Below are positions 1-64,000 of a stretch of DNA of 64,000 nucleotides, one piece after another. This stretch comes from Cafeteria roenbergensis (taxonomy: Eukaryota; Sar; Bigyra; Bicosoecida; Cafeteriaceae). Each line of letters opens with the position of its first letter. Position 1 is the stretch's first letter. Made by a program: the position numbers and the translations under genes. The stretch spans positions 310,001-374,000 of the forward strand of contig VLTN01000024.1 in NCBI GenBank assembly GCA_008330645.1. Direction: 5' to 3'. The notes under the pieces were generated by a model that saw nothing but the letters and a program-made list of their open reading frames with translations, ran no database searches and had not been told where the DNA came from.

Positions 1-2307
1 GCCCCGAGACGACGCCAGGTCGGCTTTGGACGACGACACCGCGTCGCGCCACGCTCCCTCGGCAAGCACGCAGCGGTCGGCGCCGGCGCCGGCAGCGGCC
101 GCAGCCGCACCGGGCTGGGCAGCGGCAGCCGCCTCGCTGGCGCTAGCGTCGGCGGCTCCGCTGAGCTCCGCCGCAGTCAGCCGCACCGGGGCCCTGGCCG
201 ACGCCACGAGGGCGATGGCAAGCTGGGCGGTTTCGTCGTCTACGCGGACGAGCGGGCGGCCGGTGGCGCCGGCGCGCAGCGACACCGCCGACGGGAAGCC
301 GTCAGCTGCCCAGGAGGCGGCATCGAGCTGCGGCCGCCCGCTGACGTCCACCGGCACGGGGCGGGCAAGGCACGCACGCACGGCGGTCCAGGCAGGGAGG
401 CCGAGGCCGCCGAGGCTGGTCACGCCGGCGGCGTCGACGACCGGCCACGCGGCCTCGTCCCCGCCCTTGGGGGCCGCGACGTGCTGCGGGACCGGGCCCG
501 CCCGGCGCAGGCTGAAGCCGGGAAGCGGAGGCACGGCCGCAAAGGCGATGCCTGCGGCCGCCGAGAGGTCGCTGCTGGAGTCGCCCGCGGCGCCGTAGAC
601 GTCGTCGCCGCCGCCTGCGCCAGAGCCGGGCGCGCCGAGCACCCTGCCGCCAGGCCTGGACTTGCGAAGCAGCGGCCCGAAGCTGCGCTCAGTGGCAGGG
701 TCGTCCTCCTTGGCGTCCGAGGGCAGGAGGTAGCGTGCCGTCACAAGCAGGGCCACCGGCCGGCCGGCGGGGTCCACGCCCAGGAGCGCCGTGACGCTGT
801 TCACGTAGGTGGTGAAGGTCCAGGACCGCGGCGCGGCCTCCGCCTCCGCGCGGTCGGCAGCCTCCCGCGCCTCGGCCTGCGAGTCGCTCACGACCCCGAG
901 AGGGGCGGGCGCCTCGTCCTGGCGCCCGCTGCCCGCCCCGCCCCCTGGGATGGGCGTCACGGCGGGGACCTGCACGGGCAAGTCGTCCCCCGGCGGCAGC
1001 GCGTCGGCCCAGCTCCGGGCGAGCCGGAGCGCGGCCTCCGCCTTCGGGTCGGCCTTGCTCGCCCCGCCCGCCTGCGACGCCTTGGCGGCCAGCTCTGCCG
1101 TCTGGCCCACGGCTTCGAAGCGGCGCTGCATCTCCGACCAGGTGCCTGAGGGAACCAGAACGCGCTGCTGCATCACCAGCACGGCCCTGGCCGCGTTGGC
1201 GCCGGCATCCGCTCCAGCCCAGGCCTCGGCGGTCACGGCGAGGGACTGCGCCGCGGCGGCTTGGCGGAGGGCGCGGACCACGGCCAGCGGAGGCGTCTCC
1301 GGGCGGAGCGGGACCTCCCAGGCGCGCTTGGGCCCCACCACCGTGCGGCTGCGGTAGGGGAGGAGGCCAGCCGCGGTGCGGAGGGCGCCCCTGGATGCCG
1401 CGTCGCGCCGCCAGCCCTCCGCCGCCTTGGCGACGGCCGCGGCAGCCGCTGTGTCCTCCGTGCTTGCGCGCACTGCGGCCGTGAAGAGCAGCCCCGTTGC
1501 GCGGGTGGCCATGTCCGCCTGCGTGGGCGTGAGGGCCGTCCAGCAGTCGCGCACGAACTGCAGCCCGACCTCCCGAACGCTGGGCGCGGCCGCGCCGGCA
1601 GGGAGCAGTCGGCAGAGCCTGGGGGACGGGGACAGCGGAACGGGCATGCGCGCCACGCGGGCGCCCTTGCGCAGGCCCTCGTAGGCAGCGAGGTCTGCGG
1701 CGGCGGCGCCCGAGCGGGCGGCGGCCAGCTGCTTCACGTGCTCCGATTCGCGCGGCTTGTCCGCCCCGAACCCCGTCACCTCCCAGGCGTCGAGCTTGTC
1801 CATGGCGCCAGGGCCGCGCGTTACTTCCGCGCCCATGCGCGTGCCGGTGCGGATGCCGTCGCGGGCGAGGCCCTTGGCCGCGGTTTGCACCGCGAGCTCC
1901 ACAAAGTCGGACTTTTCCACGCAGCCCCGCACGTCCACCCGCTTCTTCTTCAGGTACGCCCGGACGAGCTTCAGCGGCCAGCCTCGCACTGTTGTCGGGA
2001 GGGGGTCGTTGTCCGGAAGAAGGTCGGCAGACTCGGATCCCGCTGACGCGGAGGCCGAGTGGGAGCCCGCGCCCGAAGCCGGCGAATGCGCGGCGCCGGC
2101 CGGGACGCTTGCGGACGCGCTGTGGCCCGCGCGGGAAGCTGCCCCGGGAGCCGGCGCGGCCCGAGGGGCGAGGTCGTCCAGCGCAGAATCCAGCGCGCTT
2201 TTCGGAGCGAACTCGTCATCAACAGCGCTCGAGGCCGAGGCCGCGTGGCCACCGGGCGCCGGCCCGGGGGCTGCGCCGCTGCCGAAAATGTCGTCGAGGT
2301 CGTCCAT
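1..2307 (-). CDS. Acidic-start protein with a SAP-like motif, 3' end beyond the window
   Basis: An open frame runs leftward from an ATG at 2307 to the window edge, 769 codons with no stop (I checked every triplet), so the C-terminus lies outside. The protein starts MDDLDDIFG and has an Ala/Ser/Pro-rich N-terminal 100 residues. Residues about 110-145 hold a short helical unit with the pattern LVRAYLKKKRVDVRG followed by EKSDFVELA. This is the signature of SAP-like helix-turn-helix units found in MANF/CDNF C-termini and in several ubiquitin- or nucleic-acid-related proteins. The rest is Ala-rich and probably helical with low-complexity linkers; around residues 500-520 it reads like a folded segment. 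It is divergent from the permease gene, 207 bp away. I do not recognise a family for the whole protein, so function is open. The reading frame is solid; the identity is not. Confidence 0.72.
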   Translation of the reverse strand, partial: MDDLDDIFGSGAAPGPAPGGHAASASSAVDDEFAPKSALDSALDDLAPRAAPAPGAASRAGHSASASVPAGAAHSPASGAGSHSASASAGSESADLLPDNDPLPTTVRGWPLKLVRAYLKKKRVDVRGCVEKSDFVELAVQTAAKGLARDGIRTGTRMGAEVTRGPGAMDKLDAWEVTGFGADKPRESEHVKQLAAARSGAAAADLAAYEGLRKGARVARMPVPLSPSPRLCRLLPAGAAAPSVREVGLQFVRDCWTALTPTQADMATRATGLLFTAAVRASTEDTAAAAAVAKAAEGWRRDAASRGALRTAAGLLPYRSRTVVGPKRAWEVPLRPETPPLAVVRALRQAAAAQSLAVTAEAWAGADAGANAARAVLVMQQRVLVPSGTWSEMQRRFEAVGQTAELAAKASQAGGASKADPKAEAALRLARSWADALPPGDDLPVQVPAVTPIPGGGAGSGRQDEAPAPLGVVSDSQAEAREAADRAEAEAAPRSWTFTTYVNSVTALLGVDPAGRPVALLVTARYLLPSDAKEDDPATERSFGPLLRKSRPGGRVLGAPGSGAGGGDDVYGAAGDSSSDLSAAAGIAFAAVPPLPGFSLRRAGPVPQHVAAPKGGDEAAWPVVDAAGVTSLGGLGLPAWTAVRACLARPVPVDVSGRPQLDAASWAADGFPSAVSLRAGATGRPLVRVDDETAQLAIALVASARAPVRLTAAELSGAADASASEAAAAAQPGAAAAAAGAGADRCVLAEGAWRDAVSSSKADLASSRG

Positions 2308-2514
2308 CACGACGGCGAGGCCCTCGCCGGAGTGTGGGGGCAGCGGGCCGGCGTTGGTTCGCTTTTGGTTTGTTCCCTGCCTCTGTCGCAGCGGCGTTCA
2401 ACCTGACCGCGAACTCTGCCCTGAGTCAACGCGGGGGTGAAGAGGCCCGCTTGTTGCAGTTGCGGCCAGAGCGCTTGTCTCGACCCATGGCGCACTCGAT
2501 CGACGGGCGCGCGC

Positions 2515-4273
2515 ATGCCGGCCGACCAGCGCTCGGGGGACGAGGACGAGCTGCTCCGCGAGCCGGAAGCCTCCGCCGCACTTGCGGAGGTGGACGCCAA
2601 CGAGGCGGGCAGCAATGCGACCATGCTCGGCACCGTGATGTGAGGCGACGAGGCGGCCACGCGAGGCGGAGCGCTGCCTCCTCGTCTGGCCGCGCCCTGG
2701 CGCCAGGCGAGGACGGCCCGTCCCCGACCCCCCGCTTTCCCCCACTTCTTGGTTGGTGCCCGCCGCTGGCTGCCGCAGGGGCATCGCCAACAACGTCGTG
2801 GGCGCCGGGATGCTCAGCCTGCCGTGGTGCCTCATGCAGGCCTCCCTCATTCCGGGGCTGACGCTCATGGTGGGCATCAGCGCGCTCGCGGCCCTCTCCG
2901 TCGTGGTCATCTGCGCCTCGGCGGACCTTGCGGGCGGCGTGTACACGTTCAAGGAGCTGGGCGCCAGGGCAGTCGGCCCGGGATTCGGGGTGTTTCTGCA
3001 AGTGGTTGTTGCGCTGTACACGCTGGGCTCGTGCATCTCCTACGCTGTGCTGCTGCTCGACTTCATCCCCAACATCCTCGAGGGCATCTCCGGCCAGCAG
3101 GGGGAGTGGTGGGAGTCCCGCTGGTTCATCATCCTTGTGCTCGCGGGCCTCGTGCTGCTGCCCATGTCCCTCTTCAGGGACCTCTCGCGCTTCGAGTTCA
3201 CCTCCACCATCGCCGTGGTGTGCGTTATGCTCACCGTGGGCATCCTCTTGTGGCGCGGCTCCAACCCGTCGGGGTGGGACAGCGTTGTGCTCGCCGAGTT
3301 CACGCCGGGCACCTTTGCGGCGATGCCCATCCTGGCCGTGGCCACGACGATGCACTACAACTCGCTTCGCTTCTACCGCGAGCTCCCGCTCGAGCACCGC
3401 AACCTGCGCACCATGGCATTCATCACCGCGGGCGCCTTCGGCATCTGCCTCGTCGCCTACGGGGCGTCGGCAACAGCCGGCTACATCGCCTTCGGCGCCG
3501 ACACCAACGCCGAGGTGCTGCAAAACTTCCCCACCTCGCTGGACAACGTGGAGGGCGTGCTTGCCCTGACCGTGCGCAGCGCCTTTGCCATCGTGGTGGC
3601 CTTCACCTACCCGCTGTCGCTGCACCCGCTCCGCGCCGCCATGTTCACGCTGCTGCCCGACCGGCTCGTATGCGGCAAGGCGTCGCGGTCCACCGCTAGC
3701 CTCTACATCCCCCTCACCGTCTTCCTCGTGGCGCTCACGTGCCTGGTGGGGTGGCTCGTTCCGGACATCGACGTCGTGCTCGACTACAAGGGGGCTATCG
3801 CGGGAAGCTGCATCGTCTTCATCGGGCCCGGAATCATGTACGCGGCGCTTGCGCTCCGAGGGCCGGTCGCGACGGCGGGCGCCACCGCCGGCCCCTCTGC
3901 CAAGGACACGGCGCTCAACAGCTCTTCGGGCGCGTCGCTTGCCGAGTCGCCGCTGCTCTCCGAGGGGGCCGGCCACGCCGCGAAGCCGAGCGACGCGTCG
4001 GGACACGAGGCGGCGGAGCTGGAAGGGTGCGACTGCTGCACGCGCGCCGGGTGCGGGTGCGCGGGGCAGGTCGCCTTCTTGTGTGGCGGATCGAGGAATG
4101 GATCCGGCCGGCCGGCGGACAGGGTCGCGGTGTGTGGAGGAGAGTGGTGGTCTTTGTTCTGCGGGCGCGTGTGCCTGAGCTGGGCGGGAGTCATGGCGAT
4201 TGGGTTCGTCTTGTGGGGAGGAGGGCCGATGCTCATCGGCGGCGTGCTGAAGACCGCAGGCGCCCTCACTTGA
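2515..4273 (+). CDS. Amino acid/auxin permease (AAAP, SLC32/36/38-like) transporter
   Basis: Predicted secondary amino-acid transporter of the AAAP superfamily, acting in the plasma or an internal membrane. Exon 1 is 2515-2639 and exon 2 is 2779-4273; the 139-bp intron (GTGAGG...CAG) splits the diagnostic first helix. Joined, it reads GTVMGIANNVVGAGMLSLPW, the family's N-terminal substrate-binding motif, which only appears after splicing. The product is 539 residues with about ten hydrophobic segments up to residue 390. A hydrophilic Ser/Ala/Gly- and Cys-rich loop of roughly 100 residues follows, then one last membrane segment near the C-terminus. That long loop is unusual for the family. Start chosen at the first ATG in frame; upstream in-frame starts are GTG only. 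Substrate cannot be told from sequence. It is divergent from the SAP-like gene and convergent with the coiled-coil gene. Confidence 0.88.
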
Positions 4274-4634
4274 AGGCGGCAACGGCGAGCGACAAAGCGG
4301 ACTCAGCGAGACAGATGCGAAACCGCCGCCACGGGGCGGAGCTGTGGCTGCCCCAGCGACGATGGCAGGGGAGTGCGCGCTCTGGGGCCTGGCTCCGCGA
4401 CGGGGCGTGCGCTCGCGAGTGGCAGCCGGCTGTTCGCACCTGGACGCGGCGCGAGCGCTCGCTTCTCTGCTTTGCGAGACGCGAGCTGGCCGCTTCGCAA
4501 CGACGCAGCCGCGAGGAAAGCACAACAACACTCAAGCCGCGGGCGGCAGCCTGCACAATCGTCACACGCAGCGCTGGTTCACGAGAAGACGGCCGGGCGG
4601 ACCCGGTCAGCGGGTGGCAGCCGGCGTGCGCGCA
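4274..4634. other. Convergent intergenic spacer, 361 bp
   Basis: This stretch lies between the stop codons of the permease gene and the coiled-coil gene. It holds the two 3' untranslated regions. I see no conserved ORF, repeat or RNA gene in it. Confidence 0.6.
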
Positions 4635-5651
4635 TCACGACTCCTTGCTGGGTGTGAGCGCCAGCACGCCGGGCAGCCGGGCCGGGCTCGGGCCGAACAG
4701 CAGTGTGGCCGACGAGTCGGCCGCCATTCGCATCGCTGCCCTCGCCACAGGCGTGCCTGTGGGGCCCCGCTCAGGGGACAAGCGGGCATGCGCGCCGGGG
4801 CTGTGCCCCGCAGCCAAGCCAGCCGCCTCGCACTCGGCGGAGCCCCGCCGCTGGGTCTGGCCCAAGTCGGCCAGCACCGGACGGGCCACCTGCTCGCGCC
4901 TTTGCGGCTCGCCGTCCGCCGCGGGCGCAGGGGCGTCGCTGCCGCTATCTGGCGGAAGCGCCCGCCGGGCCGCAGCCAGCTGGCTGTGCAGCAGCCGCAC
5001 CTCGGCGCGCAGCTCCCCAACGACGTCTGCCATCACAGCCGCCGTGTCCAGCGCGTCCGCTCGCTCTGCCTCGGCCGTCATGAGCAGCCTGCGCACGAAC
5101 TCGGTTCGCTTCAGCGCCTCGCGTTTCGCCGCCTCGGCAGCCTCGAGGCGCAAGCGCAGGTCCTCAGCACGCTGCTCGTGGTCAAACACATCGTCTGCCA
5201 GCTTGCAAATGGCCGCCTCGTAGTCTTCGGGCGTCCTGCCGGCGGTCTGGCAACCGGCGTCTGCGCGGGCGACCGGCTTGGCCTCGGGCGCCGCCGGCTC
5301 GGGCGCGACCACAGCCGGGCTCGGTGCCTCAACAGCGCAAGGCAGCGGAGCTGCTACAGCCGCGCTCGCCGACGATGGGCGAGCAGCCTTGACACCCGCG
5401 CGGTGCGCCGCCCGGGCTCGCTCGGCCGAAACGCCTGCGCCTGCCTTGGGTCGGTGCGGCCTCTGGATCTCTCCCGAGGAGAGGCTACGCCCGTGCGCGC
5501 CAAACGAGCGGGGAGCCACTTCGGAGCTGCCCGACGCCGCTCGGCGCCGTGAGGTGCTCGCCGCGAGCGCGAACGAGCCGGACAGTCGCGGGAAGCTGCG
5601 CGACCGAGCCGGACCCAGCGACAGCGCCACCGGCCGGATGTCAACGCTCAT
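4635..5651 (-). CDS. Coiled-coil protein of unknown function
   Basis: I do not recognise this protein. From the ATG at 5651 it is 338 residues. The N-terminal half is basic and Ser/Ala/Pro-rich, without an obvious signal peptide. Residues about 155-250 form a charged helix rich in Glu, Arg, Leu and Ala with heptad-like spacing, good for a coiled coil. The C-terminal third is again low complexity and ends with a short hydrophobic stretch. The frame stays open upstream to 5993, but that would overlap the start of the divergent COA1-like gene at 5909, so I chose the ATG that leaves a 257-bp shared promoter. A spliced upstream exon cannot be excluded. The helical core makes a structural or scaffold role likely, but this is inference. 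Confidence 0.6.
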   Translation of the reverse strand: MSVDIRPVALSLGPARSRSFPRLSGSFALAASTSRRRAASGSSEVAPRSFGAHGRSLSSGEIQRPHRPKAGAGVSAERARAAHRAGVKAARPSSASAAVAAPLPCAVEAPSPAVVAPEPAAPEAKPVARADAGCQTAGRTPEDYEAAICKLADDVFDHEQRAEDLRLRLEAAEAAKREALKRTEFVRRLLMTAEAERADALDTAAVMADVVGELRAEVRLLHSQLAAARRALPPDSGSDAPAPAADGEPQRREQVARPVLADLGQTQRRGSAECEAAGLAAGHSPGAHARLSPERGPTGTPVARAAMRMAADSSATLLFGPSPARLPGVLALTPSKES

Positions 5652-5908
5652 GAAGCGGCTGGCCGATGTGGCCGCGTCAAGGGTGGGCGACAAGAGCGCG
5701 CACGCGCGCGGCCTGCCCCTCCTCCGGGCCGGAGTGGCCCGCTTGCGGAGGAGCACCGCAAACGGTGCGCGGCGTCCAAACGGGCGCCTCCGACACAGCG
5801 CAGCTCTGCCGAGTCCGGGGCAAACGCGCTGCGCGCTTGCCTGCTTGCCCGCTTGCCGCCGCGCGGGGCTGACGAGGCACCGGCGGGGCACCGCGGAGCC
5901 TTGCGGGC

Positions 5909-6622
5909 ATGCTTCTGCGAGCCGCTCGCGCAGGGAGGCGGGCGCTGTCGACATCGACGGCCCCGGATGCGCCCGAGAGCGTGTCTGCGGCATGGATGGC
6001 CCTCGGCCTCTCCGTCGTGGGGGGAGGCGGCACTGCGCTGTACACGTACAGGAAAGAGGCTTCCCGGCTAGCAGACGTGCGCGCGGCGGGGGAGCAGACG
6101 ACCACGGGGCTCGACCGCGAGGCCGTGGAGCCGGAGAGCGAGTGGAGGGTCGTCGCCGCCATCGGCCCTTGGCCGAGCAAGGACGCCAGCCTGCTGGCGC
6201 AGACGGTGACCGCGGGAGGACGCGTGGGTGGGTTTGAGGATATGGAGTTTTCGGCCAGCCTGCTCTCGACGAAGGTTGGCCCGCGCGTGCGAGTGCCTCT
6301 CAAGGTTGAGTTTGACGGCACTGGGAAGGGGCGCGCCCGGGCGACCTTGCCACTTGTCAACAAGGAGATGGAGTTCGACCTCTGGCACTTGCACCACGCG
6401 CGGTCGGCGGGCAGCAGCGGCGACGGACTCCACGTCTTTGGCGACGGCGACAGCCGGCAGCGAGCGTGGGTGCTGTGTCGAGCCGCCAAGGGCACGCGCA
6501 AGTGCCAGAGCGCCGAGTGGGACGACCTCTCGCCAGCGCGCAAGGAGCTTCGGCGCCGCGGCTACGCCGTGCAGCGTCTATGGACGAGTGAGGCGGCGTT
6601 TCCCAGCGAGAAGAGCGCATGA
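5909..6622 (+). CDS. Probable mitochondrial inner-membrane protein, COA1-like
   Basis: The product is 237 residues. It starts with a typical mitochondrial presequence (MLLRAARAGRRALSTST: Arg-rich, no acid), followed by one hydrophobic segment at about residues 27-46. The soluble part has a VRVPLKVEFDGTGKGRARAT stretch and then a Trp-containing strand (DLWHLHHA). This layout matches COA1, a cytochrome c oxidase assembly factor, and more loosely TIM21: presequence, one transmembrane helix, then a small alpha/beta domain with 'PV-x-G-x-KG-x-G' and a later W. If right, it helps complex IV (or complex I) assembly at the inner membrane. There is no intron. It is convergent with the large gene that follows, 268 bp away. 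Mitochondrial targeting is much better supported than the family name. Confidence 0.6.
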   Translation: MLLRAARAGRRALSTSTAPDAPESVSAAWMALGLSVVGGGGTALYTYRKEASRLADVRAAGEQTTTGLDREAVEPESEWRVVAAIGPWPSKDASLLAQTVTAGGRVGGFEDMEFSASLLSTKVGPRVRVPLKVEFDGTGKGRARATLPLVNKEMEFDLWHLHHARSAGSSGDGLHVFGDGDSRQRAWVLCRAAKGTRKCQSAEWDDLSPARKELRRRGYAVQRLWTSEAAFPSEKSA

Positions 6623-6890
6623 GCGCGCAGCGGCGCGGCCCGCCGCCGCGCAAGGAGAGCCATGTCGGGCGGCGGCGGCCAGGGCGCGGCTAGTTTGCGG
6701 TTGAGGCTGCGGCCCTGGGCCGGCCAGTGTGATGGTGTGTTCGTGTGCCGCTGAGCAGCCTCGCAACTCCGCGCGACCGACGCCGGATGGTCGCTTTCAC
6801 CCGCTTTGGCACAAGGGCGGTCTCCGACACGACACAGAATGCGCGCACTCGGACGGCGGCGCCAGCCCAGCCGCGATGCACCGAGCGAAA

Positions 6891-9800
6891 CTACGACGAG
6901 TGGGGGGCCGCCGGGCGGAGTGCGGATTCCTGCGTGTCGGTTCCACCCGGCTGCAGGGTGGGCTTGCTTGATGGCACGGCCTGTCCGGCTGCAGCGCTCG
7001 CGGGAAGGCCGGGGGGGCTCGCGTAGCCTCCCGCGGGGGCAGAGCCGTCGGCGGTGGCACTGGTCGCAGCGAACGGCCCGCCGTACGCCGCACTGGTCGG
7101 GGCGCCGTAGGGGGCGCCGTACGCCGCACTGGTCGGGGCGCCGTAGGGGGCGCCGTACGCCGCACTGGTCGGGGCGCCGTAGGGGGCGCCGTACGCCGCA
7201 CTGGTCGAAGCGCCGTAGGGGGCGCCGTACGCCGCACTGGTCGGGGCGCCGTAGGGGGCGCCGTACGCCGCACTGGTCGAAGCGCCGTAGGGGGCGCCGT
7301 ACGCCGCACTGGTCGAAGCGCCGAAGGGGGCGCCGTACACCGCACTGGTCGGGGCGCCGTAGGGGGCGCCGTACGCCCATCCTGGAGGGGGGGCGGCAAA
7401 GGGCACGCTGGACGGCGCGCTGAGAGCGAACGGCGGGGAGCCGCTCTCCGAATTTGCAGCCGGGTGCCACCCAGGCAGCGGTTGCTGGTGGCTGGAGGTG
7501 GCGTGACCGACATCGCCATGGGGCGCGCGACCCGCAGAGCTGGGGAGCAGCCCGGGTGGGCGCTCGGGGATCGGGACGCCGCTGGAAGGCGCTGCGGCTG
7601 CGTCGGCGGGAGCGGGCGGCACAGATCGCTGTGCGCCGGTGCCTCCGAGGCCCAGCAAGCCTGACGCTTGGGCGTCGAAGAGAGAGCTGGTCCGGCCCAG
7701 GTACCCGATGCCAAGCGGCCCTGCTGCCGCCTCCGCAAGCAGGAGGTCGCCATCGTCGTCATCGTCGTCCTCCTCCCCGTTAGCGCCTCCCCCCGCGCCA
7801 CCACCCAGACGAGCGTTGGTTGCAGGCGAGGCACGGCCCGAGCCCGCTCCTCCTGTGATCGCGCCAGCGGGTGCGCTTGAATCCTCTTCAAGAGCTTCGC
7901 TGCCGGGCTGCTGGCCAACTTCGCGCCTGCTGTCGCTGCCGAGGCCAAGAGCAGCTGGCCAGTCGTCCCACCCGTCGCCAATGCCACCGAAGCCTTCCTC
8001 GTCGTCCTGGTCGTCGTCCTCAGCAAGGCCGTGGCCCACGGCCAGGATGCCGCCTTCCTCGCCGCCCTCCGTCCCGCCCAGTCCCTCCCCGTCGAGCGAG
8101 CGCAGCTGGTCCATCAATGAGCGCTCTTGCTCCTGGCGGCCGGGCACATCGGCCTGGGCGGCGCTGTCGTGAACCGCCCAGGGCTGCCCGAAGACGCCTG
8201 CGCCCTGCTCACCGTACGACAGCAAGAACGCGTCGAGAGCCGGAGCCATGCTGGAGGAAACCGCCCCCCACCCGTCATCGTGGGCCAGCGGCGCATTAGC
8301 AAGGGGCGCGGAAGCTGCTGCTGCTGCCGCTGCTTCAGAAGGGGCTGCCGTCGGCGCCAGGGCAGCAGACAAATCTGCCGGTCCGGATGTCGCCCGAAGC
8401 GACGGCCACGCCGCGGGTTCGGCTGAGACGGCAGCGGCGGGCCCCGGGCCGAATGTTTCGCCAGGCAGGATGCTGGCGACGTCCACGACTGCTGCAGGCC
8501 TGGCGGGGAAGGGCGCGGCGGCGGCAGGAGCTGGCTCGACCGCTGCAGGCCTGCCCGGTGGCTCACTGCCGACGCCAGTGCTGCCCCCAGCCCCGCCCAC
8601 GGGGGGCTGCTGCGGCGCCGACGGGGCGGGCAACTCCCAGCCGCGCCGCGGTTCTGCGGGGGTCGGCGGAGGTGGCGCTGGGTCCGATGCCCGAACGAAT
8701 CTGGCCGATGAAGAGGCAGCGAGCTGCGACGCGTCCCGCGAGCCAAAGGGATAGGCAGTGACGAGGACGCGGTCGTCGGGCACGGCGCAGTGCGACGACT
8801 CTGAGCGGCAGGGGTCGGTCAGACTTGCCGCGTGCGACCGCCACGTGTACGGGTCGAACCGCTCAAGCTCCACGGCTCCTTCGGGGCCGGCGGTGGCGGT
8901 GGCGAGCGCGTCGGCACGGACCAGACGCAGGCGAGCGGCCAGCCAGCGCAGCACGCTTCGGCGGGCAGGCGGCGCCGTGGCGGCGAGGTAGCGGCGCGGG
9001 GGAGAAGCCCGGACGAGGTCAGCCCCGTCCACCACAGCCCTGAACACGCACGCGCGCTCCGTGCTGCCCGGCGGCACGCTCCAGATTGCGGCGCCGACGA
9101 CAGGGAGCGCCTTGGTGAGGCCCCGCGCGGCCGCCGTGTTCTGCGACGAGAGGCAGACGATGAGCGAGGCGCCGCCCGCAAGCACGGCCGCGGCAACGGC
9201 CTCCAGCTCTTGCTTGTCCCAGCGGGCGAGGATGCTGTCGCCGTCGACGACCACGCGTCGGGGTGGGCTCTCCGACCGCGCGCTGCCGGTGTGGCCGGCC
9301 TCGCTGCCGTCGGACAGCGGCTTGGAGGGCCGCCGACGGGACGCGAACCCGAGCTCCCCCGGGCCCATGGCGATGATCACGCCGCCCCCAACGCCTGCGG
9401 CACGGGAGCCGGGCCCGGAGGCCACGCCGGCCACTGCGCTGGCACGCTCAGCCTTGTCCGCCGCATCGCAGCCGCCGTCCGACCGGCGGTCGCCGTCGCT
9501 GGCCGCGCTAGCAGCGCTGCGGCGAACCTCCTCGTCGCAAAGGCTGCGCTCCTCGCCCTCCCCGTCGTCAGCCTCGGCCCCGTCTCCCTCGTCGTCCTCC
9601 TCCTCGGCGCGCAGTGCGTCCGCATCGTCGTCCTCCACCCACCCGCCCTCCCCAAGCGCCGGGTCGGGCTCGTCGTCGTCGCCTCCGTCGTCGTCCTCGT
9701 CGTTGAAGTACCCCGACTTTTCCAGGCTGTCTGCCAGCTGCTCGGCCGTGACAACCTCCCCGGTCGCGGGGTCCAGAGCCAGCGCAGGCGGCGCTGCTTG

Positions 9801-11436
9801 CACGCCGGGGGGCGCGAACAGGGCGCGCAGGCTCGGATAGCGCACGGCGTGCGCGGCGCGCTTGGCCGCCCGAAGCTCCATCGCCGAGTCAGGGGCGGCC
9901 CCGGGACACGCTCCCACAGCCCCCAGGCGCATGGCTGCCTCTTGGAGACGCAGCGCGATGCCCACCACCAGCGGCTGCTCTGGAGTCGCTGGAGGGGGGC
10001 GCGTCTGAGGCGGCGGAGACTGCTCCTGCATCTCGGGCCAAATGGAGTCGATGTCCTCCGCGGCTGCGAGCCACGCGGCGGTGCGAGCCGGCGGGCGGCC
10101 CAGGCGTGGCGAATCCACGTCCGCATCTTCTTCGCGCGTCTCCCTGAACCCGTTTGCGGCGTCGCGCACCTCGGCAATGAAGGAACGGCGGGCGCGCGCG
10201 AGGGAGGGGGCTGCGGCCCACAGCTCCTGCGCCGGCGCCTCGAGGCTCGCGGACACGTTGGCCCAGTGCTCCGCCGCGTCCGCTCCCTTGTTGTGGGTGG
10301 CAACCATGGTCCGTGCGCGGTCCCGGCGCCGGACCGCAGTTTCGAGAGCCTCGGCGACGGGCCCCTTGCCCTCGGCGCACTCGATGGTCTGGGCTCGGAA
10401 GGCCCACTGACCGCCGCGAGACAGCCAGGTCAGGCCAGGCAGCGCGGCCATGGCAAAAGCCAGAGACGCGGCGCCGGCGGCAGTGGCCTTGCCGGACGCC
10501 AGCGGGTCCGCGGCCTGGCGCACCGCGAAGACGCGGGCAGCCACAGACCACCGCAGCAGCCGGGACGTCACGCCCATCGCCAGCGATGCTGTGGCCGCCA
10601 CGACGCCGCTGGCCTGAGCAGCGCTGACCCAGGCAAGGGGGTTGATCCGCGGCGTGGGAGGCTCAGACTTGCCCGTGCCAATGGCCGCGCGCCGGCGCGC
10701 CGTCTCGGCTGCAAACGCCAGCAGCTGCAGGGCGGCCCGCATGGCCCCGCAGGCCGCCAGCCGCGAGGCCTCTTCGCGCGCTGCCGGGGCCGAAGGCGCT
10801 TCCGCGGGCGCGCGTGCCGCCGGGGCAGAGGTCGCTGCGCCGCTGGCCCTCGGCCCGGACGAAGCAGGCGGCGCCTTGTCAGGCGGCACCAGCTGGGCAG
10901 CCACCGCCTCGGCCCGGGCCATTTGCGCCCGCGAGGGCAGCCTCTCGGGGCTGCCGTCGCCTGCTGAGCCCTTGCCCGCTGGCTCCTCGCTGGGCAGGTC
11001 CAGCACGGCGGACCAGAGGCTCCCCAGCCACGCGTCCAGCTGCAGCAAGCACAGCTGCCGCAGCGCCTCCAGCCCCGATGCCTTGCAGCCCCGTTCCGCC
11101 GCTGTGACGACGCGCATGGCCGCCAGCGTGAACGGGTGGTGGCACGCGTTGATCAGGGCGAGCGCGCCCGTGGCGGGGGTGTCCAGCATCAGGCCGCCGT
11201 CGTGCATGCCCCCCTGCGCCAGCACGCGCAGCGCGTCGGGCGGGCCGAACAGGCCGCCGACCTGAAGCGGCGACCCGGTCGGGAGCGTCTGCCTCAACTG
11301 GCGGCAAGTGTCCTCGCCCCCTGGCCAGGGCGCGCCTTGGCCCACGCCGCCCTGCTTGGCCTCACGGCCGTTGCTCTGCGCCGAGCTGCCCTTGGAGCCG
11401 GCTGGGTGGCCCGCACGCGAGCCGCCAGCCCAGGCT

Positions 11437-11470
<34 letters not shown>

Positions 11471-13121
11471 ATGCATCGCCTCCGTCGCCCCCCGACGAGT
11501 CGCCGTGCTTGTCGATTGCCACCTGAAACTCGAGGCTGGTGCGCACCGCCTCGCCCAGCGTCGTTAGCGGTCGGCCCCACACTGGCCAGTCCGAGTCCGG
11601 AGCGGCCCCCCGCCTGGGCGCCAGGTCCCTGCCCCGCCACTGCTGAAGGCACACGTCCAGCGCCAGCGCCAGCGCCCCCGTCGCCTGCTTGGCGTCGCGC
11701 TTGGCGCGGAGCTGCTCCTGCGATGCGCCGGCCGCGTGCGATGACGCAGGCGCCCCCGTGCGTCGGCGGGGAGCACGTGACGCCGCTGCGGACTCGGCAA
11801 CGGCCTGCCGCGCCCGAGACAGCGCCGCGGCTGCAGTCCACGCAGACATGAGCCCGCAGCCCAGCGAGCGCCACAGGGCCGAAGAGCGGATGAGCCCGCG
11901 GCTCGACGGTCGAAGCCTCAGCGACACGCCGGCGGCCCACAGCCCGTGCGCCAACGCAGCGACGCCTGCGCGCGTCCCGGCAAGCGGCGGCACGCGGTAG
12001 CCGGCCAGACGCCGCTTGGCCATGTCAGCAGCGCTCGCGCGCTGGTACGGCGCCTCGAGCGCGCTCGCCGCCACCGCCTCCATCCTGCCAACGTCCACGA
12101 CGCACACCAGCAGCCACGCAGCCGCGCGCGTGGCCGCCCACGCATTGCGGATCGCCACGGCTCTGCTGGCAGCTGCGGCAGCTGCGGCGGCGGCGGCGGC
12201 GGCGACGGCGGCGCCTTCGCGAGGGTCTGCTGCGACGCCCGCTGCGTGCTCGCGATGTGCCGCAGGCACGGCAGGAGCAGGCTCCGCCGCAAAGACTGCG
12301 TCCCAAGCGGCGGCAAACTCGGCCTCCGTGCGCGGCGCCGAGCGGCCCTCCGCGGCCCAGAAGGCGAGGACCTTGTCCGCGCGGTGGGTGGCCAGGAGGC
12401 TCACCACGATGGCGCAAAGAGTGCGCCGCCCCTCCACGCACTGCACCCGAAGCGCCTTGACTGCGCGGCGGGCGGACTTGCCGGCCATGACGAAGCGGGA
12501 GCTCTCGGCTTCGGCCTTGGCGGCGGCGCCCTCGGCGGCCCTGCGGCTGCGCAGCGCCTCCGCTGCGGAGTGGAGCTCCTCCGTGGCAAAGGTGGCCTCC
12601 CGCCGCAGGCGGCTCAGAACCGAGTGCCAGCAGTGCCACAGCAGGGGCAGCACCGCGGCGGCGGGGTCAATGGCCAGCACGGGGTCGCGCTCCGCCGCCT
12701 CCGCAAGCACGGCCACCACCACGCGGCGGAGCTTGCGCCGGCTGTCGTTGAGTCGGACCCGCTCAGCGTGCTCGTCGCGCGAGCCGCCGAGCTCCGTGTG
12801 GCGCAGGACTGCCGCGAGCACGGCGGGTCCGTCGGCCCGTCGCGCCGCCGCAGCAGGGTTGTTCAAGGCGCTGGCGCCCTCGTCCAGGGCGGAAAGCGCA
12901 GTGCTCCAAATCGCCGCTGCGCTCACCAGCCCCATCGCTGGCATGTCGCGCTTCAACAGCTCTAACGCCTCGGCAGTGACCGTAGCCACGTCCAGAGCGG
13001 CCGCTCGCGAGTAGGCGTCGCCCCCGGGCCCAGCAGTCGCGGCGCCTCGAGGGGCTGCGGAAGCGGCCGCGCTCGCACGCGCCCCCAGGTGCTCGCCCCG
13101 AGCCGCCTGTGTGACTGTCAT
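6891..13121 (-). CDS. Giant Ala-rich protein with NYN/PIN-like nuclease segment and repetitive tail
   Basis: A single exon codes for 2,076 residues from the ATG at 13121. The frame is open to 13556, but upstream there is no better ATG and the divergent SPEF2 gene needs a promoter. Residues 1-1130 are Ala/Arg/Leu-rich and look all-helical, perhaps a repeat solenoid. A strongly acidic stretch follows (about 1134-1190). At about 1286-1450 a fold-like segment begins RRVVVDGDSILARWD, then an Ala/Val helix, then ASLIVCLSSQN. An Asp at the end of the first strand, a helix and a second strand is the opening of NYN/PIN-type RNases (Zc3h12a, PRORP). The remainder is disordered, Pro/Gly/Ala-rich and acidic, ending in eight 12-residue repeats (YGAPTSAAYGAP type) at about 1918-2013. 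A poly-Gly run near residue 555 comes from a CCG tract. If the nuclease reading is right, it may cut or bind RNA; this is inference. Confidence 0.62.
7081..7368 (-). repeat. 36-bp minisatellite, eight copies, inside a coding region
   Basis: Eight head-to-tail copies of a 36-bp unit, starting at 7081, 7117, 7153, 7189, 7225, 7261, 7297 and 7333, followed by a partial copy. Units differ by only a few bases: a GG/AA switch turns Pro into Ser in the encoded protein, and the copies at 7297 and 7333 carry extra single changes. Each unit codes in frame for a 12-residue Tyr-Gly-Ala-Pro repeat in the tail of the large minus-strand protein. Length may vary between alleles. Confidence 0.95.
11437..11470. 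repeat. (CCG)n trinucleotide tract
   Basis: A perfect CCG run of about 34 bp within the large minus-strand gene, coding for poly-glycine. It is a likely site of replication slippage. Confidence 0.9.
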
Positions 13122-13714
13122 GCCCGCCGCAGCGCGGGGTGGCACAGCCTCCTGCCCCGGCGACCAGAGGCGCTGGTGCCCCGTCCCGCGACCAGCGGGA
13201 GCGGCAGGCCTGCGCGGTCCATGCTGGCTTCGAGGTGCCCTGCCTCCGCCCGCCGCCGGGGCCTGGCCCTTTGAGGATGCCAGGATGGGCCCGTCCGCGG
13301 TTGCGTGCCAGCCTTCCGGCCTGCACGCGCGAGGCCTGTGGTCGGCGCGGCGCAACGCGGCGTCGAAACAGGCCGCGCTTGAAGCGCCCGGCGCGCCTCG
13401 CCTTTTCGCTTGTCTCCAGTCAAATACTCGGGCGCAGGCAGAGCCGCCGCCGACCGTTCGGCCTTGCGCCTCGAACGGGCAGGGGCGGCGCAAGGGCGCG
13501 CGCGGCGAGCCGCTCCCCACTCCGTGTTGCCGCCGCTGCTGCTGCTTTTGCGGCACTCAGGCGTCGCGCTTGGCCTCTGCTCGGAGCAGTTGCGCCAAAG
13601 TCAAGAGCGCGGGGAGCAGCGCAGCGGGTCCGTTTGGCGGCCCAACTGCTGCCTGCGACAAGCCGGCGCCCCCCAAGCCCAACCCAGCGGGAACAAGACA
13701 GCGTCAGCGGCGGC
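13122..13714. promoter_or_regulatory. Divergent intergenic region, 593 bp
   Basis: This separates the start codons of the two giant divergent genes and must hold both promoters and 5' untranslated regions. Reading frames cross it on both strands but show no protein-like composition. It contains an inverted repeat with 7-bp arms (CCGTTCG at 13454-13460, CGAACGG at 13472-13478) and a short less GC-rich patch near 13404-13430. No TATA-like box is evident. Confidence 0.5.
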
Positions 13715-16700
13715 ATGGCAGACCTTCTGCGCACCTGGCTGGTGGACGAGGTGCAGCTGTCTCGCGACGTGGTTAGCTTTGAGAAGGAGTGTGCGAATGG
13801 CTATCTCATCGCCGAGGTGCTGGCCAAGCACAACCAGCAGCCAGACTTCGCCGAGGGCGCCTTCCGGGACGACGACAGGGCGGACACTCAGATTTCCAAC
13901 TTCATCAAGATCGAGCCCACGCTGGTGCGCCTTGGCATCCGCTTCGACGCGCGCAGGGCTCGATTGCTCATGTCCAAGCAGCGCAACGCCGCTCTGACGC
14001 TGCTGTACGAGATCAAGACGGCAGTGGCTCCCTTGAACAAAGTCGCGGTCAGCCTGCGGCCGCCGCCCTCTGGCGGCATCAAGGCGGCGCGGCTTGGGCT
14101 GCGGTCGCGCGCGGCGCCGCACGACAAGGCGCAGAGCGAGCTCTTTGCCAAGAGCATCCGCCTCAAGGCCGACAATCAGAACGAGCTCTTCCTCAACAAG
14201 CACATGCGCAACTTCGGACGGGGCGTGGAGCGCCTCTGGGCCCAGCGGGACGCCATGGTGCGCGCGCGGGCAGGCGCCCACAAGGCCGCACTGAACCAGC
14301 AGCGGCTGCGGCAGCTGCACTTGCTGCGCACCAACCGCATGCTCCGGGCTGCCAAGGAGGAGCACGGCGTACGCGAGTGGCAGCGCAACATGGAGGTGCG
14401 CCTGGCCCAGGGCCAGCGCGCCAAGCGCATCGACCGGGAGCAGAAGCTGCGCGCGGCAGAGAGGGCCGAGCTGAGCGACGCCGAGGCGGCGGCTGAGATG
14501 AGCGAGGGGCTGGCGGGGTTCGAGTCGGCCGCGCGCCGTCTCGGGATCGAGATGGAGGCCACTGGGAAGGAGGGCCTCAGCGAGGGGGAGGAGGCGGCCG
14601 AGCTGATGCGGATCGCCCGGCAGCTGCGTCGCTCGGGGCCAGCAAGGCCCCCTTCGGGGCCCACGCGCCTGGCCGAGCAAGAGGCCTACTTTGACGCCAT
14701 GGAGGAGCGCCTTGGGACGCGAAAGGCAAACGCTGCCTCTGCCGAGGCCATCCTCCGCCGCCTGCGCCGCCGCAAGCTGGACGCGGACGAGCTCCACGAC
14801 AAGCGCCGCCGCCGCCGCGCGGCCTTTGTGGCTGCAGGCGGCGCGCTGCGTGCCTCTCGGCTCGAGGCTGAGCGGCGCCGGTGGCTCGCCGCCTGCCTAC
14901 GCTCGCGCTCCAAGGCCGAAGCCAAGCTCGACTCGGAGTGCGCCGATATTGCGCGGCTGGAAGGGGCAATGCGTCTGCGTCGCGCCCGCGCCGACGAGGA
15001 CATGGCCGTGCAGGCCTTGCGAGACGAGGCTGCCGCGCTGCGCTGGGATGGCGAGCTCTGGGCAGCGGCAACGGCCGCCCACGCCCTCGAGGCAGCCGAT
15101 GTTTGCCGCCGCCTGGACACGCTCCGCGCCGAGCGCCGGGAGTCCAGGCGGCAGGCCGTTGAGAGCATGTGCCGCGACGAAGCGACGCGCCTCGTGGAGA
15201 CAGCTCTGGCGGCGGCGTCGGTTCGGGAAGCATTCAGCCAGCTGGGGCACGTCGGCCAGGGGTGGGAGGCCGTCGTGCAGGGCAGCTCGCCGCTCGCCCC
15301 CACGCAGCCTCTGGCCGGTCCCTCGTCCGGCGGCTCCGCTTCCGTGGCTGCCGAGGGCTCCCAGGCATCGACGGAGCACGCCGCGGACGCCGGAAGCGCT
15401 GCGCCCGCGCCGGAGGGCGCTGGACCCGACGTCCCCGCGAGAGCGGCGGCTCCTTGGGAGGGGCAGGCAGGCGTCGGCGTGGAGCTGTGGGACCGCCTCG
15501 TTGGCTGCGCCGCTGCCGGGGTGTCGCCTTGGCTGGCCCTGCCTCGCACCCCGGCCGAGGGCGCCTGCTCTGGGGGAAGCGCCGACGCCGAGACCGCGCT
15601 GGTGTCGTTGGGGGGTAGTGCCACGGGGGAGGCGTGGCCGACCCGAACGCAAGACGAGGCCTCGGCACGCAATGGAGATTCGGCGGCCGCGGCGCGCCTG
15701 CAGCTGCGCGCCCGTGTGTTCGCGGATCTCCACGGCGGCCAAAACCTCTGGGCGGGACTCGCTGACGGCTCCCCAGAGGCGGGGCGGCTGGACGCGCTGG
15801 TCACGGCGCTCTGGCTACAGGCAGCAGCCGGCGACCAGGATGCGGAGACAGACGCCGTCAAGGGGGGCGCCAAGGCCAAGAAGGCCGCGGCAGCTGCGGC
15901 CGAGAAGAAACGGGCCAAAAAGGGAGGGTCCTCCAAGGGGGGCGCCGCTGGTGACTCTGCCGGCGATGGGGCGGAGGAGCCAGGGCCGGTTCCGAGGCGC
16001 ATCGTCCGGGCGCTGCTTGGCGCCGCCCTCGGAGACGCCTTCACGGCCGGAAGTGCCGCGCTGGTAGCCGGCACGGCACAAACGGCCGCAGCCGCAGCCG
16101 AAGCCGCAGCCGAAGCCGGGGACGATGCGGCCCACGGCGGAGGAGGCGCTCAGGTCGCGGGCGAGCTGGCCGATTGCCAGCCAGCGGCGGCCGCCGCAGG
16201 GCCGTTCCGCTCAGTGTTGGGACGCTGCGTGGAAGAGTTGCGGCTCGCGTGCGTGGCCCCAGAGGACCCTCCGGCTCCGGCGAGCGGGGTGCCCTGGGGC
16301 TTGCCTCTCAGAGCGTGCTGCTTGGCGCCCCCCTTCGCGCCCCTGTCGTCCTTGTGCGACCGGCTGGCTGGGGCGTTCGGTCTCCGCACCATCGACCCCT
16401 GGCTCCTGCTTGTGGAAGGCCGCTGCCTGGCCGCGGCATCGGATCGCGCGTCCGCCGCAGACAGCGAGGGGGGCGGCGGCCTTGCGGAAGCTACCTTGCG
16501 CATCGAGGCCGTCGATGATGTCGTGGCCGACGACCGCGGCGCGGAGGCAAAGGAGGACGACTCGGAAGGAAAGGACGCCGACGACGGCCTTCCCAGTGGC
16601 CCCCTGAACTCCGTTCACCCCGAGAAGGGCGAAGATGCCCTCTTTGCCGAGCTCGTCGCGGGCCGGGACGCGCTCGCCGCGCTCGCGGCAGAGAACTGCG

Positions 16701-19700
16701 ACCCCAACTGCGACTCGGCGATCAGGCGACTGGTGCTGAGCCCCGAGCAGGTCTCGGAGGACACGTGCTCGTTGGGGCGGCGCTGGGCGCCAGAGCTTGC
16801 GAGCGTGGGGCGCGAGGCTGCGGAGGCAGAGGCCGCAGCCAGGGCGTCTGGCGCGGACATGAGGTGGTGGTGCCCTTCTGATGAGATCTTGGTCAAGGCG
16901 GTGCACGTCGCGCTCAAGGCGCTCACCGCTGACGTCGCAGATGCTGCGGTTGCGCCCGCCGAAGCTGGCAGCGGCAGCACAGCAGGCGGCAGTCCGCTCG
17001 CGGCAGAGCCGGCCGAGGATGCCTCGGAGGACTGCCCCGATGCGGGCGCTGTCCCGGAGTGGCGGGGAGGGCTCGAGGACGCTGCCCGGGACGCTGGCCT
17101 GCGGGGGTGGCTGCTGGTGGGGTTCCCGCGGTCGGCAGCGCAGGCCGCAGCGCTCGAGAAGCTGCTGACTGGCTGGGCGCCGCGCACGCCCGCCGCTTCT
17201 CCCTGGACCACGTTCGACGCCAGCGCGACGGACGCGCGGTGGGCCCAGGTCTGTGCGCCTGTGGACGAGGAGGCAGCTGTGGCTCGCCCTGACCACGCAC
17301 TCAAGCAGCACAGCCCTCGAGGCGTTCTGACAACGCTGCGATTGGACACCGACGCCTTCAGGGCTGCTCGCTATGCCCTTGGCTGGCGTGCTGACCCGGT
17401 TATGCAAGCGATGCCGGCCGTGGCGGAAGGCGAAGACGCGCCGCTGGCCTCGACTGCTCGCCTGCCGCCTCGCCAGCCCGGGGTGCTCGCACCCGACGCG
17501 CCGGATGCCGAGCATGACACAACGGCTGCCCCGCCCCGCCCGCCGAGCGCCTCAGCGCGCCCGCCCTCGGCGGCACGGCGCGAGCCCGACACCGCAATGG
17601 AAGGTCGTGACTCGCCCGCAGAGGCCTCCAGCCCCTCTCCGCCGGCTGCTGGGCCCATCACTGGCCTGGGAAACCTGCGTCCGCTGAGCGCAAGCGGCCG
17701 TGACGCCGATGGCACGCTCGTGCCGGCCAGCGCGCGTGACAGGCCCTCGGCTCTGCCTCTGGATCTGCCGGCACACCGCGGCGGCGGCGCGTCGTCAGAG
17801 GTTGCGGGACCTGTCGCGGCGGGGGAGCAGCACAGCCAGCCAGGCCCGCGCCCCTGGGTCTGGTCCCCGCGAACGGAGCGCCCTGTCACCGCCGAAGCGG
17901 GAGGCCGTGCCGATGCGAGCGCAGGCGGCGGCGACTTGCTGGGCGACGAGGTTCGCGCCGCGGCATTTTCCACTGGGTACATTCCGACCCTGCGCTCGGG
18001 GCCGCCGCTCTACCACGTGGACGTCCTCCCCCCGCCCTACGCGCTGGATCACAAGGGTGCCCTGGAGCGTGCGGCCATCTCATCCGCTGCCGCCCGCTCC
18101 ATGGAGGCCGCCCTCCTGCGGCGCGAGGCGGGCGCGAAGGAAGCTTCAGCCGACGCGTGGTTCGAGCGCGCGGGGGCGCTGCGCGTGCTGCGCTGGCACA
18201 ACCCTGTGGTTGAGTCGCGGGCTCGCGAGGAACTGAAGCGGGGCGAAGGCAGCGACCGGGTGCGCAAGCGGGCGCTGGCCGATGTCGCGGCTCTCGACGC
18301 AGAGGCAGCCTCTTGGGCAGCTGCCCGGCGCGACGACGACGCCCAACCCAGGCAGAGCGGCGACTGGGTGCTGCTTCGCGGCACGTCGCCAAGCGGCGGC
18401 CCCGGTCAGCAGGTGGTTGAGACCGAGTCGTGGGCAGAGTTTGAGGCTCCGGGACGGTGCCTGTGGGCCGTGGGCAGGCGGGACTTGCTCGCGGACCACG
18501 AGCTGTTCTCTGCGGCTGCGAGGGCGCTCGCCCACGGGTTCCGTGACGGCCACGAGCGGGCGACGCGGTCGGCTGCTGCGGCGGCGGCAGAGGCTGCTCG
18601 TCGCGCGGCCGCTGTGGAGAGCCTGCGCGATGCATTCAAGTCCTTCCTGAAGGCTGCTGAGGGAGTGCTGCATGACTCGCCCGCCCCGCAGGAGGCGGGA
18701 CCTGGAGAGGCGGCGGGAGACGAGAGCGCCCGTGCTGCCACCGATGCTTCGCCCGATGCCGACGCCCCTGCTCCAGCGGAGGGCGCGGCTGAATCGGCCA
18801 GTCCCGCAGACCATGCCACGGCTGGCGGCGAAGCCCACGGAACCGAGGCCCATGCCCAGCCCGCCGCGGCCGAGGTCCGCCGGCCGGACCTCCAGCCTCC
18901 ACTGCTGCCTGCGTGGCTGGCCACGTGGTCTTCTGCGCAGCCAGCCGACGGCTCCGAGAGCGGAGGGAGTGGCAGCGGCGATGCTGCGACCGGCGAGCTG
19001 GACCGCGGCAGTGCTGACGACGTCCCCGCCGACCAAGCTGTCGCACCGGGCGGAGCCGAGGCGGCCGGCGTCGAAGGCGCCGAAGAGGCAACCTCGGCCG
19101 GATCCGAAGCAGCTTCCGCAGCTGTCGACGGCCCTGCAGCCGCGAGCGCGCCAGCCGGCGCATCAACGGCTGCCACGGGCGAGGAGGCAGCTGAGGTAGA
19201 GGCCGTTGCTACCATCGACAGCAACGACGCAGTCGTGGAAGCCCGGCGTGCCCTGGCGATTGCGTCAGTGTCGGTCGGGCTGCGCGTGCCGGTGCTGGTG
19301 CTGCCGTCGTGGTCCTCGCAGGAGCAGGCAACGCGCTCCGCCGTTGCGCTCGCTCGCGCCGCGGCCAGCAGTATTTTGCGCCGCTGGGAGGGCGCGACGC
19401 GCGCGTACGGAGTGACAGCGGAGACGCACGCGTGGCGCTGGGGCAGGGAGCTCGAGGCCGCCGCCAGCCGCTCTGCCCGCGTGGCTGGCGCGTTCGCCCA
19501 GGCAATGTGCTCGCCCTTTGGCGGCTACGATGAGGCCCTCCAGAGGCTGCACACGGCGCTCTGCCGCGTACCCGCGTCGTCTCGCAGCCGCCCGGAAGTT
19601 CAAGCCGCTCTTGAAGCGGACGTGGACGCGGTTGCAGCGGGGATGCGGGTGGCTGCCGGCAAGCGCTTTGCCGCGGCCTCGGAGCTTGCCGCAAGCGTGA

Positions 19701-22700
19701 GCGTGCAAGGTTGGGCAGATGCCGCGCTGTGGTCGCTGACAGCGTCTGCTCTGGCTATCGCGTCGGCAGAGCGACGCCGCTTGGCCGAGGCGCGCGCCGC
19801 CCTGCTCCAGTACGCCATCCTGGCCGGCGGGGCTGTGCCTGTGGGCGCTGCACCGGACGGGGCCGAGGCACTGCACGCGTGTGCGATTCTGCGCCTGGCA
19901 GGCACGGCAGGCCTGTCCTCGCTGGCAGACGCGCTCGAGTCCGGGTCCACTGCAGCGGAGGCGGCTGAGGCGGACGCCGCTGGCGGTGGCGCCGCGGGCA
20001 AGAAGAAGGCCGCTGCGGCCAAGGACAAGGCCGCGGCCGCCAAGAAGAAGGGCGCTGCCTCTGGAAAGGACAAGAAGAAGGGCAAGGGGGGAGCTGGCGG
20101 CGGCCAGGAGGGCGAGGACGACGAGGACGACGAGGACGAGGCCGTGGCCAGTGCGGAGGTCGGAGTCCCCGTCGCTGCAGACTTTGCCTGGCGAGTCGGG
20201 CACCTGGCTCCGCCCGTGGTGCTGCCGCAGCCGGTCTCTTGCCTCTTGGCCGCGCCTTCGGCAGAGGACAGCGCCGCACCGGAGGCCGGAGCGCCGGACG
20301 CCCAAGGTGCCGTGCAGGCAATGGTGTCCGCCTGCGGGGAGGACGAGTCGCAGCTTGAGGCAGATGTGCAGGGGCGGGGTGCGGCGCGCGTCGAGGCTGC
20401 TGCGGCAGCGTCTTTGGCGCTTGCCGTGGGTGCGCTGGTTCGCGACGCGGTGGGCTCGCTCCTGCCGTTCGAGGTGCCCGCCGCGGCTCCTGTGCCTGGC
20501 CCTGCAGTGTCCGCGCGCCAGCTCGGCGGAGGGAGTGCCGTGGCAGAGGACGCGGAGGAGCCCGCTTCCCGGTCCGTGGCCTGGGGCGTTGCCTCTGCGG
20601 CCATGGCGGAGGCTGAGGCCTTCGCTGCTGCTGTCGTGTGGGACAGCGGTCGCCTTCGGCGCGCGAGGGCGCGCGTGGGCCGCGCCCTCGTCAAGGCAGA
20701 GAAGCGACGGACTGCCGCTGCTGCGGCGGCCAGAGCAGCTGTGGCTCACGTCGAGGCCGAGGCCCAGGCGGAGCTTGACGCGGCCGCTGCGGCGCTGGCC
20801 GAGGCGCAAGCAGGAGGCGGAAAGGACAAGAAGAAGGGCGGAGCTGCCTCCAAGAAGGACAAGAAGCAGGCAGCTGCGTCTGGCGTCGAGCTTCCCGACA
20901 TGGCTGAGGTGCTGCTGCCGCTCTCGAGCGTGCTGCCCGTCCCGCCCGTGCCCGCAGCCGCCGCACTGGCAGCAGGCCTCTCAGTTGGGGAGCAAGAGCT
21001 TGCCTCTCTGGCAGGGCTTGACCCCGTTGAGCTGGGTCGGGCGATTGTTTCGGGCCGCGCGGCTGCTCAGCTTCGCGCCGAGGCGAGGATCCCGGACTCG
21101 GTCCTCAGCGCGCTGGAGGCCGAGGCGCGCCACTCGGCAGGCAGGCTCCGCGTTCTTCGCCGGGCTCTCGGGCGCGCGGCGGAGCGCATCGCGTCCTTGG
21201 CCGTGCAAAACACTCAGCAAGCTGTCGCGACAGCCGAGGCCCGCCTGAGGGGGGAGCTTTCGGCCATTGAGTCCGCACGAATCGAGCTGCGCCGCGACGT
21301 GCAGCTGGGCCGCGCACCTGTGGCGCCCTTGCGGGTGCAGTCCAGGCTGGCACGCTCGGAGGAGCTGCTCCTTCCCCAGACAGGGGCAGGGGCCAGCGCG
21401 CTCAAGTCTGGCGGCGGCTCGGGCCTGGCTGCTGTGGCCACGCCAGCCACGCGGGATGCGGTTGTGGTTGAGCTCAAGCAGCTGCGCAGCTGCAAGCAGG
21501 TGTCCGTGCTGGCCGAAGCTGGTGTTGCAAGGGAGGCGCCCGGCACGGACGGCCTCACGCCCTCTGGCTTTGGCGTTCTGGTCTCTGCGCTGAGAGCAGT
21601 GGCGGAGCACTCGGGCAACCCAGCCCTGATGCTGCCCGCGGCAGCGGCGGGAGACAAGCAGTTGGAGGCGGCGGCGGCATGGAACGCTGTGTTTGAGGAT
21701 GCCGTGCCCCCGGAGAGGGTCTGCTTTGGCCCGGACGGCGCACCGCTCGCGGAGGCGTCACTCGACACGGCTGAGTGCGAGCCGGCAACAGCCAGCGTGG
21801 CAGACGCCGCGGCAGGGAGCACCGGCGACGCCGGTGCCCGCGAGGAGGCAGTGGATGCGCAAGGCAGCGGGCTGCAGGCAGACGGGGCGATGGTGCCTGT
21901 CGTGCCTGCCGGGGCCTGGGCGCCCGAGACCGAGGTGGTCGCGACCCTGTTCCGGCTGGCAGGGGCGGGCAAGCTTGGAGCCCGCTGGAGGGAAGCTGCG
22001 CGTGGAGGCGCACTCGGTGCCCCGCTGTTGCAGTGGGTCACACAGCACCGCGTGCGGCCGGACGAGTGGCCGGCGGCTGCCGTGCAGCAGGCCGCCCGCG
22101 GTCAGCCGCACTGGGTGGACTGGCGTCGCCTGTGCACCGCTGCGCTCTTCTCTGCCCCCACGGAAGCAGCAGCGGCTGGTGCGCGCGACGCGTCTCAGCC
22201 TGCTGCCGCTGCTGCTGCTGCACCCGATGCGGCCGTGGCCGCGAGGCCCCGAGTTGCCGCGTCTGGGGCAGTGCTCTCGGTCGTACCGTCGGCTGGCGAG
22301 GTCGCCGAATTTGCCGAGAGGCTTGCGGATGCATGCGGCGTGGTCGCGGCGGGGCTTGACGGTGCCGTAGAGCACCCGCAGCATTGCGACGCCTTCTGCG
22401 GACCCGAGGCCGCTTGCGCTGGTGTGCGGCCGTGGTTCGAGGGGCATGGTTTGCGAGCACTTGCGAGCGCTGAGTCAGCGGGCGCGGCTGCAGAGGCGCG
22501 CCTTCTGCAACGGATCGCTGACTTGGGAGCGGTTGCGGCTTGCGAGACCCCGCCTCCCGAGCTCGCAGACTCGGAACCGCGGCTGACGGACGGCCTTGGC
22601 GGCTGGCACCATCTCCCAACCCCTCACCCAGTGCTTTCCGCTGCTTCTGCCGCGGCGGGTGCTCGCGTGAAGGGCATGCGGCTGCAGGCTGCAGCCGACC

Positions 22701-23155
22701 TCGCCACAGAGCGGCGCCTGACCGCGGAGGACGCCGCCCACATGACGTCGGACGCTCTGGACGCCTCTCTTGGCCGGGCACTGTACAGGCTCTGGACTGA
22801 CTCGTCCGGAACGACGCGGTGGGGCAGAATGGTCTTCACTCTGCGCGCGCTCGCCTCTGCGCCCGCTCCGTTGGGGCCCGAGCTCAGCGCTCCCCAGCCG
22901 GAATCAGCCGCGGCACCAACTCCAGCGGCGGGCGCGGCCCCAGCGCCCCCAGCAGCTGAAGCAAGCACCGCGGGTGGGCAGGGTGCGCTGCAGGCGTCCA
23001 CTGCGGCCGTTCGGGCGGCTCGTGATGCTGGGGCTCTGCACCCCGACGCCGTGGCCATCGCCGAGGCGTCATGCATCTCTGCCGCCGTTGCGGCGGCGGC
23101 GGCCGCAGCAGAGGCCTCAGCTGGCAAGGGGGGCAAGGGGGCCAAGCGCAAGTGA
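13715..23155 (+). CDS. SPEF2/CPC1 homologue, flagellar central-pair protein
   Basis: This homologue of sperm flagellar protein 2 (CPC1 in Chlamydomonas) belongs to the C1b projection of the ciliary central pair. Single exon, 3,146 residues, longer than the animal protein (about 1,800). The start is set by homology: MADLLRTWLVDEVQLSRDVV begins the N-terminal calponin-homology-like domain (residues 1-110), with GYLIAEVL, IKIEPTLVRLGI and ALTLLYEIK blocks at the expected spacing. The frame is open upstream to 13139 but that part is not protein-like. Residues 120-500 are long charged helices. An adenylate-kinase-like domain lies at about 860-1150: the GWLLVGFPRSAAQAAALE motif is clear, but the P-loop position reads APPFAPLSSL and lacks GxxGxGK. 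Lys-rich patches occur near 715-750, 2090-2130, 2370-2390 and the extreme C-terminus. Its presence implies a motile flagellum. Confidence 0.9.
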   Translation: MADLLRTWLVDEVQLSRDVVSFEKECANGYLIAEVLAKHNQQPDFAEGAFRDDDRADTQISNFIKIEPTLVRLGIRFDARRARLLMSKQRNAALTLLYEIKTAVAPLNKVAVSLRPPPSGGIKAARLGLRSRAAPHDKAQSELFAKSIRLKADNQNELFLNKHMRNFGRGVERLWAQRDAMVRARAGAHKAALNQQRLRQLHLLRTNRMLRAAKEEHGVREWQRNMEVRLAQGQRAKRIDREQKLRAAERAELSDAEAAAEMSEGLAGFESAARRLGIEMEATGKEGLSEGEEAAELMRIARQLRRSGPARPPSGPTRLAEQEAYFDAMEERLGTRKANAASAEAILRRLRRRKLDADELHDKRRRRRAAFVAAGGALRASRLEAERRRWLAACLRSRSKAEAKLDSECADIARLEGAMRLRRARADEDMAVQALRDEAAALRWDGELWAAATAAHALEAADVCRRLDTLRAERRESRRQAVESMCRDEATRLVETALAAASVREAFSQLGHVGQGWEAVVQGSSPLAPTQPLAGPSSGGSASVAAEGSQASTEHAADAGSAAPAPEGAGPDVPARAAAPWEGQAGVGVELWDRLVGCAAAGVSPWLALPRTPAEGACSGGSADAETALVSLGGSATGEAWPTRTQDEASARNGDSAAAARLQLRARVFADLHGGQNLWAGLADGSPEAGRLDALVTALWLQAAAGDQDAETDAVKGGAKAKKAAAAAAEKKRAKKGGSSKGGAAGDSAGDGAEEPGPVPRRIVRALLGAALGDAFTAGSAALVAGTAQTAAAAAEAAAEAGDDAAHGGGGAQVAGELADCQPAAAAAGPFRSVLGRCVEELRLACVAPEDPPAPASGVPWGLPLRACCLAPPFAPLSSLCDRLAGAFGLRTIDPWLLLVEGRCLAAASDRASAADSEGGGGLAEATLRIEAVDDVVADDRGAEAKEDDSEGKDADDGLPSGPLNSVHPEKGEDALFAELVAGRDALAALAAENCDPNCDSAIRRLVLSPEQVSEDTCSLGRRWAPELASVGREAAEAEAAARASGADMRWWCPSDEILVKAVHVALKALTADVADAAVAPAEAGSGSTAGGSPLAAEPAEDASEDCPDAGAVPEWRGGLEDAARDAGLRGWLLVGFPRSAAQAAALEKLLTGWAPRTPAASPWTTFDASATDARWAQVCAPVDEEAAVARPDHALKQHSPRGVLTTLRLDTDAFRAARYALGWRADPVMQAMPAVAEGEDAPLASTARLPPRQPGVLAPDAPDAEHDTTAAPPRPPSASARPPSAARREPDTAMEGRDSPAEASSPSPPAAGPITGLGNLRPLSASGRDADGTLVPASARDRPSALPLDLPAHRGGGASSEVAGPVAAGEQHSQPGPRPWVWSPRTERPVTAEAGGRADASAGGGDLLGDEVRAAAFSTGYIPTLRSGPPLYHVDVLPPPYALDHKGALERAAISSAAARSMEAALLRREAGAKEASADAWFERAGALRVLRWHNPVVESRAREELKRGEGSDRVRKRALADVAALDAEAASWAAARRDDDAQPRQSGDWVLLRGTSPSGGPGQQVVETESWAEFEAPGRCLWAVGRRDLLADHELFSAAARALAHGFRDGHERATRSAAAAAAEAARRAAAVESLRDAFKSFLKAAEGVLHDSPAPQEAGPGEAAGDESARAATDASPDADAPAPAEGAAESASPADHATAGGEAHGTEAHAQPAAAEVRRPDLQPPLLPAWLATWSSAQPADGSESGGSGSGDAATGELDRGSADDVPADQAVAPGGAEAAGVEGAEEATSAGSEAASAAVDGPAAASAPAGASTAATGEEAAEVEAVATIDSNDAVVEARRALAIASVSVGLRVPVLVLPSWSSQEQATRSAVALARAAASSILRRWEGATRAYGVTAETHAWRWGRELEAAASRSARVAGAFAQAMCSPFGGYDEALQRLHTALCRVPASSRSRPEVQAALEADVDAVAAGMRVAAGKRFAAASELAASVSVQGWADAALWSLTASALAIASAERRRLAEARAALLQYAILAGGAVPVGAAPDGAEALHACAILRLAGTAGLSSLADALESGSTAAEAAEADAAGGGAAGKKKAAAAKDKAAAAKKKGAASGKDKKKGKGGAGGGQEGEDDEDDEDEAVASAEVGVPVAADFAWRVGHLAPPVVLPQPVSCLLAAPSAEDSAAPEAGAPDAQGAVQAMVSACGEDESQLEADVQGRGAARVEAAAAASLALAVGALVRDAVGSLLPFEVPAAAPVPGPAVSARQLGGGSAVAEDAEEPASRSVAWGVASAAMAEAEAFAAAVVWDSGRLRRARARVGRALVKAEKRRTAAAAAARAAVAHVEAEAQAELDAAAAALAEAQAGGGKDKKKGGAASKKDKKQAAASGVELPDMAEVLLPLSSVLPVPPVPAAAALAAGLSVGEQELASLAGLDPVELGRAIVSGRAAAQLRAEARIPDSVLSALEAEARHSAGRLRVLRRALGRAAERIASLAVQNTQQAVATAEARLRGELSAIESARIELRRDVQLGRAPVAPLRVQSRLARSEELLLPQTGAGASALKSGGGSGLAAVATPATRDAVVVELKQLRSCKQVSVLAEAGVAREAPGTDGLTPSGFGVLVSALRAVAEHSGNPALMLPAAAAGDKQLEAAAAWNAVFEDAVPPERVCFGPDGAPLAEASLDTAECEPATASVADAAAGSTGDAGAREEAVDAQGSGLQADGAMVPVVPAGAWAPETEVVATLFRLAGAGKLGARWREAARGGALGAPLLQWVTQHRVRPDEWPAAAVQQAARGQPHWVDWRRLCTAALFSAPTEAAAAGARDASQPAAAAAAAPDAAVAARPRVAASGAVLSVVPSAGEVAEFAERLADACGVVAAGLDGAVEHPQHCDAFCGPEAACAGVRPWFEGHGLRALASAESAGAAAEARLLQRIADLGAVAACETPPPELADSEPRLTDGLGGWHHLPTPHPVLSAASAAAGARVKGMRLQAAADLATERRLTAEDAAHMTSDALDASLGRALYRLWTDSSGTTRWGRMVFTLRALASAPAPLGPELSAPQPESAAAPTPAAGAAPAPPAAEASTAGGQGALQASTAAVRAARDAGALHPDAVAIAEASCISAAVAAAAAAAEASAGKGGKGAKRK

Positions 23156-23313
23156 GCCTCGACCAACCAGCCCGACCTGACCTGGGTCCGTGTGTGGGGG
23201 GGAGGTGAAGGCGAGATTGAGTGTGTGGCCCGCATGCGTGGAATCGCTGCGTTCAATTCGTTCTTCAGCTCCTCACTCGCTCCCGCAGACTTGCGCGCCG
23301 ATTCGCGCGCCAA

Positions 23314-24262
23314 TCACGGAGAAGCGCCGGCCGCCGGAGCGGCCGCTGCTGCTGCTCCTGCTGCTGCTCCTGCTGCTGCTCCTGCTGCTGCTCCTCCTCC
23401 TGCCGCTCCTGCCGTGGGCGCTGCCGCACTGCCTCCTCCCGTCTTGGGTGGGCGGGTGCCGAAGATGGTGGTTCCCACGCGCACATTGTCCGCACCATGC
23501 TCGATCGCCAGCTCAAAGTCGGAGCTCATTCCCATGCTCAGCTCCAGTGCTGTGACGTCCAGCCCGAGAGTATCGGCGACTTTGGCCCTTGTCTCAGCAA
23601 GCCTCTCAAAGTAGACTGCGGCGGGCGAACCCAGCTTGCCTATGGTCATGAGGCCCACCAGCCTGAGGTGCGGGCATTCGTCGCGGATGTGCGCGGCCAG
23701 CGCAGCAGCTTCCGCTGGCTCGACGCCGCCTTTCTGGTCCTCGGCAGACGTGTTCACCTGGACGTACACGCCGAGGGGCTCGTCTCTGTGCGCCTCGCTC
23801 GCTGCGTTCAGCTTGTTCGCGAGCTTCACGGAGTCAACGCTCTCCACTGCCCACAGGTTCGGCACTCCTTGCACCAAGGACTTGCACTTGTTACTCTGCA
23901 GCTGGCCGATGAAATGCCAGCGAATGTCGCCAGGCAGGACAGGCGCTTTGCCCACCAGCTCTTGCACCTGCGAGTCGGGCGGTGCACGCAAGCAGCCAGG
24001 GCAAGCGACCGGCTTGGCTTTCCCTCACGGGCTTCCGCAGAGAAGCGTCGCTGCGCCTCAGCGCATGGCATCTGAGCACTCCACACTCGCCCGTGGCTGG
24101 TTCTGGCACCCTGCTTTCGCCACCGGCACTCACGTAGTTCTCGCCAAAGTGGCGCTGGCCAGCGTCATAAACTTCTTGGATCATCTCTGCTGGCTTGAGC
24201 TTGCCCACCGCCACCAGGCGCGCCTGTGCGCGCAAGAGGAGGGGATCGTTGACGAGGGACAT
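23314..24262 (-). CDS. YggS/PLPBP family pyridoxal-phosphate homeostasis protein
   Basis: This is a fold-type III PLP-binding protein that buffers pyridoxal phosphate; no enzyme activity is known for the family. Exon 1 is 24262-24134 and exon 2 is 23967-23314, split by a 166-bp intron (GTGAGT...CAG). Joining them restores the family block HFGENY + VQELVGKAP. The product is 260 residues. [13 protein letters not shown] carries the PLP lysine (Lys21), and [16 protein letters not shown] and [17 protein letters not shown] are the other signatures, ending with the VRVGTTIFG phosphate-binding segment. The N-terminus is some 15 residues shorter than usual. The C-terminus has an added Ala/Gly-rich tail of about 40 residues, encoded by a GCT-rich repeat. 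Its promoter lies in the 271 bp between it and the next minus-strand gene. Confidence 0.92.
23343..23402. repeat. GCT-rich 12-bp-period repeat in coding DNA
   Basis: About four copies of a 12-bp unit (GCTGCTGCTCCT type on the plus strand) grading into CCT and GCC units. On the minus strand it encodes the Ala/Gly-rich tail of the YggS-like protein. The domain ends before it, so it probably grew by slippage. Confidence 0.8.
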
Positions 24263-24533
24263 GGGCGGCTTTCAGGCAGGTCACAAACCACAATGGGGAG
24301 TGAGGCCTCGTGGCCCGCAGCGTGGGGGCAAGCGGGCGGCGCAGTCGTGACTGGTGCGGGCTCACAGCGGCCGCGCGCCCCGCAGCGGAGGACGCTGCCT
24401 CCACGCGCGACAGCACATTTGCAAGGGCTGCTGCAGCCATACCGCCCGGAGCTTGGGTGTCCCGCGTGCGTCGTGTGTGCGGCGAGCGCCAAGCCCGTGC
24501 CACGCAATCGCTCTTGGCAGAGCCTGGCAGCAC

Positions 24534-27338
24534 TCAAGAAGGCGCACACGAATCGTCTCCCGGGAACACTGCGCACGCTGCTCTGGCCTTTTCGTCCTTC
24601 TCGTCCTTGATGGCCGGGAGTGCGTCCATGGGGGGCCCGTCGATGGCCATTGCCTCCCATTGCTGCAGCCGCTCCGTCAGCTCGCGAGAGTCCGGATCGC
24701 GCAGCAACGCGGAGTGCTGCGCCTGCACCATCTCCTGCCGCTCAGCGACGGCTGCCGCTGCTTCCTCGTCCCGGTCTGCCTTGGGCACCAGGGAGTCGCG
24801 CACGTACGCGAGGATGCGAACGTGCTGGATCTTTCGGTCATGTGGGAAGGCGCTTCTGAACGCCTGCAGCGAAATCATGGCCGGGTCCCCCCCATCAGGC
24901 TGGCTTCCGCGCACCAGGCTCTGCAGCTCCAGGCCCCACCACAGGGATGCAGTCAGCATTGGGTGCTTCTCGAACAGCCCGTTGAAGCTGACTGCCGGCA
25001 TGACGGCTTCAGAACAGCCGCCGTCGTCCTTCACCGGGACCTTGACGACGCCCGGTGCCAGCGAAACCAGCGCGGCAAAGACGGCGTCGCCCTGCTCCGC
25101 GTAGGCTCCTTCGGCGCCATCCCACTCGATCATCCGGAGCAGCACCTCGCGGTTTGCAAACCTGCTGAGAATTCGCGCGCAGATGGTTCGCTCGTGAGCC
25201 CTGCAAGCAGTTGCAAACGCGTCCGCCTGCGCCCTGCGGCTCGGCGTCGATGCATTCGCTGCTGGCGCAGCACCCTCGATGGACGGATCCTCCTTCCACC
25301 GGAGCTCCTGGAGGGCCGTGACCGGAAACTGCGCGCGCAAGTCGTCACTCCCTTGCGACACCCACTCGGCCCCTGCTGCGGTCAGCAAGGCATTGAACAT
25401 GTCAAACGTGAGCCGCGTGGGCACGCCGTTTCCGTCGCCCGTCCCAAGAGCAGCGCTGGCCCGTTCCTGAATCCGAGCGAGCCGCGCGGCCGCCGCTGCC
25501 GCGTCCTCCTCCGCCGCTTCGAGCTGGTCTGCCAGCGCTTGAAGCGACCTCTCCGACTCCGCCTCGAGCCGCCGAATGCCGGTCGCGAGCATTTCGTCCC
25601 AGAGCTCGGCGTCCTCCTGAAAATGGCTCGAGATGTCAGCGCGGGAGGCCTTGTGCAGCTTGCGCAGCTCAGCCTTCTTCTTCTCGAGCTTCGCCGCTGC
25701 CACTTCGCGCTGCTCCTGGACCATTGCCCGGAGGCGCCGCAGCGCCACGTCCGCGCGAGCCTTGGCGAGCTCGGCAGCCTCCACAGCATCGACGAGCTCC
25801 TCGGCTGTCGGCTCCGGCCCCAGGCTGTCCGCCGCAGCAGCTGCAGGGTCGTCGTGGGCAGCATCGGCGTCCCCAAGGCGCGCTGGCTTTGCCGTAAGCA
25901 GGGCGTTTGCCCAACGTAGAGTTGCGCGCGCGAAGCCGGAAGAGCGCGCAATGGCAAAGAGCGGGGCCGCCCCCGCAGCCACCGCACCCGCTGGCTGCGG
26001 GTCATCGTCCGCGTCTTCAGTCGAGAGCACGTCTCGCCCACCACCGAGCGGGCCGCCGTGGCCTGGGCTCCAGTCAGGCGCAAATGTGGCTGCCACAGAG
26101 GCGGCTCGGTCGCTGCACACGTTGGAGAGCATTCCCAGCCGGGCCACGGGCAGCTGGGAGATGTCCACCAGCTTCTTCAGTGCGCAGCCGCTGACTCTCG
26201 CCTTGTTCTTCGTGTCCTGCCTGCGAGAGGCAAAGTCACCTCCGTCGTTGCAGCCCAAGACTGCTGCCGCGGCCAGCTCCGCGATCGGCGGGCCGCGCCT
26301 CACGTACGCTGCCGCCGCCTTGGCTGCGGAATGCTGCTGCTCGACGCTCCTGCTTGAAGCAGCCAGGGCAGCCTCTCGCCGGAGCTCGCTCAGGTCGGTG
26401 CACAGCGCCACGTACGCTGCGAGACGAAGCCGAGACAAAGGGGTTGCCCTCAGCAAGAGCTCGGAAGGGTCCGCGGGAGGCGGGCCGGTTGAACGGGGCT
26501 CCGCCGAGTCTGGTGCAACGTCGCCGAGGTCAGCCGGCCCCGCTGCGCTGCCTTGGGCCTGCCGCTTGAGACTCTGCATGGCCGATTGCGCCAGCAGCAC
26601 TGCCTTGCTTCGCTCGGTGGCGGCTCGATCCATGCCACGCTGGATCTGCTGGTGTCGCGCAGCCAGCGACCGTCGCATCTCGTCATAGGCTTCGGAGTGG
26701 CGCGCGAGCGCATCCTTGAGCTCTTTGATCTCTTGGCCCGCCTGCGCCTCGGAATCCTTGGCTGCCGCGGCCTCGGCCATGCGGGCACGCAACTCCGACG
26801 CTTCTTCCGTCAGCGCCATGACTGCGGTCATCAGCTTGTCCACATCGCGGGTAGTTGCGCTCTCAGCGGCTGCTTTGGCTCGCATCTCGAGGCTCTTGAT
26901 GAGCCGCTGCGTGCGAGAGGTTACCTCGGCAAGGTGCTTTCGAGCCTCGACGGAGTACGCTGAGTCGACGAGACCGGTGGCCGCCGGGTCGGCTGCCGCG
27001 CCTACAGCCGACTTGGCAGCCGCTGCGGCGCTTGCCTGCGCAGCAAGCGCGTCGGGGTGGATCTGGCCCATTGCTCGAACCATGCTGGCAACCTGGTTGG
27101 CCAGCATCGTGGTGCGCTCGCTCTGCGACAGCATTTGCGTGACCGTGAGGCTGGACTTGGAGTCAATGCCTTCCAGAACCTCCACTGTCGACTCCATCAC
27201 TCGCAGGTATTCGGCCAGGGCCTCCGCAGCAGAGGTGGCATCCGCCGAGCCCGTTGGCGCGGCGGGGGAGCCCACAGGAACCGCAGGCGAGCTCGGGGCA
27301 CCTTGGGCTCCGCGGGCCGCAGAAGCTGCAGCCGCCAT
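24534..27338 (-). CDS. Large coiled-coil protein of unknown function
   Basis: I do not recognise a family. Single exon, 934 residues from the ATG at 27338; the frame extends three codons further to a TTG only. After an Ala/Pro-rich start of about 45 residues comes a long helical region (about 45-280) rich in Glu, Arg, Ala and Met with coiled-coil character. A less regular middle (280-500) follows, then a second strong coiled coil at about 520-640 (EVAAAKLEKKKAELRKL and following). The C-terminal 300 residues look globular: WDGAEGAYAEQGDAVF, FEKHPMLTASLWWGLEL and HVRILAYVRDSLVP are good fold-like stretches. This architecture fits a cytoskeletal or flagellar scaffold, but nothing proves it. It is divergent from the first dihydrodipicolinate synthase gene, 208 bp away. 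Confidence 0.75.
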   Translation of the reverse strand: MAAAASAARGAQGAPSSPAVPVGSPAAPTGSADATSAAEALAEYLRVMESTVEVLEGIDSKSSLTVTQMLSQSERTTMLANQVASMVRAMGQIHPDALAAQASAAAAAKSAVGAAADPAATGLVDSAYSVEARKHLAEVTSRTQRLIKSLEMRAKAAAESATTRDVDKLMTAVMALTEEASELRARMAEAAAAKDSEAQAGQEIKELKDALARHSEAYDEMRRSLAARHQQIQRGMDRAATERSKAVLLAQSAMQSLKRQAQGSAAGPADLGDVAPDSAEPRSTGPPPADPSELLLRATPLSRLRLAAYVALCTDLSELRREAALAASSRSVEQQHSAAKAAAAYVRRGPPIAELAAAAVLGCNDGGDFASRRQDTKNKARVSGCALKKLVDISQLPVARLGMLSNVCSDRAASVAATFAPDWSPGHGGPLGGGRDVLSTEDADDDPQPAGAVAAGAAPLFAIARSSGFARATLRWANALLTAKPARLGDADAAHDDPAAAAADSLGPEPTAEELVDAVEAAELAKARADVALRRLRAMVQEQREVAAAKLEKKKAELRKLHKASRADISSHFQEDAELWDEMLATGIRRLEAESERSLQALADQLEAAEEDAAAAAARLARIQERASAALGTGDGNGVPTRLTFDMFNALLTAAGAEWVSQGSDDLRAQFPVTALQELRWKEDPSIEGAAPAANASTPSRRAQADAFATACRAHERTICARILSRFANREVLLRMIEWDGAEGAYAEQGDAVFAALVSLAPGVVKVPVKDDGGCSEAVMPAVSFNGLFEKHPMLTASLWWGLELQSLVRGSQPDGGDPAMISLQAFRSAFPHDRKIQHVRILAYVRDSLVPKADRDEEAAAAVAERQEMVQAQHSALLRDPDSRELTERLQQWEAMAIDGPPMDALPAIKDEKDEKARAACAVFPGDDSCAPS

Positions 27339-27546
27339 TGCTGCCAATCACGCCTCTTGAGATTGCTGGACCTGCACACCGCCAGGGGGGAGTGGTGGGC
27401 CCCACGTGCGTGCCCAGGGTGTGCTTGCGGCTGCGCGGTTTTGCCAGGCTGCTGCGGCAGCAAGCAAGGCCGATCGCCAGCCCGGCAGAGCCAGTGGAGC
27501 AGGCGCAACGTTTGCAGTCTGGTTCTTGCACATTTCAACCGCAAAT

Positions 27547-28673
27547 ATGGCCGCAGCCCCCGCGCCCCTGCCCATGGCCGGCGTCTACACCGCCCTGGTG
27601 ACGCCATTCAACGCGGACGAGTCCGTCGCGTGGGGCGAGTACGAGGCCCTCCTCGCGCTGCAGCTCGAGGCCGGAGTCGATGGCGTCGTCATCTGCGGCT
27701 CCACCGCCGAGCCTGCGACGCTCACCTCGGACGAGAAGAAGGAGCTCATCTCCCGCGCGATCAAGCTGTGCGCGGGCAAGTGCCAGGTCATCGCCGGCAC
27801 CGGCTCGAACAACACGGCCGCGACGGTGGAGTTCACGCGCTGGGCCAAGGGAGCGGGCGCGGACGCTTGCCTCGTGGTGAACCCGTACTACAACAAGCCG
27901 CAGCAGGCCGGGCTCGTCCGGCACGTGAAGGCGGTGGCGGCGGTGGGGCTGCCCATCGTCTTGTACAACAACCCAATTCGCTCCGCTTGCCTGATGGAGA
28001 CGCCGACCGTCCTCGAGTGAGCCAGCGTGCACTGCACGGGGGCGGTAGTCGTTGCCAGCTGGCGAGGCAGGGCCCAGCGGGGGCGGGGGCGACGGGCGCA
28101 GCGTGCAGCGCTGCGACCCTGCGCGCCTGTTCTCGCCTGCAGGTCGCAAGCAGGAGTCCGTGCGCGACGCGTCGCGCCCCGCCATTCCCGGCCGCCCATT
28201 GACCTGCGTATCTACCCGTTTTGTGTTCGACGTGTGGGGTCTCATGCAGGCTGGCAGCCCTCCCAGAGGTTGTCGCCGTCAAGGACTCGACGGGCGGCCT
28301 GGACATTGTGAGCGCGGTTGCCGCCAGCGGCGCGTTGCCAGTGTTGTCCGGCGGGGATGCGCTCGCAGTTCCCACCATAGCACTGGGCGGAGCAGGGCTC
28401 ATGAGCGTTGCGTCAAACATCGTGCCCAAGCGCGTTGTGGCGATGGTGCGGGCTGCCCTGGCGGGCGACTTTGCCGGTGCTCGCGCCGAGCACTATGCGC
28501 TGCTCCCGCTCTTCAAGGCGCTCACGGCAGAGATCAACCCAGTGCCGGCCAAGTACGCGCTCCAGCGAATGGGCCTAATCTCGAGCGCCTGCGTGCGCGC
28601 GCCGCTGGCGGAGCTGGGGGAGGCGAGCAGGCCAGTTGTTGAGGCCGCGTGCGCTGCGGCAGGCGCGCTGTGA
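27547..28673 (+). CDS. dapA: Dihydrodipicolinate synthase family protein, copy 1 (altered active-site motifs)
   Basis: Class I aldolase of the DHDPS/N-acetylneuraminate lyase family; DHDPS condenses pyruvate with aspartate semialdehyde in diaminopimelate-route lysine synthesis. Exon 1 is 27547-28016 and exon 2 is 28250-28673, with a 233-bp intron (GTGAGC...CAG) joined as VLE|LAALPEVVAVK; 297 residues. The Tyr motif NPYYNKPQQAGL and the Schiff-base Lys in VAVKDSTGG are present. However, two active-site loops depart from family consensus: GSTAEPAT in place of GTTGES-like, and NNPIR in place of NVPGR. Both loops are canonical in copy 2. The start ATG is followed by the same peptide as copy 2, with no clear targeting peptide. 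Copy 1 may have a changed substrate or reduced activity. It is a tandem duplicate; copy 2 starts 204 bp downstream. Confidence 0.9.
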
Positions 28674-28854
28674 TGGCTGGACGCATGCGGGCTCTTGTCG
28701 TCTGCGCGTGCGTGCACAGCCGTGGGCTCCTCGCACTGCACGGGGAGGAGTGCGCTTGGGGAAGGAGCGGCGCGGCGACAAGGCGGGGAGTTGCCGCCTC
28801 TGCCACCCGAAGTCGAGCAGAATCGAGTGACCCGCGCAAGGACGCGTCCCGTGG

Positions 28855-28867
28855 CACACACACACAC
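28855..28867. repeat. (CA)n microsatellite
   Basis: A short CA run ten bases upstream of the start codon of dihydrodipicolinate synthase copy 2, so it lies in the 5' untranslated region or core promoter. Copy 1 lacks it at the matching place. Confidence 0.85.
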
Positions 28868-28877
28868 TCCAGCCAGC

Positions 28878-30023
28878 ATGGCCGCAGCCCCTGCGCCCCT
28901 GCCCATGGCCGGCGTCTACACCGCCCTGGTGACGCCATTCAACGCGGACGAGTCCGTCGCGTGGGGCGAGTACGAGGCCCTCCTCGCGCTGCAGCTCGAG
29001 GCCGGCATCGATGGCGTCGTCATCTGCGGCACCACTGCGGAGTCCCCGACGCTCACCTCGGACGAGAAGAAGGAGCTCATCTCCCGCGCGATCAAGCTGT
29101 GCGCGGGCAAGTGCCAGGTCATCGCCGGCACCGGCTCGAACAACACGGCCGCGACGGTGGAGTTCACGCGCTGGGCCAAGGGAGCGGGCGCGGACGCTTG
29201 CCTCGTGGTGAACCCGTACTACAACAAGCCGCAGCAGGCCGGGCTCGTCCGACACGTGAAGGCGGTGGCGGCGGTGGGGCTGCCCATCATGCTTTACAAC
29301 ATTCCCGGCCGCTCCGCTTGCCTGATGGAGACGCCGACCGTCCTCGAGTGAGCCAGATTCGAGCCGCGCGCGTGCCTGTCGCCAGCGCCCTCCCACCTGC
29401 GGCCGCGCGCCTCGGCCGCCCAGTACCCCGCGGGCCCGGCTGCGAGCACCGCTGCCAGCCTTGCCCGAGCGAGCCGGGGGGTGGGGAGCGCGTCTTGCCT
29501 GTATCGCGCCGATTGCAAGAACTGTCGCGCCGGGCCGGCCCTGCGGTTGCCGTCACCAGCTCCGTGCCCAAATCCGGCCGACCGCCGCGATCCCCGCAGG
29601 CTTGCCAAGCTCCCTGAGGTGGTTGCTATCAAGGACGCGACGGGCGGTCTGGACATTGCGTCAGCAGTGGCCAGCGTGGGCGCGCTGCCGGTGCTCTCGG
29701 GCGACGACCCGCTCACCTTGCCGATGATGGCGGTGGGTGGAGCTGGCGTCGTCAGCGTGGCCTCCAACATCGTGCCCAAGCGCGTCGTTGCAATGGTGCG
29801 CGCTGCCCAGGCGGGCGACTTTGCTGCCGCCCGCGCCGAGCACTTCGCGCTGCTGCCTCTGCTCAAGGGCTTGTTCGCCGAGACGAACCCGGTGCCGGCC
29901 AAGTACGCGCTCCAGCGAATGGGCCTCATCTCGAGCGCCTGCGTGCGCGCGCCGCTGGCGGAGCTGGGGGAGGCGAGCAAGCCCGTTGTTGAGGCCGCGT
30001 GCACGGCAGTGGGACTCTTCTAG
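28878..30023 (+). CDS. dapA: Dihydrodipicolinate synthase, copy 2 (canonical)
   Basis: Same family and length as copy 1 (297 residues). Exon 1 is 28878-29347 and exon 2 is 29600-30023; the 252-bp intron sits at the identical phase-2 position (GA|G). Here the active-site motifs match the family: GTTAESPT (Thr-Thr pair), NPYYNKPQQAGL (catalytic Tyr), YNIPGR (Arg that binds the semialdehyde carboxylate) and Lys in VAIKDATGG. It is therefore the better candidate for true DHDPS, using aspartate semialdehyde made by the dehydrogenase at 51038-52348. Exon 1 differs from copy 1 at only about 20 of 470 bases, while the introns and the front of exon 2 are clearly diverged. It is convergent with GID8. 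Confidence 0.93.
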
Positions 30024-30168
30024 AGCTGCGTCGACGAGGCAACAACATCGCGCTGCGCCGCCTCCACGCCCACACGGAACACACACAGCCAGCACAGGCC
30101 CGCGGGCCTGGCCCAGCGCCCACAGTCCGGCACAGGGCGCGGCGTGTGAAAGCGCTGCGACGCTGGTG

Positions 30169-30183
30169 ACACACACACACACA
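30169..30183. repeat. (AC)n microsatellite
   Basis: A short AC run in the 194-bp convergent spacer between dihydrodipicolinate synthase copy 2 and GID8. Confidence 0.85.
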
Positions 30184-30217
30184 AAAAGACACAACGACGC
30201 GTGTGCTGGAGAGCTGG

Positions 30218-31341
30218 CTAGCCGTCGTCAGCAACGTCGCCTCGTACCAGGTGCGCGAGGACAGCAGAGGCGTCGACCTCCGCCTGGGCCAGCCGCTCCG
30301 CGGAGCTCCAGCTCCCCTCCGCCATGCCGCCCTTGGCGGCCGGCCTGCCCCTCATGCGCGGGAACGAGGACAAGTGCTCGCCCTCAAGCTGCTCCTCCGC
30401 GACGGCCATGTCCGCCAGCAGCAGGTCCAGGCGGCTCGTGGACGACTCTGAGCGGTGCTCAAGCACGGCCGCATTCACCGCCGCAGCGGTGATTGCCCTG
30501 TGGGCGTCCGAAAGCAGGTGCTGGCCGCTGAGCGGGTCGTCGTCGTCGCTCACGGCAGCCGAGGCAGGCGGGCAGCTCGCCAGCGTCGCAGCGCCCTCGG
30601 CCACCTCCGGAGCGCCGTCGCTGGCATGCGCTGCAGCGACGCCTTCGGACACGCCGGCGGACGCCTTTCGAGTGGGCTCCAAGAAGCAGGCGTCCGGGGC
30701 GAACGCCGGCTCGGAAAACGCAAACAGCGTCATAGTGTCCTCCAGCTGAGCACACAGCGACGGCACCGCACGTGCGAGCGGCTGCAAGCGCTCGAGCACC
30801 ACAGTGAGCGCCGCGTCCCACTCGAGCCGGGAAATGCAGTCCAGCGCCTGCTGCTGCCACAGCCGAAACTCGAGCTCCGGCCGCTGCTTCAGCAAGCCCG
30901 GCGCCGAGACGCCCAGCAACTCCACAGCCCGGCTGATGTTGCCATCCAGTACAGCCTCGCGGATGTCCCGCCGCAGGTCGCTGCCGCTCGTTCCTGCGCG
31001 CCGAGCGCAAGAGGGACGCGGTTGCTGTCGCGAGCCCCGTGTTCCGACAACCGCGCGGAATGTCGCTGGGCTTGCAGCCTGCCGAGCCCGGCCGCGGCCG
31101 CCAAGGGCCGCGAGCCGCCGGCAGCCCGGACAAGCAGGGGGTACGCGCCTGCTCCCGTCACACATGCCGTCTCACCTGGCGTTGCCTGGCCTGCCGAGGG
31201 GCTGCGCAGGCTGCGCGCAGCGTCAGTGTGCCCGTGCACGACCAGCCACTCGGCGACGAGGTCCTCAAGCACAGCGCTTGGGACCGTCGTTGAGTCGAGC
31301 AGCCGCTCCCACTCGTCCGGGGAAAACGAAAGGCGGGCCAT
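30218..31341 (-). CDS. GID8: GID8/TWA1 homologue, subunit of the GID/CTLH E3 ubiquitin ligase
   Basis: GID8 links the catalytic and substrate-receptor parts of the GID/CTLH ubiquitin ligase. Exon 1 is 31341-31176 and exon 2 is 30993-30218; the 182-bp intron is GTGAGA...CAG. The product is 313 residues. A short lead (FSPDEWERLL) matches the DEWxxKL start of GID8. A LisH motif follows at about 22-50 (VLEDLVAEWLVVHGHTDAAR), then CTLH at about 60-120 (DIREAVLDGNISRAVELL; WQQQALDCISRLEWDAAL) and CRA to about residue 290 (TMTLFAF; ITAAAVNAAVLEHRSESSTS, with the conserved Glu-x-x-Glu/Ser-x-x region). A roughly 40-residue Ala/Ser-rich insert interrupts the CRA. The order LisH-CTLH-CRA and total length fit GID8 rather than RanBP9 or MAEA, which carry SPRY or RING parts. 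Confidence 0.9.
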
Positions 31342-31614
31342 TCGCGGCCGGCCGCCACTGTGGAGCGCGCAGCCGGAAACGCTGGAGGAGCCGGTGGTCC
31401 GTCAGCCGCTCTGCTCTGAGGCAACTCGCGCCTGTCTCCTGACTTGGGGCAGTGCCAGTCGCGGCCGCAAGTGCCGCCCGTGCCCGGGGCACTGCTCGCG
31501 ACGGCATCCGCAGTGCGTGCTGTGGTAAGCCCGGCCAGTCGGGCTTGGCATAGGCAAGCGGTTGCGCGTCGCGCAAGACAGTCCCGCTGAAGCAGGCCGG
31601 GGGCGGGGCACGAC

Positions 31615-34600
31615 ATGGACAGCTCCATGGAGGGCCTGGTGGCCGCCATCCGCAAGCACGCCGGGTTCAAGCGTCTTGCCGCGTACTCCATCAAGGCGTT
31701 GCGCAAGTCGGCGACGCCTCCGTCGTCAGGGTGGGTGGCGCAAGCCGACGCGGCGTTCAAGTTTGGCGCCGTCGAGGCGATCCGCAACCTGGTGGAGCGC
31801 AATTGCGCCGCCGAGAGCAGCGATTGTGAGATCCTTGCGGATGCGTCGATGCAGCTCCAAGCTATTGCGGCGGCAGGCCGGGGGGCGATGCTGCTGCGGC
31901 AGATGGCCGGCGACCGTGCTGAAGCCGCAGCGGATGCGCTCATCGACTGGGCAGACCGATCAGCCGACGCCGACGAGGCGGCATTCTGGGCGGGGGGCGA
32001 AGGTTGTGCTGACCTCGGCGCAAATGCGGCTACTGGCGGCGGGTGGCACGCGGCTCGGGGGTTCTGGCACGCCGTCAAGGCGTCCAGAGCAGGCGGCGTG
32101 CTCTCTCGCGACGACCTGGCCGTGGCATCGGCTGCGGCCGAGGGGTTGGCGGGCACGCTGCGCATCTGCGCTGCGCAGAGCCCTACAGACTTCATCCGCT
32201 TCGGCGGCGCGAGCATTGTGGCTGCGTTTCTGCCCGCTGGCTCTCTTGAGGACGACGGGACGTTCGCGGTGCAGGCGCCGGACGACGCCCTGCACAGCCC
32301 CCGGCTCCTGCGGCTGGCGCTGCAGGCCATGGACGCGGCCACCGCCCGGGCGCGCAGCGCTGCCGCAGTCCTGCCCTTCCTCGTGCCTGGGCAGGGCGCC
32401 TCGTGCGTGGCCAGCCTCGAGCCGGCGCTGGCCGCGTCAGGGGCAGGCCACAGCGGCGCGGCAGCGGCGCCAGGGGCAGCCTCGGCTGCCAAGAGCGCCT
32501 CCGGGTGGGGGGCCGCACCCGGCCGCAGTCCGCTAGAGGCTCTGCTCGACGGCGCGCGCGTCGCGGAGGGCGGCGCTTCCGAGAACCGCCACCTGGCTCC
32601 CGCAATGCGGACCCTGGACAGAATCACGCGGCTCTCCGGTGCTGCGGTTCTGCGCCTGCGCGCGCTCCAGGCAGTGGCGCGGCTCGCCTCCGCCGTTGAG
32701 TGGCTCCAGCAGCGAGGAGGCGACGCGGGCGCAGCGGCGGCCGCCAGGGCGGGAGTGAGGGTTCTCTCACGCGTGCTGGGGCCGGACCTGCTCGCGCTTC
32801 TGGAGCGAGCGAGCGGCCGGAGCGCCGGCGCGGGCTCTGCCGACGTGCCGGTGCGAGAGGCGGTGTTCAGCGCGCGGCTGCTGGCTTCCCTGACGGCGTC
32901 TCGGGGCGTGGCTGAGCGCTGCGCCCTGCAGCCGGGCTTTGTGTCGCGGCTTGTTGGCTTGCTGTCGGTTGGCGACGAACCCGACTTCCGAGGAGCGGCG
33001 GGGGACAACGTCTGCGCGGTGAACGGGAGAGCGAGGGAAGGGCTGTGCCGGGTAGCGGAGCACATTGCCGAGGCGTCCAGTGTTGCAGCGGCGGCGCTGA
33101 TGGCCGAGGGGGCAGTGCCTCGCCTTCACCGCCTCGCGCGCGCCACCGTCGAGAGCGACGACGCTGACTCGGACGAGCTTCGCGACGCGGACGGGCCGGC
33201 CGCGAACTTGGCGGAGTCGCTGCAGGGGTCCGCCCTGGCAGCGCTTGCCGCGATCGCCAAGTGCTCGGCGCCGTGTGCGCTCGCCGTGGCCACATCGCGG
33301 CTGCCGGACACTTCCTTTTCGGGCGTGGCGGGGAAGGACGCCCACCTCTCGCTGCCTGTGTGGGCTGCGCGCCTGCTTGCGGACGAGGGGGAGGCCTCGG
33401 TCCGCGTGGGCGAGGGGGCGCTGCTGCTCTGCGCAGCGCTGCTTGCTTGGGCGCGGGGCCACGCGGGCGCATCCCGCGAGTCTGGGGCCATCCGCGATGC
33501 GGTTGATGTCGACGCCATGACGGAGGCGGGGCTGGTCGCAGGCGCCGTCGACGTGCTCAGGAGCCGTCCGGGCGGCGTGTCGGTCCAGCTGGCAGGAATC
33601 TCGCTGGTGGCGGACGCGGTGGCCGTGCTCGGCGCGCCGGGCGCGGAGGAGGCGGCTGACGCGGGCGTGCTGGACGTGGTGACTGTGGCGCTGCACGGGC
33701 ATGGAGTCAACCGCTCCGGCCCGTTCAGGCACGTCGGCCAGTCCGGGCTCTCGCGCCTTGAGAGCCACGCCGGGCGGGCGTCCATGGCCAGGGGCATGAG
33801 CTTTGCCGCTGTGTCCCCCGGCCGGAGCTCGTCGCCCAGCATGGCGGGTCAGCGCCGCATGTCCAGGCGGCCGAGCTCCAGCGTGTTCTACGGCCCCGAC
33901 GGCCGCTCCGCGTCCAGGTCCGGCGCCGCATGGCGGGCCGCCGCCTCCGTGAACGACGTCCCCAAGCAGCTGCTCGACTGCGTTCTGGTGCCGCCCGTGC
34001 TGGACGGACCGGCGGCCACCAGCCAGGAGGACAGCGCCGTTTGCATCGCAGCGCTGGAGCTGGCGGCGCGCATCGTCGAGACCACTGCGCCGCCGGGGGA
34101 GGAGGGGGCCGCCCTCGGCCCGGCTGCTGGCGAGCTCAAGCGCCTTGGCGTGCTGAGGGCGATGCTGTCCGCCTCCCGCCGCGCGGCCCAGGCGCACCTG
34201 GACGACGCGCTGTTCGAGGGCGCCTTCGTGCGGCTTGTGGAGCTGGTGGTGGCCAAGCGAGACGTCTGGGCCGCCCTCTGCCGCGTGAGCGACGGCACGC
34301 GGGTCCTCCGCGCCCGGTCGGCGGCGGCCGACCTCTTTGCCATCGCAGACGCTGAGATGGAGGCGGCGGGCATGGCCGAGTCGACGCTGCCCACGATGGC
34401 GGAGGCGCCCAAGGCGCCCACGGCGGCCCCCGCTGACCAAAAGTCGGCAGCAGACGCGGGGGACGACGGGCGCGTTCGCGGCGAGAGCGGCGAGGCAGTC
34501 GGCCGGGAGCTGGTGGACGAGCTCTGCCTGCTGGAGGCGGTGGGCGTTTCCCTCCGGCTCGGCCGCGAGATGGTGTTGGCCCGCGCGACCACGGTGCTCT

Positions 34601-37600
34601 GCCGCATCGTGACCACGGCCTCCACTCTCAGAGGCGTGCCGGTGCGGCGCCAGCGCGGGCCCGGGCGACGCCAACCCGCAGCCGGGGCCAGCAGCCCGTC
34701 GGGCGGCACTCGCTCCCGCACGGGGTCGGCGAGCGTGGACTCAGAGCTCACGGAGCCCACGCAGGAGGAGGTGCTGCAGCGCTCGCAGTCCTGCCTCGCC
34801 CGCCTCGCCCGCCTGGCCGCGCCGCTGCTGGTGCGACGCATGTCGGTGGGGCGGGGCGGCGCTATGGCGTCGTCGCGGGACCGGCACGTCGCGCAGGCGC
34901 TGCTAGAAGGCGACAGCCCCCCCTCTGCCGCAGAGGCACCGGCCGCGGCGCACGGGACCTCGCGTGAGTCCAGCCGGCCCGCGCCGTTCGCCGCCTCAGC
35001 CTTCACGAGCTTGGTCGCGGACCTCGGCGCCAAAGCAATGGCTGCGAGCTCTGCCACGTGGCGCGTGGCACAGGGCAGGCCGCTGCTCCGGGCCGCAATC
35101 GAGGCCGCGGCGGAGGCCGTCGCGCAGCTCAGGGCCTCTGCGGCGCGCAGCAACCACGACGAGATCCGGGACCAGGTCGGCCGGGCCAGCGTTGTGGCGG
35201 CGATTGCTCGCACCTGCCTGCGCGCGATGGCGCAGCGGGCCGCGCTGCGAGGCTGCGCAGCCGGAGGCGCTGCCGTGGTGTGCGCGCTCGGCCTCTGCGG
35301 CCCGGGGCGCGTGTTCGACACCGTCAGCGCCTCCCCCTCGGGCCTCAGCGTGGCCGTGGAGGCCGGCGGCGTGGAGGCTGTGGTTGCGGCGCTGCGCGCG
35401 CATGGGCCAAGCGTGGCAAAGAGCGCGGAGGGCTCTTCGTTTGCCCTCGAGGCCGCCTGCCGCGCCCTCGCGGCTGCCTCGGTGTGGGAGCACGGCGCTG
35501 AAGCAGCGTCGACGCGGGGCGGGACGCGGCAGGTCGTCCGCGAGCTGGCCGCCGCGAGCGAGGCTGTGAGCGCGGGGAGAGGCAGCCGCTGGTTCGGGCC
35601 CGAGGGCCAGCGCACGCTGATCCTGCTCGTGTCGGTGCTGGACGGCTGCTCTGACTGGCCGTCGACGGCTGGCCTGCTCCGAAAGCAGGGCGCCGTTGAC
35701 GCCATCATCGCCACTCTCGAGGCCGGGGCGCCAGCCCCGCAGGTGGCTGAGGCGCCCGCTGGCGGCCGTGCCACTCACGCGTCTAGGTCTCGCGCTGATG
35801 GGGCGGGTGCCGCGGGCCGCGCCGGCAGTGGCGGCGCTGGCAGGAGGGGGCCTGGGAGCAAGGCCGGCAGCAGCAACTCCGGCGGCGGCGACGACGTCGC
35901 CTCCGGCGGCGGCGGCGGGGACGAGGACGCCCTGGCGGGCCCGGCATCGTCCGCATCGGCTGACCACAGCCAGGCGGCGCAAGACGTGATGATTGCAGTC
36001 CTGACCAAGCTGCTGGACGCCTCGTCCGTGGAGACGGCAGTCAAGGTGATCGAGGCCACGAATCGGCTGTGCAGCTCTGGTTCCTTGACCCTGGCGAACA
36101 CGCGCCTTGCAGCGGTCGCGCTGACCACGCTCCGCGCGCTTTCGGGAACGGCGACGGGCCGCGCGGCGCCGGAGAGCGTGTGGCGCCGCTGCGTGGTGGC
36201 CTGTTCGGAGCTGCTCCATTTTGCTCGCGCCGCTGCCAGCCGCCGCTCTGCGGGCAGAGGAGGGGCGGCCATTCCGCGCTCCGCCGTGTCTGTCGCTCTG
36301 TCCGCATTCGGGCCCCAGGCGGCGGCGGTGGCGGCGTCCGTGCTCAAGGACTTTGCCCCTCGCGGCTCCGACACGGGAGCGGGGCTGATGCTGCTTCAGT
36401 CTCCGGCGGCTGCAACCCCCGCGTCATATGTGGACGTGGACTGGGCCGGCACCGCAGCCGCCTTTTCTTCGCGCATTGTTGCTGTGGTTTCCAGGCACGG
36501 TCACGCAGGCGGTTCAGCGGCGGCTGCTGCATCCGGGGCCGGCGATTCGGCCAAGGGCTGCAGCGTGGCGTCGCTTGAGGACGACGCCGATGACGACGTC
36601 GCTGGCGGGTCCGTTCTGCTGGCTGCGCTGCTCGATTCCGCGGCGTCGGCCGCCTTGCACGGGGCGGGCGCGCGCGAGTTGCTCGCGGGCAAGGCGGGCG
36701 CACTTGTGTCGCTTCGAATCGCCGAGGCCGTGGAGCTGGCGTCGGCAGCGGACGACGTGGGCGCTGGGGAGCACGGGCAGCAGACTGCGGGCGAGAGCCT
36801 CGCCAAGGCGGCCGCAAGGGCAGCGCGGGCGATGGCGGAAGCTGCTGCCGGGCCGAGCGTCTGCGGCCCTCACGTCTTGTCGGCAGGGCTCAAGCCACGC
36901 GACATGCTCGTGCAAACCGCAACATTGCTGGCCTCGGCAGCGCGAGCGGCAATGAAGCACTCAATGGAAGCTGGCTCTGCATCGGTGGCCGCGGACTCGC
37001 TCCGGACCCTGGCTGCCATCGCCGCAGCCACATCCAGCCCGAAGCTGTCAGTGAGCATGGGCGCCATGGGCGGTGCCGCCGAGGTGATTCAAGAGGGAGG
37101 CAGCTGGGCGGCGGACCTGTCGCGAGCAGCAGCCGCCGCGACGTTCCGATTCAGCGGCCCCAAAGAGACGTCGCCAAGCGAAGCGGTGCTTCGTGCGGCA
37201 TCCCGAGCAGGCTGTGCCGTTGCCTTTGCCACGCGCATTGGGGGCAGCCTTCTCAGCGACGCGAAGACTGCCATCATCCCGTTGGCAGACGTCCGTGCTG
37301 CGGCGGTAAGCGCTGGCGGCCAGCCCCTCACGAGCGACACGACAGCCATGGGCGTGCTGCTTGCCGTCTTGGACGGCCTTCGTGGGGCCCAGGGCGCGGA
37401 TTCAGGGGCGCCAGCGAGCACAGCGGCAGCGGATGCAGAGTCCTCCTCGGCTTCGCAGCGCTCCGGGCTTCGTTCGGGCGTGTCCTCGCCTCAGTGGGGG
37501 CTGTCCCAGGCGTTCCACCTCATCGCGGACACGCTGAGCGAGGAAAGGTGCCGACAGCTGGCGGACCACTACGTCGCTTCCGGGCAAGCGGACGATGGAT

Positions 37601-40600
37601 CAACTGCCGAGGACGTGGCAATGGAGGTCCTCGAGAGCCTGCGAGCCCTTCTGCGTGCCAGGGGCGCCCGGGGCGCTGTTGAGGCAGCCATGGCGCTCCC
37701 CGACGCCGGGACGGACCTGCTTCGGGCCGGCGCGCGTGCCCTGTCCGCTCTTGATGGGGAAGCGGACGACGGGCGCCCAGGCCTCTCGGCTGCCGTGCTG
37801 CAGGCTGCAGGCGAAGCGTCTCGGGCGTGCACAGCTGTCATGTGCGCTGTGGCGGACGCAGAGTCGGGCGGAGCAGCGGCTGCCCACGCCGGAGAGGGCG
37901 GGGCGGGCAAGGATGTCCTGTCCCAGCTGGGGGCAGCCCTGGGCCGGGCAAGCAAGGCGCACTCATCGCTCAGCGGAAGCCTACGAGCCCTGGCGGCAGC
38001 TTTGGCTGGTGAGGATCCCGACAGCCTTTCTGGCGCCGTCGCGAGGCACATCCACATCAGCATGCGTGCGGCTGTTAGCGCCGCGCGTGCGATCGCAGCC
38101 GTCATTGCACGCGGGAGCGCGGCTGCCGAGGCGCTGGTGGCTAGCCTCGAGGCCGACGGCGAAGAGTCCGATCTTGCAGGGGCCGCTGCAGCAAGCACGG
38201 GCAGCTCGCTGCTCGGCGGCCTGCGCTCCGAGCTTGGTGCCGGCCTGGAGCAGGTCGCAGGATCGCTCATGGCAGGGGGCGGGGGGCCACTGACATCGGG
38301 CGGCGGCGCTGGCGGCGAAGAGGCGGGCAGGCTCGCGCGCGCCAACTCTGCGCGGCGCCGTCCCAGCTCCATCGGGGGCGGGACGCTGGGCGCCCCGGGG
38401 GGCTCCTCGGCCGCCATGCTCAAGAGCCTTGGCCAGCGGGCGGTGGCCGCGGCGGTCAAGTCGCTCGGAAACGTCGCTGTGTCCGCAGTGCAGGCCAGCG
38501 GCCGTCTCGCGCTGGCCCAGGGCAGCTCCTCAGCCAGCGCCGGCCGGAAGCTGCGGCCGACGGAGCGGGCCAAGTATCTCGGGCGCTCGGCCGCCACCTC
38601 GGCGGAATGGCCCTCGGCGCTGCCCTGCTCGTCCTCGCTGTCGGACAGCGCCGGCTGCGGCGAGGCCGCCGGGCCCGTAAGCGCGTACGAGGGCATCGAC
38701 TGCGTCGTCGAGGGGTTGCAGTGCCTTGCGCAGGCGCCTGCCGGGGCCCGTGTAGCGGACGGACCCGCGTCCGCCCTCGCATCGTTGGAGCCCGCCGGCT
38801 CCGCCGCCGACCACCTGGTTCCTCCCAACTCGGCTGATGCTGCAGCTGTCGTGGAGGCGGCCAAGGGGAGCATCCGGGAGCTCTGCACCGCCCCCGACAC
38901 GGCCGGACCTAGCTCGTCCTCCTCCTCCTCCCTCGAGGGAGCATGGGCAGCCGCTTCGCGCGGCCTTGCGTTCGTGCTTGCGGCTCTCGCGAGCCCTGCC
39001 GTCCGCGCTTTGGGGGGCGGGCGAGTTGTCGAGCTGGCTCGCTCGTGCCTGGGGGACATCGTGGCGGCGGCGGCTGCAGATGGCGCTGCGCTCGCTGCCG
39101 CTCTCAGCTCCTCTGGCGGCACCGAGGTTCTTGGCCAGCTGCTGCTTGCAGCAACAGAGTGCGCTGGCGCAGAGACGGAGTTTGGGGCGGAGTGCATCTG
39201 GGAGGCGTCTGGCGCCGGGGAGGACGCTCGGCCCAGCATTTTCGCCAGCCCTGTCGTTGCTGTAGCTATGCAGGCCATGCAGGAGGGCGGCCTGCCTTCG
39301 GAGGCTTCCATCAGCCCGGCACTGTGGCTTCTTGCAAGGTCGGTGGTTTCTGGCGCGCTCCAGTCCGGCAGAGCGGCGCTGGGGCCCGCCGCAGCGGCCA
39401 TGGCACCCTCGGCAGACGGGCGGTTCCTCGTCGGCAAGGTGGGATTCGAGGCCTGCATGCCAGCAGTGTCCTCGGTTCTGGCCCACGGCCTCCGCCCCAC
39501 CCCCCCGCCTGGCTGCCTGGTGCCGCCGGCTGTGCCCCGCACGTCTGCCTCGTTCCTTCAGGCAGCGGCAGCTTTCTCCGTGGCTATGCGCTTCGCAGTG
39601 CCGTGCGTTGAGAGCGAAGCGATCGCCGGATCGGCTGCCTCGTACGACCGGGTCGTGCTCACCCTCGACCCAGCTGCCCACGGCGCGATCGGCTCGTGCG
39701 TGGCAGCATGCGCTGAGGGTATGCTGGACTCGCATGCCGCAGTCGCGCGCCGGGCGGCCCGCTCCGCGGGGGCCAAGGGCCACGACGAAGTTGAGCGGAC
39801 CGCAGCGGGCCTGGTGCGGCTTCAAGGCCTGACTGTGGCCATGCTGGCGGATGTTGTTGCGCACTGCGCGTTGGACGAGGAGCGCTTTGCGGCGTGGGGG
39901 GGTGCAGAAGCTCGCTCGGCGCTGGAGCGGTCGGTCAGCATTGCCCTTCGGCTGGGAGGGTTTGAGGCAGCGACTGCCGACTCGACCGGCAGCCCTGGCG
40001 CAACGAGTGCTGAGGCCGACAGTCTCGCTGAGCCTGAAGAGCCTTTGCATGGCGGGGCCGGCGCGCCAGGGGGTGGTGCTGCCGGGTCGTCGGGCTCCGA
40101 CGACGCCGATGGTCGCCGCATTGCCGTCCATGCGGCCAGCCGCGCCGCGTGCGCTCTGGGCTCCCTGCAGCTGCTTCGCCGAGCCTGCGGCCTGGAGTTC
40201 AGCGACTGCGCAGTGGACGCGCGCACCAGCGCTCGCGCGAGCGCTGTTGCTGCTACGGGGGCTGTGCGGCTCGTGTGCCTCAGTTTGGACTGGCACGGGG
40301 CCGAACCGGAGTTCGCGTCCGAAGCCTGCCGCTTCATCGCAGACGCTTGCGTAGCGTGCGCTGGGACCGGCCACGCGCCCCCATCGGCAGCAGAGGTCGG
40401 TGCAGACGAAGACGACCCTTGGGACGAGCTGTCTGGTCGCCTCAACGGCGCTGTCACGGCCACGTCCGTGCGCTCCTGCTTGCTCAACGAGCGCTGCCTC
40501 CGGTCCCTGCAGAGCGTAGTGTCCCGCCTTGGGGACTCGTCGACGCGCGTTCGCGTCTCCGGTGGCGCGCTGATTGACGCCCTCTCGCAAGTCTACGAGC

Positions 40601-43600
40601 GCCGGTCTGCGCGCGGTTTCCTCCGAGCTATCGAGCGGGCCACTGCTGCCCTGGACGCCTGTGAGTGGTGCCCTGCGGCACCGCCCAGGTCCAGCTTGAG
40701 AGTGGAGCTTCCGCGTGGGAAGGGCTCGACTCCTGCTGTGCTGCTCCCTGCCGCGCCGACGGCAGTGTGGCGCAAGGGGGGCAGCGGCCCAGCGGCTCCC
40801 GCACCCCCTGCCGACGACGAGGCCTGGATTGCAGTGGCTACCGCTTTGGCAGCCTTGGAGGACGTTTGCGAGCACCTTCCCATCTCAGCTGTGCCCGTCG
40901 TCCCGCCCGAGCAAATTGCTCGACTGGTCAAGCACTGCAAGAGCTTGCTTGCTGACCCGGGGCCGACGTCAGCGATTCTGATGGCGCTCGCCCGATGCAC
41001 GGACCGGACAGCCAACACTGTGGCGCTTTGCGCAGAGGGGGGCGTCAAGGTTGCGGTTTCGGCTGCAACGCTTCACGGCGCACGAAACTCGTACCTTGCT
41101 GACGCCGTATCGGGCCTGGTGCGGGCTGTCACAATCCAGCTTGACCTGCTGCCCGTGGTGAAAAAGGCTGGCGCAGTGCCCGTGCTCGTGTACCTTGCCG
41201 ATGCCCACAACGGCAACAACCCAGATGACCGCGGGCAGCCCCTCCGCGGCTTCATGCGCGCCACAGGGCTCTGCGGGCACCTCGTGGAGGAGGACGTGGT
41301 CGCCAGCATCGCTCCCAGGCGCAGAAAGGCCCGACTGAGCACCCCAAGCCAGCAGGCTGCTGCTGTGGCGTCGACCGCAGCTGCGGCTGCCGCGGCTGGC
41401 TCGGCAAGCTCTGACGCCGCCGATGGCGGGCTGTCGAGCGCGACGGACCTCGCAGCGGAGGAAGCAGCATGGTACGAGTCCGGCTTTGGGAGCGCCCTGG
41501 ACGAGGAGGGAAGCGATGCCACAGAAGAGGCCGCGGCGTCCGACGCGTCAACGGGTTTGCCGCTCGTGGGCGATTACCGGCCGAACGCCCGGAAGAGCCG
41601 CCCTGGAGAGGAAGAAAGCCCGCTCACGGAGCCGAGAGTGACCCATTTCTGCGTGCAAGCCCTGGCCAACGTGGCCTGTGACGCAAGTCTCGATGACGAC
41701 CCTGCGTCCATCCCTGGCTACGGCAAGTCGCCTGGCGCGGAGCTGGTCGACGGGGCAACGAGCGGCGTGGTGCGCATTGTGGCTGCGGGCGGAGTTGAGC
41801 TCCTGTCCCGGGTGATGCAGAGGCACATGCGCCGGCCGCGGCTGCTGGAGGATGCCGTTTGCACTTTGTCCAACCTGGCCTACACCAGCGACGCCATCCG
41901 CCTTCGGATCGGCAGCACGTGCGCCAAGCAAGTCGTTGGCCTCCTCCGGGCATTCAGCCGCGACGCGATGCTGTTCAACATGGCGCTCAGGGCTGTGGGA
42001 AACCTCACACGGTGCGACGAGAACATCATCGAGGTGACGGCGGCCGGGGCGGCCAGTGCCATGGCGGTTGGGGTCGAGGAGATGGTCCGCCAGGGGAAGT
42101 GGCGCGTCATTCGGGTGGCGGCTGACGTGGTGGGGAACATTGCCTCGTTCGAGGAGTCGGCATACACCGGGCGGGCGTCCGGTGTCGACAGGGCGCGCCG
42201 GGAGATGCGCACGGGCGAGCGCAGGCGGAAGCGCCGTGAGCAAAAGCGCATCGACGCTGGTGGCGATGCAGAGGACTCCCACGTGGCTCGTGCCCTGCGC
42301 GCCGGCTTCCCCGAGGTGCAAGACGCGGCCCCCCTGGCGCACTGGGTGCTGGCGTTTTTGGGTGCCGAGGGCGTGGTGGAGTCCATCATCGGCGCCATGG
42401 CGGCCTTCCCGACGAAGAGCAGCATGGTCGCGGCGTGCTTTCGCGCGCTGCAGGCCGTCTGCGAAGTTCCTAGCTTTGCTGCCGTAGCGGCCCACGGCCT
42501 CCAGGGCGCACCGGCTATCGTCCGGGCCATGCGAGCCTGCGATTACGACGTGTCAGTGAGCGAGCGCGGACTTCTGCTGCTTGGCTTGCTTCTTCGTTGC
42601 TCGGACAGCGAGGCGAGGACCTTCGTGCTGGACTGTGGCACTGGGCCGCTGATGCTGTCGCTGCTTGACACCCACGCCAGCAGCCCGCACGTGGTCCTGG
42701 CCGCACTTCAGTCCTTGGACTCCGCCGGTGCTGGTTCCTGCGAGTCTCACAACCATCTGAAGGAGGCGGAGGCCAACGAGCTGGCCGCAATCGAGTCTCG
42801 TCTCGAGGTCATTGCAGAAGCGGCCATGGGAAACGCCGACGGGGGTGAGCACGACGGCGTGCTCAAGGCGCTAGGAGCGAGCATCGGCGTGCGCCACTTT
42901 GCCTTCCCCAAGCCAGACGTCCCCGACCGCTCTGTTGACGGAGCCCAGGACGCTCTGGACGAGGCCGACGAAAGCGCGAGCCCGTTCACCGAAGGCATGC
43001 AAATGCTCAGGTCCGCGTGGGAAATGGACGCGGTGCGCTCCGTGATGCGAGTGGTTCGCGCCAGCTTGCCGTGCCTCTCTCGCCCGGGGACCGGCGCGGC
43101 GCTGCAAGAGGTGCAGGCCGGACCAGCCCGCTCAAGTCGCTCGCGAGGCAGCACCGCTGACCCCGATGAGGACGATGCCAGCGAGCTTGCGCTTGCTGCG
43201 CTCGACGCTGAGACAGCCAGCGTGCCCACCCAAGACCTTCGGGCGCTGCCAAGCGGAGAGGCCGTGGTGCTGGCGTGCATGCGCCTGCTCAGCAGTTGGG
43301 CCCGCCACGCGCGCCTTGCTGCGCGAGTGGGTGTTGCCGCGGCGGAGGTTGCCAGTGACCTGTCCGTCTTGCTTGCCGCGGACAAGTTCAGCAGCCAGGA
43401 CCGCGCGAGCATGGGGGAGCGCCTCAAGCGGCTGCAGCCACTGCAGGCTGCGTCTGAGGCGCTTCTGTCAATGCGACTCAAGGCATCTCGCGAAGGCACG
43501 TCCGCCGTTGAGGCCAAGGGCCCGCTCCTCCGCCAAGTGTGGCTGGCGCTGGCTGTGGCCGCAACCCACCCTCAGGCCGCTCGTGCGTGCGCCGATCAGG

Positions 43601-44814
43601 GGGCGCTTCAGGCTGTCAGGTCCGTGCCGGCAGTCATTGATGCTGATATTGACGCTTTGGTTCTGCTCCGCGTGGCGGAAGCGCTTCGCGGGCTAGTTTG
43701 CGCGTGTGCGCCCCGCGGCTGGATGCTCAAGGTGAAGCGCAGTGCGGGTTTGGCCGACGACGGTGAGCTGCTCGACTGGGCCGAGCAGGACGGCTCCGAG
43801 GACGCGGCCGTGGCCAGCGCCGCGACTGCCAGCGCTCTGGACGAGGACCTGGCTGCGGCGTGCGCGGCGGACGACGGCAGCGACCAAGCGATGCGCACGT
43901 GCGTGCAAGAGAGCGCGGAGCTGGTGGGAGTGTGGCTGGCAACAGTCTTCGCCTTGGGCCACGACAAGTTCGGCTACACGCAGGCGTCCAGCTGCGTTCG
44001 GGTGGCGCGGAGGTTCCGGCTGTTCCAAGAAACGGCAGACCTTGATGGCAGAGACGTCGCCACCGACGGGGCAGCTGCTGCAGCTGATGCTGGCAGCGCT
44101 GGAGCCGCTGCAGTCAACCGCGGCGACCCAGAGGCAGACGCCAAAGCGATGCAGCTCGCCGAGCCAGGGGTGATGCCTTGGCGGCAATTCCCCAGAGCGG
44201 CCATCGAAGCCCTGGCGGCAGGGATGCAAGCTGACGTCTGGTTCACCCCCACCATGCACCCGAAGGCAAAGCTCAAGTCCAGGAAGATGGCCTTGGAAGC
44301 CAGCGAGGACCTCTCATCGCTGTCCTGGTCCTACTCCAGCCTGCGCTTCAAGAGGGCGCTGCGCTGGCGCATTAACTTGGCTGGGGTGGCGGCCGTGAGG
44401 CTCGGGTTGCCCCTTGGCAAGCGGCGCCGAAATGTGTTCGCCCGAAACCCCGCACCGGCCAAGTCCGTCAGCGTCGACGGCCCTATTTTGCCGGGCGAGC
44501 TCTCGCACAACGACTCGCCTATTCCGGCTTCCCAGGCAGCTGCAGTCGGGAAAGTTGCTGCAGAGGACTACGTGCTGGCCGGCGTTGCAACAGTGCTGCA
44601 CCTTGAAGGCCCCAACCCGTCGGCGGCCAGGCAGCTGTTTGCTGCGCTGGCCGCACTGGTGCCATTCGCAAAGGCAGGGGCCCTGCCCGTGCCAGGCACC
44701 GTGGGGGAACACCGAAAGAAGGGCAAGCAGTCTGTGATGCGTAGGCCATCCGTGCGTGGCTGGTGGGCTGGTGGGGACGCGGCAGGCGCGGGCGACAGTT
44801 CCGACGACGAGTGA
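31615..44814 (+). CDS. Giant armadillo-repeat protein with C-terminal PH-like segment
   Basis: Single exon of 13.2 kb, 4,399 residues. Almost the whole chain is Ala/Leu/Val-rich helix pairs with linkers of low complexity, as in armadillo/HEAT solenoids. The clearest ARM repeats lie at about 3340-3680: VTHFCVQALANVACD, LEDAVCTLSNLAYTS, LFNMALRAVGNLTRC and AADVVGNIASFEES all carry the ALxNLxxx-type third helix. Disordered inserts include Ser-rich stretches near 730-770 and a Gly-rich block near 1410-1440. At about 4206-4268 a segment with MALEASEDLSSLSWSYSS, INLAGVAAVRLG has the 'basic strand, SEDxxxLxW, IxLxxIxxVxxG' look of a PH-like domain. This suggests a giant scaffold, perhaps lipid-bound. 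No family name is justified. The start ATG is the first in frame; the next gene upstream is divergent, 273 bp away. Confidence 0.82.
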   Translation: MDSSMEGLVAAIRKHAGFKRLAAYSIKALRKSATPPSSGWVAQADAAFKFGAVEAIRNLVERNCAAESSDCEILADASMQLQAIAAAGRGAMLLRQMAGDRAEAAADALIDWADRSADADEAAFWAGGEGCADLGANAATGGGWHAARGFWHAVKASRAGGVLSRDDLAVASAAAEGLAGTLRICAAQSPTDFIRFGGASIVAAFLPAGSLEDDGTFAVQAPDDALHSPRLLRLALQAMDAATARARSAAAVLPFLVPGQGASCVASLEPALAASGAGHSGAAAAPGAASAAKSASGWGAAPGRSPLEALLDGARVAEGGASENRHLAPAMRTLDRITRLSGAAVLRLRALQAVARLASAVEWLQQRGGDAGAAAAARAGVRVLSRVLGPDLLALLERASGRSAGAGSADVPVREAVFSARLLASLTASRGVAERCALQPGFVSRLVGLLSVGDEPDFRGAAGDNVCAVNGRAREGLCRVAEHIAEASSVAAAALMAEGAVPRLHRLARATVESDDADSDELRDADGPAANLAESLQGSALAALAAIAKCSAPCALAVATSRLPDTSFSGVAGKDAHLSLPVWAARLLADEGEASVRVGEGALLLCAALLAWARGHAGASRESGAIRDAVDVDAMTEAGLVAGAVDVLRSRPGGVSVQLAGISLVADAVAVLGAPGAEEAADAGVLDVVTVALHGHGVNRSGPFRHVGQSGLSRLESHAGRASMARGMSFAAVSPGRSSSPSMAGQRRMSRRPSSSVFYGPDGRSASRSGAAWRAAASVNDVPKQLLDCVLVPPVLDGPAATSQEDSAVCIAALELAARIVETTAPPGEEGAALGPAAGELKRLGVLRAMLSASRRAAQAHLDDALFEGAFVRLVELVVAKRDVWAALCRVSDGTRVLRARSAAADLFAIADAEMEAAGMAESTLPTMAEAPKAPTAAPADQKSAADAGDDGRVRGESGEAVGRELVDELCLLEAVGVSLRLGREMVLARATTVLCRIVTTASTLRGVPVRRQRGPGRRQPAAGASSPSGGTRSRTGSASVDSELTEPTQEEVLQRSQSCLARLARLAAPLLVRRMSVGRGGAMASSRDRHVAQALLEGDSPPSAAEAPAAAHGTSRESSRPAPFAASAFTSLVADLGAKAMAASSATWRVAQGRPLLRAAIEAAAEAVAQLRASAARSNHDEIRDQVGRASVVAAIARTCLRAMAQRAALRGCAAGGAAVVCALGLCGPGRVFDTVSASPSGLSVAVEAGGVEAVVAALRAHGPSVAKSAEGSSFALEAACRALAAASVWEHGAEAASTRGGTRQVVRELAAASEAVSAGRGSRWFGPEGQRTLILLVSVLDGCSDWPSTAGLLRKQGAVDAIIATLEAGAPAPQVAEAPAGGRATHASRSRADGAGAAGRAGSGGAGRRGPGSKAGSSNSGGGDDVASGGGGGDEDALAGPASSASADHSQAAQDVMIAVLTKLLDASSVETAVKVIEATNRLCSSGSLTLANTRLAAVALTTLRALSGTATGRAAPESVWRRCVVACSELLHFARAAASRRSAGRGGAAIPRSAVSVALSAFGPQAAAVAASVLKDFAPRGSDTGAGLMLLQSPAAATPASYVDVDWAGTAAAFSSRIVAVVSRHGHAGGSAAAAASGAGDSAKGCSVASLEDDADDDVAGGSVLLAALLDSAASAALHGAGARELLAGKAGALVSLRIAEAVELASAADDVGAGEHGQQTAGESLAKAAARAARAMAEAAAGPSVCGPHVLSAGLKPRDMLVQTATLLASAARAAMKHSMEAGSASVAADSLRTLAAIAAATSSPKLSVSMGAMGGAAEVIQEGGSWAADLSRAAAAATFRFSGPKETSPSEAVLRAASRAGCAVAFATRIGGSLLSDAKTAIIPLADVRAAAVSAGGQPLTSDTTAMGVLLAVLDGLRGAQGADSGAPASTAAADAESSSASQRSGLRSGVSSPQWGLSQAFHLIADTLSEERCRQLADHYVASGQADDGSTAEDVAMEVLESLRALLRARGARGAVEAAMALPDAGTDLLRAGARALSALDGEADDGRPGLSAAVLQAAGEASRACTAVMCAVADAESGGAAAAHAGEGGAGKDVLSQLGAALGRASKAHSSLSGSLRALAAALAGEDPDSLSGAVARHIHISMRAAVSAARAIAAVIARGSAAAEALVASLEADGEESDLAGAAAASTGSSLLGGLRSELGAGLEQVAGSLMAGGGGPLTSGGGAGGEEAGRLARANSARRRPSSIGGGTLGAPGGSSAAMLKSLGQRAVAAAVKSLGNVAVSAVQASGRLALAQGSSSASAGRKLRPTERAKYLGRSAATSAEWPSALPCSSSLSDSAGCGEAAGPVSAYEGIDCVVEGLQCLAQAPAGARVADGPASALASLEPAGSAADHLVPPNSADAAAVVEAAKGSIRELCTAPDTAGPSSSSSSSLEGAWAAASRGLAFVLAALASPAVRALGGGRVVELARSCLGDIVAAAAADGAALAAALSSSGGTEVLGQLLLAATECAGAETEFGAECIWEASGAGEDARPSIFASPVVAVAMQAMQEGGLPSEASISPALWLLARSVVSGALQSGRAALGPAAAAMAPSADGRFLVGKVGFEACMPAVSSVLAHGLRPTPPPGCLVPPAVPRTSASFLQAAAAFSVAMRFAVPCVESEAIAGSAASYDRVVLTLDPAAHGAIGSCVAACAEGMLDSHAAVARRAARSAGAKGHDEVERTAAGLVRLQGLTVAMLADVVAHCALDEERFAAWGGAEARSALERSVSIALRLGGFEAATADSTGSPGATSAEADSLAEPEEPLHGGAGAPGGGAAGSSGSDDADGRRIAVHAASRAACALGSLQLLRRACGLEFSDCAVDARTSARASAVAATGAVRLVCLSLDWHGAEPEFASEACRFIADACVACAGTGHAPPSAAEVGADEDDPWDELSGRLNGAVTATSVRSCLLNERCLRSLQSVVSRLGDSSTRVRVSGGALIDALSQVYERRSARGFLRAIERATAALDACEWCPAAPPRSSLRVELPRGKGSTPAVLLPAAPTAVWRKGGSGPAAPAPPADDEAWIAVATALAALEDVCEHLPISAVPVVPPEQIARLVKHCKSLLADPGPTSAILMALARCTDRTANTVALCAEGGVKVAVSAATLHGARNSYLADAVSGLVRAVTIQLDLLPVVKKAGAVPVLVYLADAHNGNNPDDRGQPLRGFMRATGLCGHLVEEDVVASIAPRRRKARLSTPSQQAAAVASTAAAAAAAGSASSDAADGGLSSATDLAAEEAAWYESGFGSALDEEGSDATEEAAASDASTGLPLVGDYRPNARKSRPGEEESPLTEPRVTHFCVQALANVACDASLDDDPASIPGYGKSPGAELVDGATSGVVRIVAAGGVELLSRVMQRHMRRPRLLEDAVCTLSNLAYTSDAIRLRIGSTCAKQVVGLLRAFSRDAMLFNMALRAVGNLTRCDENIIEVTAAGAASAMAVGVEEMVRQGKWRVIRVAADVVGNIASFEESAYTGRASGVDRARREMRTGERRRKRREQKRIDAGGDAEDSHVARALRAGFPEVQDAAPLAHWVLAFLGAEGVVESIIGAMAAFPTKSSMVAACFRALQAVCEVPSFAAVAAHGLQGAPAIVRAMRACDYDVSVSERGLLLLGLLLRCSDSEARTFVLDCGTGPLMLSLLDTHASSPHVVLAALQSLDSAGAGSCESHNHLKEAEANELAAIESRLEVIAEAAMGNADGGEHDGVLKALGASIGVRHFAFPKPDVPDRSVDGAQDALDEADESASPFTEGMQMLRSAWEMDAVRSVMRVVRASLPCLSRPGTGAALQEVQAGPARSSRSRGSTADPDEDDASELALAALDAETASVPTQDLRALPSGEAVVLACMRLLSSWARHARLAARVGVAAAEVASDLSVLLAADKFSSQDRASMGERLKRLQPLQAASEALLSMRLKASREGTSAVEAKGPLLRQVWLALAVAATHPQAARACADQGALQAVRSVPAVIDADIDALVLLRVAEALRGLVCACAPRGWMLKVKRSAGLADDGELLDWAEQDGSEDAAVASAATASALDEDLAAACAADDGSDQAMRTCVQESAELVGVWLATVFALGHDKFGYTQASSCVRVARRFRLFQETADLDGRDVATDGAAAAADAGSAGAAAVNRGDPEADAKAMQLAEPGVMPWRQFPRAAIEALAAGMQADVWFTPTMHPKAKLKSRKMALEASEDLSSLSWSYSSLRFKRALRWRINLAGVAAVRLGLPLGKRRRNVFARNPAPAKSVSVDGPILPGELSHNDSPIPASQAAAVGKVAAEDYVLAGVATVLHLEGPNPSAARQLFAALAALVPFAKAGALPVPGTVGEHRKKGKQSVMRRPSVRGWWAGGDAAGAGDSSDDE

Positions 44815-45090
44815 GGTCGTTCTGCATTTCACTGCACGACACGGCTGGAACCCCTGGCAGGCGCTGTCTTTGCGTCCGTGCAAGCGCTAGTTGTGTGGTA
44901 TTCCCCCCCTCCTTCTTTTCGCATGTGGTGAGGCAGCGCCAAGTGCTTAGCGTGCCCAGCGTCGGCTTGTGCGAACTCAGGTGGTGGTATCTCTCGCATG
45001 GCGCAGGCACACACTGACCACACCACGGGCCCAAGGAGCCTTTTGCTGCGGGTCCGCGGTCGCCGATGCCGACGCCTTAGCATAGGCATG

Positions 45091-47018
45091 TCAGGTTGAA
45101 GGTGCGACGCTAGCCCGCTTGCGCAGGCCGGGCTTGGCGGGAGGTGCTGCATCTCCCGCATCCTCCGCGTCCTTCGCAGGCTGGCCATCGGGGTTGCTGG
45201 CGGCCCCCCGAGACGCCTTGTCGCCCGTTCTGCATTTGCACCCAACGCACCAGCCGCTAGCAACCACCAGCCCTGCAAGCAGGACGCCCCCCGCGACGCT
45301 GGCCACGTTCATGGCGGCAGCAGCGGCCTCCCTGTCCCGCATATTTGTCACCTCGGCGACCGAGATGGCCAGGCGGTGCAGCACGTTGACCAGCGCCACG
45401 GCCTCGTTCCGAGTCAGGGGAATCTCCGCACCGGCGCCATCGTCGTCGAACAGCACCTTCATCGCAGTGCCCAGGCCCAAGAACTGGAGTTTGCCCCACA
45501 TGCGGCACTTTTCGCACCCCACGCAGTCCATGATGCGAGAGATGTTGCGGAACTTGCCCTGAAACTCCGCCCGCAGCGCCGCCTTGCGCTGAGCGGCCTC
45601 GTGGTAGCGGCGAGTGAGCTCCTGCATGTCGGTGAGCCCGCCGCTGAGTACGGCGGGGCACGCCTCCACGACCTCCTCCCGGCGCACGCGGAACATGGCC
45701 TGCTCGTCAAACGCCTGTCCCACAAGGTCGGCCGCCGGGTGCTCACCGGACCCCACCAGCCGTGTGAGCATCGCCCGCACCTGCGAGTCCTCGCCATCGA
45801 GGCCGGAGGACAGAAGGCCCGGGGCGAGAAGGCGGTCTCCCGCCTTGCGCACGGCCCGCAGCACCACGAGAAAAGTGAAGTACAGGTTTCGAATCCGGTT
45901 GGGCCAGCGGCCGACGCGGTCCACCCAGAGCTGCGTGTGGGGCCTGCCGTCGAGAGCGTTCAGGCTGAGGTGCGTGCTGATGGAGGCGTGCAGGCCCGAC
46001 ACGAGCCGGAAGAACGCGCGCTCCTCGAGGCACAGACCCTCGTCCTCCCCGTCCGTGCCCCGGAAGCAGTTCTCGTCGTACACGCTGGACCAGATGCGAT
46101 GTGCGTCCGGCCCGCTGTACCCCGTGAAGCCCTCGGGGTTCTTCAGAAGGTCCACGTACGCCAGAGAGGACGACTCGGGGTCCGCCTCCGTCCACTGCGC
46201 ACGCTCCTGCTCGCCGCGGGGCAGCTCCCAGCCTTTGAGATCGCTGTCCTGGTCGGGACCCCCGCCGAGGGCGACCCGGCTGAGCGCATCCACCTGCGCC
46301 GGCGACACGCCTGCTGCCACGCCGCTGCCTTCCGATGCGGAGGCGACCGTCTTCCCCTGGCTGCAGTCCGGGGCGCCCTCGGCGCCGGCAGGCTGGGCCT
46401 CTCCCTGCAACGCAGGCGGCAGCTGGTCCGGTGGGCACTCGCACACAGCGCAGCTCTCCCGCATGCACGTGCCGTCGTCCTGCCAGAGGCCGCAGTCGCG
46501 CCATAGATCCACCCGAAAGTACCGGAGCGCGTGCCTGAGGCGCCAGACAACCGCGGCACACACGGCGCAGAGGAGGGGTTTGCATCAAGCGAACGCACAG
46601 CCGACCCCACAGACGACGAGGAGCAGCACGGGACCAAAGCGCACGACACCAGCGGCAAACTCTGCCTCACGTCGTTGCAAGGTCGTTGAGCAAGGGCAGG
46701 AAGAAGTCGTTGGTGGCTTCATCGACTGTGGCCGCGTCGCACTCTTGGCAACAATCCTCGATCGGGCCCTCCGGAGCACGAGTCTGCGGTGCGGACCGCA
46801 ACGCCGCCAAGCACGCAAGCCATGTGGCCGGGCAAGCACAATGCCGCACCTGCAGCGGGGAAAGCACGGCTTGCACTGCCACGTTGCGACGGGCTTACCT
46901 CGCACAGGTGACACCTGGCAAACCCGAGAAGCCCAGAGCCAGCAGCCTCCGCCTCAGGCGCCTGCACCACGGCCCACACCAGGACGATCGCAAAGCAAGG
47001 CACCCATTGGCGCACCAT
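45091..47018 (-). CDS. ERO1: ERO1, ER thiol oxidoreductase
   Basis: ERO1 uses FAD and oxygen to reoxidise protein disulfide isomerase in the ER lumen. Three exons: 47018-46899, 46783-46671 and 46534-45091; introns of 115 bp (GTAAGC) and 136 bp (GTGAGG). The product is 558 residues. A signal peptide (VPCFAIVLVWAVVQAPEAEA) is followed by the PIEDCCQECDAATVDE block. Next comes YFRVDLWRDCGLW with the shuttle pair CMRESC (Cys101-Cys106), then NPEGFTGYSGPDAHRIW and the FAD-proximal CVGCEKC (Cys415, 418, 421) before RMWGKLQFLG. Beyond the catalytic core there is a hydrophobic segment at about 481-511 and a short Cys/basic tail, suggesting a C-terminal membrane anchor. The first exon is only visible through splicing. 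It shares an 86-bp divergent promoter with the TMEM260-like gene. Confidence 0.93.
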
Positions 47019-47104
47019 GCTCCGTCGGGCCTCACAGCAGCTGTGAGTGCGGGCGCCGAACTGCGCCCGGCCCAGCAGAGCAGAGCGGCTTTCCACACTG
47101 TCGC
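47019..47104. promoter_or_regulatory. 86-bp bidirectional promoter with perfect inverted repeat
   Basis: The start codons of ERO1 (-) and the TMEM260-like gene (+) are only 86 bp apart. Within it, 47031-47047 is CTCACAGC A GCTGTGAG, an inverted repeat with two perfect 8-bp arms and a 1-bp centre. It also contains a CAGCTG E-box core (47038-47043). A symmetric site in a divergent promoter is a natural candidate for a shared dimeric regulator. The repeat is seen; its function is inferred. Confidence 0.6.
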
Positions 47105-49758
47105 ATGCGCATCACCTCCAACGGCGCTGCCAGCATGCAGCTCGTCACGGAGGCGTTGTGCATGCTAGCGGGCTTTGTGTGCCTGGCAGTGTACGTGCCG
47201 ACGCTGTACGCGTCGATCCCTGTGAGCCAAGTCAACCCGGCTCACAAGGCGCCGTTACTGCCCGCTCGCCAGCCAGCGCCCAGCCAGCGCCCAGTCACAG
47301 CGCAACGCGGTCCGAAGTTCGAGTGGTTGGTTGTGCACAGGGCGGAGACAGTGGCGAACTGGCCGCGGAGGGCTGCCTGCTCGGAGTTGCCCACCCTCCA
47401 GGCTACCCGCTCATCGTTTGGCTGTATTGGCTCCTCTCACGCCCCGCATTGGCGTGGGCTGGCCCACCAGCCTACCGATTCAACCTGGCATCGGCCACTG
47501 CGGGGGCAGTGGCCGCATGGATGGTTGCCCGGACCGGCGCGCACGCAGCCCGCTTTGTCCGACTGACCCACTGCCTCTCGAGGCCGCAAGCAGCCGGGGG
47601 AAAAGGCCAGCGCGACCTGCCGTGGGCGGATGGCACTGCGGGGATGCTGGCAGGCCTCGTGTGGGGGCTAAGCCCGCTTGTATGGATGTACCACGTGGGA
47701 GCCGAGGTCTTCGCGCTGAACAACGCACTCGTCGCCACGCTGTTGGCACTCACTGCTGACGTGTGCGCACGAGCTGCCGACGGCAAGGTGCCTGGGTCGC
47801 TGCTCGTGTGGACGGGAGCGCTCGTCTCTGGCCTCGCACTTTCCAACCAGCACACCTCGGTCCTCGCGCTCGCAGTGCTCGTGCCGGCCGTATTCTTCGC
47901 GGCCCAGCTGCACAACCGGCCAGCAGTGCTGGTGGGGGCTGCAGCCTGCACGTTGCTTGGACTGGCGCCGTATGCTTGGCTGTTCGTTGGGCACTCGTAC
48001 TTTCGTCAACCGGGCTCCTGGGGCGACTGCTCATCGTGGGCGGGCTGGCTCCATCACGTCTCTCGTGCAGACTACGGCACATTCCAGCTCTATTCGGGAA
48101 GCGCTGGAAGAGCAGAGTCGTTCGCGGAGCGCACAGGGCTGTTTGCGACGGAGGTTCTCCTTCGCCAGCTGCCGACCATGTGGGAAACCGAGGAGCCACA
48201 CGCAGAGTCGCTAATCCCATCAGCAGCTCGCAAGGTGCCAGCATGGGCCCAAATGTCCTTGGCTGTTGGTATCGCTGCAGTTGCCGCAGCACTGTGCATG
48301 GGCCATCAACCAAGCCCTGGAGCCACAGGCACGGCAGGCGCGGAAGGACCCCGCAAAGCCAAGGACAAGACCAAGTCCAAACGTCGAGCAGCTGATCACG
48401 CAACGCTGCCGTCAAAGGACTCGCTGGAGCAGCTCCCGCCTCGAAGCCTGAACGTGATTGCTGTGGTTGTGGTCTCTCTCGCAGTGTACATAGCAGTGTT
48501 TCACGGCCTAAGCAACATGCCTCTTGCCGATCCCTTGCTGTATGGGGTCCATGCTCGGTTCTGGATGCAGCCCCTGATGCAGGTTTCCATCATTGGAGCA
48601 TCCGCAGTCGCTTTGGCTGGATATCGCTCTGGCTTCCCAACAGCGGTGAATGCGGCTTGCATCGCGCTGCTCTCTGCATCGACGCTCAAAAACTGGCAAG
48701 GGCAAGACCAGTCAGCAAACTCGGTGATCGCAGACTATGGCCGAGGCCTCCTGGAATCGCTCCCAGCCAACGCAACTCTCATCACGTCTTACGACTTCCA
48801 GTGGACTGCGGCACGATACTTGTCAGCTTGCGAAGGTTTGCGTCCGGACATAGAGGTGCTGAACGCGCCCATGGTCTCATTCAAGTGGTTTGGCGCTCAA
48901 TCGCACCTATACCGAAACGCGGTGTTTCCCGGGACCCACTTGGTGAAGGCATTGACGCAGCCTCACGCTGATGGCGGCTTCAGCTTGCCCGACTTGGTGC
49001 TGGCAAACATGGCACCGTCCGACAGTCGAGAGACCAAGGACCGCCTCGATCATCGGTACGCATCGATGAAAGTATTCAAGCCTCGAATCGTTTCTGGAGC
49101 AGCAAAGAGCAGCGGGGCCCTTGCAATTGCCGGTGACGTGATGCACAAGGCCGACTTGGACAATTTGATGAACTCCGCTCCCAAGGCAGTGCGCTCTCTT
49201 CCGGCTGGCTACTCCACAACTTTCCGGCCATCAATGACTCCTGTGACTTGCAAGGAGATTGCTCACGCAGTGACTTCGGTCTTCACCGCACATGACACAG
49301 CAGGCCTGCAACCGCACCCGCACTTCAAACTGGATACTTGGGAACGAGCGACCTACATTGACTCATGGACTCGAACCGAAGACTCTGCGTCGGCCATCCT
49401 TGAGGAGAGCATTGCCATGAACCCGAGTTGCATCGATGGAGTCGTTGGCGCCGCAGCATTGTTCGAAAGGGTTCTGGACAAGGCAGAGGCTCTTGGTCAG
49501 AAGCCGTCTGCCAGCTTGCTGAAAAATTTCGGACTAGCGCTGCTGCACATCGTTCGCGGAAAAAGTGCGCCTGTCCTGCCGTTGCGGCTTCCGCTGGCGG
49601 CAACTTCGTTGGAAAACTTGAAGTCTCTGGCTGCTGAAGGAGTGCTGAAGGTCTGGGGGGCTTTTCTGGAGCACCCCGACGCGCGCTCGGACAGCAGCTT
49701 CGACACGGTGCAAAGTGTCATGTCCCAGCTCGCGACGATTCTGGGAACGCGGTCTTAG
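47105..49758 (+). CDS. TMEM260-like multi-pass membrane protein (DUF2723)
   Basis: TMEM260 family, an ER membrane protein; the animal member is a protein O-mannosyltransferase of the GT-C fold. Exon 1 is 47105-47221 and exon 2 is 47341-49758; the 119-bp intron is GTGAGC...CAG. Joining the exons makes YVPTLYASIP|GGDSGELAAEG, which carries the conserved GDSGEL motif of the first luminal loop, followed by LGVAHPPGYPL, the family signature. The product is 844 residues with roughly ten hydrophobic segments in the first 540, then a soluble C-terminal part. A Lys-rich cytosolic loop sits near residues 375-390. The 3' half of the gene is visibly less GC-rich than its neighbours. The stop codon is 2 bp from the stop codon of the next gene. 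Activity is inferred from the family. Confidence 0.85.
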
Positions 49759-49760
49759 AG

Positions 49761-50768
49761 TTACATTACCGCACACGTCGCCCGGCCGCAGCATTTCATA
49801 GCGTTCCAAGTTTTCCCAGTTCTTGCAGGCGCCCGAATGGTCGCAATGCTCCCCAAAATATCAGGGTCCTCTCTGTACAAGGCAGACAGAGTCTCAAGCA
49901 CACTCTCCCCGCCCTGGAACTGAAACTGGCGCTTGTTGTCAATTGGAACCGTCATCTGCTCCAGTGCCCAGCACGCTCGTAGCACAAGTCGCCTATCCGA
50001 CGTGTGCGCCGTGATCGCATTGATCACTGCAGCGATGGCTCCCGACTGCTGGACGCGCAGCATCTCGGGGGAGATGATATCGAAGTCGTACATTTGCTGG
50101 TGGGCCTGGCCGCTGCGCTCGAGCTGGTTTTCATTGCCCATGGCCGAGAAGTGTCCGAGCGCAGCGCAGGCCTTGATTTGCTGTCCCACGTCATCGATGT
50201 TTTCCTGCATTGTGAGGACCAGCAGCTCCACAACGGCAAGGGAGCGCGCCTCGAGCATCTCCTGAGCGAGCACCAAGGCCGAGTCATGCGATTTGAGGTC
50301 TCCCACGCGGTAGAGTGCCTTTTGAGGGCGCTTCCGTGGTTTGATGCCTCGGCCCTGCGCAAGCGCCACTGGAATAACGCTCCTTGTGTTGACCTCTTCA
50401 GGAGCAGTCGGCCCGCCCCGCAGGGGCACCCGGGACGAGCTGCGTGCAGTTGCAGATTGGTCGGACACCTCGACGCCCATGGCCGCCGGCCCAGCCATGC
50501 CGGTCGACAGCACGGCCACGGCTTGCCGCTTGCTGGCCTTTTCCTTGCGCAGCGCGAGCAGGGTCGCCTGCGTGAGCGCCGGTTTGGCCGCTGGCTTGAC
50601 TCGCACTGTGCCAGTCTGCGTCGAGCCGGCAATCGGCGCCCCAGGAACCTCCGCCGCATCTTCAGGGAGCTCCGGCGCCACTCTGGCCTGCTGTGTCTGC
50701 CGTGCCTCTCGGCGCTTGCGCGTCCAGTCGGAATGGGCGTAGCCCACCAGGGGAATTTCGGAAGCCAT
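49761..50768 (-). CDS. Small armadillo-like repeat protein
   Basis: 335 residues from the ATG at 50768. The first 150 residues are polar, Ala/Arg/Lys-rich and probably disordered. From about 150 the protein becomes helical with ARM-like units: SLAVVELLVLTMQENIDD, QQIKACAALGHFSAMGN, GAIAAVINAITAH and LRACWALEQMTV. The last 25 residues (after ILGSIATI) look unrelated to the fold. This raises the possibility that the true 3' end is spliced differently, but a continuing exon would run into the convergent neighbour. The coding region ends 2 bp from that neighbour's stop. I do not recognise a specific family. It is divergent from the aspartate-semialdehyde dehydrogenase gene. Confidence 0.7.
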   Translation of the reverse strand: MASEIPLVGYAHSDWTRKRREARQTQQARVAPELPEDAAEVPGAPIAGSTQTGTVRVKPAAKPALTQATLLALRKEKASKRQAVAVLSTGMAGPAAMGVEVSDQSATARSSSRVPLRGGPTAPEEVNTRSVIPVALAQGRGIKPRKRPQKALYRVGDLKSHDSALVLAQEMLEARSLAVVELLVLTMQENIDDVGQQIKACAALGHFSAMGNENQLERSGQAHQQMYDFDIISPEMLRVQQSGAIAAVINAITAHTSDRRLVLRACWALEQMTVPIDNKRQFQFQGGESVLETLSALYREDPDILGSIATIRAPARTGKTWNAMKCCGRATCAVM

Positions 50769-50784
50769 TGCGTTGGCCAGCGAC

Positions 50785-50827
50785 GCCCGGCCAGGCGGGC
50801 GCCGTCGAGCCTGAGCCTGGCCAGGCG
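50785..50827. promoter_or_regulatory. Two GCCYGGCCAGGCG boxes in a divergent promoter
   Basis: GCCCGGCCAGGCG starts at 50785 and GCCTGGCCAGGCG at 50815, exactly 30 bp apart (about three helical turns). The second contains the perfect 12-bp palindrome GCCTGGCCAGGC (50815-50826). They lie between the small armadillo gene and the aspartate-semialdehyde dehydrogenase gene, so they could be binding sites for a dimeric regulator. High local GC makes chance similarity easier. Confidence 0.4.
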
Positions 50828-51037
50828 AGCCCCTGGAGATGAGCGACTGCGGGGACGGGGGCGGGCTGCGCGGGCTGCTGGCCTTGCCGCGGGTTTCGGG
50901 CGCGCCGGGCAGGTTCCGTGCGATCGCAGCGACGGTCAGAAAACGGCGAGCCGGCAGAGCCGCGTGGCCGCTGGGTCAGTCCGATTGCGTCGCTGCGCGA
51001 CGCCTCTCGCCACCTCGAGGAACTGCCGAATCGACTC

Positions 51038-52348
51038 ATGGCGGCTTGGGCGCGCACCGCTGTTCGGGCCGCATCGGTACTTGCAGGCGCCGCAGGTGCC
51101 GCTGCGCTGACGGGCACGCCCCATGCTGCTGCGGCGGGCCCGGGCGCCAGTCACGACGGAGTTGGCCCGGCCCCGTCACCCGGCCAGCCGGCGATCAGCG
51201 GCAAGGCCGCCGGCTTCGCCGACCTCGCCCCGCCGCGGCGCCTTCGGGTGGGCGTGCTGGGGGCGACGGGGGCCGTCGGGCAGCGCTTCATTCACCACCT
51301 TGAGGGCCACCCTTGGTTCGATGTGGTTGCCCTTGGCGCGTCGAGGCGCTCCAGTGGCAAGGCCTACGGGAATGCGGTGCACTGGACGCTGGACGGCGAC
51401 GTTCCTGCAGCTGTGGCGTCGCACACCGTCCGGAACTGCGAGCCCTCGGAGTTTGGCGATGTGGACTTTGTGTTCTCCGCCCTGGACGCTTCCGTCGCGG
51501 GCACAATCGAGGCCAACTTCGTGTCGGCGGGCGTTCCCGTGTTCAGCAACGCGCGCAACTCGCGAATGGTGCCCAACGTGCCCCTGGTGGTCCCGCCCGT
51601 GAACCCCGACCACCTCGACGTGGTTCGCTCGCAGCGCTCGTTCGCCGACTCCGGCGCGTTCATCGTCACCAACGCCAACTGCTCCACCACGGGCCTAGTG
51701 TGCGCCCTGGAGCCCATCGAGCGGGCGTTTGGCATCGAGGCCGCCATCGTGACGACGATGCAAGCCATCTCCGGCGCCGGGTACCCCGGCCTGAGCGCGC
51801 TGGATATGCTGGACAACGTCATCCCGCGCATCGGCGGCGAGGAGGCCAAGCTTGAGCTGGAGTACCGCAAGATCCTCGGCGGGGTGAACAGCACGGGCAC
51901 CGGTTTCACGGACGCGGTGTTTCCCCTCTCCGCCTCCGCCAACCGCGTGCACGTGCGCGACGGCCACATGATCTGCGTGTCGCTCAAGCTCCGCACCAAG
52001 GCCTCCCCGGGCGAGGTGGAGGCGGCGCTGGCCGGCTTCGTGCCCCGCGACGCCGTCGTGGCGCGCCTGCCCTCCGCGCCGCCGGCCTTCGTGCAGGTGT
52101 CCGCTGGCGGCGGCGACGCCGACCGGCCCCAGCCCCGCCTCGACCGGGACGTCGGCGGGGGCTACACCACCGTGGTGGGTCGCGTGCGCGAGTGCCCCGT
52201 GATGGACGTCAAGCTCGTCGTGTGCTCCCACAACACCGTCATGGGCGCGGCGGGATCCTCCATTCTCAACGCCGAGCTCGCCGTCGCCAAAAAGCTCCTG
52301 CGCTCGCGCGTGGGCGGGCCCGTTGCCAGCGCCGGCGACCGCGTGTGA
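51038..52348 (+). CDS. asd: Aspartate-semialdehyde dehydrogenase
   Basis: This reduces aspartyl phosphate to aspartate semialdehyde with NADPH, the branch point to lysine, threonine and methionine. The product is 436 residues, no intron. The first 55 residues are Ala/Arg-rich and look like an organellar transit peptide; the catalytic part begins at LRVGVLGATGAVGQRF (Rossmann NADP loop). NANCSTTG carries the nucleophile Cys215, and ISGAGYPG and a later His-containing RVHVRDGH are in place. The overall pattern is the fungal/archaeal (HOM2-like) type. The ATG at 51038 is the first in frame; only GTG codons lie upstream. It works directly before the two dihydrodipicolinate synthases about 21 kb to the left. 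The C-terminus ends with a basic Val/Ala tail. Confidence 0.93.
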   Translation: MAAWARTAVRAASVLAGAAGAAALTGTPHAAAAGPGASHDGVGPAPSPGQPAISGKAAGFADLAPPRRLRVGVLGATGAVGQRFIHHLEGHPWFDVVALGASRRSSGKAYGNAVHWTLDGDVPAAVASHTVRNCEPSEFGDVDFVFSALDASVAGTIEANFVSAGVPVFSNARNSRMVPNVPLVVPPVNPDHLDVVRSQRSFADSGAFIVTNANCSTTGLVCALEPIERAFGIEAAIVTTMQAISGAGYPGLSALDMLDNVIPRIGGEEAKLELEYRKILGGVNSTGTGFTDAVFPLSASANRVHVRDGHMICVSLKLRTKASPGEVEAALAGFVPRDAVVARLPSAPPAFVQVSAGGGDADRPQPRLDRDVGGGYTTVVGRVRECPVMDVKLVVCSHNTVMGAAGSSILNAELAVAKKLLRSRVGGPVASAGDRV

Positions 52349-52558
52349 GGCAAGCCTGCCCGCGACTCGGACAGCCTGTTGCCGCGCGCAACCGCAGCTC
52401 AGTCAGAGTGATTGCGTGATGACGGCCCATCGCATCGCGCTGGCGCGGCCTTCGCACCATTGCCTCTCAAAAGCACTCGTGGGGCTCGGGACCACACTAT
52501 AAACCGCCCCACCTGCGGAGCGCTGGCGACCGTCGGGCCATTGCCAACTCGAGGGCAC

Positions 52559-53470
52559 TCAGTGCTGCTCGCAGAAAGCCCTGTAGGCGGCCTCATCCAT
52601 CATGTCAGCCAGGGCGGAAGCGTCCTTGACGCTGACCTTGGCGAACCAGCCGTCGGCCTCGGGGCTCTCGTTCACGAGGCCGGGGTTGCCGTCAAGCTCG
52701 CCGTTGACCTCGTTCACCACACAGTCCACCGGCACGTACACATCGCTGGCGGCCTTGACAGACTCGATGGACGCGAGGGTGTCGCTGCGCGAGGGAGTAC
52801 AGGGCACACAAGGCAGTTGGGGCGATCATGGACTAAGTGGACTAGGGTGTAGCAGACACCTTCAGCCAGCGGCGGCGCGGCCCAAAGCACGGACCGCGCG
52901 GCACGGAATCGGTATGGGCGAATGCAACGTGTCCGCCGCGCGCGGGCCTGCCATGGTCAGCGGGGGACGCGCGGAGGCCCCGTGGCCGTCGCCAAAACGG
53001 GACGCCCGTTTCAGCTCGCAGGTTGCCGTCGGCAGTTCCGACGCTCACCCAACGCTGAGCTCGTCGCCAACGTCCGGGAGGGAGACGTGAACAACGTCGC
53101 CCATCTGGTCCTGGGCGTACTGGGTGATGCCGATGACGGCCGAGTCGCCATCAACCTGCGCGGCATCGACGCGATCGAGGCAGTGACGGGCGCGCCGATC
53201 TGTCACTCGCCGGCCACCAGCAGCCACGCCAGCCCCCGCGCGCAACGCCCAGCACGCTCCTTTCACCCCCCGCGTCCGCGCGGCGGGCGGATTCCCGGCC
53301 TTCGGCGGGGCACGCCGGCGGCTCGCGGCGTCCTGGCTCGCAGCTCGCCAACTCACCGAGACCCACTCGTGGTCCTTCGTGAAGTGGAGGGTGGCCATCG
53401 CGCGGGCGTGGGCGGCGCGGGTGGCAACGCGGCACACAGCGGCACGGGCCCGGGTCGCGATGAAGGCCAT
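52559..53470 (-). CDS. GCSH: Glycine cleavage system H protein, mitochondrial
   Basis: Lipoyl carrier of the glycine decarboxylase complex in the mitochondrial matrix. Three exons: 53470-53357, 53155-53049 and 52784-52559; introns 201 bp (GTGAGT) and 264 bp (GTGAGC), both ending GCGCAG. The product is 148 residues, normal for the family. An Arg/Ala-rich presequence (about 24 residues) precedes LHFTKDHEWVS|VDGDSAVIGI, then ITQYAQDQMGDVVHVSLP and the lipoylation site ASIESVKAASD with Lys84. VNEVNGEL and the ESPEADGWFAKV block close the fold. Without splicing only fragments are visible. It lies upstream of, and in the same direction as, the MRH receptor gene but has its own 371-bp upstream region. 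Confidence 0.95.
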
Positions 53471-53841
53471 GACGGCGGCTTCGAGCGGCGTGACGCGCGC
53501 GCGAAGACTTGGCGAGCCGTGCCTGTTGCGGCAGAGCCGCTGCAGCCGGCGCTTTCGGGTAGTCGGGGCAGGCGCCGCCGTCCGGCACGCGCCCGGGCGG
53601 GGCGCGCTGCGCGCGGCTTGCGAATCCTGGTCGCGCCTCGGCGCTGGCATCGCGGGGAGCCGCGCGGCCCCGCGCGTGCCCGTCTGCCCATGTGTTCCGT
53701 GCCGGTACAGTCGCTGAGAAGCGTTTTTGTTTTCGTTTGCGAGGGTTTTCGTGCAGATTTCGAGGCAGCGCCCACGGGCCGGAAAGGGAACCGGCCCAAG
53801 CAAGGAGGGCGCGAACACATGACACAGCATACACTGCCCGC
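53471..53841 (-). promoter_or_regulatory. Upstream region of GCSH with an A/T-rich tract
   Basis: 371 bp between the MRH receptor stop and the GCSH start. Most is GC-rich without recognisable coding content. At 53712-53764 there is a T-rich plus strand (A-rich in the GCSH direction) with runs such as GTTTTTGTTTTCGTTTG, the most A/T-rich patch I noticed in a spacer here. It could be a promoter element or the 3' end region of the receptor gene. Confidence 0.4.
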
Positions 53842-55138
53842 TCAGCCGGTCACCATGCCAAGCTCGTTGAACCGGTGCGACAGCTCGGCATAGGCAGCCG
53901 GGTCGATCGTGAGGCGGCGCAGCCTGTAGACCATGTAGCCGGCGGCGAACATCGCCACGGTGAGCAGGATCACCATGATGATGAGGAAGACGGTCTCGAT
54001 GCTCATGCCAGAGCTGGGCTGCGTGACGGTGAGGCAGTCGTCGCCCTCAAAGCCAGTGTTGCAGAAGCAACGAGCCTTCTGGGCGTCGTTGTCGTAGCCG
54101 CACACGCCCTGGCCGTTGCACAGGGTGTTGCCCTTGATGCACTCTGCGGACGAAGGGAGGGCCGCAACACAATCGGCAACGCATGTGGCGCGAGTGCAGG
54201 CGGCAGCGGTGGCGCGCGCGGGCGGGCGGGCGCCGTCCGGCGCATGCAAGCCCGGGGCGGGCAGGGGATGGGCTCACGAGTGGGGCAGCCGTACAGGGAC
54301 TCCAGGTAGAGGTCGTATGTGCACGACTCCCTCTCGACCACGAGCTCGTCGTCGCCGATGTTGTGGGTGTCAGCGTCGGCGGAGCACCGCAGCTTCAGGT
54401 TGATGGCGCGCTTCACGGGGTTCCAGTTCTTGTCGTAGCAGCCATCGGAGCTGCCGCCCACGTAGGAAATGGTGACGCCGCGGGACGGGAACCGCTCATC
54501 TGCAGACAGTGCAGCGCAAGCGCGACGAAAGCACGTGGGCAGCAAGGTCGGCTCAGCGCCAGGCCAGGCTCTCTCCCCAAGCGCGGACTCGGTCCCGCCC
54601 TCGGGTCCCATTCATGGGCACGCCTGGCGCTTGAGTGCGCGCGGCGCTGGGTCTCGCGACGCGGGAGCGGGGCGAGGGGCCGTGCGGGCAGGCGGAACGT
54701 TGCCAGCGAAGCAGCGCAAAAGGCTCGCGAGCACCAGTCGCGCCTGGCCTCACCGTAGGACGCAAACTGCCACCCGTACTTGGTCTGGTTGGACAGCGAG
54801 TAGCAGAAGCCGTCGTCCTCGATGTCGGTTTGGAAAGCGGGGAGGGGCGAGAGGTAGTTCTTGCCCTCGCACTGCTGGGAAGGCTCCACCGCGCCGCAAA
54901 AGTTGAAGTTGTAGCGGTACTCGCGGCCGGCCCCGGCGCCAGCCGTGTCGTTCACTGCGTACATCGAGGAGCTGTCGGCGACGTAAACGCCGTTGGCCGT
55001 CACCTCCCCGCGGCGCAGCGGCGTCAGGTCGAAGGACATCCCCTTGCGGATCTCCACGGAGCAGGACGTGGTGAGCGCCTGGGCCAGCAGGCTGCTCGAT
55101 GCGGCGGCCATGGCCACAAGCGCCATTGCCGTGCGCAT
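53842..55138 (-). CDS. Type I membrane receptor with MRH-like and EGF-like domains
   Basis: Three exons: 55138-54754, 54499-54278 and 54143-53842; introns 254 bp (GTGAGG) and 134 bp (GTGAGC). The product is 302 residues. A signal peptide (MRTAMALVAMAAASSSLLAQ) leads into a Cys-rich luminal domain with NFNFCGAVEPSQQC, an aromatic Trp/Gln strand, LKLRC (Arg166) and ERESCTYDLYLESLYGC. This is the strand and cysteine pattern of mannose-6-phosphate-receptor homology domains (CI-MPR, Atg27). One EGF-like module follows (CNGQGVCGYDN; CFCNTGFEGDDC), then a single transmembrane helix (VFLIIMVILLTVAMFAAGYMV) and a 25-residue tail with Tyr and acidic/Leu residues. It probably sorts glycoproteins between Golgi and lysosome/vacuole; ligand binding is inferred. 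Confidence 0.85.
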
Positions 55139-55451
55139 GGTGGCTGGCGCGGCTCGCGGGCCTGAGAGTTGTGGGGGGCCGGAGGCGCAGGGCATCGGCC
55201 GGCAGAGGCCGACGTCCCGGAAAGCGGCGACAGGGCAAAGCCTTGAACTCGCCGGAGGCCGGCTGTCTCCCCGCGCCCGCGGGACCGCCCCACTCACCGC
55301 GCCCAGGCCACGCCCTGCCCCGCCCGGCGTCCCCAGGCGTCTCGCTCCCGGCCAAGCCCGCCCCTTGCCCCTGTGTGCGCCCGCCCCCCGTCGTCCCTTC
55401 GATCCGTGCGCTCCGTCGCGGTACGAACCAGTGCCCCAAGCCTCCTCGCGA
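55139..55451. promoter_or_regulatory. Divergent promoter region, 313 bp
   Basis: Between the start codons of the MRH receptor (-) and the MAP kinase (+). It is rich in CCGCCC/CACGCCC GC-box-like motifs at 55305-55395 and has a TCGGCC...GGCCGA inverted repeat with 6-bp arms near 55195-55212. No TATA box is visible. Confidence 0.45.
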
Positions 55452-57264
55452 ATGGCCTACGACCCCACGGCCGCCGCCGGCGCCGCGCCCTCGTGGACTG
55501 TGCCGGAGAAGTTCCTCAGCTGGGATGTGGACCACACCCGCTTCGAGATGAAGCGCGTCCTTGGGAAGGGTGAGTCGCTGCGGCGCGCAGAAACGGCGCG
55601 CCTCGCCCGCCAGGCTCGCCAGGCCAAGCCCACCGCACAGGGCGGGGGAGGCTGCGCGCAGAACGGGCGCGCGGCCGCCAGGCACCGATGCACGGCTGGT
55701 CGTGGCAGCAGCTCCCCGCGGGCGCCGCGGCCGGACGGACCACCGGTGCTGACGATTGGGCACGCGCGCAATGCGAGCAAGCCAGCTCACAAACACCCTT
55801 GTCCGGCAGCCGCCCAGGCGCAGCTGCCCTCCACACCCCTGCTTCCGCGCCCCCCCTCCGCCTGCGACGCCGCGCTGTCCTCGCAGGCTCCTACGGCAGC
55901 GTGGCCGAGGCTTTGGACCACGCCACTGACCCCCCTCGCCGCGTGGCAATCAAGCGCATCCCCAACGTGTTTGACGTGTTTGAGAACGCGAAGCGCATCT
56001 ACCGCGAGATCTCCATCCTCCGCGTGCTCGCGCATCCCAACATCACGGGCATCTTGCACCTGGAGCGGCCCCCGTGAGCACGCCTCGCTGCGCTTGCGCC
56101 CACGAGCGCGCAACTCGTCGCCTGGCCCCGCCACTCTCTCCCGTCGGCTGCGGCCCGCGCCTTTCACCCACCCGCCCCCGCAACCCGCCCCGCCTTGCTG
56201 GCCGCAGTGACATTGCCACGTTCAAGGACCTGTACATCGTCATGGAGGCGCTGGACACGGACATGGCCAAGCTGATCCGCGACGAGACCCAGAACCTGAC
56301 CGTGCCGCACGTGCGCTGGTTCCTGTACCAGATGCTGCTGGGCCTCAAGTTCGTGCACTCGGCGAACATCATCCACCGCGACCTGAAGCCCGCCAACATT
56401 CTCCTGACAGAGGCGTGCGACCTCAAGATTTGCGACTTCGGGCTGGCTCGGGCCCTCGAGACCGCCATCGACGAGGACGCCGCCGAGTCCACAGCAGGCG
56501 TCAGCGGCGCTCCCCCGCCGGAGGGCGAGTCCAGCTCCAGCTCCGGGACCACCGCGGGCCAGTCCTCCAGCTCGTCCTCGGCCTCGGCAACTGCTGCCGC
56601 CCCGGGCGCGCCTCCCGCAATCGCGCGCCAGATGACCAAGCACGTCGTGACGCGCTGGTACCGCGCCCCCGAGCTGCCGCTGTACAACGACGGTCGCTAC
56701 TCCGTCGCCATCGACATCTGGAGCATCGGCTGCATCATGGCCGAGATGCTCTCCATGCTGGACTCCGGCATGCCCGGCCACGAGAAGAAGCGCCGCGCCC
56801 TCTTCCCGGGCGGGTCCTGCTACCCCCTCTCCCGCGGCAGCAAGCGCAGCGAGCTTGCCCGCAACAAGAAGGACCAGCTGCAGGTCATCTTCTCCGTGAT
56901 GGGCACGCCCACGGAGGACGAGATCAGTCGCCTGCGCACGGCGGACGCGCGCGAGGCCCTCTCTCGCGTGCCCCCGCAGGAGCCCATCTCGCTCGCGGAA
57001 AAGTTCCCCACCGCTGGCGCGGAGGCCGTGGACCTGCTCACACGCTTCCTGCGCTTCATCCCGGAGGACCGCTGCACCGTGGACGAGGCGCTCGCCCACC
57101 CCTTCCTCGTGCCGGTGCGCCGCCCCGAGGACGAGGTCACGGCCCCCGTCCGCATCGAGTTCCCCGAGGTGAACAGGAGCAACATCCGCGACCTCATCGT
57201 GTCGGAGATCGCCCACTATAACCCCGACATTCCGGCCGACTGGCGTGCCCGCGGCGTTCGGTGA
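55452..57264 (+). CDS. MAP kinase with a TKH activation motif
   Basis: CMGC-group Ser/Thr kinase, 453 residues. Exons: 55452-55569, 55887-56073 and 56208-57264; introns 317 bp (GTGAGT) and 134 bp (GTGAGC). The first intron splits the Gly loop, GKG|SYGSV (38-45). Catalytic residues are intact: Lys62 (VAIK), Asp160 (IIHRDLKPANILL) and Asp178 (DFGLA). The MAPK-type VVTRWYRAPEL follows, but the phosphorylation motif before it is Thr245-Lys246-His247 instead of Thr-x-Tyr. Between DFGLA and this motif there is a roughly 60-residue Ser/Ala/Pro-rich insert, much longer than normal. TxH motifs are known in the apicomplexan MAPK2 type (TSH in Plasmodium Pfmap-2). Tyr phosphorylation cannot operate there, so activation must differ from ERK. 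Confidence 0.92.
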
Positions 57265-57474
57265 GCTGCTTGCGACTTGCGTGAGTGGCCGCTGCGATCC
57301 GGCGGGATGCCTCGCGGCACAGCCTGGCCGGGTTGCGCGGCCCCAAGATTCGATTCAGAGACCTGCTCGCCTCGCTCGCCCCTCTGCCCCACACACACAT
57401 CCGCCGCCACACGCCCGCCACAAGGTCGCAACGCCTCCGCGCGGCGGTGACGCGCCCGCGACTTCCCCCAAGGC

Positions 57475-58153
57475 TCAGAGCTGCTTGACGTCCTTGTGAA
57501 ACGCCCTGCGCGAGTGCTTCTCGTCTTGGCGCGACTTCTTGGCAATGGCGGAGGCCTCGAGCGACGCCGTTAGCACGCGGCGGAGGCTCTCCGGCGAGGG
57601 CTGGAAGCCGAGCATCGACCCCACGAGCGCAGCGCCAGCGGCGCCGCAGGCGGCTGCCGTAGTCATCAGGTACGCCGTCGTGAGGAAGGCGTCGTCCTCG
57701 TCCACCATCCACACGTGACCCGCAACGGCAAGGCACAGGAAGCCCAGAGCCGGCAGAGCGGCCAGCGGCTGCTTCTGGCGGAACACATGGACGAACATGG
57801 CCCCCGAAGCAATCAGGCCGAGTGCCAGGAAGCCCCACTGGGGCGCGGCGATGAGCGCCGCCGCGGTGGAGAGCTCCAGCCCGACGACCACGCGCAGCAT
57901 CCACTTGGGCCAGCCAAACAAGCAAACGAGAATCAGCTCCTGCTCGCTGCTGCTCCGCAGGCGGCTGACCGCCATGACAGTCACAACCACAGCCTGCGCG
58001 AGGCCGAGCTCAGGCGCCGCGAACCAAGGGACTGCGGGTGTGGCTTGCACGCGCGCCCCTCTCGGCCTCGTCCGCGCTTGCGCAGGGCGCGGGCGTCGCA
58101 GCGCCCGCACTCACCGTGCAGACACGGAGCATGGTCAACGTGTCGATGTTCAT
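57475..58153 (-). CDS. Probable DoxX-like multi-pass membrane protein
   Basis: The main exon (about 58031-57475) encodes some 180 residues with four hydrophobic segments and the pattern FGWPKWMLRVVVGLELSTAA, then GLIASGAMFVHVFR. This is the 'G-W-P-x-W, G-x-LE, second helix, H' layout of small DoxX-like/TMEM35-type proteins. The C-terminus is basic and soluble. An upstream exon starting MNIDTLTMLRVCT (58153-58115) with a perfect GTGAGT donor would suit as the N-terminus. However, its phase does not match the obvious CAG acceptor at 58032, so either a weaker splice site or a further small exon is used. Without it, the first internal ATG is at 57975. The function of the family is poorly known (membrane, often redox or receptor assembly). 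Confidence 0.62.
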
Positions 58154-58340
58154 GGCGCCCGCCCGGGTTCTCGCGACCAGCCGGCAGCAGTGTCGCGCTC
58201 GGCCGCCGGTGACGAAGCCCTCTGCCGTGCGGCTCTGCCGGGTCACGCGGCCGGCGCGGAATGTCCGCCGCGGCCAGAAGGTGCCGCACTTCCCGCTCCC
58301 CGAACTCGGGGCGGCGCCAGACTCCGGGGAAGAAAGCGCC

Positions 58341-59615
58341 ATGGCGGCGAGCGACTCCCCCAGGCTCGAGGGGCAGCCAGAAGGCGGGGCGGAGCTTGCG
58401 GGCCCGAGCGGAGGCGACCAGGTTGCGGCCGCGACACTGACCCCGCCGGCCGAGGCAACCGCTGGCGGCGATGGCCCTCCGGGCCCAACGACCTCGCAGG
58501 CCCTCTACAAGTTTTGGATGAAGTGGCACCTGCCGATCGGGCTGGTGGTGATGGTCGTGTTTGGCTTCCTCGTGCCGGTGCCGGGCGAGTGGCTGGGGGA
58601 CAACACCGAGCTGTCGACGGCTTGCGTGGTGATCATTTTCTTCTTCTCGGGCATGAAGCTCAAAACCGACGAGGTCTGGACGGCTTTGCGCGACTGGGTG
58701 GGCGTTATTACGGGCCTGGTCCTCATTCTGGGCGTGACTCCGCTGATTGGCTACGCCGTGCGCGAGATTCCCCTTGGCTCGGACGCCCTCTCGAACGGGC
58801 TTGCGCTCTTCTTCGCGATGCCCACCACCATCAGCTCGGGCGTCGTCCTTACCGGCCAGGCCAAGGGTAGCAAGGCGCTTGCTCTCTTCTTCTCCGTCTC
58901 GACCAACATGCTTGCCACGCTGACGGCGCCGCTCTTCCTCTCGCTGCTGCTCCGCGGGGAAGGCGTCGGAAGCGGGACCATCGACATCGTGGGCATCTTG
59001 TGGAAGCTCCTCCTGACCGTGTGCCTCCCTCTCATCGTGGGAAAGCTCTGCCGGTGGTTCGACCTAGTTCGCAAGATCGGCCGCGAGTACAGCGACACGA
59101 TCAAGCAGCTTTCTTCGCTGTTCCTCGTGCTCATCCCGTGGATGAAGGTCTCGCAGAGCGCCGCGCAGATCAGCAGCCTCAGCGGTGGCATCATCGCAGC
59201 CGTGTTCGGCGTGGGAGCGGCCAGCCACCTGGTCCTGCTCGTGCTCTGCGCCGCCTTCGCTGCCCCGCTGCCGCTCACCAACGCCTCTCGCAAGGCCATC
59301 ATCATCATGGGCTCGCAGAAGACGGTGTCGATCGCCGTCGCGTTCCTTGCCCTCCTCCCCGAGGCGATGAGCCCGGGCGTGATGGTCATCCCCTGCGTGA
59401 TCAGCCACTTCACGCAGATCGTCATCGACGCGTTCGTGGCCACCCTCCTCATCTCACTGCTCCCCACAGCGCCGGCAGCAGAGGCGCTCGACGCAACCGC
59501 CACTGAGGAGCTCGCGCCCAAGGGCGCCAGCCAGCGCGGGGCCGCCTCGGCCGCTCCCGCAGAGGTCCTCCAAGACAGCGCGTCGCCGGAAGACTCCGAG
59601 CCGGCCCGGGTGTGA
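58341..59615 (+). CDS. SLC10A7-like sodium/bile-acid symporter family transporter
   Basis: BART-superfamily transporter (SBF-like), closest in pattern to SLC10A7 and its plant and bacterial relatives. From the ATG at 58341 it is 424 residues, with about 55 disordered residues and then nine to ten transmembrane helices. Diagnostic parts: WHLPIGLVVMVVFGFLVP, FFFSGMKLKTDEV, FFAMPTTISSGVVLTGQAKG (crossover loop) and IIIMGSQKTVSIAVAFL. The last two correspond to the discontinuous-helix regions that line the ion site. The frame is open upstream to 58038 with other ATGs (58131). A longer form would overlap the first exon of the divergent DoxX-like gene, so I prefer 58341. Human SLC10A7 affects Golgi/ER calcium and glycosylation; substrate here is unknown. 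Confidence 0.85.
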   Translation: MAASDSPRLEGQPEGGAELAGPSGGDQVAAATLTPPAEATAGGDGPPGPTTSQALYKFWMKWHLPIGLVVMVVFGFLVPVPGEWLGDNTELSTACVVIIFFFSGMKLKTDEVWTALRDWVGVITGLVLILGVTPLIGYAVREIPLGSDALSNGLALFFAMPTTISSGVVLTGQAKGSKALALFFSVSTNMLATLTAPLFLSLLLRGEGVGSGTIDIVGILWKLLLTVCLPLIVGKLCRWFDLVRKIGREYSDTIKQLSSLFLVLIPWMKVSQSAAQISSLSGGIIAAVFGVGAASHLVLLVLCAAFAAPLPLTNASRKAIIIMGSQKTVSIAVAFLALLPEAMSPGVMVIPCVISHFTQIVIDAFVATLLISLLPTAPAAEALDATATEELAPKGASQRGAASAAPAEVLQDSASPEDSEPARV

Positions 59616-59972
59616 CTGTCCCCGCTCCCGCCCATGGACGGCGTGGCTTGCTGCAAGCCTCCGCGCGAGGCGCCACGGCGTCCCGCCCGAGCTTGCAGCC
59701 GCCACCGGCCGCCACGAGACTGGCTGAGCTTATGACTGCGCGCTGGCAGCGGGGCAGCGCGGGCAAGCTGCAACGAATCAAAGTATAGCGTGGCGTGCGC
59801 TGTCCGCGGCGCCGGGCGATTCGGAACAGAATCTACATTTGACGCAGCGGGCCGACGGCACTGCCGTCGCAAGCACTGCAGCCCGCTCAACAAAACAAGG
59901 CGTTCAAGCCACGCGCGCACGCAGCGGATCACACACAATAACTCAGGCAGCCAGTCCAGAGACCCCGCGAGC
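59616..59972. other. Convergent intergenic spacer, 357 bp
   Basis: Lies between the stop codons of the SLC10A7-like gene and the O-GlcNAc transferase gene and holds their 3' untranslated regions. It is less GC-rich toward 59860-59950. I see no ORF, RNA gene or repeat in it. Confidence 0.6.
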
Positions 59973-62900
59973 TCAGCGGCGCCGCGCGTCCGGCCTTGCT
60001 CCAGCCAAGGCGGCGGCGTTGAAGACGTCGCTCGGCTGGCCCTTGCTGCCCGCGTCGCCGGCCGAAGCCGCGGCAGCGCCCGTGTGGGTGGCCGAGCGGG
60101 GAGGCGGGGCGCCTGGGACTGACCCGGGCGTGACTGCCGAGGGCAGGGAGGCGGGCAGGGTCAGCTGGCCCATGCCCATGCCAGTGGACACGGCCTTGCT
60201 GGACAGCGCGACGGCGCTGGCAGCGGCAGCGGCAGCGGCTGCCGCAGGGTCGCTTGCGCCGCTGCCGGGGGGCAGGCTGGCCGCCCGCTGGAGGAACTCG
60301 GCAGTGGAGGGAGGGCGCTGCTGGCTCGCCGGCAGCGCGGGCGGAACCCCGCCTGCAATGGCGCCACCGCCGTGCTGGGCCGCCTGAGGGCCGCACGCAG
60401 CTGCGGCTGCGGCGGCGGCGGCGGCCGCGGCCGCGGTGTGGCTCTGAGGGAAGTGCACGGGCATCTGGAGGCCGAACTGAGGCGTGGCCGGCAGCTGCGC
60501 AAAACCGTGCTGCTGGGCCACAAGGTGCCCGGCTGCAGCGGCGGCGGCGGCCATGGCAGTGGCGACCTCAGTCGGCACGGCCACGCCGGCGGCAGTCACA
60601 ACCAGGCCCGGGGGCGGCGCGACGTGGGGGATCGGCGGCGGCGGCAGCGTCGCCGCGGCCGGCGCCACTGCAGCCGCCGGCCCGGGGGGCAGGGGGGGAG
60701 CCGGCTGGATGAGGGCGTTGTACGCAACCTCATCCGCTGTGCGGTCGCGGCTGTCCGGGTTGGCTGCCACGAAGCGCTCAATCAGAACCTCGGGGTGGCC
60801 CTCCGGAAGGGACCCGCCGCGGCGGACGAACTCCAGCATCGAGCCGCCGGTGGTGCGCGTCTGCGCGCCAGCAGGGCCGGCCTTGGCGCCGGCCGCCGTG
60901 CCCGTGCCCGCGGTGGCTGCCTCCACCTCCTCCTCTGGCGTGCGGGAGAAGTGCACCGCCGTGTAGGGCTCCGGGGCCGAGCGGTCGATGCAGTCGCGGA
61001 GGGCGATGGGCGCCTTGCGGCCGGACACGTACTGGCCCCACATCTCCGCGTACATTGCCTCGAGGTTGCGGGTCCAGCGGGCCGTGTCGAAGGCTGGCAG
61101 CGAGTCGCGAGCCGCCTCGAGGCGGGCGCGGAGCGCGGCTCGACGCGGCCTGTCCAGCGCGAGCGACACGGCCACCTCCTCGTACTGGGCGAGCGAGGGC
61201 GCGATGCACTCGCGGAGGCCGGCCGCGTTGAGCAGCGAGGCGGCCACGCGGCAGGCCATCTTCTCGCCCGGCACGGTAACCACGGGCACGCCGCTCCAGA
61301 GGATGTCGCAGGCGGTGGTGTGGGCGTTGCACATGGGCGTGTCGAGGAAGATGTCGGCCAGCCGGCCGCGGCTGATGTGCTCGTCCTTGGGGGCCACGTC
61401 TGTGAAGACGAGCCGGTCGTCGGTCAGCCCGAGCGCCCTGGCGGCGCGGCGCACGTGCTGCTCCCCCGCGGGCGGGAAGCGCAACAGCCAGAGGACCGAC
61501 CCCGGCACGCGGTGCAGGATGCGGGCCCAGGCTGCAAACGTGACTGGGTCGATCTTGTAGAGCTGGTTGAAGTTTGCGAACACCACGCCGCCCTCTGGCA
61601 GCCCGTACTTGGCGCGAGGCGGGGCCGTGGCGGGGTCCAGCACAAAGCGTGAGCTCTGCTTGTGGTCGTTGACGAAGTATGAGTGCGGCATGTAGGCGAG
61701 CGTCTCCGTGTAGTGGTGCGCGAGGGAGGGCGGGGCGACGGTCTGGTCCACGACGAAGTAGTCCATGCAGTCTGCGCCCATGGTGCCGCAGAAGCCCATG
61801 TACGACACCTGCACGGGTGCGGGGCGGAGGGCGAAGATCTCGTTGCGGGCGCCCTTGGTGTAACCGTTGAGGTTGATGAGGACGTGGATGCGGCGGGAGT
61901 TAATGAGCCTGGCGCAGTCGGCGAAGTTGAGGGGAGTGAGGTCCTCCACGTGCTCCACCTCCCGCTCGATCTTGGCCCGCCACGCGGACCCGTCGTTGGG
62001 GCTCAGCGCGAAGCAGAAGACCTCGAACCGGGACTTGTCGTGCATGCCAAAGACGGACTGCATCAGGTGCGACAGCGGGTGGTTGCCGAAGTCGGACGAC
62101 ACGTAGCCCACCCGCAGGCGCTCCCCCGGGTTGAGCGAGGGCATGGCGAAACAGGGGAGGCTGGCCGCGCGGGCGGTGAGGGTGGCGCGCGCAGCGTAGC
62201 AGCGCGCGAGCTCCTGCATCTCGCGGATGTCCAGCGGGTAGACGAGCGAGTGGAAGGGCTGGACGGAGGGGAGCAAGTGCCCGGGGATGACACCGTTGGC
62301 GCCGGGGCGGACCGGCCCAACCACGGTGCCGGGGGGCAGACGCATGGAGGCCACGGCCACGTCGCCAGGCGGGGTGGGGCCGCGCGCGGAGGCCCTGAGC
62401 GCGTGCGACGGGTCCCACGACGGGGTGGTCCCTGGCACGGGGGCGTCGGCGTGCGCCGGGAGCGATGCCCTGAGCTGCTGGTGGAGGACGTTGAAGAGGC
62501 CGTGCAGCAGGCGCGTGCGCTGGCGCCAGTCGCAGACGATGAACAGCGAGTGAACCAGGTTGCTGTACGCGTCGGGGAAGTTGGGCTTGAGCTGCAGCGC
62601 GCGCCGGTAGCAAACGATGGCCTCCTCCACGCGGCCGCAGTCCTTGAACGCAGAGGCGAGGTTGCTGAGGGCGTCGCCGTGCGCCGGGCGCAGGCGGATC
62701 GCCATAGCGTAGCACTTGATCGCGTCGCCCAGCCTGCCGACGTCCTTGTATGCGTTGCCCATGTTGCTGTACGCGTCGGCGAAGGAGGGGTCGGCGCGGA
62801 TGGCCGCGTGGTAGTGGGCCACGGCCGCGTCGAGCTTGCCCTGCTCCTTGAGGATGGAGGCGAGGTTGGAGTGCGCGGCGGCGAAGGAGGGCATCAGGCG

Positions 62901-63911
62901 GCACGCCGTCATGTAGCAGTGGATGGCCTCTTTGACGAGGCCCTTGTCCTTGAGCGAGTTCCCGAGGTTGTTGTACGCGTGGGCGTGGTCCGGCTTGAGG
63001 TCGAGCGCGGTGCGGTAGCAGCGCACCGACTCCTCCACCATGCCGAGCTCGCGGTACGCGTTGCCGAGGTTGTTGTAGGCGTCAGGGAAGTTGGGCTCCA
63101 GCCGGATGGCCAGCGCGTACTCGTCCACGGCGCGGCGCATGTCGCCCTCGTCGTAGAAGCACGAGGCGAGGTTCCCGTGGGCGATGGCGAAGCTCGGCCG
63201 GAGGCGGATCGCCTCGTTGTAGGCGGCCTTGGCGTCCCCCAGCCGCCCTGCCTCCTTCAGCGCGTTGCCCATGTTGCTCCACGCGTCGGCAAACGAGGGG
63301 TCTAGCCTGACTGCCTCCTGGTAGGCGCTGATCGCTCCCGGCACGTCGCCCGTCTCCTTCACGAGGCCGGCGAGGTTCGACCACGCGATGGCGAAGCCGG
63401 GCCGCAGGCGGATGGACTCCAGGTAGCACGCCTTGGCCTCCGCCATCTGGCCGCGCTGCTTGAGCAAGTTCCCGAGGTTGCAGTGCGCGTCGTGCAACCC
63501 TGGGTTGATGCTGATGGCGGTCTGGTACGCGTGAATCGCCGCGGGGGTCTGCCCCAGCTGCGCATACGCCGCTGCAAGGTTGTTGTACGCGTCGCAAAAC
63601 CGCGGCTTGAGCGCAATGGCCTGCGAGCGGAGCGGGAAAGGAGCCGGAGCGGGCCAGCGAGACGGTCGCTCGTGAGCCGTTCCGAACGGCCCCAGACGCC
63701 CGGGCAAGCTCAGGACGCGGCGCAGCCTTGGCTTGAGCGCTGCGCACGCAGGGCCGAGTGGTCACCCGCACATCCAAACAACTGGCGCGCAGCAAGCAGG
63801 CAGGACGGCGCGGAACTGTGGCAGCACGCTCGCGCACCTTGTTGTAGAAGTGGACGGCGCCGTCCAGGTCGCCAAGCTCCTTCAGGGCGTTGCCCAAGTT
63901 GCCGTACGCCT
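59973..63911 (-). CDS. OGT: O-GlcNAc transferase (OGT/SEC), 5' end beyond the window
   Basis: Nucleocytoplasmic GT41 enzyme that attaches GlcNAc from UDP-GlcNAc to Ser/Thr. Two exons are in the window: 63911-63838 and 63620-59973, with a 217-bp intron (donor GTGCGC). The upstream exon encodes AEAYGNLGNALKELGDLDGA, a TPR unit, and continues in phase into AIALKPRFCDAYNNLA; earlier exons lie outside. About eleven TPRs run to roughly 62560. The catalytic part has LRVGYVSSDFGNHPLSHLMQ (base-position His), LINLNGYTKGARNEIFALRPAP, GLPEGGVVFANFNQLYKIDP, VLWLLRFPP and VAPKDEHISRGRLADIFLDT with the key Lys. HTTACDILWSGVPVVT closes the UDP site. The intervening domain of animal OGT is absent, as in plants. 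The last 280 residues are an Ala/Pro/Gly/Gln-rich tail not present in animal OGT. Confidence 0.95.
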
Positions 63912-64000
63912 CTGCGAAGGACCGGGTGGGCCGAGCAAGGCGCTGGCGGGGTGGGCCCGCAGCAAGGGTGCGGCGCACGAGGCAAGTCGAATCGCGAAAA
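63912..64000 (-). other. Intron (and possibly exon edge) of the O-GlcNAc transferase gene
   Basis: The TTCGCAG acceptor at 63918-63912 defines the start of the TPR exon. The remaining bases to the window edge read as intron. A GTGCGC sequence near 63976 could be the matching donor, the same unusual hexamer used by the next intron, leaving about 22 bases of an earlier exon; that is uncertain. Confidence 0.4.

Follow-up and report, generated by a model that had tools for sequence, protein, structure and literature searches.

The window analysed here, a stretch of 64,000 bases (C24:310001-374000) with a GC content of 70.6%, comes from an assembly of Cafeteria roenbergensis that comprises 167 contigs and totals 36,303,456 bases; PMC6972860 describes this species as a diploid protist for which no sexual cycle is known. 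Two dapA-type genes lie head to tail on its forward strand, each with one GT-AG intron and an intact frame encoding 297 amino acids. The upstream gene, copy A, extends from its ATG at 27547 to the end of its stop codon at 28673 and consists of exon 1 (27547..28016), an intron of 233 bp (28017..28249) and exon 2 (28250..28673). The downstream gene, copy B, is spaced 1331 bp from copy A on the same contig and extends from its ATG at 28878 to the end of its stop codon at 30023, with exon 1 at 28878..29347, an intron of 252 bp at 29348..29599 and exon 2 at 29600..30023. The splice sites of both copies were set by the open frame and not by transcripts. Once spliced, the exons also match the DapA model. 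A wrong frame of copy B exon 1 (28880-29350) is likewise open, over 157 codons; in this GC-rich genome, an open frame by itself is therefore weak evidence for a gene.

Both proteins score above the equivalog cut-off of 206.15 bits of TIGR00674 (DapA; dihydrodipicolinate synthase, DHDPS), copy A with 287.6 bits and copy B with 310.2 bits, and they have 263 of 297 residues in common. At the DNA level, searching the 36.3-Mb assembly with exon 1 of copy A recovered just two matches, namely copies A and B themselves. Self-comparison of 164 kb of the contig (the window plus 100 kb) gave 10 matches, two of which belong to the dapA pair, the only coding tandem pair recognised; the others look like tandem or dispersed repeats. 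Repeats within the window include a tandem array at 7057-7422 whose unit is roughly 70 bases long (offsets between self-matches of about 69, 141 and 213), a dispersed repeat of about 185 bp at 19952-20136 that is 99% and 94% identical to sequences at C24:264489 and C24:267825, respectively, and degenerate direct repeats at 62557-63490, about 66% identical and found at offsets of 306 and 510 bases.

Mosaic similarity and silent divergence of the two copies

The coding sequences of copies A and B form a mosaic that is real and well defined, and the preliminary description of this pattern was correct to the base. It had counted about 20 differences between the two first exons of 470 bp, about 18 of them in two windows; exactly 20 of the 470 positions differ, with 8 differences in 27675-27715 and 10 in 27958-27978. 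The roughly 200 bp between the windows, described as nearly identical, contain 205 bp (27716-27920) that are wholly identical. The two differences outside the windows, at 27561 and 27921, are both silent.

In order along exon 1, a homogenised tract with 1 difference in 128 bp (T1; A 27547..27674, B 28878-29005) is followed by diverged window 1 (A 27675..27715, B 29006-29046), where 8 of 41 bp differ and which encodes the pyruvate-binding loop (GSTAEPATL in copy A, GTTAESPTL in copy B). A second tract, with 1 difference in 242 bp (T2; A 27716..27957, B 29047-29288), leads to diverged window 2 (A 27958..27978, B 29289-29309), which differs at 10 of 21 bp and encodes the strand carrying the catalytic Tyr (VLYNNPIR versus MLYNIPGR). 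The third tract (T3; A 27979..28025, B 29310-29356) has no differences in its 38 bp of exon and 9 bp of intron. Identity begins at the ATG and ends 9 bases into the intron; only these first 9 intron bases are common to both copies, and the introns (233 versus 252 bp) and the sequences 5′ of the ATG show no clear alignment.

Consistent with the divergence previously noted for the introns and the first two thirds of exon 2, 77 of 292 bp differ in the first part of exon 2 (A 28250..28541, B 29600-29891), which encodes the segment that bears the Schiff-base Lys together with the remainder of the pocket. The near-identical end that had been reported for this exon corresponds to a fourth tract with 3 differences in 111 bp (T4; A 28542..28652, B 29892-30002), but does not extend to the last 21 bp, which had gone unmentioned: these seven codons, stop included, differ at 13 positions (A 28653..28673, B 30003-30023).

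Clustering statistics were obtained by permutations in place of GENECONV. When 20 differences were placed randomly in 470 bp, 18 of them fell in two such windows in 0 of 20,000 trials (the best trial reached 14). An identical run of at least 205 bp arose by random placement in 2 of 20,000 trials for exon 1 and in 0 of 20,000 for the whole coding sequence. The longest run of codons capable of a silent change but free of one comprises 67 codons and was reached by 0 of 20,000 permutations.

Synonymous divergence was calculated by segment (pS and dN/dS according to Nei-Gojobori), its uniformity having been named in advance as the outcome that would count against a mosaic. Instead, sharp borders at which pS drops from about 0.5 to roughly 0.02 recur several times along this one short gene. 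It amounts to 0.018 in the exon-1 tracts (2.0 of 108.4 sites), 0.48 in the two windows (8.5 of 17.7 sites), 0.53 in the first part of exon 2 (42.8 of 81.5 sites) and 0.066 in the exon-2 tract (2.0 of 30.3 sites). Because pS in the windows is like that of exon 2, the windows appear to be remains of an old divergence and not new changes, and the tracts to be younger overlays. Among fourfold sites whose codons agree in the first two bases, 4 of 111 differ in the tracts versus 36 of 63 outside. The dN/dS ratio is 0.23 in exon 2 and 0.30 in the windows.

Protein-altering changes are concentrated in the windows, as would suit a scenario in which exon 1 was first homogenised throughout and then gained positively selected substitutions in both windows. 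However, silent changes are found in the windows too. When the windows are delimited by protein changes only, silent changes occur in 4 of 14 silent-capable codons within them as against 3 of 130 elsewhere (p = 0.0017), and within exon 1 alone, 4 of 8 fourfold sites differ in the windows versus 2 of 87 in the tracts (p = 3e-4); scanning the 7 silent-only codons without such preset windows gave no significant clustering (4741 of 20,000). Given these silent changes and the resemblance of window pS to that of exon 2, fresh mutation in the windows is very improbable.

Constraint on silent sites, exerted by codon bias or an overlapping element, might also keep the tracts identical in place of conversion. 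Codon choice in the tracts is indeed narrow, with GC3 at 161 of 171 in either copy, compared with 96 of 126 (copy A) and 103 of 126 (copy B) outside (p = 1e-5 and 0.0012, respectively). Yet C and G are used almost equally at the fourfold third positions of the copy A tracts (49 and 52), and C-to-G or G-to-C swaps at fourfold sites number 0 of 99 in the tracts versus 8 of 33 outside (p = 7.5e-6). Silent-site constraint is accordingly the least probable of the explanations that we considered. By exon, the GC3 excess of the tracts has p values of 0.005 (copy A) and 0.05 (copy B) in exon 1, and of 0.24 and 0.19 in exon 2. When only identical third positions are counted, GC is found at 159 of 167 in the tracts versus 59 of 64 outside, and the excess is nearly gone; long-running GC-biased conversion, which such an excess would suit, is for this reason kept as a hint only.

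The near-identity of the tracts might also have been introduced during assembly, if short-read polishing erased real differences or if haplotypes were mis-joined. The methods given in PMC6972860 state that the published C. roenbergensis assembly was polished by minimap2 and Racon, first using PacBio reads and afterwards Illumina reads, that the strains are diploid, and that alleles were collapsed by Redundans; moreover, a second copy of dapB on contig C127 indicates that redundancy persists in the assembly. Against this, the copies lie apart on one contig with distinct introns and distinct exon 2 parts, and therefore do not represent two alleles of a single gene. Short reads could, by our reasoning, erase sparse differences only, and not make a tract out of sequence diverged by about 26%, and exon 1 has only the two matching places in the assembly. 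A haplotype mis-join is not supported for these two distinct genes on one contig. The possibility that one copy is an assembly artefact, which the preliminary description had itself raised, is thereby weakened, and a polishing artefact is improbable.

Active-site residues of copies A and B

Both proteins were compared with homologues from 94 bacterial loci. These comprise four of the five first found (one, at 24% identity, was excluded) together with 90 from a search that gave matches in 193 of 194 genomes, ranked by likeness to copy A: the 30 that the search itself extracted and 60 that we picked further down its list. Copy B outscores copy A against all 94. Residue numbers are those of E. 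coli (Ec), assigned via alignment to the E. coli sequence.

Thr45, Tyr106, Tyr107, Tyr133, Arg138, Lys161 and Asn248 are kept in both copies. At a further eight positions, copy B has Thr44, Ser48, Pro49, Ile135, Gly137, Ala163, Asp187 and Phe244. The homologues are nearly uniform at these positions, with Thr44 and Ser48 in 94 of 94 each, Pro49 in 93, Val or Ile at 135 in 92, Gly137 in 89, Ala163 in 91, Asp187 in 92 and Phe244 in 87. Copy A has Ser44, Pro48, Ala49, Asn135, Ile137, Ser163, Gly187 and Thr244. Of these, Ser44 (in place of the Thr of the proton relay), Pro48, Asn135, Ile137, Gly187 and Thr244 each occur in none of the 94 homologues; Ser163 is also present in 3 of them, and Ala49 is the E. 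coli state too. Across columns with at least 80% consensus, copy A departs 11 times and copy B twice, both copies departing at one more (two-sided binomial p = 0.022). Copy B retains the family pocket, whereas copy A departs from it at near-invariant sites yet retains the catalytic residues. Copy B is the better candidate for the DapA step. For copy A, our best guess is an aldolase or synthase that uses pyruvate and whose pocket for the second substrate has changed.

Neither copy has the G-X-X-G-E loop that, in the account given in PMC3188589, occurs in all DHDPS enzymes. Its second Gly (Ec46), which is Gly in 94 of 94 homologues, is replaced by Ala in both (GSTAE in copy A, GTTAE in copy B), and for this reason we call both copies DapA-type homologues, not proven DHDPS, the enzyme that condenses aspartate semialdehyde and pyruvate. 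Likewise, both have Asp in place of the Glu found at Ec162 in 94 of 94 homologues; this site lies within the unconverted part. In the unconverted part that includes Ec162, copies A and B agree at 75 of 97 residues, whereas the best other sequence reaches at most 55% with copy A and at most 59% with copy B. The copies thus appear to be each other's closest kin among the sampled, bacterial sequences.

A simulation of neutral decay of copy A over half the divergence gave, for the 126 unconverted codons, a mean of 60 amino acid changes and a minimum of 39 in 5000 runs, and 17% of the runs were free of a stop codon. The number of amino acid differences between copies A and B in these codons is 33, as against the 60 expected neutrally on one branch alone. 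By this check, copy A would be no idle relic.

Two described enzymes share some of the states of copy A. The DHDPS of Candidatus Liberibacter solanacearum, for which PMC11201819 reports a changed stereochemistry, likewise has Asn at Ec135. By the residues given in that source, however, it has Ser249 replacing Asn248, which copy A retains, and copy A is unlike it also at Ec44, 48, 137, 163 and 187. Human 4-hydroxy-2-oxoglutarate aldolase, as described in PMC3188589, resembles copy A in having Ser at Ec44 and Ec163, but has Asn at Ec45 and Ec138, where copy A has Thr and Arg. Because copy A (Ser, Thr, Ser and Arg) agrees with only two of the four aldolase residues Ser77, Asn78, Ser198 and Asn173 (Ec44, 45, 163 and 138), we do not name it a 4-hydroxy-2-oxoglutarate aldolase.

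Proposed gene conversion and selection, and comparable systems

We propose that a dapA-type gene was duplicated in tandem long ago and that the copies then diverged to about 50% of synonymous sites. Later, interlocus gene conversion between the neighbours would have acted in four scaffold-coding stretches, while the stretches coding for most of the active-site pocket would have escaped overwriting. The most likely reason is that copy A had evolved into a distinct enzyme with the same fold, and that overwritten variants were lost. We lean towards this account in full, with conversion and with selection sparing the pocket segments. Conversion in some form is highly probable, being well supported by the sharp pS borders and by the C–G swaps that are absent from the tracts and present outside them. 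The preliminary description had gone further and spoken of repeated conversion with the two windows excluded, or else of selection that keeps them apart; repetition and selection are plausible but unproved additions.

The ends of the tracts coincide with the ends of alignable sequence at the ATG and within the intron, as expected of homology-limited strand exchange. Conversion via a spliced cDNA seems less likely, given that the 9 shared intron bases lie past the exon and that the codons just after the junction differ. This argument is weak because five of the nine shared bases fit a donor consensus. We also searched the whole assembly for a third copy that could have donated the windows, using the copy A versions of window 2 (27 bases) and of a 33-base part of window 1 with at most 3 mismatches; each was found only in copy A, at a stringency by which a more diverged donor could be missed.

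The role of selection was assessed with ten pocket sites (Ec44, 45, 107, 133, 135, 138, 161, 163, 186 and 248), which are named in PMC5109050, PMC3188589 and PMC11201819 and were compiled after the pattern was known. Eight of the ten lie outside the tracts, compared with 126 of 297 residues overall. This count was reached by 8 of 297 rotations of the pattern (the true one included) and by 13 of 297 when it was mirrored. Islands placed at random in exon 1 both touched a pocket site in 4.8% of draws, and took in at least 4 pocket sites in 1.6%.

Conversion without selection would account for the same mosaic if one or a few events with patchy repair had left arbitrary islands that lie at the pocket by chance. 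Residual divergence is alike across the tracts (1/128, 1/242, 0/38 and 3/111 bp), which fits one event or events of similar ages, and the 4.8% of draws is not rare enough to dismiss neutral islands. The rotations across the whole protein and the 1.6% of draws argue against them, as does the placement of the amino acid changes of the windows at family-invariant sites in one copy only. Overall, islands left by chance seem rather unlikely to us. It is likely, with modest support, that selection kept the pocket segments apart; with modest p-values and a post-hoc list of pocket sites, selection is favoured but not settled.

A mosaic of this kind is already known from human opsins and from GOT1 of Tigriopus, and the dapA-type pair is a new case. 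In the opsins, which are likewise adjacent duplicates, PMC3924837 describes a divergence peak at functionally decisive codons amid near-identical stretches. According to that description, however, the opsin introns are homogenised and exon 5 is diverged, whereas the Cafeteria pair has unalignable introns and a mosaic exon 1. For the Cafeteria pair, a functional difference that maps to the divergence peaks is predicted from conserved sites. GOT1p1 and GOT1p2 of Tigriopus californicus, as reported in PMC3728101, are also duplicated metabolic enzyme genes that form a mosaic of high and low divergence, with islands persisting despite conversion. In the GOT1Sd/Sr pair of the same report, conversion is largely confined to exons adjoining an unalignable intron, as it is here. 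The support for the GOT1 case comes from four populations and GENECONV (PMC3728101), that for the dapA-type pair from one genome and permutations. Our literature searches returned no work linking dihydrodipicolinate synthase with gene conversion, and none of apparent relevance on Cafeteria and gene conversion.

As a tentative extension of conversion with selection, it is possible that copy A has evolved from DapA into a novel pyruvate aldolase (or into a synthase whose substrate or product stereochemistry is altered), that repeated GC-biased conversion preserves the identity of its scaffold with the one in copy B, and that selection holds the pocket segments distinct. The unconverted map would then outline most of the specificity-determining pocket. 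If true, this 2.5-kb locus would be a compact natural experiment in which conversion and selection are opposed within a few dozen bases, and the spared segments would single out the residues by which two enzymes sharing a fold differ. Four strains have been published and allow a direct test of the idea.

Lysine control, pathway genes and distant relatives

Some lysine allosteric residues are lost in both copies, which have Lys at Ec56 and Ala at Ec84, and both are predicted to be lysine-insensitive; PMC5109050 ties Lys or Arg at position 56 to absent lysine inhibition. We considered copy A as a lysine-insensitive isoform in contrast to copy B and rejected this, since the copies agree at these two positions and in Ser53 (Ec), all in identical stretches.

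Among the other genes of lysine synthesis, dapB is present (248.6 bits), and a lysA-like gene scores 265.5 bits, below its cut-off of 297.9. An exon-wise, six-frame search of the assembly gave no match to DapF (TIGR00652, PF01678) or Ddh (TIGR01921), and the same type of search with one model of plant-type DapL gave weak matches only, none above the cut-off. By these matches, the DAP lysine pathway looks incomplete, with the dapA-type pair, dapB and the lysA-like gene only.

At the protein level, two other weak matches to the dapA-type genes were found in the assembly, at C10:376297-376854 (33%) and C6:112276-112713 (27%); both belong to the same aldolase superfamily and are distant. The former scores best as an N-acetylneuraminate lyase, with 79.9 bits, far below the cut-off of 281. 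One weak relative on viral contigs, 35% identical over 64 residues, was left out of the analysis. The dapB gene occurs twice, intact at C73:15041-15823 and in two frames at C127:22547-23300, near the end of a 23-kb contig. The larger C127 piece is identical to the C73 protein at 132 of 133 residues, and C127 is probably a leftover allele contig.
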